Below, one piece after another: positions 1-64,000 of a DNA stretch of 64,000 nt. The notes below the pieces were generated by a model. That model searched no databases. It was not told the DNA's origin and saw nothing but the letters and a program-made list of their open reading frames with translations. Every line of letters begins with the position of its first letter. The first letter of the stretch is position 1. The position numbers were made by a program, and so were the translations under genes. Origin of the DNA: Enterobacillus tribolii (GTDB lineage Bacteria; Pseudomonadota; Gammaproteobacteria; Enterobacterales; Enterobacteriaceae); assembly GCF_003363015.1 (NCBI RefSeq), contig NZ_QRAP01000001.1, positions 1-64,000 on the forward strand, in the 5' to 3' direction.

Positions 1-255
1 GAAGTAGACTGGACATTATTCAGGATGCCGGTAATAGGCGCGGTGGGCGTAGTGGCAGCCATTGACGGTGGCTATCTGCGTCATGACAAACAGGAGCCGT
101 ATGCGTCAGGAACGCTGTGGGGAGGCGCCGTGGGGCTGACGAGCAACGGGAAGCATTTCTCGAGTCAGCTGACGGTCGGTTGGCCGCTGGCTTATCCGGA
201 CCGGCTGGAGCCGGACCGGGTGTCAGTCTATTACCGGATTGGCTTCGTGTTGTAA
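1..255 (+). CDS. Two-partner secretion transporter, C-terminal fragment (ShlB/FhaC/HecB family)
   Basis: Only the last 84 codons are inside the window; the gene enters from the left in frame 1. TpsB proteins are outer-membrane beta-barrels that export a large partner hemolysin or adhesin. The visible part has the alternating pattern of the last barrel strands. It ends in VYYRIGFVL, with a terminal aromatic/hydrophobic strand as in ShlB-like proteins. The partner exoprotein would have to lie to the left. The family call rests on this short C-terminus, so it is likely but not certain. A CGGGGC/GCCCCG hairpin follows at 283-306. Confidence 0.7.
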   Translation, partial: EVDWTLFRMPVIGAVGVVAAIDGGYLRHDKQEPYASGTLWGGAVGLTSNGKHFSSQLTVGWPLAYPDRLEPDRVSVYYRIGFVL

Positions 256-282
256 GCTGATTCGTTGTGGTTAATTCAATGC

Positions 283-306
283 CGGGGCTATTCCGTGTCG
301 GCCCCG
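283..306 (+). terminator. Hairpin after the TpsB fragment
   Basis: CGGGGC (283-288) pairs with GCCCCG (301-306) 28 bases after the transporter stop. The following sequence is A-rich rather than T-rich, so it is a weak intrinsic terminator candidate. Confidence 0.4.
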
Positions 307-401
307 TAAAATACCTTCCTGAATTGGCGCTAATTTTTAACGAATTATACAAGCATGTCTGCCGCGGTACGTTCAGTCAACAGGACAGAATGAAACATTA
401 A

Positions 402-420
402 GTCCGCCCGCCGGGCGGAC
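402..420. terminator. Bidirectional hairpin between convergent genes
   Basis: GTCCGCCC (402-409) pairs perfectly with GGGCGGAC (413-420) across a three-base loop. It lies just beyond the stop of the minus-strand diguanylate cyclase and between it and the convergent TpsB gene. There is no clear T tract. Confidence 0.55.
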
Positions 421-429
421 CACTTATCC

Positions 430-1392
430 TTACCGTTTTTTCTCTTGTTTCATCTGATACATCGTTTCATCTCCCTTGGCTAATAATTGCTCCAGGGAAA
501 GCGGCGCCGCAGGATCAAACGCCGTAATGCCATAAGAGAGATTCAGCGTATAGCGCCGCTGTAAATCGTTCGTTTGCTGCGTCAGGTGGGCAGTGAGCTG
601 CCGCAGTTTCTCCTCGGCTCCCTGCGGGCGCATTTTGCTGAACAACGCCACAAACTCATCGCCCCCCAGGCGGCCAAACAGGTCGGAGCCGCGAAAGATG
701 ACTTTCATTCCGTCCGCCACATCCTGCAACGCGCGATCGCCTTCCCGGTGGCCCAGCGTATCATTGATGCATTTAAACTTGTCCAGGTCGATAAACACCA
801 GGCTGGCGTCATAACCGTGGAGCGCGCAGTCGTTGAGCACCAACTGGGCAAGAAAAGTAAAGCCGCGCCGGTTGGATATCTGCGTCAGTTCATCAGACGT
901 TGCTGCCTGGAACGCCGCCAGTTCAGACTCTGCCATCGACGCCAGATCGCGCAGGGTGGCGGCATCATCGGCGACGAAGGCGCGTGGTTTATCGTCAACG
1001 ATGCACAGCGTCCCCACCTTGGCGCCGCCCGGAGAACGCAGCGGGCAACCGGCATAGAAGCGGATGTTTGGCTCGCCGGTAACCAACGGGTTATCGAAGA
1101 AGCGCTCGTCGTGCAGCGCGTTTTCTACGATCAGCATGTCATCTTCCAGGATGGCATGACCACAAAATGAGGTGTCGCGCGGCGCGGTATGTGAGGAAAA
1201 ACCATCACAGGCCTTGAACCATTGCCAGTCGGTTTCAATCAGACTGACGATGGAAATCGGTACGCCAAACAGGCGCTTCGCCAGCCGGGTCAGGCGGTCG
1301 AAACGCTCTTCAGCCGGGGTATTCAAAATATTCAGCGCACGAAGTTCCTTGAGTCGATACTCTTCATCGGCAGGGATGTCAGGGGTTTTCAT
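430..1392 (-). CDS. GAF-GGDEF diguanylate cyclase
   Basis: 320-residue cytoplasmic protein predicted to make cyclic di-GMP from two GTP. A GAF sensor domain spans roughly residues 25-155, and a GGDEF domain about 165-318. The active-site signature RLGGDEF is intact. An RGSD sequence five residues before GGDEF matches the RxxD inhibitory I-site, so product feedback inhibition is expected. There is no transmembrane segment and no EAL domain. The gene is monocistronic and minus-strand. The ligand of the GAF domain cannot be read from sequence. Confidence 0.9.
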   Translation of the reverse strand: MKTPDIPADEEYRLKELRALNILNTPAEERFDRLTRLAKRLFGVPISIVSLIETDWQWFKACDGFSSHTAPRDTSFCGHAILEDDMLIVENALHDERFFDNPLVTGEPNIRFYAGCPLRSPGGAKVGTLCIVDDKPRAFVADDAATLRDLASMAESELAAFQAATSDELTQISNRRGFTFLAQLVLNDCALHGYDASLVFIDLDKFKCINDTLGHREGDRALQDVADGMKVIFRGSDLFGRLGGDEFVALFSKMRPQGAEEKLRQLTAHLTQQTNDLQRRYTLNLSYGITAFDPAAPLSLEQLLAKGDETMYQMKQEKKR

Positions 1393-1577
1393 CGCTTAAC
1401 CTCACATAAAGATTAACAGCACGATAACAAATGCCCCGGCTATCATCAATGCGCGTACCGTTGGCGTACCTTAAGTATTAGCACTGGCTGAAGCGAAAAC
1501 CATGTTCTGCCTGTCTTCTTCGCAAGGAATATCACAGATTGTGCGGAGGCGGCGAACGGCGTCCGCCGCGTACGGGG

Positions 1578-1976
1578 TTATTTTCTGACGGATTTAGACA
1601 GCAGCCACTGCCATTTTTCTTCGCGGTTGAGCTTACCGGGGGGAATGGCGGTCGTTATTCTGTCGCTCAGGGAAGTCGGAATACTCTCTATATTCACGGC
1701 GTTCAGAAGCCGGGCTTCGATAGAATCATCAATGTGTTCAACGCGCAGCAGGCGCTGACATTGGCAGCCGCGACCTGCCAGCTGGTTGGGAACGGTTTTG
1801 GTGGAGCAGGTTATCTCGTTCACCTCAGCGAGAATATAAGACACGGTGTTAACGGCCTTACTGAGCGGCAGGCCGAACTGCTCGGCAATAGACTGGGCGC
1901 ATACCCATGTTTTCTGTTGCATGACCCAGCGGGCGACGCAAAGATAAAGTGGCTCACGATCAAAATTTCTACTCAT
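1578..1976 (-). CDS. caiF: Carnitine operon transcriptional activator CaiF
   Basis: 132 residues, close to the 131 of E. coli CaiF. It shares the recognisable core REPLYLCVARWVMQ, the SKAVNT-YIL-EV segment, a GRGCQCQRL motif and the NREEKWQ-LSKS tail. CaiF activates the divergent cai and fix operons in response to carnitine under anaerobiosis. The frame stays open upstream to 2063, but the ATG at 1976 is preceded by AGGTGTGG at proper spacing and matches family length. Here caiF sits next to the esterase/carnitine dehydrogenase pair, at the far end of the fix operon; in E. coli it follows caiE. Confidence 0.93.
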   Translation of the reverse strand: MSRNFDREPLYLCVARWVMQQKTWVCAQSIAEQFGLPLSKAVNTVSYILAEVNEITCSTKTVPNQLAGRGCQCQRLLRVEHIDDSIEARLLNAVNIESIPTSLSDRITTAIPPGKLNREEKWQWLLSKSVRK

Positions 1977-2421
1977 ATCCACACCTATTAAACTTATTAA
2001 AACCGGGGACGATTGGGAATTGATGTGAAACTTTTCAGGGTTATCCCGGCGGCGGAAAATCATTTTCCGGCGCTAACCGTATGCGATGGAATAGTTTTTG
2101 AAATATTACTGCCCTCCAACATATACGCAGAACCCGACAAAATCACGCACTTTTTATATGGGTTAAGTCGATAATTAATGTGACTTTTTAGTAAATTTAA
2201 TGTTGTTTTCGTGTCATGAAATAAGCGCATTGAGATATTTTTGCGCAGATAAAGATGGCTCTTCGTTATTTTTTTAATGACAAAAGAAGCGCTGTGGATC
2301 TTTATTCAAACAATTCCGTAAACAGGAATGGGATTAAGAACTTTCAATATCATAGAAAGCGTCACGGTTTGCGTTGGTCTGCGCTATAGAATCCCCGAAG
2401 ATCGTAGGAAAGGGGATTTTT
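1977..2421. promoter_or_regulatory. Divergent control region caiF / esterase-dehydrogenase
   Basis: 445 bp, A+T-rich in its centre, separating caiF (minus) from the esterase gene (plus). Both promoters must lie here. I could not find a convincing CRP or FNR palindrome. A sequence at about 2231 (TTGAG-N4-TTTTG) resembles only one FNR half-site. No ORF here looks coding. Confidence 0.5.
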
Positions 2422-3384
2422 ATGAATGAAAACAACAAGCTTGATTTTCTTGGTCAGCTTTCACCGGAGATGATCGACGTTCTGCGCTACCAAAGGGAAC
2501 ACGCGGCGTCCTCCGGTGAGATGTCCCTGCCGGAAGCGCGTCTCCATTATCAGCAGGAGCGTCGCTTCTGGAATGAAGGCGGGCCGCAGATGGAACGCAT
2601 CACCGACGTTGACGTCCCGTACGAGGAGGGCGTTGTACGCACCCGGCTTTTCTGCCCGCAGCAGCGCATCAGCAACGGATGCCTGTTCTATCTGCACGGC
2701 GGCGGGTTTGTCGTCGGTAATCTGGATACCCATGACCGCATTATGCGTCTGCTGGCGCAGGAGAGCGGCTGTGTTGTGATCGGCGTGGACTACACGCTGG
2801 CGCCGGAGGCGCGTTTTCCGCGCGCCATTAAGGAGATCGCTGCCGTTTCCCGTTTTTTCCGCCAGCACAGCACGCAATATCAACTGGATCTGACCTGCTG
2901 CGGTTATGCAGGCGACTCCGCCGGCGCCTTGCTGGCGTTGAGCGCCTGTCTGTGGATGCGGGATCACGGGGAAGACATTTCCGGTATACGTGCGCTGCTG
3001 TTGTATTACGGCCTCTACGGTTTGCAGGATTCACGTACCCGCCGCTGGTACGGCGGTGAATGGGACGGCCTGACGCAGGTCGATCTGCGCTATTACCAGC
3101 AGATGTATCTGGCGCGGGAATCGGATATGCACTCCCCCCATTACTGCATTTTTAACAACGACCTGGCCCACGCCATGCCGGCCTGTTTTATCGCCGCCTG
3201 CGAATTCGATCCTTTGCGCGACGACAGCGAAACGCTTGCCACGGTACTGCAGGAAAAAAACATTCACTGTGAATACCGGGTATATCCCGGCACATTACAT
3301 GCTTTTCTGCATTATTCACGCATGATGAAAGCCGCCGGGCAGGCGATTGCCGACGGCGCCGCCTTTTTTCGGACCTTCGTTTGA
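2422..3384 (+). CDS. Alpha/beta hydrolase, hormone-sensitive-lipase-type esterase
   Basis: 320-residue serine esterase of the HSL/Aes family. It has the oxyanion-hole motif LHGGGF, the nucleophile elbow GDSAG, a later CEFDPLRDD with the acid residue, and a C-terminal GTLHAF histidine. Family members cleave short acyl esters. ATG 2422 is chosen because AGGAAAGGGG precedes it; an in-frame ATG at 2374 lacks such a site. The gene lies 32 bases before carnitine dehydrogenase in the same orientation and shares a control region with caiF. Inference: it may hydrolyse O-acylcarnitines to feed free carnitine into the locus; that substrate is not shown by the sequence. Confidence 0.85.
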   Translation: MNENNKLDFLGQLSPEMIDVLRYQREHAASSGEMSLPEARLHYQQERRFWNEGGPQMERITDVDVPYEEGVVRTRLFCPQQRISNGCLFYLHGGGFVVGNLDTHDRIMRLLAQESGCVVIGVDYTLAPEARFPRAIKEIAAVSRFFRQHSTQYQLDLTCCGYAGDSAGALLALSACLWMRDHGEDISGIRALLLYYGLYGLQDSRTRRWYGGEWDGLTQVDLRYYQQMYLARESDMHSPHYCIFNNDLAHAMPACFIAACEFDPLRDDSETLATVLQEKNIHCEYRVYPGTLHAFLHYSRMMKAAGQAIADGAAFFRTFV

Positions 3385-3416
3385 TATGAATCACTTTGAC
3401 ATTGGAGAGATATGAC

Positions 3417-4382
3417 ATGGGTTGGATAACTCACGTAGAGACCGTCGCCTCGCTGGGAAACGGCGTGATCGGCAGCGGATGGGTGGCCCGGGCGCTGGCC
3501 GGGGGAAAGAACGTGGTGGCGTGGGCGCGTACGGCTGAAACGGAAAGTAACCTGCGCCGGCGTCTGGATCTGGCCTGGGAAACGCTGGAGAGTCACGGTC
3601 TGGCGGCGCGCAGTGCGCTGTCAAACCTGCATTTCACCGGCACGGTGGCGGCGTGCGTGGCTGAGGCGGACTTTATTCAGGAAAGCACGCTGGAGCGGCT
3701 GGATCTCAAACGCGAGCTGCACCGGGATATCAGCTATGCCGCGCGTCCGGACGTCATTATTGCCTCCAGTACTTCCGGACTGCTGCCGTCCGAATTTTAC
3801 GATCAGAGCCTGAATCCGCAGCGCTGCGTGGTCGGCCATCCGTTCAACCCGGTTTATCTGCTGCCGCTGGTTGAGATCGTCGGCGGGCGTAACACCGCGC
3901 CGGAGGCGATTAGCGCGGCGACGGAAATATACACCGCGCTGGGAATGCGCCCGCTGCACGTGCGCCGGGAAGTGCCGGGGTTTATCGCCGATCGCCTGCT
4001 GGAAGCGCTGTGGCGTGAGGCGCTGCACCTGGTTAACGACGGCGTCGCGACTACCGGCGAGATTGATGACGCCATCCGCTTCGGCGCCGGGTTGCGCTGG
4101 TCGTTCATGGGAACTTTTCTCACCTATACGCTGGCCGGCGGCGAGGCGGGGATGCGCCATTTCATGCACCAGTTCGGCCCGGCGCTGAAACTGCCCTGGA
4201 CCTACCTGCCTGCGCCTGAACTGACGGAGCGCCTGATCGATGCGGTAGCAAAAGGGACTGAGCAACAACTGGGCGCCCGCAGCATCGCGCAAACCGAACG
4301 TTACCGCGATGACTGCCTGCTGGCGGTGATGAAGGCTATTGAAGAGGTTAAGGCCCGCCACGGAATGCGGGCCGGTGATTAA
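3417..4382 (+). CDS. L-carnitine dehydrogenase
   Basis: 321 residues, the usual length of the family. It belongs to the 3-hydroxyacyl-CoA dehydrogenase fold: an N-terminal Rossmann motif GNGVIGSGW, then [26 protein letters not shown] and [21 protein letters not shown]. The long stretch around residues 165-240 closely resembles Pseudomonas carnitine dehydrogenases as I remember them. The reaction is NAD+-dependent oxidation of L-carnitine to 3-dehydrocarnitine. The frame opens upstream with TTG at 3396, but ATG 3417 has GGAGAGA at six bases. It forms an operon with the esterase. The enzymes that normally take dehydrocarnitine to glycine betaine are not in the window. Confidence 0.88.
4352..4373. 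terminator. Hairpin inside the 3' end of carnitine dehydrogenase
   Basis: GGCCCGC (4352-4358) pairs perfectly with GCGGGCC (4367-4373). The convergent genes on either side overlap at their stop codons, so any transcription stop must be inside coding sequence; this stem is the obvious candidate. No T tract follows. Confidence 0.35.
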
Positions 4383-5695
4383 CAACTTTCCAGCTTGCTG
4401 GTTTCTTCGAGCGACATGCCGCGGGTTTCCGGCGCCATCGCGACAGAAACCAGCAGGCCAAGCAGCGAGATCCCCGCGCCGGCCAGCATGGTGGGCGCAA
4501 TGCCGTAATTCACGATGAAAATCGGCAGGGCATAGGTAGAGAGAACGGTCCCGATACGGCTGAGGGACATGGCGGCGCCGACGGCGGAGGCGCGGATGTC
4601 GGTGGGAAACAGTTCATTGGGGTACAGCCATTGCAGAATCCCCGGCCCGCCGGAAAAGAAGGCATAGACCGCGAACGCCACAACCACCATCCAGATGCCC
4701 GGCTCCGGAACAAGCCCCAGCAGGGCCAGCGCCGCGGTCATTACCGCGAAACTCCCGATCAACAACGGGCGGCGTCCGATGGAGTTCAGCCAGTACATGG
4801 CGGGAATGCAGCCAATGAGGAAAAACAGGCTGATGACGATATTCCCCAGCACGGACTCGCGCCCGCCCTCCAGCCCGAGCAGCCCGATAATCTGCGGCCC
4901 GAAGGTGTAAATGGCGAACATCGGGATCACCTGACACGACCAGATGATGCCGATGAAAACGATCATCTTCAGGTGACGTTTTTCAAAGATTTTACGGTAG
5001 CGCGTCGGTTCCGGCTCCTCAAAACCGAAGGTGAGTTCAGTGCCGAACAGTTCGCGCATCATTTTTTTGCACTCTTCAAGCCGCCCTTTACGCACCAGCC
5101 AGCGCGGTGATTCCGGCAGGTGAAAACGCCCCAGCAGGATCATGATGCAGGGAACGATCGCGCTGCCCAGCATCCAGCGCCAGCCGTTCTCCACGTCATA
5201 CAGCAGGTAACCGACGATATCCGCCGCGGTCGCGCCGACGTACCACATGGCGGCGATGAATCCCATTGAGAAAGCCCGGTGACGGGTCGGTGAGAATTCC
5301 GCGATCATCGACGTGGCGATAGGGTAGTCGGCGCCGATCACGATGCCGATAAGAAACCGCATCAGCACCAGCTCCAGCGGCGAAGAGATAAACATGGTGG
5401 CGGCGGAAATCACCGCGATGGCGATGATGTCGATGAGAAACATCAGCCGGCGGCCGAACAGGTCCGCGATGTAACCGAACAGGGCCGTGCCGATGAATAG
5501 CCCCGCCAGGGTGGCGGCGCCTACCAGCCCGGCCCACTGCGCGTCAAGCTTCAGGGCGGGCGTCAGCTGCTCCAGGGCAATGCCGATGATAACCAGCACG
5601 TATCCGTCGAGAAAAGGGCCGCCGCTGCCCCATAACAGGATTTTCCGGTGTATGGACGTAAAATTAATGTCGTCAAAATTTTTGGGCTGTTCCAT
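4379..5695 (-). CDS. yaaU: MFS transporter YaaU (sugar-porter-like)
   Basis: 438-residue 12-TM major facilitator protein. It matches E. coli YaaU closely: NFDD near the start, [15 protein letters not shown], the DxxGRR loop motifs, [31 protein letters not shown] and [12 protein letters not shown]. As in E. coli it follows fixX. The substrate is unknown; its position suggests a trimethylammonium compound or a carnitine pathway product (inference). ATG 5695 gives the E. coli-like N-terminus; an upstream in-frame ATG at 5767 would overlap the fixX stop. Its stop codon shares the palindromic TTAA at 4379-4382 with carnitine dehydrogenase. Confidence 0.9.
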
Positions 5696-5738
5696 AGTTT
5701 TTATACCGCTGCCGATCGGTGAATGGGCGGGAAATGCA

Positions 5739-5757
5739 GGCGGGCGTCTTGCCCGCC
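5739..5757 (-). terminator. Intercistronic hairpin fixX-yaaU
   Basis: GGCGGGC (5739-5745) pairs with GCCCGCC (5751-5757) in the 72-base gap between the fixX stop and the yaaU start. It probably attenuates or stabilises the fix message before yaaU. There is no long T run. Confidence 0.4.
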
Positions 5758-5767
5758 GGGATATCAT

Positions 5768-6055
5768 TTAACCGTAACGATATTCCACGCCGAAGGTACC
5801 GCGCGGATATTCCCATTTGTCCAACAGGGTTTCGCCGCACAGGATACGGCAGGTGCCGCACTCCAGGCAGCCGGCGTAGTCGAAGCGCACCGAGCCGTCA
5901 TCCTGTAGCTTGTACAGGCCGGCAGGGCAGGCGAGAGTCAGCGTCCGGTAGGCCTGCATGTCGGGATGCTCCCGGATAATGATGTGCGGATGGCCTTCAT
6001 CCACATGGTATTTGTTCACGCCAAGTTTGACGTCTACGTTAACGGATTCACTCAT
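5768..6055 (-). CDS. fixX: Ferredoxin-like protein FixX
   Basis: 95 residues, the same as E. coli FixX. It holds the CLECGTCRILC cysteine cluster (about residues 63-73), the earlier ACPAGLY segment, and the typical WEYPRGTFGVEYRYG C-terminus. It is predicted to pass electrons with FixABC to carnitine reduction (crotonobetainyl-CoA reductase CaiA). Its start overlaps the fixC stop by four bases (ATGA), indicating translational coupling. Confidence 0.95.
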   Translation of the reverse strand: MSESVNVDVKLGVNKYHVDEGHPHIIIREHPDMQAYRTLTLACPAGLYKLQDDGSVRFDYAGCLECGTCRILCGETLLDKWEYPRGTFGVEYRYG

Positions 6056-7338
6056 ATCGCTCCCACTCCCTTGATGCCATCTTTAATCAGATTGAGATAA
6101 CCAATGGCTTTGGCGTGCCGGAGGATCTTCTTGCGCATCGGCTGCGCCGGTTGGCCGTCGATGGTAAACATGTCTGCCATGAGGTCGGCCGCCATTTGCG
6201 GATATTGGCGGAACAGGCGCGGATTCTCCAGAAACGCCGGCAGCTTACGGTACGTTTTCAGATCGTGCAGCAATGCATTTTCTTCCAGGCGGGTACGGTA
6301 GCCCGCCAGCGCGCTGCGGCTGAAGTCGCTTTTTTCTTTGGCGTCGAGCACCGCCCGGGCCGCCGCCTCGCCGGAGGCGATCGCCATATCCATGCCGCGG
6401 ATGGTGAACCCCAGGTTCATGCACATCCCGGCGGCATCACCGGCAATCAGCACGCCGTCGCCGATGATTTCCGGCAGCATATTGATACCGACTTCCGGCA
6501 CCACGTGCGCGGCATATTCTTCCATTTTGCCGCCGGCGATTAACGGACGTACCGCCGGATGACGTTTAAAGTCCTCCAGCATCTGCGGTACGGATTTACC
6601 CGCCTCGCCGATGTGGTGCAACCCGCAGACCAGGCCGAGGGACAGGCTGTCTTCGTTGGTGTAAAGAAAGCCGCCGCCCATCAGCCCGTCAGAAGGCGAA
6701 CCGGCGAGCAGCCAGGCGACGCCCTGCCTGTTTTCCAGATTGAAACGGTCCTCCAGCACGCCCTTTGGCAGGCTGATGACCTCTTTAACGCCGACCGCCA
6801 CTGATTCCGGTTTTATCCGTTTCACCATGCCCAGCGATTCGCCCAGCAGGGAATTAACGCCGTCAGCCAGGATCACTACGTTGGCTTCCAGCACGTCGCC
6901 GTCCGCCTCCACGCCGGTGACCTTGCCGTCGCGGGTGACTAACTTATCTACGCGGATACCCGCAATGCACTGTGCGCCGGCCGATTCTGCCTGCGCCATC
7001 AGCCAGGCGTCGAACTTCGCGCGCAGCACTGAATAGGAAACCTGCGCCGGCGCGCCGGCCGGTGCCTGGTAGTCCAGGGTGACTGCGCTGGTTTCGGTGA
7101 GAAAAGAGACCTTCTCGCGGGTAATCAGCCGTTCTACCGGGGCTTCACCGGCGAAGCCGGGGATAATTCTTTCCAGACTGTGTGCGTACATCCGGCCGCC
7201 GGTGACGTTCTTCGCCCCGGCGGCGTTGCCGCGTTCAATGACCAGCACATCGGCTCCCGCACGGGCCAGCACCAGCGCCGCCGTCGCGCCGGCGAGCCCG
7301 CCGCCGACGATAATGGCGTCAAACACTTCTTCTGACAT
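6052..7338 (-). CDS. fixC: FAD-dependent oxidoreductase FixC (ETF-quinone oxidoreductase-like)
   Basis: 428 residues, matching E. coli FixC. The FAD-binding GGGLAGATAAL motif lies at the N-terminus, with AGAKNVTGGRMYAHSLE following, and GDGVLIAGDAAGMCMNLGF near residue 290 for the second FAD contact. With FixABX it forms an electron-transfer complex supplying reductant to CaiA. It lies between fixB and fixX. The 76-base gap to fixB contains a strong stem, GCCGGCGG (7366-7373) with CCGCCGGC (7380-7387). Confidence 0.95.
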   Translation of the reverse strand: MSEEVFDAIIVGGGLAGATAALVLARAGADVLVIERGNAAGAKNVTGGRMYAHSLERIIPGFAGEAPVERLITREKVSFLTETSAVTLDYQAPAGAPAQVSYSVLRAKFDAWLMAQAESAGAQCIAGIRVDKLVTRDGKVTGVEADGDVLEANVVILADGVNSLLGESLGMVKRIKPESVAVGVKEVISLPKGVLEDRFNLENRQGVAWLLAGSPSDGLMGGGFLYTNEDSLSLGLVCGLHHIGEAGKSVPQMLEDFKRHPAVRPLIAGGKMEEYAAHVVPEVGINMLPEIIGDGVLIAGDAAGMCMNLGFTIRGMDMAIASGEAAARAVLDAKEKSDFSRSALAGYRTRLEENALLHDLKTYRKLPAFLENPRLFRQYPQMAADLMADMFTIDGQPAQPMRKKILRHAKAIGYLNLIKDGIKGVGAI

Positions 7339-7414
7339 AATCTGCCGCTCCGCGTTGAGGTGGCTGCCGGCGGACTCCGCCGCCGGCGTAGACAGGGATC
7401 GCTACTTATGAGCG

Positions 7415-8341
7415 CTACTTATTCAGTTCACGGACCAATACCGGGACGATTTTGAACAGATCGCCGACGATGCCGTAGTCCGCATGCTGGAAAATCGGGG
7501 CGTTCTTGTCCCGGTTGACCGCGGCGATGATTTGCGCGCCATTGGCGCCGACCATATGCTGAATCTGACCGGAGATCCCCAACGCCAGATACAGCTCCGG
7601 CTTGATCATGATGCCGGAGATACCGACGTAGCGTTCCCGCTCCATCCATTTCTCATTTTCCGCCACCGGGCGCGAACAGCCGAGCTCTGCGCCGATGGCG
7701 GCGCTCAATTGCCCGGCCAGGGCGATATTTTCCTGATTACCGATACCGCGCCCGACGCTGACTACCCGCTTCGCTTTACCGAGGTCAACGTTGCTGCCCT
7801 GTTTTGCCCGCCGCTCAAGGCAGGTAATGGGGTTACGCGGGGCGATAAATTCCGGGGAAATCTCTTCACCGCCGCCGACCGGTGCCGCCGGCGCAAACGT
7901 GCCGCTGCCCAGCGTGACGATGGCGACGGGAGAAACCAGCCGCTCTTCGCCCAGCGCCAGCCCGCCGTAAACCATATGGGTCGCAAGCGCGCCGGACTGA
8001 TCCGCCCGCAGTACGGAAACGTCATTACATACCCCGGCATTGAGGCGTGCGCCCAGGCGAGCCGCCATCGCTTTGCCGCGGCGGGTGGCGGGCAGCAACA
8101 CCAGCGAATGTCCACCGCCCTGTGCGATGCAGTGCGCCAGCGTGTCGGCGTAGTCTTCGGTCAGCCCGCTGCCGCCGCTCAGCGTGTATATCGCGTCAGC
8201 GCCCAGAGCAAGCACGGTTTCCTTCTGTTCCTGCGTTACGAATACCTGAACCTTTTCACCTAATTCCCGGGCGCCGCCGATCAGCTCCGCAAAGCGGGCG
8301 GCGTTGTCGCTGAAAACCCATACGTTGGCAAACTTATTCAT
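7415..8341 (-). CDS. fixB: Electron transfer flavoprotein alpha subunit FixB
   Basis: 308 residues; ETF alpha family. The N-terminal ETF domain begins MNKFANVWVFSDN. The C-terminal FAD domain contains VSVGRGIGNQENI, GCSRPVAENEKWM, PELYLALGISGQIQHM and DYGIVGDLFKIVP. ATG 8341 is chosen because GGGGGAAG precedes it, 13 bases after the fixA stop. The frame runs open to 8413, but that would overlap fixA. It pairs with FixA to carry electrons towards crotonobetaine reduction. Confidence 0.95.
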   Translation of the reverse strand: MNKFANVWVFSDNAARFAELIGGARELGEKVQVFVTQEQKETVLALGADAIYTLSGGSGLTEDYADTLAHCIAQGGGHSLVLLPATRRGKAMAARLGARLNAGVCNDVSVLRADQSGALATHMVYGGLALGEERLVSPVAIVTLGSGTFAPAAPVGGGEEISPEFIAPRNPITCLERRAKQGSNVDLGKAKRVVSVGRGIGNQENIALAGQLSAAIGAELGCSRPVAENEKWMERERYVGISGIMIKPELYLALGISGQIQHMVGANGAQIIAAVNRDKNAPIFQHADYGIVGDLFKIVPVLVRELNK

Positions 8342-8354
8342 GACTTCCCCCGGA

Positions 8355-9128
8355 TTAGTTGAGAATTTTGCGTAAATGGTCGGCAAATGCGGCGATTTGC
8401 TCATCACCGTCACCTTCGATGATGATGTTCAGACGTTCTTTCTGCTTCGGCGCGGCGACGGAAACGGGTTCGCTCAGCGTTTCGATGCCGTCAAGGCCGA
8501 GGTCGGCGCAGTTCCATACGGTGACCGGTTTCTTGGCCGCGGATAAAATCGCCTTCATCGAGGGGATCGGCGGGTCGTTAATGTCGGTGGACACGCAGAT
8601 TGCCGCAGGCAGCGGGATCGCCAGAACCTCGACTTCATCCTCCAGCGTGCGTTCCACGGTCAGCGTGTCCGGCGTGACGGAAAGGATTTTGCTGACGCCG
8701 TTGATGGCCGGGATGCCCAGGTATTCTCCCAGCAGCAGGCCGACCTGCTGGGCATAAAGATCGCCGGAGCCGTCGCCGCAGACGATCACATCGAAACCCA
8801 GCTTACCGGCGGCGGCGGCCAGCACGCGCGCGGTGCGGTGGGGAAGCGCGTCATGCAGCGTTTCGTCGATGACCTGCGTCAGGCTGCCCGGGCCGCGTGA
8901 CAGGACGTCTTTACGGGCCTTGGGGTTTTCCAGCGTTTTGCCGCCCGCGCTCAGGGCAATAATTTGTGCGTCATTGCATACCGATTGAATGCCGACCGCC
9001 GCCTCGATGGCATTAAGATCAAACTGACTGATTTTAGGTTCAGCCTTGGTGAAATTCAGGCTGCCATCATTATTGACGATGATATCCTGTTCCTCAGGAA
9101 TTAATTTATAACATGCGAGAATCTTCAT
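8355..9128 (-). CDS. fixA: Electron transfer flavoprotein beta subunit FixA
   Basis: 257 residues, ETF beta family. It begins [16 protein letters not shown] and contains [10 protein letters not shown]-like [27 protein letters not shown] and the [16 protein letters not shown] loop. It is the first gene of fixABCX-yaaU and divergent from caiT. Two tandem ATGs occur (9131 and 9128). GGAG sits three bases before the first and six before the second, and the second gives the E. coli-like N-terminus. Confidence 0.95.
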
Positions 9129-9228
9129 CATATCTCCAATTTTTATCCCAATCGGCGAGAAGGGTAAATATCAAATGCGAGTCTGGATTAACGTCAGTCC
9201 GCTCAGAAAATCTGATGTGACAAAAAAA

Positions 9229-9336
9229 TACCGATGTGTAACATAAAAATAATATTTCCGGTTCATCGGTAACCGCGTTCTGAATATTATGAACGCGGCG
9301 CTATTCTTCATTTTTGTCGCAAGGCCGGTGAAGAAT
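9229..9336. promoter_or_regulatory. Cluster of three inverted repeats, candidate CaiF operators
   Basis: Three consecutive perfect 8-bp inverted repeats: TACCGATG (9229-9236) with CATCGGTA (9264-9271); CCGCGTTC (9273-9280) with GAACGCGG (9291-9298); ATTCTTCA (9303-9310) with TGAAGAAT (9329-9336). None is followed by a T tract, so terminators are unlikely. The position, 100-210 bp upstream of fixA, suits activator operators. The assignment to CaiF is inference. Confidence 0.45.
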
Positions 9337-9545
9337 GACAATACAAGTACCATGGAAAGAGGAATAGAAAGTAATACTTGGATCACCAATATTGAATGAT
9401 AAAACCGGTAGTGAGAATGCCGCGCCGTGGATTTTTTATTCTGCTTATTTGTTTTAATTTATTGTTTTTATTTTAATTTTTTATGATAACCAGAAAGAGG
9501 TAATCACCGTTCTGCTGCCGGGGTATTTTTGCCGGAATATATAAA

Positions 9546-9590
9546 TTGACCGGGATCACGGATTATTGCCTGTGGCAAACTCATTATAAT
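9546..9590 (+). promoter_or_regulatory. Candidate FNR-dependent caiT promoter
   Basis: TTGAC-CGGG-ATCAC at 9546-9559 matches the FNR consensus TTGAT-N4-ATCAA at 8 of 10 positions. A perfect -10 hexamer TATAAT lies at 9585-9590 with no good -35. With a start at about 9595-9597 the FNR site is centred near -42 to -44, the class II activator position. The caiT leader would be about 250 nt. Confidence 0.55.
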
Positions 9591-9847
9591 TCACACGCCG
9601 ACATTGCTGACGGGAGGAACTGGAAAAGGATTCGCTTTATATAGCGTCAAGGATACGCGGGTAAAATCAGGCGTGCTAATGATGGCATGTCCTCATCACC
9701 GGTTATTGCGCCGAATAATATCAGCTCACCGGGTTTTCAATATTTCGGTCCGGCGTGTCCGGACAGGTATTTCTGTTTTCCGTTGCCGGACGTGCTGCGG
9801 CAATCAGAAACAGTAATGCGTTCCGATAAGAAACGGGAAGCCAGCAG

Positions 9848-11374
9848 ATGAATAATGATACAGGCAAAGCACGGAAGATTGGCATTGAACCCAAGGTCTT
9901 TTTTCCGTCATTGATTATCGTCGCTTTACTCTCTTATTTGACCATAAGGGATCTCGATGCGTCGAATAAGGTCATTAATGCGGTGTTCAGCTATATCACC
10001 CACGACTGGGGCTGGGCGTTTGAGTGGTACATGGTCGTGATGCTGGGCGGATGGTTCTGGCTGATCCTCGGGCCGTTCGCCAACAGAAAGCTGGGCGATG
10101 AAGATCCGGAATTCAGTACGCTGAGCTGGATTTTCATGATGTTTGCCTCCTGCACCTCTGCGGCGGTGCTGTTCTGGGGCTCCATCGAGATTTATTACTA
10201 CATTTCCACGCCGCCTTTCGGCCTGGAGCCGTTCTCTACCGGCGCGAAGGAGCTGGGGCTGGCATACAGCCTGTTCCACTGGGGGCCGCTGCCCTGGGCG
10301 ACGTACAGCTTCCTCGCGGTGGCGTTCGGTTATTTCCTGTTCGTACGCAAAATCAACGTTATCCGGCCGAGCGGGACGCTGGTGCCGCTGCTGGGAGAAA
10401 AGCGCAGTAAAGGCATCATCGGCATCATCATCGACAACCTTTACCTGGTCGCGCTGATCCTGGCGATGGGCACCAGCCTCGGGCTGGCCACGCCGCTGGT
10501 GACGGAATGTATTCAGTATCTGTTCGGCGTGCCCCATACCCTGGAGCTGGATGCCATCATCATTTCCTGCTGGATCGTCGTTAACGCGATATGCGTGGCG
10601 TTTGGTTTGCAGAAAGGCGTCAAGATCGCCAGCGACGTGCGGAACTACCTCAGCCTGATGGTGTTGGCATGGGTGCTGATCATCGGCGGCGCCAGCTTTA
10701 CGGTGAACTATTTCACCGACTCGGTGGGGATGTTGCTGATGAACGTCGGCCGCATGCTGTTTTACACCGACGCCATCGGTAAGAGCGGCTTCCCGCAGGA
10801 CTGGACGGTCTTTTACTGGGCGTGGTGGATCGTCTACGGCATCCAGATGTGTATCTTCCTGGCGCGAATCTCCAAGGGCAGAACCGTGCGTCAGCTGTGC
10901 CTCGGCATGGTCGGCGGGCTTACTGCGTCAACCTGGCTGCTGTGGACCATTCTGGGCAGTAACACCATCACCCTGATCAATAAAAACATCATTGATATTC
11001 CGCAGCTCATCAAGGAGCACGGCGTTCCCCGCGCCATTATCGAAACCTGGGCGGCGCTGCCGCTGAGCACCGTGACCATGTGGGCATTTTTCATCCTGTG
11101 CTTTATCGCCACGGTAACGCTGATTAACGCCTGTTCCTACACGCTGGCGATGTCGACCTGCAAGGAAGCCAGCGGCTATGAGGAACCGCCGGTATGGGTG
11201 CGGGTCGGGTGGTCGGTGCTGGTGGGGGTGATTGGCATCATCCTGCTGGCGCTGGGCGGCCTGAAGCCGATTCAGACCGCGATTATCGCCGGCGGATGCC
11301 CGCTGTTTTTCGTCAACATCATGATAACGGTCTCCTTCCTCAAGGATGCCAAATCCACGCACTGGAAATACTGA
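9848..11374 (+). CDS. caiT: L-carnitine/gamma-butyrobetaine antiporter CaiT
   Basis: 508 residues; BCCT family with 12 predicted TM segments. Family hallmarks include KVFFPSLI near the start, [18 protein letters not shown], the WGSIEIYYY tryptophan segment, a Gly/Ser-rich [10 protein letters not shown] in the unwound helix, and [28 protein letters not shown]. It exchanges external carnitine for internal gamma-butyrobetaine, independent of sodium. It is first in the plus-strand cai operon. GGGAAG precedes ATG 9848. Confidence 0.96.
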
Positions 11375-11401
11375 CTTTTACACTGACAAGGGGTTCTGAC
11401 T

Positions 11402-12541
11402 ATGGATTTTAAGCTGACCGATGAACAGGAACTGTTTGTTGCTGGCATCCGCGATTTGATGGAGCGGGAAAACTGGGAAAGCTATTTTGCCGACTGTGAC
11501 CGCGACAGCGAATACCCGCTGCGCTTCGTGAAGGAACTGGCGGATATGGGCATCGACAGCCTGCTGATTCCCGAAGAACACGGCGGCTTTGAGGCCGGGC
11601 TGGTAACGGTCACCGCGGTATGGGAAATACTGGGACGCCTGGGCGCGCCGACCTACGTGCTGTATCAGTTGCCGGGCGGCTTCAACACCGTGCTGCGTGA
11701 AGGGTCGCCGGAACAGATCGACAAGATCATGGCCTTCCGCGGCACCGGCGAGCAAATGTGGAACTCCGCCATTACCGAACCGGGCGCCGGGTCGGACGTC
11801 GGCAGCCTGCAAACCAACTACACGCGGCGTAACGGCAAGGTTTATCTCAACGGCAGCAAATGCTTCATCACCAGCAGCGCGCGCACGCCTTATCTGGTGG
11901 TGATGGCGCGGGATGCATCGTCGGAGAAACCCGTCTTTTCCGAGTGGTTCGTGGATATGAGCAAGCCTGGCATCCGGGTCAACAAGCTGGAGAAGCTGGG
12001 CCTGCGCATGGACAGCTGCTGCGAAATCCTGTTCGACAACGTTGAGCTGGAAGAGAAGGACATGTTCGGCCGGGAAGGCAACGGTTTCAACCGGGTGAAA
12101 GAAGAGTTCGATCACGAACGCTTCCTGGTGGCGCTGACCAACTACGGCACGGCCTACTGCGCGTTTGAAGACGCGGCTAAATATGCCAATCAGCGCGTGC
12201 AGTTCGGCGAGGCTATCGGGCGTTATCAGCTGATCCAGGAAAAATTCGCCCATATGCAGATCAAGCTGACCAACATGCGCAACATGCTGTACGAAGCGGC
12301 CTGGAAGGGCGACAACGGCGGCATGACCTCCGGCGATTCGGCGATGTGTAAATACTACTGCGCCCACGCCGCCTTTGAAGTGGTGGACGACGCCATGCAG
12401 GTGCTGGGCGGCATCGGTATCGCCGGTGAACACCGTGTTACCCGCTTCTGGCGCGACCTGCGCGTCGATCGCGTCTCCGGCGGCACCGATGAGATGCAGA
12501 TCCTGACGCTGGGACGTTCGGTGCTGAAACAGTACCGCTGA
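11402..12541 (+). CDS. caiA: Crotonobetainyl-CoA reductase CaiA
   Basis: 379 residues, acyl-CoA dehydrogenase fold and nearly the same length as E. coli CaiA (380). Recognisable segments are [20 protein letters not shown], the FAD-binding [50 protein letters not shown] and the C-terminal [20 protein letters not shown]. It reduces crotonobetainyl-CoA to gamma-butyrobetainyl-CoA with electrons from FixABCX. AAGGGG precedes ATG 11402, 27 bases after caiT. Confidence 0.96.
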
Positions 12542-12593
12542 TATGTATGAGCGCCGCCGATCAACGGCGGCTTTAACCCTGGGGAACAGTGTT

Positions 12594-13811
12594 ATGTCCA
12601 AAAAATTACATACCCCGTCGTTCGGTATTCTGGAAGGCGTGCGGGTGGTGTTTTCCGGCATTGAGGTCGCCGGGCCGTTCGGCCCGCAGATGATGGCGGA
12701 GTGGGGCGCAGAGGTGATCTGGATTGAAAACGTCGCCTACGACGACACGCTGCGGGTGCAGAAGAACTATTGCGAGCTGGACCGTCGCAACCAGCACAGC
12801 CTGTCGATGAATATCTTCGCCGATGAAGGCCGGGAAGCGTTTCTGAAGCTGATGGAAACCACCGATATCCTGATTGAATCCAGCAAAGGGCCGGCCTTCG
12901 CCCGGCGCGGTATTACCGACGAACTGCTGTGGCAGCGCAATAAGTCATTGGTGATCGTGCATGTCTCCGGCTACGGCCAGTACGGGGTGGACGAGTACAT
13001 CAACCTGCCGTCCTACGACCTGATCGCCCAGGCGTTCAGCGGTTACCTGATTCAGAACGGCGATCGCGATCAGCCGATCCCCGCCTTTCCCTATACCGCC
13101 GACTATCTGGCGGCGTTTACCGTACTCAGCGCCTCGCTGGCCGCGTTATACCGGGTGCAGAAAACCGGCGAGGGAGAAAGCATCGACGTGGCGATGTATG
13201 AGGTCATGCTGCGCATCGGCCAGTACTACATGATGGACTACTTCAACGGCGGCACGCTTTACCCGCGCTCCACCAAGGGCAAAGACCCCACGCAGGTCGG
13301 GTGCGGCGTATACCGCTGCAGCGATGGCTTTATCGGCATTGAGCTGGTGGGCGGCAAGCAGGTGAAAAGCATGCTTGAGGAACTGGGGATGGGGCATCTG
13401 CTTGGCACGCCGGATTACCCGGAAGGCATTCCCGGCATCCGCGCTGACAGCCCGGCGGCGGAAGAGCTGGAGGCGAAGCTTGATGCTTTCTTCGCCGCAA
13501 AAACCATTGCCGAAGCGGAAAGCGTACTGGCGAAATTCACTATTGCCGCCGGCAAGGTGATGACCATTCCGGAGCTGGAAAATCATCCGCAGTATCTGGC
13601 GCGGGAAAACTTCATTGAATGGCAGGCGGAAAGCGGGAAAACGCTCAAAGGACCGAACGTGATGCCGAAATTCAGCCGTCACCCCGGCAAAGTCTGGCGC
13701 GCGATGCCCGCCCGCGGCAAGGATACCGCCGATATCCTGAGCGATCTCGGCTATTCACCACAGGAAATCAATATGATGCGTGAAAAAGGTATCATCAGGA
13801 TCAGTGAATAA
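12594..13811 (+). CDS. caiB: L-carnitine CoA-transferase CaiB
   Basis: 405 residues, exactly the E. coli length. Class III CoA-transferase: [46 protein letters not shown], and the catalytic aspartate in FPYTADY (D170, equivalent to E. coli D169). It moves CoA from gamma-butyrobetainyl-CoA or crotonobetainyl-CoA to carnitine. ATG 12594 gives the family N-terminus; an in-frame ATG at 12543 has no family support. It is third in the operon. Confidence 0.96.
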
Positions 13812-13827
13812 CCACGGGTGAGACGTT

Positions 13828-15393
13828 ATGGATACTATCGGCGACACGACGCTGCGTGACATGTGGGATGAACGCGCCGCGCGCTATGGGGACAAAACCG
13901 CGCTGGTTTATGAAGACTGTGCGGGGAATACCCGTGAATACAGCTATGCTCGGCTCGGAGCGGACATCAACCGGGCGGCAAACCTGTTTCTCAGCCTCGG
14001 CATCGGTAAAGGCGATCGGGTGGCGGTGCAGATCGCCAACAGTCCGGAGTTCGTCATGTGCTGGTACGGGTTGGCCTGTATCGGCGCGATTGCCGTTCCC
14101 GTCAATACGCAATACACCGCCGGCGAGTGCGAGTATCTGACGGAAAAATGCGGCGTGACGGCCGTGGTGGCCGAAGCGGCGTTTCTGCCGTTATACCGGA
14201 CGGTGCGCCATACGTTGCGTCATATCCTGCTGGTCAGGGGCGGGGAAACGTTACCGCCGGATGTCCTGGCCTTCGAGACGCTGCATCAGCACCAGCCGGA
14301 TCGCCTGGTACGGTGCGAGCCGTTGGGCAGCGACGACGTTGCCGAAATCCTGTTTACCTCGGGCACGACGTCGCGGCCCAAAGGCGTGGTGATTACGCAC
14401 TGCAATCTGCTGCATGCCGGGCGTTTCACCGCCTGGCAGGTCGGCATCACCCGGAATGAACGCTATTTGTCCTCAATGCCCGCCTTCCACGTGGACTTTC
14501 AGTGCAGCGCCGCCATGCCGGTGTTCATGATGGGCGCGACGCTGATTCTGCTGGAGAAATACAGCGCGCGTAACTTCTGGCGGCAGGTATGCCTGCACCG
14601 CGCCACCCTGACGCACAGCATGCCGCTGATCCTGCGTACCCTGCTGTTGCAGCCGGTGGCGGCGTGGGAGAAAAACCATTGTCTGCGCGACATGGGGTTC
14701 TATCTCAATATCAGCCTGGCGGAGAAGGCGCGCTTCGAGCAACGTTTCAACGTCACGTTGTTCAATTCTTACGGGCTGTCGGAAACGCTGGTCGGCCTGA
14801 TCGGGGATTGCCCCGGCGACGAACGGCATTACCCGTCTATCGGCCGGCCGGGTCTGGGCTATGAAGCCAAAATCGCCGACCGGGAAGGCAACGCGCTGGG
14901 GCCGCATCAGGTCGGGGAAATTTACGTCCGCGGCGTTCCGGGGCGGACGCTGTTCCGCGAATACTACAACGACCCGCAGGCCACGCAGGCCACGCTCACC
15001 CCGGACGGCTGGATGCGTACCGGCGACAAGGGCTACGTGGACGAGCGCGGGCTGTTTTACTTCGTCGATCGGGCGGTGAACGTCATTAAACGCTCCGGCG
15101 AAAATATCGCCAGCAGCGAAGTGGAAACCCTGCTGGAAAGCCATCCCGGCGTGGCGGAAGCGGCGGTGATCGGCGTGCCGGACCCGATCCGCGATGAAGC
15201 GGTAAAAGCCTACATCATCGTGCGCGACGGCGTAACGCTGAGCGAAGCGGAGATTCTGGATTACTGCGCTGCCGGCCTGGCGAAATTCAAGGTGCCTTCT
15301 TACATCGAATTCGTCAGGGAACTGCCGCGAACCTGTACCGGCAAGGTGTGCAAAAAACAACTGAAGGCGCGGCCTGTGCTGTGCGAAGAGTAA
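13828..15393 (+). CDS. caiC: Crotonobetaine/carnitine-CoA ligase CaiC
   Basis: 521 residues; ANL-superfamily adenylate-forming ligase. It has the P-loop-like FTSGTTSRPKGVVIT, SYGLSETLVG, GWMRTGDKGYVDE and the C-terminal hinge FVDRAVNVIKRSGENI, and ends with the catalytic-lysine region TCTGKVCKKQLK. It starts the pathway by forming the first betainyl-CoA from a betaine, CoA and ATP. It starts 16 bases after caiB. E. coli CaiC is 517 residues. Confidence 0.95.
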   Translation: MDTIGDTTLRDMWDERAARYGDKTALVYEDCAGNTREYSYARLGADINRAANLFLSLGIGKGDRVAVQIANSPEFVMCWYGLACIGAIAVPVNTQYTAGECEYLTEKCGVTAVVAEAAFLPLYRTVRHTLRHILLVRGGETLPPDVLAFETLHQHQPDRLVRCEPLGSDDVAEILFTSGTTSRPKGVVITHCNLLHAGRFTAWQVGITRNERYLSSMPAFHVDFQCSAAMPVFMMGATLILLEKYSARNFWRQVCLHRATLTHSMPLILRTLLLQPVAAWEKNHCLRDMGFYLNISLAEKARFEQRFNVTLFNSYGLSETLVGLIGDCPGDERHYPSIGRPGLGYEAKIADREGNALGPHQVGEIYVRGVPGRTLFREYYNDPQATQATLTPDGWMRTGDKGYVDERGLFYFVDRAVNVIKRSGENIASSEVETLLESHPGVAEAAVIGVPDPIRDEAVKAYIIVRDGVTLSEAEILDYCAAGLAKFKVPSYIEFVRELPRTCTGKVCKKQLKARPVLCEE

Positions 15394-15472
15394 GGCGCGC
15401 GATATGGAGCAACATTCATCGTAGGGTCCGGCATTGACCGGAAAGCTATTTTCTCGATTCAAGGTGACCATC

Positions 15473-16324
15473 ATGGCGTTAAAACTGGATATGCAGGGAA
15501 AGACTTACGGACCGTTTGTGCGGGAATACACTTTCCGCGACCTGATTCTGTTCGCTCTGGGATGCGGCGCGGGGCAGGACGGTATCACCGATCTGGAATA
15601 CGTGTATGAAAAAGACCTCAAAATTCTGCCGATGTTTGCGGCGATGCCGATTGTCGACAGCGAGGTGACCAAAACCATTGACTATGGCTTTGACTGGGGT
15701 GGTTCCCTGCACTGGGGGTTCGACCTGAAATTCCACCAGCCGATGACCCGGCTTTCCGGCAAACTGAGCACGCACGTACTGCTGAATGCGCTGTACGATC
15801 GGGGGGAAGGGCGGGGATGTCTGGCCCAGCATATCGGTGAAACCTTCGATGAAACCGGGACTAAGCTGTTTACCAACGAAAGCTGGGACTGCGCATTGTT
15901 CGACGGCGGCTTCGGCGGCCCCAAAGCGCCGAAGGACGTTGTTGAAATCCCGGAGCGGGAACCGGACTTCAGCGTTACGGAGCGGGTGCCGCTGAATCAG
16001 GCGCTGATTTATCGCCTTTCCGGCGATTATCACCCGCAGCACATCGACTGGGAGTATGCGCAGAAGTACGGCTATCAGAAGCCGATCCTGCATGCCGTCA
16101 GCACCGCCGGCGTCGCCTGCCGCCATATCATCGCCACGCTGTTCCCCGGCCAGCCGGAGCGCCTGACACGCTTTAAAACCCGTATCACCAAGCCACTTTA
16201 CCCCGGTGCGACGATCATCACGCAAATGTGGAAGTGGAGCGAGAACTGTATTCATTTCCGGGTGATGGATGCGGATAATCCGGAGGTATTTTACCTGAAC
16301 TTCGGATTGGTTGAGTGGGCGTAA
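15473..16324 (+). CDS. MaoC/hydratase-2 type enoyl-CoA hydratase replacing CaiD
   Basis: 283 residues, double hot-dog (hydratase-2, peroxisomal MFE-2-like) protein, unrelated in fold to crotonase-type CaiD. The C-terminal hot-dog carries YRLSGDYHPQHID (180-192), the hydratase-2 signature, but the usual Asn of GDxNP is His187; Asp185 and His190 remain. The usual PILHG is PILHA. ATG 15473 has AAGGTGA at a good distance. It is last in caiTABC-maoC, in the slot of caiD, so the inferred reaction is reversible hydration of crotonobetainyl-CoA to (R)-carnitinyl-CoA. Hydratase-2 enzymes give the R product, the configuration of L-carnitine. No caiD or caiE follows. Confidence 0.82.
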   Translation: MALKLDMQGKTYGPFVREYTFRDLILFALGCGAGQDGITDLEYVYEKDLKILPMFAAMPIVDSEVTKTIDYGFDWGGSLHWGFDLKFHQPMTRLSGKLSTHVLLNALYDRGEGRGCLAQHIGETFDETGTKLFTNESWDCALFDGGFGGPKAPKDVVEIPEREPDFSVTERVPLNQALIYRLSGDYHPQHIDWEYAQKYGYQKPILHAVSTAGVACRHIIATLFPGQPERLTRFKTRITKPLYPGATIITQMWKWSENCIHFRVMDADNPEVFYLNFGLVEWA

Positions 16325-16337
16325 TTACGCCCTGTTC

Positions 16338-16372
16338 CGGCGGCGGAGCTGCGTTATTACTCCGCCGTCCGG
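16338..16372 (+). terminator. Hairpin at the end of the cai operon
   Basis: CGGCGGAG (16341-16348) pairs with CTCCGCCG (16360-16367) 17 bases after the hydratase stop; flanking CCGG/CCGG may extend it. The downstream T tract is weak (TGATTTAT). Confidence 0.5.
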
Positions 16373-16674
16373 CTGATTTATCGTCACGCTTGTCATTCTT
16401 CCCTGCCTGAATTATTATTCAGCCGCCCCGTAGCGGTCATTACCGCTATTTATTCCACGCTATTTCTCACTTTCACCGGGTTGCTGCGCACATTGACGTG
16501 CGGCGTATTATCCACCTCAAACCCTCATGCTTTCGCTGTGCGGAAGATCGTTATTCATCCTTAACCCCTAACATTGGCTTTGATTTGCAGATACGTTGGC
16601 GTTGCCTGTGTGACCCCATTATTCCGCAACAAAGCGATAAAAATATAATTATTTGTTTTTAAACGGATATTAAA
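16373..16674 (+). promoter_or_regulatory. Upstream region of the RNA repair cassette
   Basis: About 300 bp, increasingly A+T-rich toward the ligase gene. TATAAT occurs at 16644-16649, about 25 bases before the ATG, and is the best -10 candidate, but it has no good -35. A TGGC-TTTGATT-TGC sequence near 16575 resembles a sigma-54 promoter but has the wrong spacing. I see no gene here. Confidence 0.4.
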
Positions 16675-17385
16675 ATGAACGCGTCACAAAAATATGGAAG
16701 AACCTACCATTATCCGTTCTCCCCCGGCACCACCAGCGATGATCGGATCAATGCGGATTACTGGCGGGATATTCAGTCTGTTGAACGGTTAATTCATACT
16801 GAAAAGCTGGACGGTGAAAATAACTGCCTGAACCGCTACGGCGTATTTGCCCGCTCTCATGCCGCGCCGACGCAGTCCGCCTGGACGGCAAAAATACGGC
16901 AACGTTGGGCGTTAATTAAAAACGATCTCGGCGACCTGGAATTATTCGGCGAGAACCTGTATGCCGTTCATTCCATTGAATACCGCGCATTGGAGCAGGA
17001 TTTTTTTATTTTCGCGGTACGCTGCAAAGATATGTGGCTGAGCTGGGAAGAAGTGAAGGTTTGCGCGGCGCTGTATGATTTTCCCTGCGTCCCGGAACTG
17101 CCCGCGTTGCCGGCGCCGGTTGATGAAGCGCAATGGCGGCGGGATTTTCTGGCCCGGGTGGAAAGCCGCGGTGCGTTTGATCCCTGGGACGTGCACACCG
17201 GCCAGCCCTGCACCATGGAGGGTATCGTTTCGCGTGCGGCCGGCGAGTTTCCGGTATCGGATTTTGCCCGTCATGTTTTCAAATACGTGCGCAAGAATCA
17301 CGTTAAAACAACACAGCACTGGAAACGCAACTGGCGCCGGGCGCGTATGGCCTGGGAGTTTCCTTACGGGGAGGACGGGCGATGA
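16675..17385 (+). CDS. ATP-dependent RNA ligase, Rnl2/DraRnl-like
   Basis: 236-residue nucleotidyltransferase-fold ligase. The motifs occur in order: motif I EKLDGEN with predicted AMP-accepting Lys44; FARSH (59-62) for motif Ia; GENLY (92-96), motif III; FFIFAVR (109-115), IIIa; EGIVSR (181-186), motif IV; and KYVRK (202-206), motif V. These are what an RNA ligase needs to adenylate itself and seal 5'-phosphate to 3'-OH ends. There is no OB fold, so it is a compact stand-alone ligase. The ribosome site is weak. Its stop overlaps the next start (ATGA), coupling it to the end-healing enzyme. The native RNA target is unknown. Confidence 0.85.
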   Translation: MNASQKYGRTYHYPFSPGTTSDDRINADYWRDIQSVERLIHTEKLDGENNCLNRYGVFARSHAAPTQSAWTAKIRQRWALIKNDLGDLELFGENLYAVHSIEYRALEQDFFIFAVRCKDMWLSWEEVKVCAALYDFPCVPELPALPAPVDEAQWRRDFLARVESRGAFDPWDVHTGQPCTMEGIVSRAAGEFPVSDFARHVFKYVRKNHVKTTQHWKRNWRRARMAWEFPYGEDGR

Positions 17386-18491
17386 GCTGGCAACTGACGA
17401 CGGATAAAGCGTGGAACGCCCTCGAAACCCGCTTCCCGTGGGTGGCCGATATGCGCCACGTCCCCCAGGATCGGCGGCACCACGCGGAGGGCGACGTGGC
17501 GACGCATACCCGTATGGTGCTGGAGGAACTGGCGAAACTGCCTGGCGTTCAGGCGTTGACGGAAGAGCAACGGGAGATTGTCTGGGCAGCGGCGTTGTTG
17601 CACGACGTGGAAAAACGCAGTACGACGCAGACCGACGACGCGGGGAATATCACCTCGCCGGGGCATGCGCGTATGGGCGAGCTCACGGCCCGCCGGCTGC
17701 TTTACCGTGATATTCCCACGCCGTTTCATATCCGCGAGCAGGTGGCTGCGCTGGTGCGGTTACACGGTCTGCCGATGTGGCTGCTGGAGCGCCCGTCGCC
17801 GGAGCGCCAGGTTTTGGCCGCCGCGCTGCGCGTTGATCTGCGCCTGCTGGCAATTTTAGCGGAGGCTGACCTGCGCGGACGGCAGTGCGAAGACCAGGCC
17901 GGGCTGCTGGAGCGGCTTGAGCTGTTCGGACTGTTTTGTCAGGAACAGATGTGCTGGGGGCAGGCCCGCGCGTTTACCAGCGCCGCCGCCCGCTATCACT
18001 ACCTGACGCACCCGGAAAGCCCGCCGGAGTACGAGCCATGGCCCGTTCCCGGCAGCGGGGTGACGCTGCTCTCGGCGTTGCCCGGCATGGGGAAAGATCG
18101 CTACGTGGCGCAGCATTGCCAGGGGATGGCGGTAGTCAGCCTGGACGACATCCGCCGCCGGCACCGCATCGATCCGAAAGACAGCAATGCCAATGGTTGG
18201 GTGGTGCAACAGGCGAAGGAGCAGGCGCGCGTGCTGCTGCGCCGGGGCGAACCGTTTGTCTGGAACGCGACGAATCTCACCCGGCAACTGCGCGCGCAGC
18301 TGATTCAGCTGTTCACGGATTATCATGCGACGGTGAGGATTGTCTATCTGGAGGTCCCCTATGCTCAGTGGCGTGCGCAGAATCAGCAGCGGGAATATGC
18401 GGTGCCGGACGCGGTGATGGACCGGATGTTAAGGAAGCTGGAGGTGCCGCAGCGGGATGAGGCGCACTGCGTCGAGTATTTTGTCAGTTAA
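17382..18491 (+). CDS. HD phosphoesterase-polynucleotide kinase fusion (HD-Pnk-like RNA end-healing enzyme)
   Basis: 369 residues with two domains. Residues about 20-200 are an HD phosphohydrolase: H34, H42, HD at 74-75 in ALLHDVEK, and GHARMG near 94. Residues about 225-369 are a P-loop kinase: LPGMGKD (233-239), then SLDDIRRRH and WNATNLTRQLR, as in T4 Pnk-type kinases. The same domain order is known from Runella HD-Pnk, which removes 2',3'-phosphates and phosphorylates 5'-OH ends. With the overlapping upstream ligase it makes a complete heal-and-seal RNA repair pair. The HD domain's specificity is inferred from that architecture. Confidence 0.85.
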   Translation: MSWQLTTDKAWNALETRFPWVADMRHVPQDRRHHAEGDVATHTRMVLEELAKLPGVQALTEEQREIVWAAALLHDVEKRSTTQTDDAGNITSPGHARMGELTARRLLYRDIPTPFHIREQVAALVRLHGLPMWLLERPSPERQVLAAALRVDLRLLAILAEADLRGRQCEDQAGLLERLELFGLFCQEQMCWGQARAFTSAAARYHYLTHPESPPEYEPWPVPGSGVTLLSALPGMGKDRYVAQHCQGMAVVSLDDIRRRHRIDPKDSNANGWVVQQAKEQARVLLRRGEPFVWNATNLTRQLRAQLIQLFTDYHATVRIVYLEVPYAQWRAQNQQREYAVPDAVMDRMLRKLEVPQRDEAHCVEYFVS

Positions 18492-18628
18492 AACAGGCAG
18501 GAATGGCGATCCATAACCCGTTTTGATGTTTGGTTTGTGAGGTATTACGAAAACGCTCATCAAACCTTTACCGGGAGGCGCCGTTTCGTGTAAGACTGTG
18601 ATAATCACTTTGGATACAGGAAGGTGTC

Positions 18629-21409
18629 ATGGAGGGACTTCTGTTTCTCGCCGGGCTGGTTATCGTGTTCAGCCTGCTGATAATGCCGATTATGGTGCTG
18701 ATCTCGCTGGGGCGGGGCAGGCGTAACCAGGAAGAGCTGGAGCGCTTGCGCCAAAAGGTAGAGACGCTTCAGCGGCAGTTTGACGAACGGCAACAGGTTC
18801 CGGTTCCGCAGCCGGCAGTTGCGCCTCAGCCCGCCGCTGCGCCCCGGCTTGTGAAGGCGGAAACGCCGCCAGCGCCGGTGTTGGTGCCTGCCGCCGCTGC
18901 GCCGCCGGCCGGCGTAGCGCTTGATAAAACGCCGAAGACGGGTGAACCCTCTCCGGCTGCTGCCGGGACAGCGCCGCCGGCCTCCGCCTCGCCGTGGGAT
19001 TCTGAACCGCAGCCGAAGTCAAAACCGGTTCCGCCGCCGCCCGACGACCAGCCGGATATGTTCTCCGGCCTGCTTTCCGGCTTGCTGGCCTGGTTTATGA
19101 AGGGAAACCCGCTGGCGAAGCTGGGCGTACTGCTGCTGTTCTTCGGATTGGCTTACCTGCTCAAATATACGGTCGAGCGCGATATGCTGCCGATAGAGCT
19201 GCGCCTGACCGGCGCGGCATTGGCGAGCATGGTCTTGCTCGTATTGGGCTGGCGGCTGCGTCTCAAACAACCGGTATACGCCCTGATATTGCAGGGCGGC
19301 GCGGTCGGCGCGTTGTATATCACGGTGTTCGGCGCGTTCAAGCTGTATGAACTGCTGCCGCACTTGCTGGCGTTCGGCCTGATGCTGGTTATCTGCGCGG
19401 CCAGCGTGGGGCTGGCCGTATTGCAACGGGCGCTGAGCTTGGCGATGCTGGCGAGCATCGGCGGCTACCTCTCTCCGCTGCTGCTGTCTACCGGAAGCGG
19501 TAACCATGTCGCGCTGTTTTCTTACTATCTTCTGTTATCGCTCGGGATTCTGGCTATCACGGTGTGGCAGCCCTGGCGCCCGCTGAATTTACTGGGTTTT
19601 GCTTTCACCTTCGGCGTTGCCGGGCTGTGGGGCATGAACGGCTACCAGCCGGAAGACTATCTCTCCTGTCAGTTATTCCTGATCGCCAACGTCGTGATTT
19701 TCGGCGTGCTGTGCCTGGCGCTGTCGCTGCGCTATCACGTTGCCGGTGAAAAGGTGATTGACGGCGTGCTGCTGTTCGGGCCGCCGCTGGTTGGTTTTGG
19801 CATGCAGTATGCCATTACCCGCCACTGGACGTTCGGCCCGGCATTTTCCGCCCTGGGCTTCGGGCTGGCTTATCTGTTGCTGGCCTGGGCGGGGCTGCGG
19901 CGTTATCCGGCGCTGGGGCGTCAGCTTGCCATCTCCGGGTTGGCGTTAGGCGGCGCGTTTACCACGCTGGCGATTCCGCTGGCGCTTTCCGCAGAGTGGA
20001 CCTCCATGGCCTGGGCGCTGGAAGGGCTGGGTATTCTGTGGCTGGGGCACACGCAGCGGCAAATGCGCGTAAGTTACAGCGGCACCGGACTGCTGGTGCT
20101 GGCGTTAGGCTCTGCATTGACAGCCTGTGCCAACAGCGGCATGTCGTCACTCACCTTCGCCCTGATCTTCGGCATCTTGTCCCTGACGTGGCTGGCCGCA
20201 TCCTGGCTATGGCGCGGTACCAATGATGCCGTCAGCCGGGGGCTGCTGGGCGGCGGCATTGTGTTCTGGCTGCTGGCGCTGGCCGGCGCGCTGGATTTAG
20301 ACATTATTGATATCGAAAGCTTCCTGTTCCCGCTGCTGGGGCTGGTTGCGCTTTCCGCACTGGCCTGGCACCTGGTCAGCCGTCGCCTGAGCTGGCCCGA
20401 ACTGGGGCTGGCGCAGTGGCTGTTGTGGCCGGCTATGCTGGCCGTTCTGATGTATCAGCTTGGGGTAAATGATTCGCTGCATGCCGCGGGTTGGTTTAAC
20501 CTGATTTGGTTGCCGGTGCTGGCCGTGGCGTACTGGCTGCTTAAGCGGGAAGAAGAAACGCCGAAACCGCCCGCGCTGGAGAGGGGGCTGCATTTGTCCC
20601 TGTTCTGGATGCTGTTGCTCGGCATTGGCTCGGAAGTGTGGTGGCAGGTTCGCTGGCTGCCGTGGGGAATGGACGAATGGCGTATCGCCGCGCTGATGAT
20701 GTTCATCGCGCTGACGATGCTGCTGACCCTCTGGGCGCTGAAACGCGGGATCTGGCCGTTTGCCGCGCATCCGCGGCTGTACGGCGCGCTGGGGCTTGCG
20801 CCGCTGGCGCCGTTCGCCCTGCTGTTTTTGGTGATGGGAAACCTGCACGACGGCGTGATGATCGACTGGCGCTATCTGCCGTTGATCAACCCGCTGGAAG
20901 AGGGCGCGATGTTCGTTCTGCTGGCGCTGATTTTCTGGGGCCGTTTCCTGCGCCGGACCTATGCGGAGGCTGAACCCTGGCTGACGCGCGCACTGCCGCT
21001 GTTTGTCGCGGCGATGCTGTTCTGGTGGGGTAATGGCATGATATTGCGCGCCTTGTCTTATTATGCCGACATCAGCTGGCGCGTATACGCGCTGTGGCCG
21101 TCGCGGCTGGTGCAGACGACGTTTGCCCTGCTGTGGATGCTGGCGGCGTTGGTGGTTATGCTGTGGTCGACCCGTCACCGCAGCCGTCAGGGATGGTTTA
21201 GCGGCGCGGCGTTGTTGGGTATCGTGATTGTTAAACTGATGCTGGTCGACAGCGCGCGCGGCGGCGGCCTGGCGCGTGCGGTCGCGTTTATCGGCGTTGC
21301 GGTTCTGGTCTTGATTATCGGTTACTTCTCCCCCTTGCCACCCAAAGCGGGGCGGGAAGAGGATGTTGTCGTGGCAGATGAGGGAAAAAATGAGAATAAA
21401 GCTGAATAA
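18629..21409 (+). CDS. DUF2339 polytopic membrane protein
   Basis: 926 residues. One N-terminal TM helix (about 3-26) is followed by a short coiled coil rich in E/R/Q (about 33-57) and a Pro/Ala-rich linker (about 58-150). Many consecutive hydrophobic helices, probably more than 20, follow to the end. This is the layout of DUF2339 proteins, whose function is unknown. AGGAAGG precedes ATG 18629. Its last 20 bases overlap the next gene, a DUF3999 protein, a pairing typical of this family that suggests a shared envelope role. Confidence 0.85.
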   Translation: MEGLLFLAGLVIVFSLLIMPIMVLISLGRGRRNQEELERLRQKVETLQRQFDERQQVPVPQPAVAPQPAAAPRLVKAETPPAPVLVPAAAAPPAGVALDKTPKTGEPSPAAAGTAPPASASPWDSEPQPKSKPVPPPPDDQPDMFSGLLSGLLAWFMKGNPLAKLGVLLLFFGLAYLLKYTVERDMLPIELRLTGAALASMVLLVLGWRLRLKQPVYALILQGGAVGALYITVFGAFKLYELLPHLLAFGLMLVICAASVGLAVLQRALSLAMLASIGGYLSPLLLSTGSGNHVALFSYYLLLSLGILAITVWQPWRPLNLLGFAFTFGVAGLWGMNGYQPEDYLSCQLFLIANVVIFGVLCLALSLRYHVAGEKVIDGVLLFGPPLVGFGMQYAITRHWTFGPAFSALGFGLAYLLLAWAGLRRYPALGRQLAISGLALGGAFTTLAIPLALSAEWTSMAWALEGLGILWLGHTQRQMRVSYSGTGLLVLALGSALTACANSGMSSLTFALIFGILSLTWLAASWLWRGTNDAVSRGLLGGGIVFWLLALAGALDLDIIDIESFLFPLLGLVALSALAWHLVSRRLSWPELGLAQWLLWPAMLAVLMYQLGVNDSLHAAGWFNLIWLPVLAVAYWLLKREEETPKPPALERGLHLSLFWMLLLGIGSEVWWQVRWLPWGMDEWRIAALMMFIALTMLLTLWALKRGIWPFAAHPRLYGALGLAPLAPFALLFLVMGNLHDGVMIDWRYLPLINPLEEGAMFVLLALIFWGRFLRRTYAEAEPWLTRALPLFVAAMLFWWGNGMILRALSYYADISWRVYALWPSRLVQTTFALLWMLAALVVMLWSTRHRSRQGWFSGAALLGIVIVKLMLVDSARGGGLARAVAFIGVAVLVLIIGYFSPLPPKAGREEDVVVADEGKNENKAE

Positions 21410-22772
21410 CTGGCTGTTGTCGGGCGTGCTGTGCCTGAGCGCCGCGGCCTGGGCGGAAACGGTCGATGCGCCGAGTGATTTTGCCTATGGCATACCGTTA
21501 ACCACGGACAGCACCTCGCCTTTTTTCCGTGTGGATCTGCCCCGTGAGGTTTATACCCAAACGGCCTGGCCGGATATGCGTGACGTCCGGGTCTTCAACA
21601 GTCAGGGCATGACGGTGCCTTTTGCCCTGTTTTCTGCCGTGGCGACCGTAGAAAGCAACACGTCTTACCCTTTGCGCCTCTTCCCGATGCGCGGACACAA
21701 AAGCGAGGAACGTAACCGTCCGGTCGTTTCGCTTAAATCTGCGAGCGGTATTGAGGTTACGCTGCCGGTGGAGGAGGAGCAAAGCGTCGGGCGCAACTTC
21801 CTGCTGGAAGTGGAGGAGGTGGAAGGCGGGTATCCGGCCCTGAATGCGTTGAAACTGGAGTGGACGCGTCTGCCGGAAAACTGGCAGGCGCGGGTCAGCG
21901 TGCTTTACAGCAGCGATCTTAAGCGCTGGAACACCCTGGTCAGCGATGCGCCGCTGATGGATTTGACGTCCGGCGCGGATCGCCTGCTGCTGGATAAGAT
22001 CGATCTGCGCGATCGCGGATACCGGCCGAATGCCCGCTATTTCATGCTGACATTCAGGGACGACTCTGCGCCTGCCGCGCTGGATATTCGTGCCGCGCAG
22101 GGCGTTGTTGAGTTGAAGGATGCCGAGCCGCGCCGTATTACGCTGGCTTCGCAGTCTAAATCGGTTTCTGCCGGCGAGGCCGAATATGTCTGGTCTTCTC
22201 CCCAGCCGCTGAATCAGTTGGTCGTGGTGCCCGCGCAGAACAATACGGTACTGCCGCTGGAAATTGAATACCGCAGCAGCGCCACGGAGAGTTGGCGTCC
22301 GCTCAGCAAACAGGTGGTGTATCGCCTGAACGGACGCCATTCCGCCCCGATCGCGTTGCACGGGCAGCTGGTGCAGGGCGTGCGCCTGAAAGGCGTGAAT
22401 CAGCAGTGGAATGAGAACCTGCCGCAGGTCAGCGGCGAGCGCGACGTCCGTTCGCTGGTTTTCAACGCGCAGGGCAGTGCGCCGTTTCTGCTGGCATGGG
22501 GCAATAAAGCTGCCGGGGAGCAGGCCATTGATATACAGGCATTGATTCCGGAGGAATTACACCAATCGCTGTCCGTTGATTCATTGCCCGATGCCGGGCT
22601 TCAGTCTGTGCAGGAGTTGGGCGGCGAAGCGCGTTTGCATGCAACCAGCGCTGTGGAGCAGGCCGGGATGTGGCAAAAGGGCATCCTGTGGGCCGTACTG
22701 ATTCTGGGCGCGGGTGGGCTGGTGCTGCTGGCGCTGAAAGTGTGGCGGGAAGTGCAAAAACGGGAAGAGTAA
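21390..22772 (+). CDS. DUF3999 periplasmic/membrane-anchored protein
   Basis: 460 residues. A signal peptide ends near WAE (about residue 21). A large beta-rich periplasmic region follows with PFFRVDLPREVYTQTAWPD near the start, then a single C-terminal TM helix (GILWAVLILGAGGLVLLAL) and a short basic tail. DUF3999 proteins occur beside DUF2339 proteins and lack a known function. ATG 21390 is preceded by GATGAGGG; the frame extends to 21363 but without a signal-peptide start. It ends at a strong terminator. Confidence 0.82.
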   Translation: MRIKLNNWLLSGVLCLSAAAWAETVDAPSDFAYGIPLTTDSTSPFFRVDLPREVYTQTAWPDMRDVRVFNSQGMTVPFALFSAVATVESNTSYPLRLFPMRGHKSEERNRPVVSLKSASGIEVTLPVEEEQSVGRNFLLEVEEVEGGYPALNALKLEWTRLPENWQARVSVLYSSDLKRWNTLVSDAPLMDLTSGADRLLLDKIDLRDRGYRPNARYFMLTFRDDSAPAALDIRAAQGVVELKDAEPRRITLASQSKSVSAGEAEYVWSSPQPLNQLVVVPAQNNTVLPLEIEYRSSATESWRPLSKQVVYRLNGRHSAPIALHGQLVQGVRLKGVNQQWNENLPQVSGERDVRSLVFNAQGSAPFLLAWGNKAAGEQAIDIQALIPEELHQSLSVDSLPDAGLQSVQELGGEARLHATSAVEQAGMWQKGILWAVLILGAGGLVLLALKVWREVQKREE

Positions 22773-22798
22773 AACACCCTCTGCTTTCCTGAGAACTG

Positions 22799-22837
22799 CC
22801 GCTTATCCTCTTCTGGGGATAAGCGGTTTTTCTTTTT
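22799..22837 (+). terminator. Strong rho-independent terminator
   Basis: CCGCTTATCC (22799-22808) pairs with GGATAAGCGG (22817-22826) and is followed by TTTTTCTTTTT. It closes the DUF2339-DUF3999 operon. Confidence 0.9.
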
Positions 22838-23331
22838 CTGCCCCAGGCTCATCACTGTTATTTATACTTCGTCTTCCGGCCGCGCGTCTTAATGCGACGG
22901 TTACTTATTAAAAAGAAATGGAAATAAGAAAATAAAGAACCTTTGGCGTAAAGTGCTTTCTCGCAGAAGTATAAGATAAAGATCGTCCTAATATGCTACG
23001 GTTTATGTGTTATCCTTTTTTTAAGCATGTATTGAGGCATTTTGGGAAAGCGGCTGATAGTTTGTGAAATATGTAATTTATTGATTAATTAAAGATATTT
23101 TTGTCTTCATCTGGATTTGTTATGGCATTATGCTACCATCAACAGGAATAGTCTGATTATTGATGGAATGACCGTATATGTAATCCTTGGTTATATTATG
23201 GTCTTATTGTTTTCTTGGTTTCTATACTCCAGGGATGGCGGAGGTTAATGCCCTCAGTGATTTATCATCCGGCATTACGAACGATATTAAGGATCGATTC
23301 ATGTAAATTTTTATCCGGATATGAGGACAGC
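22838..23331 (+). promoter_or_regulatory. A+T-rich upstream region of recombinase gene
   Basis: Nearly 500 bp of A+T-rich sequence unlike its flanks. It must hold the recombinase promoter. A 9-bp inverted repeat TTATACTTC/GAAGTATAA (22862-22870, 22966-22974) is about what chance predicts. The coding frame is open from 23215, but start signals favour 23332. No other gene is apparent. Confidence 0.4.
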
Positions 23332-23880
23332 ATGAGCAGCCGTAAACATCTCACCTTGTCGGAAGTGAAACGTTTGTTGTTGGCCGCACGCTATGGCACT
23401 GACCCTGAAAGAGATTGTTGTCTGATTTGGATGTGTTTCATACATGGATGTCGGGTAAGTGAAATCAATAGCTGGAAACTGGCTGACATTGATTTGAATG
23501 GCGGCAATATCTACATCCATCGTCTTAAAAACGGCTTCTCCACCATTCACCCTCTTTATGCTAACGAACGCTCGGCGCTCAGCACCTGGCTGGAGACGCG
23601 CAAGAGCTATCGCGGGGCCGACAGCGACTGGCTGTTTCTTTCGCGCAAAGGCAATCGTCTGTCCCGGCAGCGCATTTATGCACTGATCCGTGATTGCAGC
23701 ATCCGTGCGGGGCTGGAAGTGGAAGCGCATCCGCATATGCTGCGCCATGCCTGCGGGTTTGCCCTGGCGGATAAAGGAATGGATACCCGCCTGATTCAGG
23801 ACTATCTCGGACACAGAAATATTCAGCATACGGTGTTGTATACCGCCAGTAATGCCCGGCGTTTCCGGGAAATCTGGTAG
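23332..23880 (+). CDS. FimB/FimE-type tyrosine recombinase
   Basis: 182 residues, the compact catalytic-domain-only form of fimbrial phase-switch recombinases. The catalytic set is visible: Arg in HGCRVSEI, HxxR in HMLRHACGF, His in LGHRNIQHT and the nucleophile Tyr in VLYTASN. The ATG at 23332 has GAGGA upstream. Family members invert short promoter elements; here no fimbrial genes and no obvious invertible element are adjacent, so its target is unknown. The low local G+C suggests acquired DNA. Confidence 0.85.
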   Translation: MSSRKHLTLSEVKRLLLAARYGTDPERDCCLIWMCFIHGCRVSEINSWKLADIDLNGGNIYIHRLKNGFSTIHPLYANERSALSTWLETRKSYRGADSDWLFLSRKGNRLSRQRIYALIRDCSIRAGLEVEAHPHMLRHACGFALADKGMDTRLIQDYLGHRNIQHTVLYTASNARRFREIW

Positions 23881-23896
23881 ACGTCCTGGTACTCTT

Positions 23897-23924
23897 ACAC
23901 CGGTTAAGAATTTTTAACCGGTGT
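23897..23924 (+). terminator. Hairpin after the recombinase
   Basis: ACACCGGTTAA (23897-23907) pairs perfectly with TTAACCGGTGT (23914-23924), 17 bases after the stop. No T tract follows. Confidence 0.6.
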
Positions 23925-24469
23925 GGAAATACCGTTATTTATGAAAGATCAGCAAAATCCCGTTCTGCAATAGAACACGGCGATTATTTATAGGATTTTT
24001 CTTTGTGCAGGTAAACGTATGTGACATTATCTGATTTACAGAATTTTACTGCCTGACGACAAAGTCAACGTATTTATCGTCAGGCAGACACTATTTTTTA
24101 TCTCAGGGCGTTGTTGGAAGAGGGATGAGTATCATGATAGAAAATAGTGAGTTAACGCAGATTGTTACGAAAACGTCCCTTCAGAGAGCGGTCCTTCCCT
24201 AAAGGGACTAACCAGAATAGATATACAAGGATAGATACCCACCCGGCTGCGTTTGATATTAAAGATATCACCAATACACTTCAAGCTTTGCAGTGCAAGT
24301 AAAGCAACAATTCAGAAAAAAAACCGGGAATGATCCCGATTTTCATACGGGTATTAATACGCGGATAATTATCGGGACAGAGAACAGGCAACATAAATAA
24401 ATATAATGGATAAGAGGAATAATCTCAGCAATAAACGTAATTATTGCTGAGATTGCTATGCTATGCCCG
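23925..24469. other. A+T-rich gap without a clear gene
   Basis: About 545 bp between the recombinase and the convergent DUF2236 gene. It contains a 25-codon frame at 24125-24202 with a good ribosome site, and a small CGGGA/TCCCG stem at 24326-24339. Nothing else is recognisable. It could be the remains of an invertible or fimbrial region, but no repeat pair supports that. Confidence 0.4.
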
Positions 24470-25342
24470 TTATACCGTTTTCCCTACCCGCCGGCAGGCG
24501 CGGTGATAAGCATTATTGCGCACCGCCCAACGTAACAGCGTGCCGGTAAGACGTACCCCGGTCTGTGCAGATACCCGCTGCCAGGGAGAGAGGGTCAAAT
24601 TCCCCATTTTTTGCGCCCACGGCGGCAACAGATCGACGCCGGCGTACATCAGCGTCCGGGCAACCGGCCAGGCGGCGCGGCGTGGTGGACTGGCGTGCAG
24701 TAATATGCCGGCGACTTCGCGCGTTCTTTCGTCGAAACGCAGCTCCGGTTGGATTTGCGCCAGATACTCCTTCACCTCGCGTACGGAGCAGGGGACATCC
24801 GTCGCTCCCAGCGCCGTGGCTACGCGTGCGGCCTGGCGATAATATTCGTCCTGTTCCGTTTCGCTGAAGTCCGGATTACGGTAACGCAGGTAGGCGGCCA
24901 GAAACTGGCTGACCTCGGAAACATGTACCCAGGTCAGCAGGGTAGGATCGCTGGCGGCATAGGGCGCACCGCGGGCATCATGGCCGGTGACGGCGCTATG
25001 AATGCGTTTGACCTTTTCTATCAGGTAGTTTGCATCGGCGGTGTTGCCGAACGTCGTGACCGCAATAAACTGGCTGGTGCGGCGCAGGCGGCCCAGCATA
25101 TCTTCGCGAAAGCGTGAGTGATCCCACACGCCGGCCAGCGCCAGAGGATGGAGCATCTGCAACAGCAGGGAACTGATACCGCCGCACAGCATGGTGGTGA
25201 AATCCCCGTGAACCTGCCAGACCAGGCTCTCCGGGCCATACAGGCCGGGATCGCCGGGTGGTTGCTCTAAATCGAATTCTCCCAGCGCGATGCCGCTGAT
25301 GCTGAAAACCCCTTGCTCAACTGCCTTTCTGAACCATTCCAT
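24470..25342 (-). CDS. DUF2236 (MpaB/Lcp-type) oxygenase-like protein
   Basis: 290-residue, probably soluble helical protein. Family features are GPESLVWQVHGDFTTMLCGGISSLLLQMLHPLALAGVWDHSRF with its conserved histidines, DMLGRLRRTSQF, VKRIHSAVTGHDARG and WVHVSEVSQF. The MpaB/latex-clearing-protein family binds heme b and includes oxygenases; the physiological substrate here is unknown. It is monocistronic, with a weak ribosome site before ATG 25342. Confidence 0.8.
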   Translation of the reverse strand: MEWFRKAVEQGVFSISGIALGEFDLEQPPGDPGLYGPESLVWQVHGDFTTMLCGGISSLLLQMLHPLALAGVWDHSRFREDMLGRLRRTSQFIAVTTFGNTADANYLIEKVKRIHSAVTGHDARGAPYAASDPTLLTWVHVSEVSQFLAAYLRYRNPDFSETEQDEYYRQAARVATALGATDVPCSVREVKEYLAQIQPELRFDERTREVAGILLHASPPRRAAWPVARTLMYAGVDLLPPWAQKMGNLTLSPWQRVSAQTGVRLTGTLLRWAVRNNAYHRACRRVGKTV

Positions 25343-25445
25343 TGTGTTATGTCGTGATTGTTTTCGTTTAAAAAGTGAATTATTCAGGATAACGCGATTG
25401 GCCGGTGGTTTTTGCGAGATGCGCCGGGCTTTTCAGCGCCGGGCG

Positions 25446-25601
25446 TTATGAAAATATGCGGTAGGTGACGTCGCTGATGAAATAGCACACGATAAATTCG
25501 CACAGCGTCACCCAGGGGTTATGGATGCCGGCCCACCAGCTCAGTGATGACACCGTCGCGCTCAGCATCAGCATCATTGAAACGGGCAGCAACCCGGACA
25601 T
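25446..25601 (-). CDS. Predicted 51-residue membrane protein
   Basis: A short frame of 51 codons with ATG at 25601, preceded by GGAG at about eight bases. The product is hydrophobic: a Met/Leu-rich N-terminal stretch, then SWWAGIHNPWVTLCEFIVCYF, ending in TYRIFS. One or two TM helices are possible. It lies between the LacI-type regulator and the DUF2236 gene, all on the minus strand. I do not recognise a family; it could be a real small protein or chance. Confidence 0.45.
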   Translation of the reverse strand: MSGLLPVSMMLMLSATVSSLSWWAGIHNPWVTLCEFIVCYFISDVTYRIFS

Positions 25602-25698
25602 GGCGTCATCTCCGTATTTTTTACCGTCACTCTGAGTATGTGCAAGAGAGCGAAAAATGCCAGGCCCGATAAGTTGTCAGGCCAATTGTGCTGAGTTG

Positions 25699-26769
25699 TC
25701 AGTCATACAGCCCAAAGCTTTTCTCCGGCAATGACGTTTTACGGGCGCCGAGGCGGCGTACGGAGTCTCTGACCACCAGCTTACCGTGCAGTAACAGGTT
25801 GCCGGGGAGCATGTCAGGCCGCATCAGCCGCTGTTGCAGCAGGCGAACCGCTTCCTCGCCCAGTTCATCGCGCGGAACGTGTACCGACGTCAGGGGAATG
25901 TCGTGGATGGCGGCCAGGTTAAAGCCGTCCATGCTCATGACGGAAATATCATGAGGCACGCGTAAACCGGCTTTTTGCAGCGCATTGACGGCGCCGACGG
26001 CCATGTAGTCCCCACCGGCAAGGATAACGCTGGGCCGCTCCGGGGTCGGGTGCTGTTCCAGCCAATGGGTGAGCGCTTCTTCGCTCTCGGCCGCACCGAA
26101 CCCCTGCGTGGTCAGCAGGTGATGCTCTTCGTCAAAACGTTGGTTATGTTGCTGAAAAGCACTGCGTATGCCGTCCAGCCGCAGTTCCATGGTGTAACGG
26201 CGCAGGCACAGCAGTGAAAGGATGTCCTTATGGCCCTGCCCGAACAAATAATGCGCGGAAAACTCACCGATGAGCTGATGGTCGGGGGAGACGCCGGGCA
26301 GTTTCATGCTGCGATCGCGGCAGTTAATCAGAATGCAGGGTTTGTCGATGTCGGCCGCCAGCGCGTGAATGTGGGGATCGTCAATGCCGACGATCATGGC
26401 GGCTTCCGTTGACGGATCGGTCATTTTCTCCAGAAACAGGGTGACGTCGTTGTCGAACTCTTCCAGCCCGCAGTAGCGCAGGCGGACTTCGTGAGGCTCC
26501 AGCGCCTGGCTGATGCCCTGAAGAACCTTGTAATAAAAGACGTCGGTACGTACGTCAAAGGCCCGCGACGGCGCGAACACCGTAATGCTGTTCAGCAACA
26601 GGCGACCGGCCGACATATCGCTCAGTATTCCCTGGCTGCGGGCGCAGGCCATCACCTGCCGTTTGGCCCGATCACTGGTATTCGACTTCCCGGCCAGAAC
26701 GCGCGATACCGTGCTGATTGAAAGCCCTGTCTGACGGGCGATCTCGCCTATTTTTAACTTTCCGCCCAT
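25699..26769 (-). CDS. LacI-family transcriptional regulator of the GH31 locus
   Basis: 356 residues. The N-terminal helix-turn-helix IGEIARQTGLSISTVSRVLAGKSNTS is followed by a hinge and a periplasmic-binding-protein-like sensor domain with VILAGGDYMAVGAVNALQ and SVMSMDGFN. It is divergent from the permease-glycosidase operon and probably represses it until a glycoside or its product binds. A perfect 16-bp palindrome at 26928-26943 in the shared region is the likely operator. AAAGAGA precedes ATG 26769. Confidence 0.88.
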   Translation of the reverse strand: MGGKLKIGEIARQTGLSISTVSRVLAGKSNTSDRAKRQVMACARSQGILSDMSAGRLLLNSITVFAPSRAFDVRTDVFYYKVLQGISQALEPHEVRLRYCGLEEFDNDVTLFLEKMTDPSTEAAMIVGIDDPHIHALAADIDKPCILINCRDRSMKLPGVSPDHQLIGEFSAHYLFGQGHKDILSLLCLRRYTMELRLDGIRSAFQQHNQRFDEEHHLLTTQGFGAAESEEALTHWLEQHPTPERPSVILAGGDYMAVGAVNALQKAGLRVPHDISVMSMDGFNLAAIHDIPLTSVHVPRDELGEEAVRLLQQRLMRPDMLPGNLLLHGKLVVRDSVRRLGARKTSLPEKSFGLYD

Positions 26770-26927
26770 TTTGTGATCTCTTTCAAAGTTGAAAATGAAA
26801 ATTTTTTCACGCCAAAAATAACCTTGTTTTATGCAGGGTATCAGTATGAGGTGTCTATTTCTTCATCATCTCATGAAATTATTTGCAAAAAATTGCATTC
26901 CGCCACGTTTTTAACTCGATTAGGCTG

Positions 26928-26943
26928 AATTGGTAAACCAATT
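26928..26943. promoter_or_regulatory. Candidate LacI-family operator
   Basis: AATTGGT-AA-ACCAATT is a perfect palindrome in the 344-bp divergent region. Degenerate relatives sharing TGGTAAACC or AATTGGTTT occur at 26986-27000 and 27033-27044. LacI-type proteins usually bind such symmetrical even-length sites. Confidence 0.55.
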
Positions 26944-27113
26944 ATAGGCCGTTATGTTTTTTGGTAGTAAATGGTTGTGGTAGGTAATTGGTTTAAAATC
27001 ATTGGAATGAATACGGATAGTCGCGTATTTCTCTGGTAAACCGGAATACAGGGAGTTGCTGCGCAAGCTGTCGGACCACCTTGCCGTGAGCGCCTTACTC
27101 TGTGGAGAGAATA

Positions 27114-28421
27114 ATGAGTCTCGATATGAACCAATCCTCCGATACCGTCAAAGGCAAATGGAAGATAAAGAATTTACGCTGGTGGATGCTGGGGTTATTC
27201 CTGCTGGGCGTTACGGTTAACTACATCACCCGTAACTCACTGGGTATTCTGGCGCCGGAGCTGAAAGATTCGCTGGGCATGACGACGGAACAATATTCCT
27301 GGATCGTGGGCGCGTTTCAGCTCGCATACACCATTTTTCAGCCGTTGTGCGGTTGGCTGATCGACGTGATTGGCCTGAAGCTCGGCTTCCTGATTTGCGC
27401 CAGCATTTGGGCGGTGGTATGCCTGATGCACGCGGGGGTCGGCACCTGGCTGCAACTGGCTATTCTGCGCTTTTTCATGGGGGCCGCCGAAGCAGCAGCC
27501 ACGCCGGCTAACGCCAAAACCCTGGGTGAATGGTTCCCTAAAAAAGAGCGTCCCATTGCCGCCGGTTGGGCTGGCGTCGGGTTCTCCATCGGCGCGATGC
27601 TGGCGCCGCCGATCATCGTTATCGCCCACGTCAATTTTGGCTGGCAGGGCGCGTTCCTGTTCGCCGGCGCCCTGGCGATGATCTGGGTTGTACTGTGGTG
27701 GGCGTTGTACCATTCTCCGGAGAAACACCCCAACCTGACCCGCGAAGAACTGGCGCTGATCAAGCAGGATAATGAGCCGGAGCCGCCGAAGCTTCCGTTC
27801 TTCAAATCGCTGCGCATCGTATGCAAGAACAAACGCTTCTACGGTATCGCGATTCCGGCCTTTATGGCGGAGCCGGCCTGGGCGGTGCTGAACTTCTGGG
27901 TGCCGCTCTATCTCGCCAAAGAGCTGGGCATGGATCTGAAGCAAATCGCCATGTTTGCCTGGCTGCCGTTCCTCGCCGCCGACCTGGGCAGCGTCGCCAG
28001 CGGCTATCTGACCCGCGTCTACGTCCGCCTGTTCGGCTGCACCCGCGTGAACTCAGTGATCGCCAGTTCGGTCACCGGGGCTTTCCTGATGCTTTCCCTG
28101 GCGCTGGTCGCGCTGACGAAAAACCCGTACATGGTCATCATCTTGATCTCGATCGGCGGCTTCGGGCATCAGGTGATCTCCTGCATGCTCAGCGCGCTGG
28201 TGGTGGAGTCTTTCGAGAAAAACCAGATGGCGACGGTAAACGGCATGCGCGGCTCCAGCGCCTGGATCGCCAGCTTCATCTTCTCCTTGATCATCGGCGT
28301 GATGGCCGACCGCATCGGCTTTAACCCGCTGTTTGTCGCTATGGGCTTCTTCGACCTTATCGGGGCGATATTCCTGGTGATGTTCCTGGCGGATCGCCGT
28401 TCTGCCGCGAAAACGGCGTAA
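27114..28421 (+). CDS. MFS transporter, anion:cation symporter (hexuronate-like) family
   Basis: 435 residues, 12 predicted TM helices. ACS-family features include NYITRNSLGILAPEL in TM1, FQLAYTIFQPLCGWLID, RFFMGAAEAAATPANAKTLGEWFPKKERP and GWAGVGFSIGAMLAPP. These resemble the ExuT/GarP group, which usually carries sugar acids. Its operon partner is a GH31 glycosidase, so a glycoside or glycosyl acid is a plausible cargo (inference). GGAGAG lies six bases before ATG 27114; an upstream in-frame ATG at 27102 overlaps that site. Confidence 0.85.
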   Translation: MSLDMNQSSDTVKGKWKIKNLRWWMLGLFLLGVTVNYITRNSLGILAPELKDSLGMTTEQYSWIVGAFQLAYTIFQPLCGWLIDVIGLKLGFLICASIWAVVCLMHAGVGTWLQLAILRFFMGAAEAAATPANAKTLGEWFPKKERPIAAGWAGVGFSIGAMLAPPIIVIAHVNFGWQGAFLFAGALAMIWVVLWWALYHSPEKHPNLTREELALIKQDNEPEPPKLPFFKSLRIVCKNKRFYGIAIPAFMAEPAWAVLNFWVPLYLAKELGMDLKQIAMFAWLPFLAADLGSVASGYLTRVYVRLFGCTRVNSVIASSVTGAFLMLSLALVALTKNPYMVIILISIGGFGHQVISCMLSALVVESFEKNQMATVNGMRGSSAWIASFIFSLIIGVMADRIGFNPLFVAMGFFDLIGAIFLVMFLADRRSAAKTA

Positions 28422-28432
28422 ATCTTCCGGTT

Positions 28433-28461
28433 CCGCGGCGGCGCGTTTTTCTCCGCCGCGG
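28433..28461 (+). terminator. Intercistronic hairpin MFS-GH31
   Basis: CCGCGGCGG (28433-28441) pairs perfectly with CCGCCGCGG (28453-28461) with a T run in the loop. It sits between the permease and glycosidase genes and probably tunes their ratio rather than ending the transcript. Confidence 0.45.
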
Positions 28462-28490
28462 GCATTGACGACCTGCATATAGAGCTTTTT

Positions 28491-30854
28491 ATGAAAACGT
28501 TAAAGAATTGGGTGTTGCATCATCAGGGTAGCGATCACGTTGAACTTAAAGTTGATGACCGTCATCTGTTTCGCATCTACGTGCTGGAACCGGCGCTATT
28601 CCGCGTTTTGATTAAGCGTAACGGCGAGCTGGCTTTGGGGCGGACATGGAGCATTGCGCCAGAGCAGGATGTTCCGTGGGAAGGGCGGGCGCGTGAAAGC
28701 AGCGAAGGGTTCAGCCTGCCTGCGTTCAAACTGGATCAGCATGAGCATGGGTTGACGATCTCCACCGACCGGCTGCGGGTAACGGTTCACCGCCCGCTGT
28801 GGCTGGCGTGGGAATTCCGTGACGAGGCAGGCGAGTGGCAGGCGCTGGCCTCTGACCGCCCGACCAGCGCCTATCTGCTGAACACGCACGGCGACGGAGT
28901 CGCGCATTATCAGCGTCGTCATAAAGAAGAAAACTATTACGGGCTGGGTGAGAAGGCGGGCGATCTGAACCGCACCGGGCGTCGCTTTGAGATGCGCAAC
29001 CTGGATGCGATGGGGTATAACGCGGCCTCGACCGATCCGCTGTACAAGCACATTCCGTTCACCATTACGCGCGGGGAGCGGGCCAGCTTCGGGCTGTTTT
29101 ACGATAACCTGAGCAGTTGCTGGCTGGATCTGGGCAATGAAATCGATAACTACCATCTGGCCTACCGCCGTTATGAAGCGCAGGCGGGCGATCTGGATTA
29201 CTACCTGTTCCTCGGGCCGTCGGTACTGGATGTCACCAAAGCCTTCGTGCGCCTGACCGGCAAAACCTTCTTCGGCCCGAAATGGAGCCTGGGGTACAGC
29301 GGCTCCACCATGCACTATACCGATGCGCCGGATGCCCAGAATCAACTGATGAAGTTTATCGAGCTGTGCCGGCAGCATGATATCCCGTGTGATTCGTTTC
29401 AGCTTTCATCCGGGTATACCTCTATCAACAATAAGCGCTACGTATTCAACTGGAACTACGACAAAGTGCCACAGCCTAAGGTGATGTCGCAGGCTTTCCT
29501 CGATGCGGGTATGAAGCTGGCGGCCAATATCAAACCATGCCTGTTGCAGGATCATCCTAAATATCAGGAGGTTGCTGCGCAGGGGCTGTTTATTCGCGAT
29601 TCCGAGCATGACGCGCCGGAACGCTCCAGTTTCTGGGATGACGAAGGGTCTCACCTCGATTTCACCAACCCGGCGACGGTGAAGTGGTGGCAGGATAACG
29701 TAACCAGCCAGTTGCTGGAGATGGGGATCGGTTCAACCTGGAACGACAACAATGAATTCGAAGTGTGGGACGGCGAGGCGCGCTGTCAGGGCTTTGGGCA
29801 GGAAATCGCGATCAAGCATATCCGCCCGGTGATGCCGCTGCTGATGATGCGCGCGTCGATGGAGGCGCAGCAGCGCTTTGCGCCGCAACAGCGACCGTAC
29901 CTGATTTCGCGCTCCGGCTGCGCCGGCATGCAGCGCTACGTACAAACCTGGAGCGGCGACAACCGCACCAACTGGCAGACGCTGCGTTACAACACCCGCA
30001 TGGGGCTGGGGATGAGTCTGTCAGGGCTGTATAACGTCGGCCATGACGTCGGCGGCTTCTCCGGCGATAAGCCGGATGCCGAACTGTTCGTGCGTTGGGT
30101 ACAAAACGGGGTGATGCATCCGCGTTTTACCATCCATTCCTGGAATGACGATCACACCGTCAACGAGCCCTGGATGTATCCGGCGGTCACGCCGGCCATT
30201 CGTGAAGCCATTAAGCTGCGTTACCGGCTGCTGCCTTATTTCTACACGCTGCTGTGGCAGGCGTGCGCCGACGATGAGCCGATGCTGCGCCCGACCTTCC
30301 TCGATCATGAACACGATGCCCGTACACTGGCGGAAACCGATGACTTCCTGCTGGGGCGTGATGTGCTGGTTGCCAGCGTGGTGGAGCCGGGTGCCCGTGA
30401 GCGCCAGGTTTATCTGCCGGATAACGCGGGCGGCTGGTACGATTTCCACAGCGGCCAATGGTTCTGCGGCGGTCAGACCATCACGCTGGATGCCCCGCTG
30501 GAGCGCTTGCCGCTGCTGGTGCGCGCCGGCGCTGCGCTGCCGGTATCAAACCGTCTGCGTCATGTCGATGCGGCGCAGGACGACAACCGCGAGTTGCTCC
30601 TTTACCCGCATCAGGGGACCGGCGCGGACAAAGGCATGCTGTTTGACGATGACGGCGAAAGCCATGCCTGGAAGCAGGGCCACGCGTTGTGGCTGCATTG
30701 GGAAATCAGTTGCACTAACGAGCGCATTGATATCCGTTTCACCCGTGAAGGCGACTATCAGCCTGCCTGGAAAGCACTCAGCGTGGTGCTGCCGCAGCAG
30801 GAAACGCGTACGTTATTCATCAACGGAGAGAAAACGGACCGTTACGTCCTGTAA
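28491..30854 (+). CDS. Glycoside hydrolase family 31
   Basis: 787 residues, a GH31 retaining alpha-glycosidase. An N-terminal beta-sandwich with YYGLGEKAGDLNRTGRRFEMRN is followed by a TIM barrel with the nucleophile Asp419 in WNDNNEFE and the acid/base Asp490 in WSGDNRTNW. Beta-sandwich domains form the C-terminus. There is no signal peptide, so it acts in the cytoplasm after uptake by the adjacent MFS permease. The WNDNNE form differs from the KTDFGE form of the xylosidase YicI; the substrate (alpha-glucoside, galactoside or other) cannot be fixed from sequence. It ends at a strong hairpin. Confidence 0.9.
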   Translation: MKTLKNWVLHHQGSDHVELKVDDRHLFRIYVLEPALFRVLIKRNGELALGRTWSIAPEQDVPWEGRARESSEGFSLPAFKLDQHEHGLTISTDRLRVTVHRPLWLAWEFRDEAGEWQALASDRPTSAYLLNTHGDGVAHYQRRHKEENYYGLGEKAGDLNRTGRRFEMRNLDAMGYNAASTDPLYKHIPFTITRGERASFGLFYDNLSSCWLDLGNEIDNYHLAYRRYEAQAGDLDYYLFLGPSVLDVTKAFVRLTGKTFFGPKWSLGYSGSTMHYTDAPDAQNQLMKFIELCRQHDIPCDSFQLSSGYTSINNKRYVFNWNYDKVPQPKVMSQAFLDAGMKLAANIKPCLLQDHPKYQEVAAQGLFIRDSEHDAPERSSFWDDEGSHLDFTNPATVKWWQDNVTSQLLEMGIGSTWNDNNEFEVWDGEARCQGFGQEIAIKHIRPVMPLLMMRASMEAQQRFAPQQRPYLISRSGCAGMQRYVQTWSGDNRTNWQTLRYNTRMGLGMSLSGLYNVGHDVGGFSGDKPDAELFVRWVQNGVMHPRFTIHSWNDDHTVNEPWMYPAVTPAIREAIKLRYRLLPYFYTLLWQACADDEPMLRPTFLDHEHDARTLAETDDFLLGRDVLVASVVEPGARERQVYLPDNAGGWYDFHSGQWFCGGQTITLDAPLERLPLLVRAGAALPVSNRLRHVDAAQDDNRELLLYPHQGTGADKGMLFDDDGESHAWKQGHALWLHWEISCTNERIDIRFTREGDYQPAWKALSVVLPQQETRTLFINGEKTDRYVL

Positions 30855-30872
30855 TTCAACCCGATCGCACAA

Positions 30873-30895
30873 GAGGCCGCCTGACTGGCGGCCTC
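30873..30895 (+). terminator. Terminator hairpin after GH31 gene
   Basis: GAGGCCGCC (30873-30881) pairs perfectly with GGCGGCCTC (30887-30895), located 18 bases after the stop and before the convergent cytochrome gene. No T tract. Confidence 0.6.
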
Positions 30896-30925
30896 CGTGT
30901 ATTCCGGGATAAGACATCGGTGCTT

Positions 30926-31453
30926 TTAATCCCCCGGCATCATTCTTTTCAGCGTATTATCGCGCTGTACGTAATGGTGCCAAATCGCCGCGCTTGCATG
31001 CCCGGCAATCAAAAAGTAGCCCACGTTAGCCCAGGTTTCATGCACCGATTTTATCGTCCTTGCCAGCCCGCGGTCGGCAGGGGTAAACCCGCTCACGTCG
31101 ATGCCCATAAACACCCAATTCTTCCCGCCGTAGAGCTGGGTCAATACGCCCAGTACCGGCAGGGCAATGAATGTGGCATAAAGCGCCATGTGCATCAGTT
31201 TTGCTAACGCCATCTGCCAGGGCGGAGGCGGGGGAACGATAGCCGGATCGGCATAGCGGTGCTTCAGGTACAGCCTTACGGCCATGAGGATCCACACCAG
31301 AATACCGGCATTGAAATGCAGGGTTTTACTGAAATCGTGTACCGGGCCGTCTTCAGAGAATGCATCCCGCAGCTCAATGGCGGCATAGGCAATGGCGATC
31401 AGGAGCAGGGTGAGCCAGTGCAAATAAATCTGGGAGCGCGCGAAGCGTTGCAT
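30926..31453 (-). CDS. cybB: Cytochrome b561 (CybB-like)
   Basis: 175 residues, four TM helices, di-heme b561 membrane protein. It resembles E. coli CybB (176 residues) in the SQIYLHWLTLLL start, the HFNAG segment, FIALPVLGVL, SVHETWANVGYFLIAGHA and the RDNTLKRMMPG end; the histidines in the helices are heme ligands. CybB is reported to oxidise superoxide and pass electrons to quinone. The related YodB is a less likely identity. AAGGAAA precedes ATG 31453. Confidence 0.85.
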   Translation of the reverse strand: MQRFARSQIYLHWLTLLLIAIAYAAIELRDAFSEDGPVHDFSKTLHFNAGILVWILMAVRLYLKHRYADPAIVPPPPPWQMALAKLMHMALYATFIALPVLGVLTQLYGGKNWVFMGIDVSGFTPADRGLARTIKSVHETWANVGYFLIAGHASAAIWHHYVQRDNTLKRMMPGD

Positions 31454-31742
31454 GATGAATTTCCTTTATAAAAATAACATCGTTGTGATTATTAATATAT
31501 TCTATTTCTTAAATATTTCTTAAGGGAATTAACCTGTTTTGTCGGATATATTATTTTCCAAATAAGAATAACTCGCAATTAATAAAGTAAGTAAAAGTTT
31601 TTACTTACGCAGATAATTCCAGAAACTATTTATATCGCGCAAAATTTAACCCTAAATAAGTATGCTTTTTGTGCGATTAAAAGCAGGCTGAATCGGTTTT
31701 ATTCACAGATTTGGCTTTCCCCGCCTTATAAGTCTTATCAAG

Positions 31743-31783
31743 TTGATAAAGATCAACCAATACCTGGCACGCCTCTTTAAGAT
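31743..31783 (+). promoter_or_regulatory. FNR box and -10 of the hyb promoter
   Basis: TTGAT-AAAG-ATCAA at 31743-31756 is a perfect FNR consensus site. TAAGAT at 31778-31783 (4/6 to TATAAT) lies at the right distance for a start near 31791, putting FNR at -41.5, the class II activation position. The leader to hybO would be about 107 nt. The rest of the 444-bp gap (31454-31897) is A+T-rich with no convincing gene. Confidence 0.75.
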
Positions 31784-31897
31784 CCGAGCCATTCAGGCTA
31801 CTCCCTGCCAGTTTTCTCTTATAACTCTGAAAGGGGAGTACGGCCCGGCGATATTCCGAATTAGAAAAATAAGTGTTAACCAACAGGAAGAGACAGA

Positions 31898-33022
31898 ATG
31901 GAAGAGGACCGTTTCTTATCCAGTCACGGAATTAACCGCCGTGATTTTATGAAGCTTTGTGCAGGTTTGGCTGCAACACTGGGATTAAGTCAATCGGCCG
32001 CAGCGGAGATGGCGCAAGCCATCACCAGCAAGCAGCGGCCGCCTGTTATTTGGATCGGGGCGCAGGAATGCACCGGTTGTACGGAGTCATTATTACGTGC
32101 AACTCACCCGACCATTGACAACCTGATCCTGAATACCATTTCCCTGGAATATCATGAGGTATTGTCTGCTGCGTTCGGCGAGCAGGCGGAGGAAAATAAA
32201 CACAACGCCATTGAGAAATACAAGGGCAAATATGTTCTGGTTGTCGACGGGTCCATCCCGCTGAAAGACAACGGTATTTATTGCATGGTGGCGGGCGAGC
32301 CTATCGTCGATCACATCCGTAAAGCGGCGGCTGATGCCGCGGCGGTGATCGCTATCGGTTCCTGTGCCGCATGGGGCGGCGTAGCCGCGGCCGGCGTTAA
32401 CCCCACCGGGGCCGTCAGCCTGGAAGAAGCCCTCGGCAAGCCGGTCATCAATATCCCGGGCTGTCCGCCCAACCCGCATAACTTCCTGGCGACGGTCGCT
32501 TACTTCATCACCTACGGCAAAGCGCCGGCGATGGATAAGCTGAATCGTCCGCTGTTCGCCTACGAACGCCTGATTCACGAAAACTGCGAGCGCCGTCCGC
32601 ACTTCGACGCCGGCCGTTTCGCCAAAGAGTTCGGCGACGAGGGACACCGTCAGGGATGGTGTTTGTACCATCTGGGCTGTAAGGGGCCGGAAACCTACGG
32701 TAACTGTTCCACCCTGGAGTTCTGCGACGTCGGCGGCGGTATCTGGCCGGTAGGCATCGGTCATCCCTGCTATGGCTGCAACGAGAAAGGCATCGGCTTT
32801 ACCAAAGGCATTTTCCAGCTGGCTAACGTGGAAAACCCGACGCCCCGCGTTGACAAACCTGCGGTGGAAAACAAGGAAGGCGGCGCCATTTCGCCGACGG
32901 CAACCGGCCTGATCGGCGGCGCCCTGGGGGCGTTGGTGGGTGTGAGCCTGATGGCAGTGCGGGAACTGGGGCGTCAGCAAAAGCAGCAGAATCCCGGGCA
33001 GCACGATTCACGGGAGGAGTAA
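31898..33022 (+). CDS. hybO: Hydrogenase-2 small subunit HybO
   Basis: 374 residues. A Tat signal INRRDFMK is followed by the hydrophobic stretch LCAGLAATLGLSQSAAA. The [FeS] cluster cysteines include the proximal-cluster motif CTGCTE, GSCAAWGG, GCPPNP and the later GCNEKG. A C-terminal TM anchor (TATGLIGGALGALVGVSLMAV) fixes it in the inner membrane, facing the periplasm. It is the electron-relay subunit for the NiFe catalytic subunit HybC and the first gene of hybOABCDE. AGGAAGAGAC lies just before ATG 31898. Confidence 0.95.
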   Translation: MEEDRFLSSHGINRRDFMKLCAGLAATLGLSQSAAAEMAQAITSKQRPPVIWIGAQECTGCTESLLRATHPTIDNLILNTISLEYHEVLSAAFGEQAEENKHNAIEKYKGKYVLVVDGSIPLKDNGIYCMVAGEPIVDHIRKAAADAAAVIAIGSCAAWGGVAAAGVNPTGAVSLEEALGKPVINIPGCPPNPHNFLATVAYFITYGKAPAMDKLNRPLFAYERLIHENCERRPHFDAGRFAKEFGDEGHRQGWCLYHLGCKGPETYGNCSTLEFCDVGGGIWPVGIGHPCYGCNEKGIGFTKGIFQLANVENPTPRVDKPAVENKEGGAISPTATGLIGGALGALVGVSLMAVRELGRQQKQQNPGQHDSREE

Positions 33023-33025
33023 ACC

Positions 33026-34003
33026 GTGAACAGACGAAATTTCCTTAAGTTTGCCTCCGTCGGCGCGCTGACGGCTGGCAGCACGGGCACAGCCCGCGCC
33101 GCGGCGGAGAACCGGCCGCCAATCCCCGGCTCGCTGGGTATGTTGTATGACTCTACGCTGTGCGTCGGCTGTCAGGCCTGCGTGGCGGAGTGCCAGCGGC
33201 TGAATAAAAACGAAATTAACCCGAAAGGGGAGCAAACCTGGTCGAATAACGACAAGCTGACGCCGTTCACCAATAACATTATTCAGGTGTGGAGCGACGG
33301 CAGCGGCGTTAACAAAGATCAGGTGGAAAACGGTTATGCCTACATTAAAAAGCAGTGTATGCATTGCGTTGATCCCAACTGCGTCTCCGTTTGCCCGGTG
33401 CAGGCGCTGACCAAAAACCCCAAAACCGGCATCGTGCATTACGACCCGAGCGTCTGCACCGGCTGTCGTTATTGCATGGTGGGTTGTCCGTACGACATCC
33501 CCAAATACGACTACGACAACCCGTTCGGCGCCATCCATAAGTGCCAGTTGTGCAACCAGGAAGGACTGGAGCGCCTGGACAAAGGCCTGTTGCCGGGCTG
33601 CGTGGAAGTGTGCCCGACCGGCGCGGTAATTTACGGTACGCGTGAAGAACTGCTGGCGGAAGCGAAGAAACGCCTGGCGGCGAAGGCGGGCAGTGAGTAC
33701 GCCTATCCGCGCCAGACGCTGCACAAGAACGATCCTTACCTGCACAAAGTGCCGAACTATCAGCCGCACATTTACGGCGAGAAAGAGGGCGGCGGAACGC
33801 AGGTGATGGTGCTGGCCGGCGTTCCGATGGAGAAGCTGGGCATGCCGGAGCTGGCTGAACTGTCGACCGGCGCGCGTTCCGAATACGTGCAGCATACCCT
33901 CTACAAGGGCATGATCCTGCCGCTGGTGGTGCTGGCCGGGCTGTCTGTTGCCGTACGCCGCAATACCAAAGATCACCACGACGGAGGTGACGACCATGAG
34001 TGA
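33026..34003 (+). CDS. hybA: Hydrogenase-2 iron-sulfur subunit HybA
   Basis: 325 residues, GTG start at 33026 with a strong GGGAGGAG upstream. A Tat signal NRRNFLK opens the protein. Four 4Fe-4S cysteine clusters follow: [37 protein letters not shown] and CQLC...CVEVCP. A C-terminal TM helix ([15 protein letters not shown]) anchors it. It links HybO to the membrane quinone subunit HybB. It overlaps hybB by eight bases. Confidence 0.95.
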
Positions 34004-35186
34004 TCATCACAAGACCAGTCCGCTGGGCGGCCGTTTGGCCACATTGCCGGTGATGATCCTGGCGCCGTTCATTTTCCTGTGCGTCTTTTTCATCGTCAAA
34101 CGTCTTATTTTCGGACTCGGCTCCGTTTCCGACCTGAACGGCGGCTATCCGTGGGGTATCTGGATCGCCTTCGACCTGCTGGTCGGCACCGGTTTCGCCT
34201 GCGGCGGCTGGGCGCTGGCCTGGGCGGTGTACGTCTTTAACCGCGGCGAATATCATCCGCTGGTGCGCCCGGCGTTGCTGGCCAGCCTGTTCGGCTATTC
34301 GCTGGGCGGCCTGTCCATCACCATCGACGTCGGCCGTTACTGGAACCTGCCGTACTTCTACATTCCCGGCTTCTTCAACACCAACTCGGTGCTGTTCGAA
34401 ACGGCGGTGTGTATGACGATCTACATCGGCGTGATGGCGCTGGAGTTTGCGCCGGCGCTGATGGAGCGTTTCGGCTGGAAGGTTTCGCTCAAGCGCCTGA
34501 ACAAGGTGATGTTCTTCATCATCGCCCTGGGGGCGCTGCTGCCGACCATGCACCAGTCCTCTATGGGCTCGCTGATGATCGCGGCCGGTTACAAGGTGCA
34601 TCCGCTGTGGCAAAGCTATGAGCTGTTGCCGCTGCAGTCGGTGCTGACCGCCTTCATCATGGGCTTCTCGGTCGTCGTGTTTGAGGGATCGTTGGTTCAG
34701 ACCGGACTGAGGGGCAAAGGGCCGGACGAGCGCTCGCTGTTTACCAAGTTAATCCGCCTTACCGGCGTTTTCCTGGTGATTTTCCTGGTGTTGCGCTTCG
34801 GCGAGCTGATCTGGCGCGGTAAGACAGGATATCTGTTCGCCGGCGATCGTTACGCGCTGTCGTTCTGGTGCGAGACGGCGCTGCTGGCGCTGCCGTTGCT
34901 GATTATCTTCATCAACCGCCTGCGTAATGACTCGCGCGGCCTGTACCTGGCGGCGATATGCATGATGCTGGGTTCGGCGCTGTGGCGTCTTAACTATTCA
35001 CTGATTGCCTTCGATCCGGGCAACGGTTACCACTATTTCCCGACAGCGGAAGAACTATTAATTACGATTGGCTTCGTCGCTATCGAAGTGGCAGCGTACA
35101 TTTTGCTGATTAAACTGCTGCCGGTATTACCTTCATTGCAACGTGTTCATCAAGATCACCAGGCCCAAGGGAAAGCTAAAGTATGA
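33996..35186 (+). CDS. hybB: Hydrogenase-2 integral membrane subunit HybB
   Basis: 396 residues, about ten TM helices, NrfD/PsrC family (E. coli HybB is 392). Recognisable parts are [51 protein letters not shown] and [23 protein letters not shown]. It passes electrons to menaquinone; the men genes also lie in this window. ATG 33996 follows GGAGGTGACG. Its stop overlaps the hybC start (ATGA). Confidence 0.93.
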
Positions 35187-36886
35187 GCCAAAGAATCACT
35201 ATTGACCCCATCACCCGTATTGAGGGCCACCTGCGTATCGACTGTGAAATCGAAGACGGTAAAGTCACCAAAGCGTGGGCTTCCGGCACCATGTGGCGCG
35301 GGATGGAGGAGATTGTTAAGGGGTACGATCCGCGTGACGCATGGATGATTCTCCAGCGTATCTGCGGCGTATGTACCACGACGCACGCTATCGCTTCGGT
35401 ACGTGCGGTGGAAAGTGCGATCGGCGCGGAAGTGCCGGTGAACGCGCAATATATCCGTAACCTGATCGTGGCGGCGCATACCCTTCACGACCACATCGTT
35501 CATTTCTATCAGCTCTCGGCGCTGGACTGGGTGGACATCACCTCCGCGCTGAACGCCGATCCGGCGAAGTGCGAGGCGATGCTGAAAGGCGTTTCCACCT
35601 GGTCGCTTAACAGCGAAGCGGAATTTGCCAAGGTGCAGCAGAAGATCCGCGATCTGGTTGCCAGCGGGCAGTTGGGCATTTTTGCCAACGGCTACTGGGG
35701 ACACTCGGCAATGAAGCTGCCGCCGGAAGTTAACCTGATCGCTGTGGCGCACTATTTGCAGGCGCTGGAGTGCCAGCGCGACGCCACGCGTATTGAAGCC
35801 GTGCTGGGCGGTAAGTCGCCGCATATCCAGAACCTGGCCGTGGGCGGCGTCGCCAACCCGATCAACCTGGATGCGCCGAGCGTGCTGAACCTGGAACGTC
35901 TGATGTATATCAAGATGTTCATCGATCGTCTGGGCGACTTCGTGGAGCAGGTCTACAAAGTCGATACGGCAGTTATTGCCGCTTTCTACCCTGAGTGGCT
36001 CTCGCTGGGGCAGACATCGAAAAACTACCTGTGCGTGCCAGAACTGCCGACCGACGGCAAGAACGGCAGCTTCCTGCTGAATGGCGGCTACATTGAGAAT
36101 GGCGATCTCTCCACCTATCGCCCGATTAAGAGTCATGACGACAAGTGGCTGATCGACGGCATCGCTGAGAGTAACAAGCATGCCTGGTATCATGACGACG
36201 CACCGCTCAAACCCTGGGAAGGTAAGACCGATCCCAACTACACCGGCTGGCAGGACGACGGTAAATATTCCTGGGTGAAATCACCGACGTTCTACGGCAA
36301 GGTGGTGGAAGTCGGGCCGTTGGCTGACCTGATGTGTAAGATCGCAGAGAAGCATCCCGGCACCCTGAAGCACCTGAGCGAGCTGAACGGCGTATTCAAG
36401 GCGCTGACCGGGCAGGAAATTCAGGTAGAGCAACTGCATTCCACCCTGGGACGCATTGTTGGCCGCACTGTACGCTCCTGCGTGATGCAGGATACGCTGG
36501 CGCAGCAGTGGCAGGCGCTGATCGACAACATCGGCAAGGGCGACCAGGTTGCCTATATCAAGCCGAATATCCCGCAGGATAAAGAAGTCCGCGGTGTTGG
36601 TTTCCTGGAGGCGCCGCGCGGCATGCTGTCGCACTGGATCGTCATCAGGGACGGCAAAATCGGCAACTATCAGGCTGTGGTGCCGACCACCTGGAACTCC
36701 GGTCCGCGTAACTTCAACGACGAGCCTGGCCCGTATGAGCTGTCGTTGGTGGGTACGCCGGTGGCGGACGTCCATAAGCCGCTGGAAGTGGTGCGTACCG
36801 TTCACTCCTTCGACCCCTGCATGTCGTGCGCCGTGCACGTGGTGGACACGAAGGGCGGTGAAGTCACCCGGGTTAAGGTATTGTGA
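35183..36886 (+). CDS. hybC: Hydrogenase-2 large (NiFe catalytic) subunit HybC
   Basis: 567 residues, as in E. coli. The nickel ligands are in RICGVC (C61, C64) and DPCMSC (C546, C549). After AVH (H552) a 15-residue tail remains, which HybD removes once nickel is inserted. It has no signal peptide and is exported as a folded complex with HybO via Tat. It oxidises H2 in the periplasm. The hyp maturation genes and hybFG are not in the window. Confidence 0.97.
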   Translation: MSQRITIDPITRIEGHLRIDCEIEDGKVTKAWASGTMWRGMEEIVKGYDPRDAWMILQRICGVCTTTHAIASVRAVESAIGAEVPVNAQYIRNLIVAAHTLHDHIVHFYQLSALDWVDITSALNADPAKCEAMLKGVSTWSLNSEAEFAKVQQKIRDLVASGQLGIFANGYWGHSAMKLPPEVNLIAVAHYLQALECQRDATRIEAVLGGKSPHIQNLAVGGVANPINLDAPSVLNLERLMYIKMFIDRLGDFVEQVYKVDTAVIAAFYPEWLSLGQTSKNYLCVPELPTDGKNGSFLLNGGYIENGDLSTYRPIKSHDDKWLIDGIAESNKHAWYHDDAPLKPWEGKTDPNYTGWQDDGKYSWVKSPTFYGKVVEVGPLADLMCKIAEKHPGTLKHLSELNGVFKALTGQEIQVEQLHSTLGRIVGRTVRSCVMQDTLAQQWQALIDNIGKGDQVAYIKPNIPQDKEVRGVGFLEAPRGMLSHWIVIRDGKIGNYQAVVPTTWNSGPRNFNDEPGPYELSLVGTPVADVHKPLEVVRTVHSFDPCMSCAVHVVDTKGGEVTRVKVL

Positions 36887-37377
36887 TGAATATATTGATC
36901 CTGGGCATCGGCAATCTGCTGTTGAGTGACGAGGCGGTGGGCGTGCGCATTGTCGAGCGCCTGCAACAGGATTACCGCTTTCCGGCAGGGGTAACCCTGC
37001 TGGACGGCGGCACTGCCGGCATGGAACTGATGGATGACATGGCCAACCGTGACCATATCATCGTCGCCGACGCCGTGTTGAGCGGTAACTCGCCCGGCAC
37101 GGTCATTACGCTGGAAGACGATGAAGTTCCGGCCTTGTTCAGCCGTAAAATTTCGCCGCACCAGCTCGGGCTGAGCGACGTGCTGTCGGCGTTACGCCTG
37201 ACCGGTGAATCGCCGGCGCGGCTGACGCTGATCGGCGTGGAGCCGCTGTCGCTGGAACCGCACGTCGGGCTGACGCCGGTTGTGTCGGCCGCGGTGCCGG
37301 TTGCAATGGGGCATATCATCAACCTGATGCGCCAGCTGGGTTGCCAGGTCGGGCATAAAGAGGTGAGCCATGGCTGA
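36886..37377 (+). CDS. hybD: Hydrogenase-2 maturation endopeptidase HybD
   Basis: 163 residues, M52 family. ILGIGNLLLSDEAVGVRIVE holds the first conserved acidic residue, and DGGTAGMELM, ADAVLSG and SPHQLGLSDVL follow. It cleaves the C-terminal tail of HybC after nickel insertion. ATG 36886 overlaps the hybC TGA by one base; an adjacent GTG at 36883 would add one residue. It overlaps hybE by eight bases. Confidence 0.94.
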   Translation: MNILILGIGNLLLSDEAVGVRIVERLQQDYRFPAGVTLLDGGTAGMELMDDMANRDHIIVADAVLSGNSPGTVITLEDDEVPALFSRKISPHQLGLSDVLSALRLTGESPARLTLIGVEPLSLEPHVGLTPVVSAAVPVAMGHIINLMRQLGCQVGHKEVSHG

Positions 37378-37861
37378 GTGTGCGCCGGAGGAAATTACCG
37401 GGTTCAGTACCGACCCTTCCACGCAGCTGATTGCGGTTTATCAGTCGATTGCCGACGAAAAGATGCGGGAGTTGCCCTTTTTTCATCCTTCAATGCCGGT
37501 ACATGCGGCGCTGAAGCTGTTTGAAGGGCAGTGGGTCGGCTGCGTGCTGACACCGTGGATGCTGAGCGTGGTGGTGTTACCGGGGCCGGATCAGTGCTGG
37601 CCGGTGCGGGAGGTCGGCGAGCGTTTGGCGCTGAAGATGCCGCGCGGCGACATGACGTTTATCATCGGCGAATTGCCGGAGGTCGGGCAACTGCTTTCCT
37701 GTTCGCTGATGTCTCCGCTGGATACCGCCCTGAGTGCGGAGCAGGGGATGGCGTTGGTGGACGACTGTCTGACGATGCTGTTTTCTCTGCCGGTGGATCA
37801 GGCGGGCAGCAGGCCGCCGGTTTCCCGCCGCGAGCTTTTCAGCCGTTTGCGCGGACAATAA
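37370..37861 (+). CDS. hybE: Hydrogenase-2 chaperone HybE
   Basis: 163 residues (E. coli HybE 162). It has FFHPSMPVHAALKLFEGQWVGCVLTPWMLSVVVLPGP, the family core. It binds the Tat signal of HybO and delays export until assembly is complete. GAGGTGAG precedes ATG 37370. It is the last gene of the operon here; hybF and hybG, which follow in E. coli, are missing. A hairpin terminator lies 20 bases on. Confidence 0.93.
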   Translation: MAECAPEEITGFSTDPSTQLIAVYQSIADEKMRELPFFHPSMPVHAALKLFEGQWVGCVLTPWMLSVVVLPGPDQCWPVREVGERLALKMPRGDMTFIIGELPEVGQLLSCSLMSPLDTALSAEQGMALVDDCLTMLFSLPVDQAGSRPPVSRRELFSRLRGQ

Positions 37862-37883
37862 CCCCTTCCTTTTTCCTGAAATC

Positions 37884-37908
37884 GCCCTTCTTCCGCCGGG
37901 AGAAGGGC
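37884..37908 (+). terminator. Terminator of the hyb operon
   Basis: GCCCTTCT (37884-37891) pairs perfectly with AGAAGGGC (37901-37908). A short T run follows (AATTTC). Confidence 0.65.
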
Positions 37909-37999
37909 AATTTCAGATAACTGTTATTGATAAAATTCCTCAAACGCGGTTATATCGTGTTCTTTGTTGTTTACGGATCTTCTTATGGCAGGAGGCTTT

Positions 38000-38755
38000 A
38001 TGATTTCTTCCTTCAAACGCCGCGTACTTCTGGTCAGCAGCCTTATTCTGTTGCTGGCGGGGTGCAGTACGATGCGCCACCAAAACAGTGCCGCCGCCGA
38101 TGCGGCAGAGATGTCTGCGCCGACGTCCGAGCAGCGTTTGGGCACGGAGTGGGGGGAGAGCATTGATTCCCGTGTCGTGGACGTTGAAGCCAGCCGGCTG
38201 AGCAGCTCACCCACCCGTATCGCCGCGATTTACTACAGCGGCGGCAAACTGCCTTCCGGCGCCAGCACGTTTGCCGTCGTGCCGTTGGCGGATATTGAGA
38301 TGCGTGTGCAGGACGAGCGCGGCAATAATATGAAAATCATGACCAACAGTGACGGCGGTTATAAAATGTATGCGCGTGAAGGGGAACGTTATCAGTTGGC
38401 GTTCTACAACCGCAGCAACAGCGTAACCTATGAAATCGTTGCTACGGTCGATGGCCTGGACGTACTGACCGGGCAGCCCGGCTCGCTGGAGCGGCGCGGT
38501 TATCTGGTGCGCCCGCGCACGACGTTGTTGATTGAAGGCTTCCGCAAGAGCGATTCCGCCGTTGCGGCCTTCCGTTTTGCGAAGCCGGATGAGGCTTATG
38601 CGGCGAATTCCGCGGCCGGCGATGTAAATAACGTCGGCGTGATTGGCGCGGCGGTGTTTACCATCGCACCGGAAGAGTTACCGGACTGCCAGCCTCAGGC
38701 GTTCCCGGCCAGCAACAGCGGGCGCTACGCGCCGCCGCCGTGCCGTAAACCGTAA
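38000..38755 (+). CDS. Putative lipoprotein of unknown function
   Basis: 251 residues. A basic start and hydrophobic stretch end in a lipobox LLAGC (Cys at about 22), so signal peptidase II processing is expected. The mature part has a beta-rich domain with MKIMTNSDGGYKMYAREGERYQLAFYNRS, resembling a carboxypeptidase-regulatory-like fold (weak resemblance). The C-terminus is Pro/Cys-containing. GGAGG precedes ATG 38000; a longer frame from 37964 lacks such a site. The gene is monocistronic with its own terminator. I do not recognise a named family. Confidence 0.75.
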   Translation: MISSFKRRVLLVSSLILLLAGCSTMRHQNSAAADAAEMSAPTSEQRLGTEWGESIDSRVVDVEASRLSSSPTRIAAIYYSGGKLPSGASTFAVVPLADIEMRVQDERGNNMKIMTNSDGGYKMYAREGERYQLAFYNRSNSVTYEIVATVDGLDVLTGQPGSLERRGYLVRPRTTLLIEGFRKSDSAVAAFRFAKPDEAYAANSAAGDVNNVGVIGAAVFTIAPEELPDCQPQAFPASNSGRYAPPPCRKP

Positions 38756-38774
38756 TTCATTCCGCCTTTCTTAT

Positions 38775-38812
38775 AACCCGCCGTTTGGTAATATGCCGAC
38801 GGCGGGTTTTTT
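38775..38812 (+). terminator. Strong rho-independent terminator
   Basis: AACCCGCCGT (38775-38784) pairs with ACGGCGGGTT (38799-38808), and the T run continues to 38812. It ends the lipoprotein transcript. Confidence 0.9.
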
Positions 38813-39045
38813 AGTTATTATAACCCGGATAAATCTGGCCTGTTTTGATTGATGATAGATACATTCCTATGTGGCAATAATTACCATGAATATGTCATGC
38901 GTTAAATTTCTATTATTCGTGTCAGAAACGGAAAAAAAAGAATTTCACCCTGTTTAGGATTAATCGCGATTGGCGTATAATGCCTTTGGCGTTTACGGTA
39001 TTACCGTAATGGTTTTTTTCAGGCGAAGAAAAAGGATTTTCTGCG

Positions 39046-39324
39046 ATGGCTTCTACCAGACAGGATGAAGGGTTTTCTTTTCATGCACATACCGGTGAAC
39101 AGCGGTCCGTAAGGGCATTCTGGATGGCCGGTCTGCTCGGTGCCGCAATGAGCGTTGCCGGTTTTATTTTCCTCAGCATTATCATCACCGTTATCTCATC
39201 TCACACCTATACCGTCGAAAGAATCTATTTCGGCGCAACCAGCCTGCTGTACGGCGTGCCGGTCGTCGCGGTGGTGGGATTCCTTTATTTTGCTTTCAGG
39301 CAACGCGGCGCACACCGCCGTTAA
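39046..39324 (+). CDS. Small inner-membrane protein of unknown function
   Basis: 92 residues with two predicted TM helices: about 27-50 (MAGLLGAAMSVAGFIFLSIIIT) and about 63-85 (GATSLLYGVPVVAVVGFLYFAF). The tail is basic (RQRGAHRR), suggesting both ends are cytoplasmic. AAGGA precedes the ATG, and a strong terminator follows the stop. These signals support a real gene. I do not recognise the family. Confidence 0.65.
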   Translation: MASTRQDEGFSFHAHTGEQRSVRAFWMAGLLGAAMSVAGFIFLSIIITVISSHTYTVERIYFGATSLLYGVPVVAVVGFLYFAFRQRGAHRR

Positions 39325-39340
39325 GTCTGATTTTGCCCGT

Positions 39341-39377
39341 GCCGCAGGGTGGCCACTCTCCTGCGGCATTTTCTTTT
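39341..39377 (+). terminator. Strong rho-independent terminator
   Basis: GCCGCAGG (39341-39348) pairs with CCTGCGGC (39360-39367), followed by ATTTTCTTTTC. Confidence 0.9.
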
Positions 39378-39545
39378 CTGTTTCCGGATTCTGTCAGCGG
39401 ATTACCGTGGCAGGCTTTTTTTGTGAAAAAAATCCCAGCTAAATGTGATTTTTGCATCATTATTGCGCTGTTATGTGATTTTTATCACTATTATTGTTGT
39501 GGATGTCGTTAAACTGCGCGTTTTGAATGCGGAGAAACCTGCGTT

Positions 39546-40031
39546 ATGAACGTATTAGTCGCTATTGCGCTGACAACCGGCATCCTCTCCGGAATCTGGG
39601 GATGGGTGGCAATAACGCTCGGCCTGTTGAGCTGGGCTGGTTTTATGGGATGCACCGCTTATTTCGCCTGTCCGGAAGGCGGCATCCGTGGCTTCGTGAT
39701 ATCGCTGTGCACCTTGTGCAGTGGGGTATTTTGGGCCGAGGTCATCATCCATGGCGGCGCGTTGCAGCCGCACTGGACCTTTGCCGGTTATTTTCTGACC
39801 GGCGTGGTGGCTTTCCTGATGTGCATTCAGGCCCGGCAGCGCTGGCTTTCCTTCGTTCCCGGCACCTTTATCGGCGCCTGCGCCACGTTTGCCGGCGACG
39901 GACAGTGGGTACTGGTGCTGGCATCGCTGCTGACGGGGCTGGTATTCGGCTACGCGATGAAAAACGGCGGCCTGTGGCTGGCCGCGCGTAAAGGAACGCC
40001 CGCCGCTCAGACGCAGACCGATAGTCGGTAA
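39546..40031 (+). CDS. ycdZ: DUF1097 inner-membrane protein YcdZ
   Basis: 161 residues with about five TM helices, very similar to E. coli YcdZ (163). Shared segments are IALTTGILSGIWGWVA, LGLLSWAGFMGCTAYFACPEGGI, AFLMCIQARQRWLSFVPGTFIGACATFAG and FGYAMKNGGLWLAAR. Function is unknown; related DUF1097 proteins occur near formate/nitrite metabolism genes. GGAGAAACC precedes the ATG. Confidence 0.88.
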   Translation: MNVLVAIALTTGILSGIWGWVAITLGLLSWAGFMGCTAYFACPEGGIRGFVISLCTLCSGVFWAEVIIHGGALQPHWTFAGYFLTGVVAFLMCIQARQRWLSFVPGTFIGACATFAGDGQWVLVLASLLTGLVFGYAMKNGGLWLAARKGTPAAQTQTDSR

Positions 40032-40057
40032 TTACAGGCAACCGCTTCTTTTTTAAT

Positions 40058-40093
40058 CCGCCGGTAGTTCTTCCTTCGCAATTACACCGGCGG
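40058..40093 (+). terminator. Hairpin between ycdZ and menF
   Basis: CCGCCGG (40058-40064) pairs with CCGGCGG (40087-40093) across a 22-base loop; the T run is short and delayed. Weak terminator candidate. Confidence 0.35.
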
Positions 40094-40223
40094 TGACTTT
40101 CCTTCTGCCTATTACACCGTATAATTTCCCACTTCATTATTCATGAACCCGTTCCTTTGTCGGTTGCCGCTGCGTGTAGCGCGAAGGCGTCAGACAGAAC
40201 GGGTGTTTTCAGAGGTGGCTGTT

Positions 40224-41546
40224 GTGGTGCAAATTCCCGTCCTGATAGCGCGTGCGATCCCGCTACTACACCAGGCTGCGGCGGACAAGCCGGGGCTGGT
40301 GCGGGTGTCCGTTCCCTGTTCATTGCGGGACGGTGCGTTATTGCTCGACTGGCTGGCCGCACAGCCGCTGTACCCGCAGTTTTACTGGCGTCAGCGTGAC
40401 GGTTCGGAAGAGGCCGCGGTGTGCGGCAGCGTGCGCACATTTCGCGACAGCCGCCAGGCGCGGGATTTTATCCGTGAGCACAATGAGCCTGAGCTGCGTA
40501 TCTGGGGGCTGAATGCGTTTGATCAGATGACGCTGGAAGCGTTCGGCACGCTCGACAGCCTGCTGTTCGTGCCGCGCATTGCGCTGATTCGCCATGCCGG
40601 GAACGCAGAACTGGTGGTTTATCTTTGCAGCGATACCTCGCTGCGCGACGATCTTCCGCTGGCGCTGGCCGCGCTGGAATCTCTGTGCGCAGCGCAGCCG
40701 CTGCCGGTGTTACGCGCCAACGTCACTGACGTGCATCATCAGCCGGAAAAAGAGGCGTGGTGCGATCTGCTGCGGCAGGCGCTGGACGCTATCGCCCGTA
40801 AAGCCTTTGAAAAGGTGGTGCTGGCGCGCCGTACGACCCTGACGCTGGATGCTCCGCTGAATGCGGCGCAGTTTCTGGCCGCCAGCCGCCAGGTCAACCA
40901 CCGTTGCTACCATTTCATGCTGGCGCTGGCGCCGGAGCAGGCTTTCCTGGGGTCATCGCCGGAGCGGCTGTATCGCCGCCATCATCTGACGCTGGAAACC
41001 GAAGCGCTTGCCGGCACCGTGGGGAGCGGCGAGAACGACGCACAGGCGCAGGAGAATGCCCGCTGGTTGATGAACGACGGCAAAAACCAGCATGAAAACC
41101 TGCTGGTGGTGGACGATATTTGCCAGCGTTTGCAGGGCGGCGCGGAGACGCTGGACGTTATGCCGGCGGAAATCGTTCGCTTGCGCAAGGTTCAGCATCT
41201 GCGCCGGCCTATTCACGCGACGCTGTTGCAGGAAGATGACGCCGACTGCCTGTTGCGCCTGCAACCCACGGCGGCGGTGGCTGGTTTGCCGCGCGAACCG
41301 GCGCGGCGCTTTATCCGTGATGAAGAACCGTTTGAACGTGGTTGGTATGCGGGAACGGCGGGGTATCTGTCGCTGCACCGGGCCGAGTTTTGCGTTGCCC
41401 TGCGATCGGCGCTGATTCAGGAGCGTCAGATTCATCTGTATGCCGGCGCGGGCATCGTGGCGGGGTCCGATCCGCAGGAAGAGTGGCTGGAGATTGAGAG
41501 CAAAGCCGCCGGGCTGCGGACGCTGCTGGATAACGACGCCGGGTAG
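40224..41546 (+). CDS. menF: Isochorismate synthase MenF
   Basis: About 440 residues. Chorismate-utilising-enzyme fold with FEKVVLARRTTL (general-base Lys region), LGSSPERLYRR, TEALAGTVGSG (catalytic Glu), LRKVQHLRRPI, QPTAAVAGLPRE and YAGAGIVAGSDP. It converts chorismate to isochorismate, the entry to menaquinone. The frame opens with ATG 40143, but the GTG at 40224 with AGAGG upstream gives a length closer to E. coli MenF (431); the start is uncertain. Unlike E. coli, a 296-bp gap separates it from menD. Confidence 0.92.
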   Translation: MVQIPVLIARAIPLLHQAAADKPGLVRVSVPCSLRDGALLLDWLAAQPLYPQFYWRQRDGSEEAAVCGSVRTFRDSRQARDFIREHNEPELRIWGLNAFDQMTLEAFGTLDSLLFVPRIALIRHAGNAELVVYLCSDTSLRDDLPLALAALESLCAAQPLPVLRANVTDVHHQPEKEAWCDLLRQALDAIARKAFEKVVLARRTTLTLDAPLNAAQFLAASRQVNHRCYHFMLALAPEQAFLGSSPERLYRRHHLTLETEALAGTVGSGENDAQAQENARWLMNDGKNQHENLLVVDDICQRLQGGAETLDVMPAEIVRLRKVQHLRRPIHATLLQEDDADCLLRLQPTAAVAGLPREPARRFIRDEEPFERGWYAGTAGYLSLHRAEFCVALRSALIQERQIHLYAGAGIVAGSDPQEEWLEIESKAAGLRTLLDNDAG

Positions 41547-41842
41547 TTTTTCCGTCCGCACGGCCAAATATGATTGCGGATAACGCCAGGGTGAATGGCC
41601 GCACCCCCTGCATTGTAGTCATCCGGTGGGTGGTGTAACATATTACCCGTCTGCGTAAGATAATTTCTTTTCAAAAACAATCCATTAGGTGACGTTATGA
41701 TTTTGCGGGGGAATTATCCCACGCAGGACGCCGGCTTATTTCTCATGAGCGGAATGCATTTCCGTAAATGGTCTAAGCTCAAAGTCGGGCCATTGCGCCC
41801 GTTTAACCAAGTGATAAATAACCTTCATTCATTGAGCGTGTC
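41547..41842 (+). promoter_or_regulatory. menF-menD gap
   Basis: 296 bp between genes that abut in E. coli, so menDHBCE may have its own promoter here. A frame starting at 41697 with GGTGA upstream runs 55 bases into menD and does not look coding. Confidence 0.4.
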
Positions 41843-43522
41843 ATGGCAACGAGTGTTTTTAATCGCCGCTGGGCGGCTGTTTTGCTGGAAGCATTGACCC
41901 GGCACGGGGTACGCCATGTTTGCATTGCACCGGGTTCCCGTTCTACGCCGCTGACGCTGGCGGCGGCCGCTAACGCGCAGTTTATTTGTCATACCCATTT
42001 CGACGAGCGTGGGCTGGGGCATCTGGCGCTGGGGCTGGCGAAAGCGTCAGGCGAGCCGGTGGCCGTGATCGTGACGTCCGGCACCGCGGTCGCCAACCTG
42101 TATCCCGCGATGATCGAGGCCGGGCTGACCGGAGAACGTCTGGTGTTGCTGACGGCCGATCGTCCGCCGGAGCTTATCGATTGCGGGGCGAATCAGGCAA
42201 TCCGCCAACAGGGCATTTTCGCTTCCCACGCGCGTCAGACGCTGGACCTGCCGCGCCCGACCCCCGACATTCCCGCCCGTTGGCTGGTTTCCGCCATCGA
42301 CAGCGCGATGGCCGGGCTTGATTACGGTGCGCTGCACGTTAACTGCCCGTTTGCCGAACCGTTGTACGGCGACGATGAGGGCGGGGACGACCCCTGGTCG
42401 CAGGCGCTGGGCGACTGGTGGCAGTCAGGCGCGCCGTGGCTGCGCGAAACGCCGCGCAATACCGTGCCGGTGATGAAGCAACCCGATTGGTTTCTCTGGC
42501 GTCAGAAGCGCGGCGTGGTAGTTGCCGGGCGTATGACGGCGGAAGAGGGCGTACGGGTGGCGCGCTGGGCGCAGGAACTTGGCTGGCCGCTGCTCGGCGA
42601 CGTACTCTCCCAGACCGGTCAGCCGCTGTCCTGCGCTGATCTCTGGCTGGCGCGCGACGACGCGCGCGACACGCTGGCTCAGGCGCAGATTGTGGTGCAA
42701 TTCGGCAACAGCCTGACGGGGAAACGCCTGTTACAGTGGCAGGCCGCCTGTGCGCCGCAGGAATACTGGCTGATCGATCCGCTTGACGGGCGGCGCGATC
42801 CGGCGCATCACGCCGGGCGCCGGCTGGTTGCCCGCGTTGCGGACTGGCTGGAGACGCATCCCGCCCAGCCGCGCGCCGGTTGGGCGCCAGAGCTGACGGA
42901 GCTGGCGGCGCGTACGCGTCAGTGTACGCAGACCTATCTCGCGTCACGTTTTGGCGAAGCGCAGGCGGCGCAGCGTCTTCCGGTATTGCTGCCGGATAAC
43001 GGCCAACTGTTCGTCGGCAACAGCCTGATCGTGCGCTTGATCGACGCTTTCGCGCAACTGCCGGCCGGGTATCCGGTCTATAGTAATCGCGGGGCCAGCG
43101 GTATCGATGGATTGATTTCCACCCTGGCGGGCGTTCAGCGCGCCACGGCGAAACCGACGCTGGCGATCGTCGGCGATCTCTCCGCACTCTATGATTTGAA
43201 TGCCCTGGCGCTGCTGCGCCACGTTTCAGCGCCGACGGTGCTGATCGTGGTGAACAACAACGGCGGGGCGATTTTCTCTATGCTGCCCACACCGGCGGCG
43301 GAGCGTGAACGTTTCTACCTGATGCCGCAAAACGTGGAGTTCCGCCATGCGGCGGCGATGTTCAGCCTCGGTTATGCCTGCCCGCAAAGCTGGGACGAGC
43401 TGGAACAGAGCGTGGCACAGGCCTGGGGGCGTACCGGCACGACCCTGATCGAGCTGCAGGTGCCGCCCGCCGAGGGCGCCGAAACGCTGCAAACGTTGCT
43501 GAAAAAGGTAAATACCCTGTGA
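41843..43522 (+). CDS. menD: SEPHCHC synthase MenD
   Basis: 559 residues (E. coli 556), thiamine diphosphate enzyme. Landmarks include [32 protein letters not shown] (ThDP glutamate region), [33 protein letters not shown] and the ThDP/Mg motif [17 protein letters not shown] with VNNNGG. It adds 2-oxoglutarate-derived semialdehyde to isochorismate. Its TGA overlaps the menH ATG by one base. Confidence 0.96.
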
Positions 43523-44319
43523 TGCTGCATGCGGAGTTTATTCCTGCGCAGGATGGCCTGCCTGCGCCTTGTCTGGTGTGGCTGCACGGTTTTCTTGGCA
43601 GCCGCGAAGAGTGGCGTGGCCTGGCCGGGCGCTTTCCCGGTTGCGCGCACCTGCTGGCGGATTTGCCGGGGCACGGGCGCTCCGCGGCGATTAACGCGGA
43701 GAGTTTTTCCCACGTTGATGCGTTGCTGCGGGCGACGCTGGCGCATTACGAAATTGAATGCTATTGCCTGATCGGCTATTCGCTGGGCGGGCGTATTGCG
43801 ATGTTTCACGCCTGTTCCTCCCCGCAGCCGGCAGGGCTGGCGGGGCTGGTGATTGAAGGCGGCAATCCGGGGCTGAGCGAAGAGGCCGATCGCCACGCAC
43901 GGCTTGAGCAGGATGCGGCCTGGGCTAAACGTTTCAGCCGCGGACCGCTGACGACGGTGTTGCAGGACTGGTATCAGCAGTCGCTGTTTGCCGATTTGAG
44001 CGATCATGAACGGCAGTCGCTGATGGCGCTGCGTGCGGAGAATGACGGCGTGGCGCTGGCGAGAATGCTGATGGTGACGTCGCTGGGGAATCAGCCTTTT
44101 CTGGTGCCGGCGTTGCAGGACAGCGCGCTGCCGTTTGTCTATTTCTGCGGTGAACAGGACGCGAAATTCCGCCAGTTGGCCGGCGATTATCGCTTCCCGC
44201 TGCGTGAGATCCCCGGCGCCGGCCATAACGCCCATCGTACCAATCCGGCGGCGTTTGCGGCACAATTACACACTTTTTTATCTACTCTGAGCGCGTTCGA
44301 CGGGCGCGTTCCTCTCTGA
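43522..44319 (+). CDS. menH: SHCHC synthase MenH
   Basis: 265 residues, alpha/beta hydrolase fold. [11 protein letters not shown] forms the oxyanion-hole region, GYSLGGR the serine elbow, and GAGHNAHR carries the catalytic His. It eliminates pyruvate from SEPHCHC to give SHCHC. ATG 43522 matches the E. coli N-terminus; an upstream GTG at 43519 is possible. Confidence 0.94.
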
Positions 44320-44342
44320 TTAAACACCACAGGAATCTGACT

Positions 44343-45200
44343 ATGCTTTATCCGAGTGAACAAGAGCTGTATGCCCCGGTTGAATGGCATGACTGCAGCG
44401 GCGATTTTGAGGATATCCTTTATCATAAATCGACCGACGGCATTGCCCGGATCACCATTAACCGTCCGCAGGTGCGTAATGCATTTCGTCCCCTGACGGT
44501 GAAAGAGATGATTCAGGCGCTGGCGGATGCACGCTATGACGACGGTATCGGCGTGATCGTGCTGACCGGCGCCGGCGACAAGGCGTTCTGCTCCGGCGGC
44601 GACCAGAAGGTGCGCGGCGATTACGGCGGCTATCAGGACGACAGCGGTGTGCATCACCTGAATGTGCTGGATTTTCAGCGTCAGATCCGTACTTGTCCGA
44701 AGCCGGTTGTGGCGGCGGTAGCCGGGTACTCCATCGGCGGCGGCCACGTACTGCATATGATGTGCGATCTGACCATCGCCGCGGACAACGCCATTTTCGG
44801 CCAGACGGGGCCGAAAGTCGGTTCTTTTGACGGCGGCTGGGGCGCGTCTTATATGGCTCGTATCGTCGGCCAGAAGAAAGCGCGTGAAATCTGGTTCCTG
44901 TGCCGTCAGTACGATGCGCAGCAGGCGCTGGACATGGGCCTGGTGAATACCGTGGTGCCGTTGGCGGATCTGGAAAAAGAAACCGTACGCTGGTGTCGCG
45001 AAATGCTGCGCAACAGCCCGATGGCGCTGCGTTGCCTGAAGGCGGCGCTGAACGCCGACTGTGACGGACAGGCTGGCTTGCAGGAACTGGCCGGCAACGC
45101 CACCATGCTGTTCTACATGACTGACGAAGGTCAGGAAGGCCGCAACGCCTTTAATGAAAAACGTCAGCCGGACTTCTCTAAATTCAAGCGTAACCCGTAA
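44343..45200 (+). CDS. menB: 1,4-dihydroxy-2-naphthoyl-CoA synthase MenB
   Basis: 285 residues, the E. coli length. Crotonase fold with [52 protein letters not shown] and [21 protein letters not shown]. It cyclises OSB-CoA. AGGAATCTGACT precedes the ATG. Its stop overlaps the menC start by one base. Confidence 0.97.
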
Positions 45201-46171
45201 TGCGTCAGGTAAGTATCTATCGTTACAGCCTGCCGATGGAGGCGGGCGTCATTCTGCGCAACCAGCGGCTGAAAACCCGCGATGGGTTGCTGCTCCGGCT
45301 GAATGACGACGGGCGTGAAGGATGGGGCGAAATCGCCCCGTTGCCGGAGTTCAGCCCTGAAACGCTGGACGAGGCGCAGCAGGCATTGCTGGACGACGCC
45401 CGGCGCTGGGCCGCCGGTGAGACGCTGCAGGACAATGCGCTGCCGTCGGTGGCGTTCGGCGTGAGCTGTGCGTTGGCGGAACTGGCGGGGACGCTGCCGG
45501 AAACGGCGGATTACCGCAAGGCGCCGCTGTGTACCGGCGATCCGGACGAACTGTTTGCGGTTTTGCAGGCGCTGCCCGGTGAAAAAGTCGCCAAGATGAA
45601 GGTCGGCCTGTATGAAGCGGTGCGTGACGGCATGGTGGTGAATTTGTTGCTGGAGGCCATGCCGGATCTGAAGCTGCGCCTTGACGCCAACCGCAGCTGG
45701 ACGCGGGTTAAAGCGGACGGCTTCGCCAAATACGTAAACGCGGCTTGGCGCGATCGCATTGCGTTTCTGGAGGAGCCATGCAAAACCCGCGACGAATCAC
45801 GGGATTTCGCCAGGGCTACCGGCATTGCCATCGCCTGGGACGAAAGCGTGCGGGAGACGGATTTCCGCGTTGAAGCGGAGGAGGGTGTGGCGGCGATCGT
45901 TATTAAGCCGACGCTGACCGGCAGCCTGCAACGCTGTCGTGACCTGATCGAACAGGCTCACCGGGCCGGATTGGACGCGGTGATCAGTTCCTCCATTGAG
46001 TCCAGCCTGGCGCTGACCCAATTAGCCCGCATCGCCGCCTGGCTTACGCCGCAGACGGTGCCGGGGTTGGATACGTTGTCTTTGATGCAGTCTCAGTTGC
46101 TGCGCCGTTGGCCGGACAGCACGCTGCCCGTTGCGGACGTTGATTCTCTGGACGTGATATGGCGCAGTTGA
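45200..46171 (+). CDS. menC: o-Succinylbenzoate synthase MenC
   Basis: 323 residues, enolase superfamily. The second Lys of KMKVG, the metal ligands in RLDANRSW and FLEEPC, WDESVRE, and the final Lys in [10 protein letters not shown] are visible. It dehydrates SHCHC to OSB. It is translationally coupled with menB and overlaps menE by 13 bases. Confidence 0.95.
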
Positions 46172-47529
46172 TGAACTGGCCGTGGCGCGCATGGGCGGAA
46201 CAGGCCCCTGAGCGCACGGCCTTGCTGGACGGCGCGCGTGCCGTGAGCTGGCGCGCGCTGAGTGATGAAATTACCCGCCGGGCGGCGGGGTTCGCTTTTC
46301 AGGGAGTACGGCCCAGCGATACCGTGGCCGTGCGTGGTAAAAACAGCACCGATGTGCTGTTGACCTATCTGGCGGTGCTGCAATGCGGCGCCAGGGTATT
46401 GCCGCTGAATCCGCAGTTGCCCGCTTCCCTGCTCACTGAATTGTTGCCGGACCTGAATGTAACACACGGTTATTGCACCGAAGTGGGGTATGCCTGGCCG
46501 GTGCCTCTGACGTTGCTTTCTGCGCAGGCTGACGGGGCGGCGGAATTACCGGAATGGCGCGCCGAGCGACTGGCGACGCTGACGCTGACTTCCGGCTCCA
46601 GCGGCATGCCGAAGGCCGCGGCCCACAGCTTCCATGCTCACCTGAGCAGCGCGCGCGGCGTGCTGGCGATGATGACCTTCACCGCAGAAGATACCTGGCT
46701 GCTTTCCCTGCCGCTGTTTCACGTTTCCGGCCAGGGTATTATCTGGCGTTGGTTGCTGGCGGGCGGCGTTTTGGCGCTGCGGGATATGCATCCGCTGGAT
46801 GAGGCATTACGGGGATGCACCCATGCTTCGCTGGTGCCGACGCAGCTTTGGCGTTTGCTGGGGCACAGTGGCGATGCGCTGTCGCTGAAAGCGGTATTGC
46901 TGGGCGGCGCGATGATTCCGGTTGATCTGGTTGAGCAGGCCGAAGCGCGGGGCATCCGCTGCTGGTGCGGCTACGGGCTGACGGAGATGGCATCAACCGT
47001 GTGTGCGAAGCGCGCCGATGCGCTGCCGGGGGTGGGGTTGCCGCTGCCGGGCAGGGAGATGAAGCTGGTTAACGGTGAAATTTTTCTGCGCGGCGAGAAT
47101 ATGGCGTCGGGTTACTGGCGTGACGGGCATTTGATTCCGATTTCTGACTCTGACGGGTGGTTTGCGACCCGGGACCGCGGCGTGATGGAGGCCGGAGAAC
47201 TTCGTATCGTTGGCCGGATGGATAATCTGTTCTTCAGCGGAGGAGAAGGGATTCAGCCGGAAGATATTGAGCGCGTGCTGATGCAGCATCCGCAGGTGAC
47301 GCAGGTTTTTGTGGTACCGGTGGCGGATGAGGAATTCGGGCAGCGGCCGGTGGCGGTTGTGGAAGGGGATGTTGAGGTTGGGGAACTGGCCGGGTGGCTG
47401 AGTGGGCGCGTGGCGCGGTTTCAGATGCCGGTGAGGTGGTTTGTGTTGCCGGAGGTGTTGAAGGGCGGGGGGATTAAGGTTTCCAGACGGTTGGTGAGGG
47501 AGTGGGTTAAGGGGGAGTGTGAAGATTGA
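46159..47529 (+). CDS. menE: o-Succinylbenzoate-CoA ligase MenE
   Basis: 456 residues (E. coli 451), ANL-superfamily ligase. [16 protein letters not shown] is the nucleotide loop, followed by [50 protein letters not shown] and [18 protein letters not shown]. The last 50 codons are unusually G-rich, with many Gly/Val GGG and GTG codons, next to the GC-rich element that follows. It activates OSB with ATP and CoA and is last in menFDHBCE. Confidence 0.94.
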
Positions 47530-47851
47530 TCTCTGAGAGGGGAGTAGGTTCCGGCCGCCGGTGGCTTTTGAGCTGCATGGGGTTCTGCTGCGGGCGGCCG
47601 GGCAAAGGGTGGCTGGGCGGCCACCCTCTGCACTCCCGCGCCCCGGGTGCGGGCCGGCATCCCCCGCCGGCTTCGCCGGTGCCCTCCTGCGCGCGCCAGG
47701 CCCGACGCACCGGACGGTAATCGGCAGTCCCTGCCTCGTTACCGTCCTCTCGCCGCATCCCTGCGGCTCGTGCTGGCCTGGCGTGCTCGTCGGCGGGAGA
47801 TGAGGCCATAGGCTTTGGGGATGGCTTCTTTCGTTGCTCTGGGCCTTAGTT
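47530..47851. repeat. GC-rich element of tandem hairpins, candidate dispersed repeat
   Basis: 322 bp of very G+C-rich sequence between menE and the convergent TIM-barrel gene. Stems in order: GGGTGGC (47607-47613) with GCCACCC (47620-47626); CCGGC-TTC-GCCGG near 47670; GGACGGTAA (47712-47720) with TTACCGTCC (47739-47747), enclosing GGCAG (47723-47727) with CTGCC (47731-47735); CCGCA-TCCC-TGCGG (47753-47766). Long open frames on both strands are a by-product of composition. The structure suggests a mobile or dispersed intergenic element or a structured RNA. I cannot see other copies within the window. Confidence 0.5.
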
Positions 47852-48781
47852 TTATCTTCTTACCGATCTCGCCATTCTTGCATAGGTGTGTCTTCTTCCC
47901 CGAATCGCCAGTCCGTAGGTAAAGATATTTTCCGGTAGTGCGACGCCGATGTATCCTGCGTCTCCCAGGTGGTGGAGGTCGGTGCCGGTCATTTTGCTCA
48001 TCAGGGCGATTTGGCGGATGGTTTCCGTGTCGGCGCCTTCCTGCGATGTTCCTATGGCGGTCAGCGTCATTACGCCCAGTGAGTGGGCGTGCGTTACCAG
48101 TTCCCGGACGTATTCCGTGCTGATGCCCGGTACGGTTCCCGGCGCCGGTAATAAAATGATGTCTGCGCCATTGGCGGCGAATTCGTTGATGTCGTCGCGG
48201 GTGATGATGTTTTCCGCCGCTTCGCTCAGGATGCCCGCCGCGTGCATTTTACCGGCAATCAGGACCAGGCGGTCGCCCACTGCCTGATGAATGGCGCGCA
48301 GGCTGTGGGTGATTTCCCGGTTGCTGATGCCGTTGCCCGGGTTGCCGGTCAGCAGGATGAAGCCCGCGCCCATTTCCGCCAGGCGAGCGGCATTCTCCGG
48401 CGTCGCCAGGCGGCCCGGCACCATGCGCCATACTTCTTCTTCATGATCGCCCCGGTAGCCAGGCTCCACCGGTTCCAGATTCACACCGATAACCCGTCCG
48501 GTCAGTCTTTTTAACTCAGCGATCGCCTGATCCGGCGGCGTGCCGGCAGGGAGGCCGTTGACCACCGGGTTGTTCGCATCAAATACGTTCAGCAGTATCA
48601 GGTCCGCGCCCTGGCTGGCAGCCAGTTCTGCGTTGGTAATCGTCATCAGCATAGGTTGTACGGTGCCGATGGTTTCACTGACGATAAGCCTGCCTTCGCT
48701 GGCGCGGATGGCGTCGAGCAGGTCGGCTTTGCCGATGGCGGCGAGTTCGGAAGCATTACAGTCGAGGTAGCGTTTATGCAT
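47852..48781 (-). CDS. TIM-barrel protein of unknown function (DUF7916-like)
   Basis: 309 residues. The fold looks like an alpha/beta barrel: VSETIGTVQPMLMTITNAELAASQGADLILLNVFDANNPVV, RLTGRVIGVNLEPVEP, GFILLTGNPGNGISNREI, RLVLIAGKMHAAG and a late GDAGYIGVALPENIF. The repeated strand-turn pattern and GN/GD loops suggest a phosphate-containing ligand. I recall similar proteins carrying only vague annotations, so no function is claimed. AAGGACT precedes ATG 48781. It is minus-strand and separate from katA upstream, whose terminator lies between them. Confidence 0.65.
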   Translation of the reverse strand: MHKRYLDCNASELAAIGKADLLDAIRASEGRLIVSETIGTVQPMLMTITNAELAASQGADLILLNVFDANNPVVNGLPAGTPPDQAIAELKRLTGRVIGVNLEPVEPGYRGDHEEEVWRMVPGRLATPENAARLAEMGAGFILLTGNPGNGISNREITHSLRAIHQAVGDRLVLIAGKMHAAGILSEAAENIITRDDINEFAANGADIILLPAPGTVPGISTEYVRELVTHAHSLGVMTLTAIGTSQEGADTETIRQIALMSKMTGTDLHHLGDAGYIGVALPENIFTYGLAIRGRRHTYARMARSVRR

Positions 48782-48885
48782 GATGAGTCCTTATCCGGGA
48801 AATAGCGGAGTCATTAGTATGCAAGATAAAACAGGAATTAATAGTGAATGGCTTGGCCGGGAATGTTCAGCATTTTACGCAAAAG

Positions 48886-48912
48886 AAGAAAAAAGAGGCC
48901 GCATTGCGGCCC
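48886..48912 (-). terminator. Rho-independent terminator of katA
   Basis: GGCCGC (48897-48902) pairs with GCGGCC (48906-48911). Read on the minus strand the stem is followed by CTCTTTTTTCTTC, a good T tract. Confidence 0.85.
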
Positions 48913-48937
48913 CTTCATTAACGGATGTTGCGGAGGA

Positions 48938-50374
48938 TTACATTGCCTGAAGGGCTTTGACGATCCCTGCCGCGTATTCCGGGTGGATCTTCTCGAAATG
49001 CCCCAGCGCGCGCTGGCGGATTTCTTCCGGAACCTGGCTCAGTTCACCGGCGATACGCTGGTACATGCGCTGATGCTCTGCGTCGCTCAGCAGGTTGTAC
49101 AGCGCGCGCGGCTGCGTGTAGTAATCGTCGTCTTCACGGTGATTCCAGTGATCGGCCGCGCCCTCAATGCTTAACGGCGGTTCGCTGAAGTCCGGCTGCT
49201 CCTGGAATACCCCGAAGCTATTCGGCTCGTAGGTCGCGCCGTTGCCGCTGTTGCCGTCAACGCGCATGGCGCCGTCGCGGTGGTAGTTGTGGAACGGGCA
49301 TTTCGGCGCGTTAACCGGGATCTGATGATGGTTGACGCCCAGACGGTAACGGTGCGCGTCCCCGTAGGAGAACAAACGCCCCTGCAACATCTTGTCCGGC
49401 GAGAAGCTGATGCCGGGGACGACGTTGCCCGGGTTCATCGCAACCTGCTCAACTTCGGAGAAGTAGTTGTCCGGATTACGGTTCAGCTCAAAATAGCCGA
49501 CATCGATCAGCGGGTAGTCTTTGTGAGGCCAGACCTTGGTCAGATCGAACGGGTTGTACGGCACGGTTGATGCCTCTTTTTCCGGCATGATCTGAACCTG
49601 AAGCAGCCAGCGCGGGTAATCTTTGCGCTCAATGGCTTCGTACAGGTCGCGCTGTGAACTTTCGCGATCTTTACCGATCAGCTGTTCCGCTTCGTCGTCC
49701 ATCAGGTTTTGGATGCCCTGCTGGCAGCGGAAGTGGAATTTCACCCAGTAGCGCTCGTTGTTGGCGTTGATAAAGCTGAAGGTGTGGCTGCCGAAACCAT
49801 GCATGTGGCGGTAAGACTTAGGCAGGCCGCGGTCGCTGAAGTCGATCGTCAACTGGTGGAAGGATTCCGGCAACTGCGAAAAAAAGTCCCACTTATAGGT
49901 CGGGCTGCGCAGGTTGGTGTGCGGGCAGCGTTTTACCACGTGGTTCAGGTCGGGGAATTTCAGCGGGTCGCGCAGGTAGAAAACCGGGGTGTCGTTGCCG
50001 ACCATGTCCCAGTTTCCTTCCTCGGTATAAAACTTGATGGCGAAGCCACGGATGTCACGTTCGGCGTCGGCGGCGCCGCGCTCACCCGCTACGGTGGAGA
50101 AACGAACGAACAGCGGAGTTTGCTTGCCGATTTCGGAGAAGATTTTAGCCCGGGTGTATTTGGTAATGTCGTGGGTGACCGTAAATGTACCGTAAGCGCC
50201 GGAACCTTTGGCGTGCATACGGCGCTCGGGGATGACCTCGCGGTCAAAGTGCGCCAATTTTTCCAGAAACCAAACGTCCTGCAGCAACATAGGTCCGCGC
50301 GGGCCGGCGGTGATGACGTTGTTATTATCAACGACCGGTGCACCGGCACCCGTAGTTAACCCTTTCTTGCTCAT
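48938..50374 (-). CDS. katA: Monofunctional heme catalase KatA (small-subunit type)
   Basis: 478 residues, clade-3-like small catalase. The distal His is in [21 protein letters not shown]-type is [12 protein letters not shown], Asn is in [12 protein letters not shown], and the proximal heme Tyr is in [17 protein letters not shown]. It breaks down hydrogen peroxide in the cytoplasm. ATG 50374 follows AAGGAG; an in-frame start at 50443 lacks it. It is not the KatE or KatG of E. coli. It ends in a strong terminator. Confidence 0.95.
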
Positions 50375-50756
50375 TGCTTGCTCCTTCACAGTGATGAATC
50401 CCTGCGTTTTTCGGGGTGCGGCCGGCAACGCCGCAGCCCGCAAAATGAGGGATGATGAGTCAACGAACTACTCCTGTCTTACGTCGTACGTCCCTTTGGT
50501 TACCATTATGAAACGATAGCTGAGGAACTAATCTAATCAATAGTAGTAAACCTGTTTATGATTTCACGCAAATAGAGCAGGGTTATTAACTCCATCGTTA
50601 AAACTTATTATCAATATAGTGGTTTATCATTACTTACAATTCAGTGAATTTTCAGTGAAATTTTTAGCAAACTATGCCTTTTATGCCGTCATTCCTGGTC
50701 TAAAATTCTGTTGTCCAAAATTGAAGATAATCGTATCTAAACTAAAGGAAATATGA
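50375..50756. promoter_or_regulatory. katA-yfaZ divergent region
   Basis: 382 bp, A+T-rich towards yfaZ, carrying both promoters. I looked for an OxyR pattern and found ATAG repeats at wrong spacing only. No other gene is seen. Confidence 0.4.
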
Positions 50757-51299
50757 ATGAACAAATTGTTGTGCGGTTGTGCGTGCGCCGCGTTGTTTTT
50801 GACGGCACAGGCGGGCGCGGTAGAAATCAGCGGGCAGGCGGGCGAACACTACACCAACGTGGAAGCCGGATTCGGCACCGGCAGCAGCGGGTTGTATTCC
50901 ACCCTGAGCTGGGCGCACAGCGATAATGACGGCGATGTCGCCGGGTTAGGATTGGGGCTTAACGTGCCTTTGGGGCCGTTTATGGCTTCCGTTGGCGGAA
51001 AGGCGCTGTATCTGAACCCGGATCAGGGCGATGAAGGTTATGCCGCCGCCGTGGGCGGCGGTTTACAGTTGCCGCTGTCGCATGGTTTTTCGCTCTACGG
51101 CAGCGGATACTATGCGCCGGATTCACTTTCCAGTGGCGTAAACAGCTACCGGGAAGCAAGCGGCGGGCTGCGCTGGACTATTATGCGCCCGGTGAGCGTG
51201 GACGTGGGCTATCGCTATATGGAAATGGAAGGTAAAGACGGCAGCCGTGATAACGTGCTGGCCGACGGCCCGTACTTCGGCGTCGGCGTTGGTTTCTGA
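50757..51299 (+). CDS. yfaZ: YfaZ family outer-membrane protein
   Basis: 180 residues, as E. coli YfaZ. The signal peptide is cleaved near AGAVE. A beta-barrel-like remainder includes ISGQAGEHYTNVEAGFGT, DGDVAGLGLGLN, GDEGYAAAVGGGLQ, YYAPDSLSSGV and ARWTIMRP-like LRWTIMRPVSVDVGYRYM, ending with a terminal Phe. AAAGGA lies eight bases before ATG 50757. Function is unknown. It lies in the men region, as in E. coli. Confidence 0.92.
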   Translation: MNKLLCGCACAALFLTAQAGAVEISGQAGEHYTNVEAGFGTGSSGLYSTLSWAHSDNDGDVAGLGLGLNVPLGPFMASVGGKALYLNPDQGDEGYAAAVGGGLQLPLSHGFSLYGSGYYAPDSLSSGVNSYREASGGLRWTIMRPVSVDVGYRYMEMEGKDGSRDNVLADGPYFGVGVGF

Positions 51300-51312
51300 T
51301 ACCGGGGAAATG

Positions 51313-51336
51313 GCCCCGTACGCTGGCGTACGGGGC
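51313..51336. terminator. Bidirectional terminator yfaZ/tyrP
   Basis: GCCCCGTACG (51313-51322) pairs perfectly with CGTACGGGGC (51327-51336), between convergent stops. Confidence 0.75.
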
Positions 51337-51341
51337 AGGTA

Positions 51342-52553
51342 TTATGCGGCTTTGGGCAGTAAGCCGAAGGTCATGGCGAACTGTACGACGATGACCGCCA
51401 CGCCGCACAGCATGACCAGCGTCAGCGCCGGCATGCCGCCGCGCACCCGCCAGTTTTGCGCGCTGTGCAGGGCCCGGGTCTTTCTTACCAGCAGGGCGGG
51501 AATGAGCAAGGCCAGAACGGCCAGCGCCACGGCGGCGTACCCGAGCGCGATGACAAAGCCCTGCGGGTAAAAGAGAGCGAACGTCAGCGGCGGCAGAAAG
51601 GTCAGCAGCCCGGTTTGCAGGCGTCCGGAAGCGTTGTCCCGGCGTTTGAACATGTCGGCCAGATAATCGAATAAGCCCAGCGATACGCCCAGGAACGAAG
51701 TCGCCAGCGCCAGATCGGCAAACAGGTGCACCGCCAGTTCAACGTGCGGCGTGGCAACCACTTCGCGTACTGCCTGCAACAGCCCGTTCAGGCCGGACTC
51801 TGCCGCCAGTATCCCGACGAAGGTGGAGGTATTGATTGCGCCGAGGGTAGCTAACTGCCAGAAAATATAGGCAATCAGCGGTATGGCGCTGCCGATGATA
51901 AATATCCGGCGCAGCTTGCGCGGGTCTCCGCCCATGTAATTGACGATGCTGGGAATGCTGCCATGAAAGCCGAACGAGGTGAACAGCACCGGAATGGCCG
52001 ACAACGCCAGGCCTTTCTCCAGCGGCATGCTGATCAGGTTAGCCTGATGTACGTGCGGCATCATCAGCACCAGCATCACCACCAGCAGAACGATCTTGGC
52101 GCTGAACAGCGCCCGGTTAAACAGATCGACGGAATGGGTGCCGACGCACACGATGCCGCCGGCGATCACGGTGAACAGCAGAACGCCCGTCGCCGGTGTG
52201 ACCACGATGTCCAGCCACTGGCTGAGGCTGGCCGCCAATAATTCTCCCGCGCCGCTGACATAAGCGGCGGTCAGCGCATACATCAGGAACAGCATGCTCA
52301 GGCTGGTCAGCCATTGTCCCGGTTTTCCCAGGTAATGTTTTGCCAGCGTGCCCAGGCCGGTATTGGCGCTGTGGTGCTGATAAACTTCAACCAGTAACAG
52401 CGCGGTGTAGCACATCAGAAGCCACATCGCGATTAACATGCCCAGCGTTATTCCGAAGCCTACGCCGGCGGCGGCCAGCGGCATCGCCAACATACCCGCG
52501 CCGATGGTGGTGCCGGCGACGATGAAAATACTTCCCAGTGTCCTGTTCTTCAC
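51342..52553 (-). CDS. tyrP: Tyrosine-specific transporter TyrP
   Basis: 403 residues, exactly the E. coli length. Aromatic amino acid permease (HAAAP family), about 11 TM helices: [83 protein letters not shown] and [23 protein letters not shown]. Proton-coupled tyrosine uptake. It is very similar to E. coli TyrP rather than Mtr or TnaB. In E. coli it is TyrR-regulated; I did not identify TyrR boxes. Confidence 0.93.
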
Positions 52554-52766
52554 GTTGTCCTCTGAATGACGTCAATCGCAATATACTCTGTTGTGCGGCA
52601 GCGTATGAGAAATCGATAAATTCGTCAAATCAGCGTTACACCAGATGTAAATATAAATTTACGACTTGGCGCGGGTTCGGCATTGCGTAATAAATGATTG
52701 TGTTGCGAATGCCGACTTTCTAAAGTGAACCGATGTTCTGTAAATACTGATTCAGGAGAAAGACGT

Positions 52767-53960
52767 ATGTTGCGTCTTGAAATGTTATGTACCGGCGATG
52801 AGGTGTTGCATGGCCAAATCGTGGACACCAACGCCGCCTGGCTGGCGGATTTTCTGTTCCGGCAAGGAATTCCGATGCGTAGCCGTGCGACGGTAGGAGA
52901 TGCGCTGGAAGACCTGGTGACGACGCTGCAGCAGCGCAGTGAATATGCCGACGTGCTCATCGTCAACGGCGGCCTGGGGCCGACCAGCGACGATCTCAGC
53001 GCTCAGGCCGCGGCGGACGCGTTAGGCGAGCCGCTGGTCGAGCATCCGGAGTGGATTGCGCGTATGCAGGCCTATTTCGCCCAGCGCGGACGTGAGATGT
53101 CCGAAAGTAACCGCAAGCAGGCGCAGATCCCCGCCAGCGCGGAGCTGGTGGATAATCCGGTCGGCACCGCCTGCGGTTTCGCCATTAAGCTGAACCGTTG
53201 CTGGATCTTTTTTACGCCCGGCGTCCCTTCTGAATTTAAGGTGATGGTGGAGCAGCAAATTTTGCCGCGTTTGCGTCAGCGCTTCACGCTGCCGGAACCG
53301 CCGTTGTGCCTGCGGCTGACAACCTTCGGGAGAACGGAAAGCGGGCTGGCGCAGCAATTGGACAGCCTGCCGCTGCCGGAAGGCGTTGCGCTGGGCTATC
53401 GTTCCTCTATGCCGATCATTGAACTGAAGCTGACCGGGCCGGAAACCTTGCGTCCGGCGATGCTGCCGGTTTGGGATCACATCAAAGCGGTTGCCGGTGA
53501 AAACTGTATTTTCGAGGGAACGGCTGGGTTGCCGGCAAAAATCAGAAAAATCCTAATGCAGAGGGAGATGACGCTGGCGCTGAGCGAACAATTCACCGCT
53601 GGCTTGCTCAATTGGCAACTGCGGGCCGTTCAGGCGCCTCTGGCGGCGGGGGAATTGCCGGTGCACAAAGGGCGCAGTACGCTGAAGGACGTGGCGGCGC
53701 GTGCGCGCACGTTGGCGACGCATGCCCAGGCGCCGTTAGCGCTGGCGGTCGGCGAGTTGCAGGACAGTTTCATCAGCGTGGCGCTGCACACCCCGGAAGG
53801 AACATTCGGCCAAACCATGCATTACCGGGCCGCACATCATAGCGAGAAGGTGCGTCAGGAAGTGACGGCGATGCTGGCGCTGGATATGCTACGACGCTGG
53901 GGCAATGGTTGGTCGCCCTATGGCAGTTATGAATGGTTGCAGGCGGAAGTGACTCTGTAA
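52767..53960 (+). CDS. yfaY: CinA-like protein YfaY
   Basis: 397 residues (E. coli YfaY 400). The MoCF-biosynthesis-like/COG1058 domain opens EMLCTGDEVLHGQIVDTNAAWLADF with VNGGLGPTSDDLSAQAA, GTACGFAIKLNRCWIFFTPGVPSEFK and SMPIIELKLTG. The C-terminal CinA-like region (about 260-397) lacks an obvious NMN deamidase active site, as in E. coli YfaY. AGGAGAAAG precedes ATG 52767; an in-frame ATG at 52698 has none. Function is unknown. Confidence 0.92.
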   Translation: MLRLEMLCTGDEVLHGQIVDTNAAWLADFLFRQGIPMRSRATVGDALEDLVTTLQQRSEYADVLIVNGGLGPTSDDLSAQAAADALGEPLVEHPEWIARMQAYFAQRGREMSESNRKQAQIPASAELVDNPVGTACGFAIKLNRCWIFFTPGVPSEFKVMVEQQILPRLRQRFTLPEPPLCLRLTTFGRTESGLAQQLDSLPLPEGVALGYRSSMPIIELKLTGPETLRPAMLPVWDHIKAVAGENCIFEGTAGLPAKIRKILMQREMTLALSEQFTAGLLNWQLRAVQAPLAAGELPVHKGRSTLKDVAARARTLATHAQAPLALAVGELQDSFISVALHTPEGTFGQTMHYRAAHHSEKVRQEVTAMLALDMLRRWGNGWSPYGSYEWLQAEVTL

Positions 53961-53967
53961 GTTAACC

Positions 53968-54016
53968 AGAGAGGGAAACATCAATTATATGTATGTTTCT
54001 TTCTCTGTTTGTTCCT
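53968..54016 (+). terminator. Terminator-like stem after yfaY
   Basis: AGAGAGGGAAACAT (53968-53981) pairs with ATGTTTCTTTCTCT (53993-54006), with two G-T wobbles, then GTTTGTTCC. A 14-bp stem and short T run shortly after the yfaY stop. Confidence 0.6.
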
Positions 54017-54530
54017 TAATATCAATTAACGCCGGGATCACGGCGTTGATACCAATAACGCTAACATTCTGAATGCTTTCTTGTATCCGGTTAAAAATAA
54101 AGGATTTATTTCCCGAATATGATTCCTCAAAATTATTTTACTTTATGAGTGATGTATTATCCTGATAATTTGTAGTGTTTCATAATAATGATGTCGTATT
54201 GCATTATTGGGCCAGGCAATCCCGGCAGGAAAATAGCGTTGCCGGTGATTTGTAAGATGCTGCTGATTGGGGACTGATATGCGCCAAACGGCGGAAAATG
54301 TATCTACTTATGTATCAATGTGTAATTTTCACGTTAAATTTGCCCCTCATACTGGTGATTAAAGTGTTTCACTATTCATGCCAGTATTTGCTAGACTGAA
54401 CTGACTATCGTTACCTGAAGCTGGTGATGTTTTCTCTTTATTTTTAAAACCACACGGCTTCAGGAAAAGATGGTATTGTAGCTGGGTACTTTTGTGATAA
54501 ACATAGTTTGCTTTAGAGTGGGTTTTATCT
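54017..54530 (+). promoter_or_regulatory. A+T-rich region upstream of luxR
   Basis: About 510 bp, lower in G+C than its flanks, preceding luxR. No lux-box palindrome of normal spacing and no ORF of interest was found. The luxR promoter must lie here. Confidence 0.4.
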
Positions 54531-55253
54531 ATGAGTGATAATAATGTTGCGAACGGCGCGATAAAAAACTTTATCGAATCGAAGTTAAAGCGATTTGGTG
54601 AGTTTACGTATTCTTATATGGTCCTGAATAAGAAGAATCCATCGCAAATGACCATTATCTCTAATTACCCGGATGAGTGGGTGAGTATTTATAGAGAGAA
54701 TAACTACCAACATATCGATCCTGTGGTGATTACTGCACTGAAACGACTTTCGCCCTTTTCCTGGGATGAAAATATCACCATCAACTCAAGTATTAATCTC
54801 TCGAAGATTTTCAGCTATTCCAAGAAGTATAATATCATTAACGGGTATACCTTCGTTCTTCATGACTACAACAGTCAGCTGGCGATGCTGTCTTTTATGA
54901 TCGATCAGGAAAGAATCACTGAGATTGAAGATATCATTGAAGCCAATAAAGAGAAAATATTGATGCTGTTGGTTAGCATCCACGAGAAATACGTCGCCTA
55001 CCAGGAAGAGGTTATGCAAACATCAGATGCGAAGCATCTGGTGGATAAACTCATCTTCTCGAAAAGGGAAAATGAGATCCTGTATTGGGCAAGTATGGGG
55101 AAAACATACCAGGAAATTGCCGTCATGCTGGGCGTAAAAACGACGACAATAAAATTCCATATCGGCAATGTCGTTAAGAAGCTCGGTGTGCTGAATGCCA
55201 AGCATGCGATACGGCTTGGCGTAGAACTTCAGCTGATAAAACCGGTGATGTAA
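54531..55253 (+). CDS. LuxR-family quorum-sensing regulator
   Basis: 240 residues. The N-terminal acyl-homoserine-lactone domain holds the conserved W and Y in EWVSIYRENNY, D in HIDPV and PFSWDE. The C-terminal LuxR helix-turn-helix is FSKRENEILYWASMGKTYQEIAVMLGVKTTTIKFHIGNVVKKLG. The type is like EsaR/YenR/ExpR of related enterobacteria. It converges on the luxI-type gene with only four bases between stop codons, the arrangement of those systems. Several members repress when free of ligand; I cannot decide activation or repression here. The ribosome site is weak. Confidence 0.92.
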   Translation: MSDNNVANGAIKNFIESKLKRFGEFTYSYMVLNKKNPSQMTIISNYPDEWVSIYRENNYQHIDPVVITALKRLSPFSWDENITINSSINLSKIFSYSKKYNIINGYTFVLHDYNSQLAMLSFMIDQERITEIEDIIEANKEKILMLLVSIHEKYVAYQEEVMQTSDAKHLVDKLIFSKRENEILYWASMGKTYQEIAVMLGVKTTTIKFHIGNVVKKLGVLNAKHAIRLGVELQLIKPVM

Positions 55254-55257
55254 CGAA

Positions 55258-55914
55258 TCACTTTGGCTGCAGGATGGACCCCACATTAAGCTCCAGTGGC
55301 CACGTTTTCATGGCGTCAGCGCCAAAACTGTGGCCGGAAAGGATTTTGTCGATCAGCGCATTTTGACTTTCCTGATCGATAGGGAGCAGAAGGATATAGA
55401 TCTTTTCCGACTTTTCTGAAAGCCCGGTTTCGATAACGGATATACGCCAACCGGAGCGTTTGAGAATCATCAGCATCGGGTGGCTGACCAGTGTGAATAT
55501 CCCTTCGTAATTATGTTCCCGCGCGTAATTTATCATCGATAAAAACAGGATATAGCTGATCGGAAAACGTGCGCCCAGCAAGCTTTTTGCTCTGGTTTTG
55601 TCAACAAAAAAACGGCTTGATTCGATGAAATTTCCTTGGGGAAGATCAATTTTTTTAAAATAAGGATGAAAAGTATTAACAATCATATTCGGGTATTTCA
55701 TTTCGATAAATCTGACGCTACAAATCATCGTATCGTCTTTAACCCCGAACAAATAGTTTGCGTGCGAATTATCGTATTCGTCGAATTCCATGCCGTCTGT
55801 ACAATTAACCGCCCAATTCAGACGATCTTTGAAGGTTTCCTTCCGTAAGGTAAAAAATTCCTCTGAACTACTTTTCGACAAGGTGCGATAGTTCAGGTCA
55901 AATATCCTTAGCAT
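55258..55914 (-). CDS. Acyl-homoserine-lactone synthase, LuxI family
   Basis: 218 residues. Conserved LuxI residues: LRKETFKDRLNW (Arg, Phe, Trp), FDEYDN (Asp, Asp), SVRFIEM (Arg) and FIESSRFFVD (Glu, Arg). It makes an acyl-homoserine lactone from S-adenosylmethionine and acyl-ACP. The C-terminal half (PISYILFLSMINYAREHNYEGIFTLV) shapes the acyl pocket; chain length cannot be read reliably. It converges with luxR. A lux-box-like palindrome lies about 105-120 bases upstream. Confidence 0.93.
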   Translation of the reverse strand: MLRIFDLNYRTLSKSSSEEFFTLRKETFKDRLNWAVNCTDGMEFDEYDNSHANYLFGVKDDTMICSVRFIEMKYPNMIVNTFHPYFKKIDLPQGNFIESSRFFVDKTRAKSLLGARFPISYILFLSMINYAREHNYEGIFTLVSHPMLMILKRSGWRISVIETGLSEKSEKIYILLLPIDQESQNALIDKILSGHSFGADAMKTWPLELNVGSILQPK

Positions 55915-56018
55915 ACCTACTCCGACACAGATAAACGATATTAGCTCCGCACCCTTATACGGCTCCGGTTTTGGCGTGCCGCAGGTGCGTTTAATTATCC
56001 GTATATTTTGGCTTCTTT

Positions 56019-56035
56019 ACTGCACTTTGTACAGT
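56019..56035 (-). promoter_or_regulatory. Lux-box-like palindrome upstream of luxI
   Basis: ACTGCAC-TTT-GTACAGT matches a symmetrical lux-type site with one mismatch. The CTG-CAG spacing is nine bases rather than the usual ten. Position upstream of luxI favours a regulator site; affinity for this LuxR is inference. Confidence 0.4.
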
Positions 56036-56167
56036 TTAAGTCACCTTATCTTTCGGTAAGTTACCGCACTAAGGGCCAGGAAGCTTCGGGATAGTCTCAT
56101 GCTGTACAATAGTTATCTGGCGACTGTCGCCGCCGGATTGGAAAAACGGGAACAATCTACCCGGTAT

Positions 56168-57103
56168 TTATGCAGTTCTGAGTTCGGGTGCGTGGTTTCC
56201 TAACGCCTGCAATGCATGGGCGATGGCCTGACGCAGCAATTCCCGATCGTGGCGATAGGGGATGTCGCTGGCTTCCAGCGGCTCACGAATGATAATCCGG
56301 TCTGCCACATCCTCTACATTGACCTGCGGACTGACGATCACGGCATCAATACAACGTTCGCCGATGATATTCTCCATCATCTCCAGTTTCGCGGGCAGCG
56401 GCAGCCCGGCGGCGGCCGGGCTGAGTTCTTTGCCCAGATTGCCGATGTAAACCTTATACGCCCGGCTGCGGCGCAGGGCCTGGGTGAGATCGTCAAGCAA
56501 CAGCAGCGGCATCAGGCTGGTGAGGAAACTGCCGGGGCCGATCAGGATCAGGTCTGCTCTTTCTATCGCTTCCAGCGCTTCCCGCGTGGCGCGCACCGGC
56601 GGGTCCAGCGCCAGTTGCTGCGGCATTTGGGTCAGTTGGTCAACGTTGACTTCCCCGTAGACCAGGTTGCCGTCACAGTCCACGGCGCTTAAATCGACCG
56701 GCTGCTCTGACATCGGGATAAGAAACGCATTTACCTTCAGCAGGCCGCGGATCAGGTTGATCGCCTCCAGCGGCCTGACGCTCAGGTGGTCCAGCGCCTT
56801 GAGCATCAGATTGCCCAGGTTGTGGCCCGCCAGTTCGCCGTTGCCGTTGAAACGGTATTCAAACATGGCGGAAGCGATGCTGGGTTCGGTAATCAACTGA
56901 TTCAGACAGTTGCGCATATCTCCCCAGGCAATGCCGCCTTCCGAGCGGCGGATCCGTCCGGTGGAGCCGCCGTTGTCGGTGGTGGTGACGATGCCGGTGA
57001 GGCGGGAGCCTAACGAGGCAAGGGATGACATTACACGCCCCAGACCGTGTCCGCCGCCAAGGGCGACAACACAGTCCAGATCGGCTAACGTGCGGTTGCG
57101 CAT
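56168..57103 (-). CDS. ybhK: YvcK/YbhK-family gluconeogenesis factor-like protein
   Basis: 311 residues (E. coli YbhK 302). CofD/YvcK fold: [75 protein letters not shown] and a VYIGNLG segment. In Bacillus, YvcK binds UDP-sugars and affects growth on gluconeogenic carbon and cell shape; the enterobacterial role is unclear. Divergent from moaA, as in E. coli. Confidence 0.92.
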
Positions 57104-57250
57104 AGAAAACCTTCATAAATAATCCATTCGCCCGATAAATTACCGGATTAGGCGGAAAAAAGCGAAATCAGCGTAATATTGCGTGATATAAATCAAGTAC
57201 CACGCGTTCCATTCTGCTAATCTTGTTCGCGTAACTTATTGAGATAAAAG

Positions 57251-57274
57251 GGTTATATAGAATAATATATAGCG
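57251..57274 (+). promoter_or_regulatory. Candidate ModE box upstream of moaA
   Basis: GGTTATATA (57251-57259), a six-base gap, and TATATAGCG (57266-57274). The half-sites TTATATA/TATATAG and spacing resemble the molybdate-sensing ModE operators, and E. coli moaA is ModE-activated. It lies about 60 bases before the likely transcription start. Confidence 0.6.
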
Positions 57275-57282
57275 CTTTGAAT

Positions 57283-57312
57283 TTGCCGCAGTACAGGAAA
57301 TGACGCTACACT
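57283..57312 (+). promoter_or_regulatory. Candidate moaA promoter
   Basis: TTGCCG (57283-57288) and TACACT (57307-57312) with an 18-base spacer, each 4/6 to sigma-70 consensus. A start near 57319 would give a leader of about 205 nt holding the riboswitch. Confidence 0.45.
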
Positions 57313-57395
57313 CTGTACGTTTCCTTATTCCTTTTGGGTTGTTGCCGAACGGAAGCGGTGAAAATAGAACCGGTTTTATCAGCCAGACTGAGCAA

Positions 57396-57513
57396 AACCC
57401 AAACTCCTAGCTCTGCTGCCTAAGTTTCCCGATACGGTGAAATATGGCGCCAGAGCCGTGGCAAAAGCCACCAGGGTGTATGGCAGAAATGCCCGCATCT
57501 CCCGATATTGGAA
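57396..57513 (+). ncRNA. Candidate molybdenum-cofactor (Moco) riboswitch in the moaA leader
   Basis: The leader between the promoter and moaA is highly structured: GCTCTG/CAGAGC, GTGGC-AAAA-GCCAC (about 57459-57472), and GGCA-GAAA-TGCC (about 57482-57493), the last closed by a GNRA loop. It ends next to the AAAGG ribosome site at 57512-57516. A TTTGGGTT/AACCCAAA long-range stem brackets the preceding segment. Position, GNRA-capped stem and gene context fit the Moco element known upstream of E. coli moaA. Exact limits are approximate. Confidence 0.6.
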
Positions 57514-57524
57514 AGGTGTTTACG

Positions 57525-58511
57525 GTGCCCCAGCTTATAGACGCATTTGCGCGCAAGTTTTATTACCTGCGCCTCTCGATCACAGACGTATGCAACTTTC
57601 GTTGCACCTATTGCCTGCCTGACGGCTACAAGCCGGGCGCGCTGGGCAATAAGAGTTTCCTTTCCCTGGATGAAATCCGCCGGATCAGCCGGGCGTTTGC
57701 CTCGCTGGGCACGGAAAAAGTGCGCCTGACCGGCGGCGAACCTACGCTGCGCCGGGATTTTACCGATATTATCGCCGCCGTGCGTGAGAATCCGGAAATC
57801 CGCACGCTGGCCGTCACGACCAACGGCTACCGCCTGGCCCGTGACGTCGCCGCCTGGCGCGACGCCGGACTGACCGCCATTAACGTCAGCGTCGACAGCC
57901 TCGACGCCCGCCAATTTTACGCTATTACCGGCGAAGACAAGTTCACTCAGGTGATGGCGGGAATCGATGCCGCCTTTGAGGCCGGCTTTGAGAAAATCAA
58001 AGTCAACACGGTGCTGATGCGCGGGGTTAACGACACCAGCCTGAACAGCTTCCTCAACTGGATCAAACACCGTCCGATTCAGATGCGTTTCATCGAACTG
58101 ATGCAAACGGGCGAGGGCGGCGGGCTGTTCCAGCGTCACCATGTTTCCGGTGAAGTTATCCGCGAGCAGTTGTTGCGTCAGGGCTGGCAACTTCAGGCGC
58201 GCGCGCGCAGCGACGGTCCGGCTCAGGTGTTCAGCCATCCGGATTATCTGGGCGAAGTGGGGCTGATCATGCCTTACGAGAAAGACTTCTGCGCATCCTG
58301 CAACCGCCTGCGCGTTTCCGCCATCGGCAACCTGCATCTCTGCCTGTTCGGCGAGAGCGGTATTCCGCTGCGCGATCTGCTGGCGGACGACGGCCAACTG
58401 GATGATTTGCAGATGCGTATTCAGGGCGGCCTGCGCGGTAAGCGGGAAACCCACTTCCTGCATCAGGGCGACAGCGGTATTACGCAAAATCTGTCATTTA
58501 TCGGCGGCTGA
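57525..58511 (+). CDS. moaA: GTP 3',8-cyclase MoaA
   Basis: 328 residues, radical SAM enzyme. The first cluster is CNFRCTYC (C23, C27, C30). The C-terminal cluster is formed by CASCNRLRV and a later LCLFG cysteine, and the protein ends in GG. It starts molybdopterin synthesis from GTP. I chose GTG 57525 (AAAGG eight bases upstream), which gives the E. coli-like start [16 protein letters not shown]; the frame extends to an ATG at 57444 inside the structured leader, which is unlikely to be used. Confidence 0.95.
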
Positions 58512-58565
58512 TGAAGCGTTCAGCCGCTTAACCTTATTTACGATGCTTTTTCACGAATAAAAACG

Positions 58566-59045
58566 ATGACTAAACTGACCCATATTAATGCGGCCGGGGA
58601 AGCGCATATGGTGGATGTTTCCGCCAAGGCGGAAACCGTACGTGAGGCCCGTGCCGAAGCTTATGTCGAAATGCGCCCTGAGACGCTGGCGATGATTATC
58701 GACGGTAAACACCACAAGGGCGACGTTTTCGCCACCGCGCGTATTGCCGGCATTCAGGCGGCGAAACGTACCTGGGAGCTGATCCCACTGTGCCATCCGC
58801 TGCTGTTGAGCAATGTAGAAGTACAGCTTGAAGCCCAGCCGGAAAACAACCGGGTGCGCATTGAGTCGTGCTGTCGCCTGACCGGTAAAACCGGCGTGGA
58901 GATGGAAGCGCTGACGGCCGCGTCGGTGGCCGCGCTGACGATTTACGATATGTGCAAAGCCGTGCAAAAGGACATGGTAATCGGCCCGGTGCGCCTGCTG
59001 GCGAAAAGCGGGGGAAAATCCGGCGACTTTAAGGTGGAATCATGA
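58566..59045 (+). CDS. moaC: Cyclic pyranopterin monophosphate synthase MoaC
   Basis: 159 residues. [51 protein letters not shown], the conserved [23 protein letters not shown] and KSGGKSGDF are present. It completes conversion of the MoaA product to cPMP. It follows moaA directly; moaB, present between them in E. coli, is absent. Its end overlaps moaD by four bases. Confidence 0.96.
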
Positions 59046-59284
59046 TTAAGGTACTGTTTTTCGCCCAGGTGCGCGAGTTGGTGGGAACCGACGCGCTGGA
59101 GTGCGAAGCCTGCGCCGATGTGGAAACGCTGCGGGCCGCCCTGGCCGGGCGCGGAGAGAAATGGGCGCTGGCGCTGGAGCCGGGTAAGCTGCTGGCGGCG
59201 GTGAATCAGTCGCTGGCGGAGTTTAGCCATCCGCTGCGTGACGGCGATGAGGTCGCCTTTTTCCCGCCGGTTACCGGAGGCTGA
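59042..59284 (+). CDS. moaD: Molybdopterin synthase sulfur carrier subunit MoaD
   Basis: 80 residues, ubiquitin-like fold ending in the required Gly-Gly (FFPPVTGG), which is thiocarboxylated by MoeB. It works with MoaE to insert sulfur into cPMP. It is coupled to both moaC (ATGA) and moaE. Confidence 0.96.
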
Positions 59285-59286
59285 TG

Positions 59287-59742
59287 ATGGAACAGCAAAC
59301 GCGCATCCGCGTTGGGCATGACAATTTCGACGTCGGCCAGGAATATCAGTGGCTGGCGGCGTGCGATGATGACGGCGCGGTCGTTACGTTTACCGGCAAA
59401 GTGCGCAACCATAACCTCGGCGACGGCGTCAGCGCCCTGACGCTGGAGCACTATCCGGGCATGACGGAAAAGGCGTTGGCCGAAATCGTTGAACAGGCCC
59501 GGGAGCGTTGGCCGCTGCAAAGGGTCAGCGTCATTCACCGCATCGGGGAGCTGTTCCCCGGCGACGAAATCGTGTTTGTCGGCGTAACCGGCGCTCACCG
59601 TGCGACAGCCTTTGACGCGGCGCAGTTCATCATGGATTACCTGAAGACCCGCGCGCCGTTCTGGAAGCGTGAAGCTACGGAGCAGGGCGACCGTTGGGTT
59701 GATGCCCGCGACAGCGACAAACAGGCTGCCGGACGCTGGTAA
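59287..59742 (+). CDS. moaE: Molybdopterin synthase catalytic subunit MoaE
   Basis: 151 residues. GAVVTFTGKVRNHNLGD, LEHYPGMTEKAL, VIHRIGELFPGDEIVFVGV, HR near the active site, and KTRAPFWKRE with the catalytic Lys are clear. Two tandem ATGs (59284, 59287) occur; GGAGG is six bases from the second, so 59287 is chosen. Last gene of moaACDE. Confidence 0.95.
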   Translation: MEQQTRIRVGHDNFDVGQEYQWLAACDDDGAVVTFTGKVRNHNLGDGVSALTLEHYPGMTEKALAEIVEQARERWPLQRVSVIHRIGELFPGDEIVFVGVTGAHRATAFDAAQFIMDYLKTRAPFWKREATEQGDRWVDARDSDKQAAGRW

Positions 59743-59924
59743 CGCCTTAATTCTGCTTATGAAAAGCGCGGGTTTCCCGATCCGCGTTCTTGCTGGTTAA
59801 CCGGACGCCTGCCGCAAGCGTACGGCCAGACCAGCGTATGCTTTCGTCACTTCTGGACTCCGGAACCTCCGCGGCGTATATATATCAGATTGTCTTTATT
59901 AACCCCCCGAAAGGAGCGCTATAC

Positions 59925-60500
59925 ATGACAACCATTGCCGTTGTTTTTCATAGTGGATATGGGCATACCGCGAAAGCTGCCGCTGCCGTGGTGGAAGGCA
60001 TCAAGAACGTGGCCGGCGTTAACGCTGAGTTACTGGCTATCGACAGCGAAGGCAACCTGCCGGAGCAGGCCTGGGAAAAATTGCAGGCGGCTGACGGTAT
60101 CGTTTTCGGTAGTCCAACGTACATGGGCGGGCCTTCATGGCAGTTCAAAAAGTTTGCCGATGCTTCCTCCAAGCCCTGGTTCGGCCAGGCCTGGAAAGAC
60201 AAAGTGTTCGCCGGTTTCACCAACTCCGCCAGTATGAACGGGGATAAGCTGGGTACGCTGGATTATCTGTTCCACCTTTCCCAGCAGCACGGCGGGATCT
60301 GGGTCGGCGTGGGGCTGCTGCCGTCCAACACCAAAGCGGCGACCCGCAACGATCTGAACTATATCGCCGGCTTTTCCGGATTAATGACCGTTTCTCCTTC
60401 CGATGCGTCGCCGGAAGAGGCGCCGCTGCCGGGCGATCTGGAAACCGCCCGCCACTTCGGGGAGCGCGTGGCGCAGACGGTTGTGCGCTGGAAAAAATAG
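59925..60500 (+). CDS. Flavodoxin-fold NAD(P)H-dependent oxidoreductase (WrbA-like)
   Basis: 191 residues. The FMN-binding loop is HSGYGHTAKAA near the N-terminus, followed by GIVFGSPTYMGGPSWQFKKFAD and a KVFAGFTNSASMNGDKLGTL segment. This is the NADPH:quinone/flavodoxin-like group. The physiological acceptor is unknown. ATG 59925 follows AAGGAG; the frame stays open upstream from 59790 without a start signal. Own terminator at 60520-60546. Confidence 0.85.
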   Translation: MTTIAVVFHSGYGHTAKAAAAVVEGIKNVAGVNAELLAIDSEGNLPEQAWEKLQAADGIVFGSPTYMGGPSWQFKKFADASSKPWFGQAWKDKVFAGFTNSASMNGDKLGTLDYLFHLSQQHGGIWVGVGLLPSNTKAATRNDLNYIAGFSGLMTVSPSDASPEEAPLPGDLETARHFGERVAQTVVRWKK

Positions 60501-60519
60501 ACTTGCCTGTGCCTGACGG

Positions 60520-60546
60520 GCCGCGGTAAAAACCGCGGCTTTTTTG
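60520..60546 (+). terminator. Strong rho-independent terminator
   Basis: GCCGCGGT (60520-60527) pairs with ACCGCGGC (60532-60539) and is followed by six T residues. Confidence 0.92.
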
Positions 60547-60681
60547 TTTGTGGTAACAATTCTTGTGGCGCACGATGATGCGGATACGGCGGTTTGTGAT
60601 AGGCTTTACGGTATGGCGGCCCGGTTTCTGTACGGATGGCCGGCCAAATACGTTTTATTTTCACTCATAAAGGTAAACATC

Positions 60682-61392
60682 ATGGATCGATTCCCTCGTC
60701 AGGGCGGCTCTATCGTCGAGCGCGCCAACAGCGGAATTCAGGCATATATGGCTCAGGTTTACGGCTGGATGGCCTGCGGTCTGATTCTGACGGCGTTTGT
60801 CGCCTGGTATGCGGCGCATACGCCGGCAATTTTGCAATTCATCTTTTCCAGCAATATTACGTTCTTCGGGTTGATCATCGTTCAGCTCGGCCTGGTCTTC
60901 GTTATTTCGGGAATGGTGCACAAGCTGAGCGGCGGCGTTGCCACCGGGTTGTTCATGCTCTACTCGGCGCTGACCGGACTGACGCTGTCCAGCATTTTCA
61001 TCGTTTACACTTACTCCTCCATTGCCAGCACCTTCGTGGTCACGGCGGGGATGTTCGGGGCGATGAGTTTGTACGGTTACACCACCAAGCGCGATCTGAG
61101 CGGCATCGGTTCCATGCTGTTTATGGCGCTGATTGGCCTGATTCTGGCTTCGCTGGTTAATCTGTGGCTGAAAAGCCCGGCGCTGATGTGGGTTATCACC
61201 TATGCCGGCGTGATCATCTTCGTTGGCCTGACGGCGTACGATACCCAGAAGCTGAAGAACATGGGGGAGAACCTGGATGCGAACGATCGCGATAGTTTCC
61301 GTAAATACTCTATCGTTGGTGCGCTGACGCTGTATCTGGACTTTATCAACCTGTTCCTGATGCTGCTGAGAATTTTTGGCAACCGCAGATAA
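60682..61392 (+). CDS. ybhL: Bax1-inhibitor-like inner-membrane protein YbhL
   Basis: 236 residues (E. coli YbhL 234), seven TM helices, UPF0005/TMBIM family. It begins MDRFPRQGGSIVERANSGIQAY and has LYSALTGLTLSSIFIVYT, GYTTKRDLSGIGSMLFMALIG, and the conserved C-terminal FVGLTAYDTQKLK with DALTLYLDFINLFL-type GALTLYLDFINLFLMLLRIF. Homologues are pH-sensitive calcium leak channels; the bacterial role is not settled. ATG 60682 has AAAGGT before it. Confidence 0.92.
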   Translation: MDRFPRQGGSIVERANSGIQAYMAQVYGWMACGLILTAFVAWYAAHTPAILQFIFSSNITFFGLIIVQLGLVFVISGMVHKLSGGVATGLFMLYSALTGLTLSSIFIVYTYSSIASTFVVTAGMFGAMSLYGYTTKRDLSGIGSMLFMALIGLILASLVNLWLKSPALMWVITYAGVIIFVGLTAYDTQKLKNMGENLDANDRDSFRKYSIVGALTLYLDFINLFLMLLRIFGNRR

Positions 61393-61396
61393 AAAA

Positions 61397-61421
61397 ACGG
61401 GCCGGCGTAATGCCGGCCCGT
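61397..61421. terminator. Terminator shared by ybhL and ampC
   Basis: ACGGGCCGGC (61397-61406) pairs perfectly with GCCGGCCCGT (61412-61421). A run of seven A residues on the plus side becomes a T tract for minus-strand ampC, so it is strongest for ampC. Confidence 0.85.
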
Positions 61422-61440
61422 TACGTCAGGGCGCGAAGAA

Positions 61441-62577
61441 TTATTCCAGCGCGCTCAATATCCGGTAGGCGGCTTTAATGCGCGCGTCGTTGGGATAGTT
61501 TTTATTCGCCAGCAGCACGATGCCGGTCTGCTTGCCGGGAATGAAAGCGACATAGGCGCCGAAGCCGTTGGTTGAACCGGTTTTGTTGACGAAACGGTTT
61601 TCCTGCGGCGGCGTCAGCGCCGTTGCTTTATTCGCCTGATACGCTACCTGGGCAGAGTTCCCCGCCAGCAGCGACTCCAGCGTAACCGGGTAGCGGTAAA
61701 GTTCCCAGCCGAGGCCCTGCGTCATCTCTCCAACGCTAAAGTAGCCGGTCTGCGTTGTCTGTACCGCTTTCTGCATTGCTTCACCGAAGCCGGCGGGATT
61801 CATATTGGCGTCTACGTAGCGAATCATATCCTCTGCGCTTGATTTCAGGCCATAGGCTTCGGCATCAAGCATGCCGGGGCTCACGCGGATGGGTTTATCC
61901 TGCTTCGAATAACCCCAGGCATAATTCTGCATGTCTTTCGGCGCCACGCTGAAGTAGGTGTGGCGCATGCTGAACGGAAGCAACACGTGCTTCTCCACCA
62001 GCGCTTCGTAAGACCAACCCATGGCTTTTGCGGTCAGAAACCCGAACAGGCCGAGGCTGGCGTTGGAATATTGGCGGTAAGCGCCGGGCGCATAGGCGGG
62101 CTGCCAGTTGCGGTAGTAGTCATTCAGCTTCTCCTGATTATCGACGTCATCGGGGATCTGGAGCGGCAATCCGCCAGCCGTGTAAGTTCCCAGGTTCAGC
62201 AGGCTGATGTTGTCAAAGCTGCTGCCGGCCAACGGCGGGAAAAAACGGCTGGCTTTGTCATTCAGGGAAAACACGCCGGTTGCCTGCGCATAGGCCGCCA
62301 GCGTAGCCGCGAACGTTTTGCTGACGGAACCCAGTTCAAACAGCGTTTTTTGGGTGACCGGTATCGCATCCTCTTTCGACGCCAGGCCAAAGCTGTAAAA
62401 GTAATGCTTTCCGTCGCGGCTGATGGCGACCGCCATACCGGGAATCGCGTATTCCTGCATCAGCGGGCGGATGGTTTGGTTGACGACGTCATCCGGCGGC
62501 GCGGGCATGTCGGCGGCAAAGGCCGGCAAGCCGGCGATAAAAAGCCCGAAGGTCAGGGCGGATGTTGATTTTATCAC
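61441..62577 (-). CDS. ampC: Class C beta-lactamase AmpC
   Basis: 378 residues. A signal peptide ends about AFA-A (21/22). The active-site Ser is in SVSK (S84-K87). The YSN triad is in YRQYSNASLG and the KTG triad in VNKTGSTNGF. It hydrolyses cephalosporins in the periplasm. The start is GTG at 62577 with a weak AGGAT site, suggesting low expression. No ampR is adjacent; the upstream gene is ybhR in the same direction, 65 bases away, so AmpR induction is unlikely at this locus. It is divergent from the Serratia marcescens form I remember, so a distinct variant is likely. Confidence 0.93.
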   Translation of the reverse strand: MIKSTSALTFGLFIAGLPAFAADMPAPPDDVVNQTIRPLMQEYAIPGMAVAISRDGKHYFYSFGLASKEDAIPVTQKTLFELGSVSKTFAATLAAYAQATGVFSLNDKASRFFPPLAGSSFDNISLLNLGTYTAGGLPLQIPDDVDNQEKLNDYYRNWQPAYAPGAYRQYSNASLGLFGFLTAKAMGWSYEALVEKHVLLPFSMRHTYFSVAPKDMQNYAWGYSKQDKPIRVSPGMLDAEAYGLKSSAEDMIRYVDANMNPAGFGEAMQKAVQTTQTGYFSVGEMTQGLGWELYRYPVTLESLLAGNSAQVAYQANKATALTPPQENRFVNKTGSTNGFGAYVAFIPGKQTGIVLLANKNYPNDARIKAAYRILSALE

Positions 62578-62642
62578 GGTGGATATCCTGATAAATGAGC
62601 ATTAATGCCGGCTATCATAGCGGGCGGTGGGCCAGTTTCCTA

Positions 62643-63749
62643 TCAGGCGATTTTGCGCCGGAACATGGCGTAGGCCAGGCTGCCCGTTGAGAGCGTAATG
62701 GCCAGCAACGGCCATAGGCTGCGCCAGACGATCGCGAAGCTGACATCCTTCAGGTATAGCTCTTTGGTGATGTCCGTAAAGTGCCGGATCGGGTTAATCC
62801 AGGTCAGGTGCTGTAGCCACACCGGCATGTTTTCCACCGGGGAAACATAGCCGGAGAGCAGGATCGCCGGCATCATAAAGACAAATGCCCCGATAAATGC
62901 CTGCTGCTGCGTGGCGCACAGGGAAGAGATCAACAACCCGAACCCGACCAGCGACAGACCGTAGATCAGCATGGCGAAATAAAACAGCGGCAGGGAGCCG
63001 GCGAACGGGATCTGATAACCGAAAATGCCGATCAGCAGCACAATGGTGGCCTGAAACGTGGCTACGATCATCGCCGGCACCGCTTTGCCGATAAAAATTT
63101 GCCCGGTATTCAGCGGCGAAACCAGCAACTGCTCCAGCGTTCCCTGTTCGCGCTCGCGCGCCACGGAAAGCGACGTGACAATCAGCACGCCGATGGTGGT
63201 GATCATGGCGATCAGCGAGGGCACCACGAACCACTTATAGTCCAGATTGGGGTTGTACCAGTTGCGGATCACCAACTGGCTGTTATTGGGCTGCGGCTGC
63301 CCGCGCACCAGCTCCTGCTGATAATCACGCACGATTTCCTGCACGTAGTTGGCGGCAATCTGGGCGCTGTTGGAGTTACGTCCGTCAAGGATGATTTGCA
63401 GCGGCGCGCTTTGCCCGTTGAGTAAATCACGCGAGAAATTGGCGGGAAAACGGATCAGCAGCAATGCCCGCTGATTATCGATAGTCGGCTGAACCTCCTG
63501 CGGGCTGCGTAACTGCAACACGTGCGAGAACGCTTTGGCGCGGGCGAAACGCTGGGTCAGTTCCACCGAGGCGGGGCCGTTATCTTCGCTGTAAACCGCA
63601 ATGGTGGCGTTGGTGACCTCCAGCGTGGCGGCGAAAGGGAACAGCAGCACCTGGAACAGGACCGGCGCCACCAAAATCACCCGGGTCTGCGGGTCACGCA
63701 GCAGAGATTGCAGCTCTTTGATAATCAGCGTCAGTAAGCGATGAAACAC
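62643..63749 (-). CDS. ybhR: ABC transporter permease YbhR
   Basis: 368 residues, identical in length to E. coli YbhR. ABC-2 type: an N-terminal TM helix after [16 protein letters not shown], a large periplasmic domain with [21 protein letters not shown] and [26 protein letters not shown], then five TM helices with [16 protein letters not shown] and [16 protein letters not shown]. It is part of the YbhFSR exporter implicated in drug and cation efflux in E. coli. Confidence 0.95.
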
Positions 63750-63762
63750 GTTGCGCTCCCGT

Positions 63763-64000
63763 TCAGTCCAGCCTGCGGCTGGTTTTCCAGGCCGTCAGGC
63801 CGATAAACAGCACGGCCGAGGCGATCAAAAACATCAGGTTAATCAACAGCACGCTGCTGATGTTGCCGGCCAGAAACAGCGTTTGCAGCGTGCTGACGAA
63901 GTAGCGCGCCGGGATGATGTAGGTCACCGCCCGCACCACGGCAGGCATGCTGTCAATTTCGAAAATGAAGCCTGACAGCATGACGGCGGGCAGAAACGCG
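63763..64000 (-). CDS. ybhS: ABC transporter permease YbhS, C-terminal fragment
   Basis: Only the last 78 codons lie inside the window; the gene continues beyond the right edge (in frame from [18 protein letters not shown]). It ends [14 protein letters not shown], as YbhS does. It pairs with YbhR, which begins 13 bases on. Confidence 0.92.

Follow-up and report, generated by a model that had tools for sequence, protein, structure and literature searches.

The last gene of the caiTABC operon in Enterobacillus tribolii encodes a double-hotdog hydratase of the MaoC type and not the crotonase-fold CaiD. The initial annotation had claimed as much, and both the Pfam domains and an AlphaFold2 model agree with it. 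We propose that this protein is probably a hydratase-2-fold crotonobetainyl-CoA hydratase, which would have assumed the role of CaiD in a carnitine-to-gamma-butyrobetaine operon after an exchange of the operon's downstream half. The points established here on which the proposal builds are the predicted fold, conservation of the dyad, the gene neighborhood, the lack of any CaiD above cut-off and the mosaic make-up of the operon.

A hydratase-2 protein in the carnitine operon

The window, a stretch of 64,000 nucleotides, contains equivalogs of caiT, caiA, caiB and caiC together with fixABCX (Table 1); fixB does not reach the cut-off of its equivalog model, although it carries the ETF alpha domains. 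As in the E. coli cai operon (caiTABCDE, fixABCX, caiF), caiT, caiA, caiB and caiC are accompanied by a divergent fixABCX, yaaU and caiF. In contrast to E. coli, a hydratase of another fold occupies the place of caiD, no caiE is found over cut-off, caiF lies on the far side of fix, and caiB and caiC fall outside the usual enterobacterial line. The hydratase frame runs from an ATG at 15473 to a stop codon at 16322-16324 and encodes 283 residues, exactly as the initial annotation placed it. Note that the start of caiB was set at the in-frame ATG 12594, the longest ORF beginning at 12543. The 79 nt that separate caiC from maoC contain a weak terminator-like hairpin, within regional chance expectation (10 found, mean of shuffles 7.8), and a consensus scan, a test that proves little, detected no promoter between the two genes.

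Table 1. Features of the carnitine cluster in the window.
Gene	Product	Coordinates	Strand	Basis and remarks
caiF	carnitine-gene regulator	1578..2063	-	NF008549 152.5 bits, cut-off 140; longest ORF, family match from residue 30
	Abhydrolase_3 esterase	2374..3384	+	PF07859 177.5 bits; NF007547 acetyl esterase 450 bits, cut-off 389
	L-carnitine dehydrogenase	3396..4382	+	NF005471 561 bits, cut-off 414
yaaU-like	MFS transporter	4379..5767	-	Sugar_tr / MFS_1; 74% identical to E. coli YaaU
fixX		5768..6055	-	95 aa; 71% identical to E. coli FixX
fixC		6052..7338	-	NF007542 740 bits, cut-off 610
fixB		7415..8341	-	ETF + ETF_alpha domains; NF002889 402 bits, below cut-off 549; frame from ATG 8341
fixA		8355..9131	-	NF002888 418 bits, cut-off 219
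caiT	L-carnitine/gamma-butyrobetaine antiporter	9848..11374	+	NF002887 918 bits, cut-off 541
caiA	crotonobetainyl-CoA dehydrogenase/reductase	11402..12541	+	NF002885 761 bits, cut-off 540
caiB	L-carnitine CoA-transferase	12594..13811	+	NF002914 646 bits, cut-off 413
caiC	crotonobetaine/carnitine-CoA ligase	13828..15393	+	NF005947 828 bits, cut-off 651
maoC	MaoC / MFE-2-type hydratase-2, double hotdog; proposed crotonobetainyl-CoA hydratase (carnitinyl-CoA dehydratase)	15473..16324	+	dyad D185/H190 by alignment

Two further genes (2374-4382, plus strand), for the esterase and the L-carnitine dehydrogenase, lie between caiF and yaaU. The esterase may possibly be an acylcarnitine hydrolase. At the cai loci read, carnitine dehydrogenase gave matches in the own genome only (L216, and L138 at 31% in a phenylacetate region); most of the enterobacterial stretches compared are 11 kb long and end inside fix, few of them reaching the place beyond yaaU. 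Directly 3' of the cai operon (16675-18491, plus strand), an RNA ligase (PF09414) is followed by an HD + AAA_33 protein in what looks like an RNA-repair pair.

The MaoC protein matched PF22622 (MFE-2_hydrat-2_N) with 45.1 bits and PF01575 (MaoC_dehydratas) with 59.7 bits, each against a Pfam cut-off of 27. It matched no NCBIfam model at an E of 0.001 and stayed below the 500-bit cut-off of the CaiD model NF002936. The top phmmer match was human peroxisomal MFE-2 hydratase 2 (1s9c, 130 bits), which resembles it in full-length fold and Asp/His dyad but is only 30% identical. An AlphaFold2 model computed from a 31-sequence alignment (mean pLDDT 83.1, pTM 0.84; weak around residues 141-160) compared with 1s9c at Z 32.3 and rmsd 2.1 over 272 residues, and hydratase-2 structures aligned over the full length. 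With its two-hotdog chain, its hydratase-2 fold and an Asp/His dyad whose members align five residues apart in the overhanging segment, the protein is, as modeled, a hydratase-2 of the MFE-2 type.

We aligned 67 cai-linked MaoC sequences, comprising the window protein, those of 63 further loci, one from a Curtobacterium plasmid and two second copies. H190 and H187 are invariant (67/67), and D185 is conserved in 65/67. Both exceptions are second copies, one in Endozoicomonas elysicola and one in a Campylobacterales MAG (L010:7108-7956 and L032:10198-11046), that adjoin another, intact copy in the same operon; the catalytic Asp is replaced (by Ile and by Cys) and the catalytic His is kept. The cai cluster of the Campylobacterales MAG contains two caiB as well as two MaoC genes. 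ChsH2 is described as the non-catalytic partner of ChsH1 (PMC11321319), and by analogy one may speculate that the Asp-less copies are non-catalytic partner subunits.

The consensus GD-x-N-P-[LI]-H around the dyad was found in 8/8 usable proteins of an ordinary hydratase-2 outgroup; one outgroup member read out of frame (L177) was dropped from this count and retained for the list of family-specific residues. In contrast, the cai-linked family reads GD-x-H-P, with Asn replaced by His in 67/67. Relative to 1s9c, GD-W-N-P-L-H becomes GD-Y-H-P-Q-H in the window protein, and the Pro that follows H-I-D becomes W193. This mismatch is not decisive, because variation of the motif around a conserved dyad is described for the hydratase-2 subfamily (PMC2698920). 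At the level of sequence, the Asn-to-His change marks a subfamily. A total of 46 positions distinguish this family from ordinary hydratase-2 proteins, four of them in the catalytic loop (H187, Q189, W193 and Y195). Family-specific residues also include W81, W138 and W193, which, we conjecture, might hold the trimethylammonium group. In mesaconyl-CoA hydratase, the catalytic residues Asn226 and His231 are reported to be five apart (PMC10164722), which places Asn226 at the Asp position and not at the residue changed in the cai family.

Probable replacement of caiD and origin of the operon

A search of the own genome with NF002936 (cut-off 500 bits) returned five crotonase-family matches, none over cut-off and the best at 138 bits, so that a caiD elsewhere in the genome was rejected. 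Family-specific models identify three of these as PaaF, PaaG and MenB. The other two lie in long reading frames (776 and 749 aa) and, judged by length only, may be FadB/FadJ. In line with the initial annotation, which listed caiE as missing, no match in the genome exceeded the CaiE cut-off, the best being PaaY (TIGR02287 335.5 bits, cut-off 319.6; CaiE model 278.6, cut-off 305) and a second caiE-like match reaching 41% and 102.9 bits.

For comparison, we used 392 genomes of the same family, presumably Enterobacterales to judge from their matches; they include the own genome, which is the only one of its genus there. CaiB was over cut-off in 62 of them, again including the own genome. In each of the 61 other CaiB-positive genomes, a CaiD relative lies beside it, with 77-99% identity to the E. 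coli protein (the L126 copy is in two pieces); none of these genomes showed a MaoC protein within the roughly 11-kb cai stretch. Full-length MaoC was present in the own genome alone (1/392), three others giving partial matches only (20-23 bits). Replacement of CaiD in this genome, one of 62 CaiB-positive genomes, is thus well supported.

In FastTree trees, the window FixA (0.997), CaiT (0.964) and CaiA (0.967) grouped with enterobacteria; the enterobacterial part of the CaiT tree also contains Endozoicomonas. For CaiB the partner was Endozoicomonas elysicola (0.92); CaiC joined a second CaiC that is found in four genomes from one enterobacterial genus (0.97). With IQ-TREE (44-45 sequences), CaiA fell inside the enterobacterial clade (support 96.6). 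Holding CaiB together with the enterobacteria was rejected (p-AU 5.8e-5), as was holding CaiC together with the usual enterobacterial caiC (p-AU 4.7e-8), where the subset contained three of the four second copies, which were excluded from the constrained group; the tested clades were picked after the FastTree trees, making these p values somewhat flattering. Enterobacterial descent of the whole operon was accordingly rejected for CaiB and CaiC.

In the four genomes with a second CaiC (L151, L164, L166 and L168), its gene lies ~0.6-0.7 kb after caiD. The second CaiC is 62-63% identical to the window CaiC, as against 53-54% for their first CaiC. No MaoC remnant was detected beside the second CaiC of that genus, either at E 1e-8 in the four stretches or at 1e-4 in L170.

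As read from these trees, the operon is a mosaic in which the exchange begins between caiA and caiB. We infer that caiB, caiC and maoC arrived together. However, the nearest relatives differ, being a CaiB of Endozoicomonas in one case and a second CaiC of an enterobacterial genus in the other, so that the foreign genes may also have arrived separately. The enterobacterial downstream half (caiB, caiC and caiD, with or without caiE) would have been swapped for a caiB-caiC-maoC segment of another line, with caiT, caiA and fix retained.

The MaoC gene in other bacteria

A pattern scan of GTDB contigs identified the MaoC gene at 63 loci in five bacterial groups, at 59-82% identity; the scan reaches close relatives only and the true spread may be wider. 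The loci belong to Endozoicomonas, Shewanella, Ferrimonas, Bacillaceae-type Bacillota, a Peptococcaceae MAG, many Actinomycetota, a Dormibacterota MAG and a Campylobacterales MAG. Every locus (63/63) has one or more cai or fix homologues in the stretch compared, and caiC is present in 60/63, the three remaining loci being on a short stretch or on a stretch that begins just before the gene. The cai-linked MaoC gene is a subfamily found across phyla. It is also carried by an 83-kb Curtobacterium plasmid (L007; 58.6% identity), in which a caiB in two pieces, with no table gene, adjoins caiC and the MaoC gene.

In 13/63 loci (11 Shewanella and 2 Ferrimonas) caiD lies directly 5' of the MaoC gene. 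The genome-wide search for CaiD covered the genomes of 49 of the 63 loci, leaving out 14 loci, and the plasmid. CaiD was over cut-off in 12 of these 50, all Shewanella or Ferrimonas. The other 37 of the 49 MaoC-carrying genomes have no CaiD over cut-off; some are MAGs, in which single absences are weak. Of 117 genomes of Shewanella, CaiD exceeds the cut-off in 27 and MaoC is full-length in 18 (of 20 matches, two weak partials at 20-25 bits were dropped), and in all 18 MaoC carriers CaiD is side by side with it. In nine, CaiD occurs without MaoC; the operons of three of these were read and show caiTABCD with no MaoC gene. On the MaoC tree, the two-gene state is a single change. The Shewanella and Ferrimonas operons resemble that of the window in having caiTABC and a MaoC 75-77% identical to the window protein, but differ in keeping caiD directly before the MaoC gene and caiE after it.

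The initial annotation had interpreted the MaoC gene as a non-orthologous replacement of caiD. For this genome the interpretation is supported, given that 61/61 other CaiB-positive relatives have caiD, and across cai operons the 37/49 carriers without CaiD over cut-off are in line with it. In Shewanella, however, MaoC was added to caiD (18/18 with both genes); Ferrimonas likewise has both, and a one-for-one replacement across all bacteria was rejected.

A literature search on carnitine with MaoC and caiA found no reports, and one on caiD with MaoC returned nothing on point in titles and the beginnings of abstracts. The paper on Scoary2 describes Propionibacterium freudenreichii isolates without caiD and caiT and suggests that the missing functions might be supplied by an MFS transporter and an enoyl-CoA hydratase whose genes lie between caiABC and fixABCX (PMC11007987, 2024). 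Strains with the full cluster (no caiD, 'enoyl-CoA hydratase') are associated there with higher levels of carnitine and of putative gamma-butyrobetaine in yogurt (PMC11007987). Unlike that cluster, the window has caiT. The description of the hydratase in the cluster account states neither fold or family nor stereochemistry (PMC11007987), and its link to the window MaoC runs through gene order in a further genome. In a locus from the family of a Brooklawnia MAG (L208; 67% G+C in the stretch), the order is MFS, Abhydrolase_3, caiA, caiB, caiC, MaoC, YaaU-type transporter and fixABCX. This is the published P. freudenreichii order, so that the published hydratase is probably a MaoC of the cai family. 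Note that the YaaU-type transporter and, seemingly, the esterase of L208 are broken across frames. Among the 61 enterobacterial cai stretches, 4 have an esterase homologue.

Substrate and stereochemistry

By analogy with the E. coli operon, CaiT would bring in carnitine, CaiB and CaiC would put it onto CoA, the window MaoC would take water off through D185/H190 to give crotonobetainyl-CoA, and CaiA with FixABCX would convert crotonobetainyl-CoA to gamma-butyrobetainyl-CoA. Activity of the MaoC protein on carnitinyl/crotonobetainyl-CoA appears highly likely.

Two alternatives would deny the protein this role. MaoC might act on another enoyl-CoA of the cluster, for example one derived from acyl groups freed by the esterase, with the operon only reducing imported crotonobetaine. 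Esterase homologues at >=200 bits in 39 of the 63 MaoC loci favor this idea, and related hydratase-2 enzymes are described as using fatty enoyl-CoAs (PMC2698920). We nevertheless consider it improbable: no esterase match above 100 bits was found in 10/63 loci, including four Bacillota, the 14 loci with matches at 100-200 bits are mostly 27-32% identical only, the MaoC gene is linked to caiC in 60/63 loci from five groups, and 46 positions, four of them in the catalytic loop, are specific to the family. Still less credible is that the CaiD reaction is carried out by another crotonase of the genome, with the MaoC gene as a passenger. The genome does encode PaaF, PaaG, MenB and two long crotonase-domain frames, but the best crotonase reaches 138 of 500 bits, the three identified serve other pathways, and the MaoC dyad is kept in 65/67 sequences.

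The initial annotation had further argued that an R-specific hydratase-2 fits L-carnitine. Working out the CIP priorities, with L-alanine as a check of sign, inverts this argument. The R/S descriptors do not carry over, because CH2N+ outranks CH2CO in carnitine whereas the acyl arm outranks the alkyl tail in 3-hydroxyacyl-CoA, so that (R)-carnitine is arranged in space like an (S)-3-hydroxyacyl chain. The same geometry receives the label S for 3-hydroxybutyryl-CoA but R for carnitine, and equating R with R was therefore rejected. The arrangement of L-carnitine is that produced by crotonase-type hydratases such as CaiD, and CaiD making L-carnitine fits the rule. Koski reportedly described, in 2004, mirror-image active sites for hydratases 1 and 2. 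Known hydratase-2 enzymes are stated to yield (3R)-hydroxyacyl-CoA (PMC2698920), and with this usual face a canonical hydratase-2 would give (S)-carnitine, the D isomer. Thus, either the facial selectivity has turned, perhaps through the invariant Asn-to-His change, or D-carnitine is served.

A D-carnitine hydratase would use the face opposite to that of CaiD and link crotonobetainyl-CoA with (S)-carnitinyl-CoA. Next to CaiD, it would form a two-enzyme D/L route via crotonobetainyl-CoA; alone, it would lead from D-carnitine to gamma-butyrobetaine. This possibility, which we regard as unlikely though clearly less so than the two above, is suggested by the spatial equivalence of (3R)-hydroxyacyl and (S)-carnitine and the reported R-specificity of the known family (PMC2698920). 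It would also account for the adjoining caiD in 18/18 Shewanella genomes and 2/2 Ferrimonas loci with a MaoC gene, where a second L-hydratase would be redundant. However, MaoC is the only candidate in 37/49 genomes and in the own genome, and L is the abundant natural isomer of carnitine. An L-carnitine dehydrogenase is encoded in the same cluster, 11 kb from the MaoC gene, and the Asn-to-His change in the catalytic loop is invariant. Moreover, E. coli converts D- to L-carnitine without a MaoC gene. A review attributes this to CaiD, which it names as a contributor to carnitine racemase activity (PMC2131755), so that the facial rule may be less strictly obeyed in E. coli. Yogurts from full-cluster P. 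freudenreichii strains, finally, are described as richer in carnitine and putative gamma-butyrobetaine (PMC11007987).

On balance, we lean toward L-carnitine as the isomer used, which would require the alkene face opposite to that of known hydratase-2 enzymes. The fuller reading is put forward tentatively and at somewhat below an even chance: the cai-linked proteins may constitute a cross-phylum family of hydratase-2-fold carnitinyl-CoA dehydratases with a face turned for (R)-, that is L-, carnitinyl-CoA via the Asn-to-His change, perhaps with a Trp-lined trimethylammonium site, and this family may have taken the place of CaiD at least once in enterobacteria.

The reduction of carnitine to gamma-butyrobetaine is reported to feed gut trimethylamine formation (PMC8364193). 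A pathway survey database is described as using six models, from CaiT to CaiE (PMC11857547). None of the six named there is for a MaoC hydratase, so that operons using MaoC could be half-called; by record names, these would include many host-associated Actinomycetota. The cai-linked MaoC family is a candidate catalyst for the conversion of crotonobetaine to carnitine. The stereochemistry leaves two outcomes, an inverted face in a hotdog hydratase or a dedicated route for D-carnitine.
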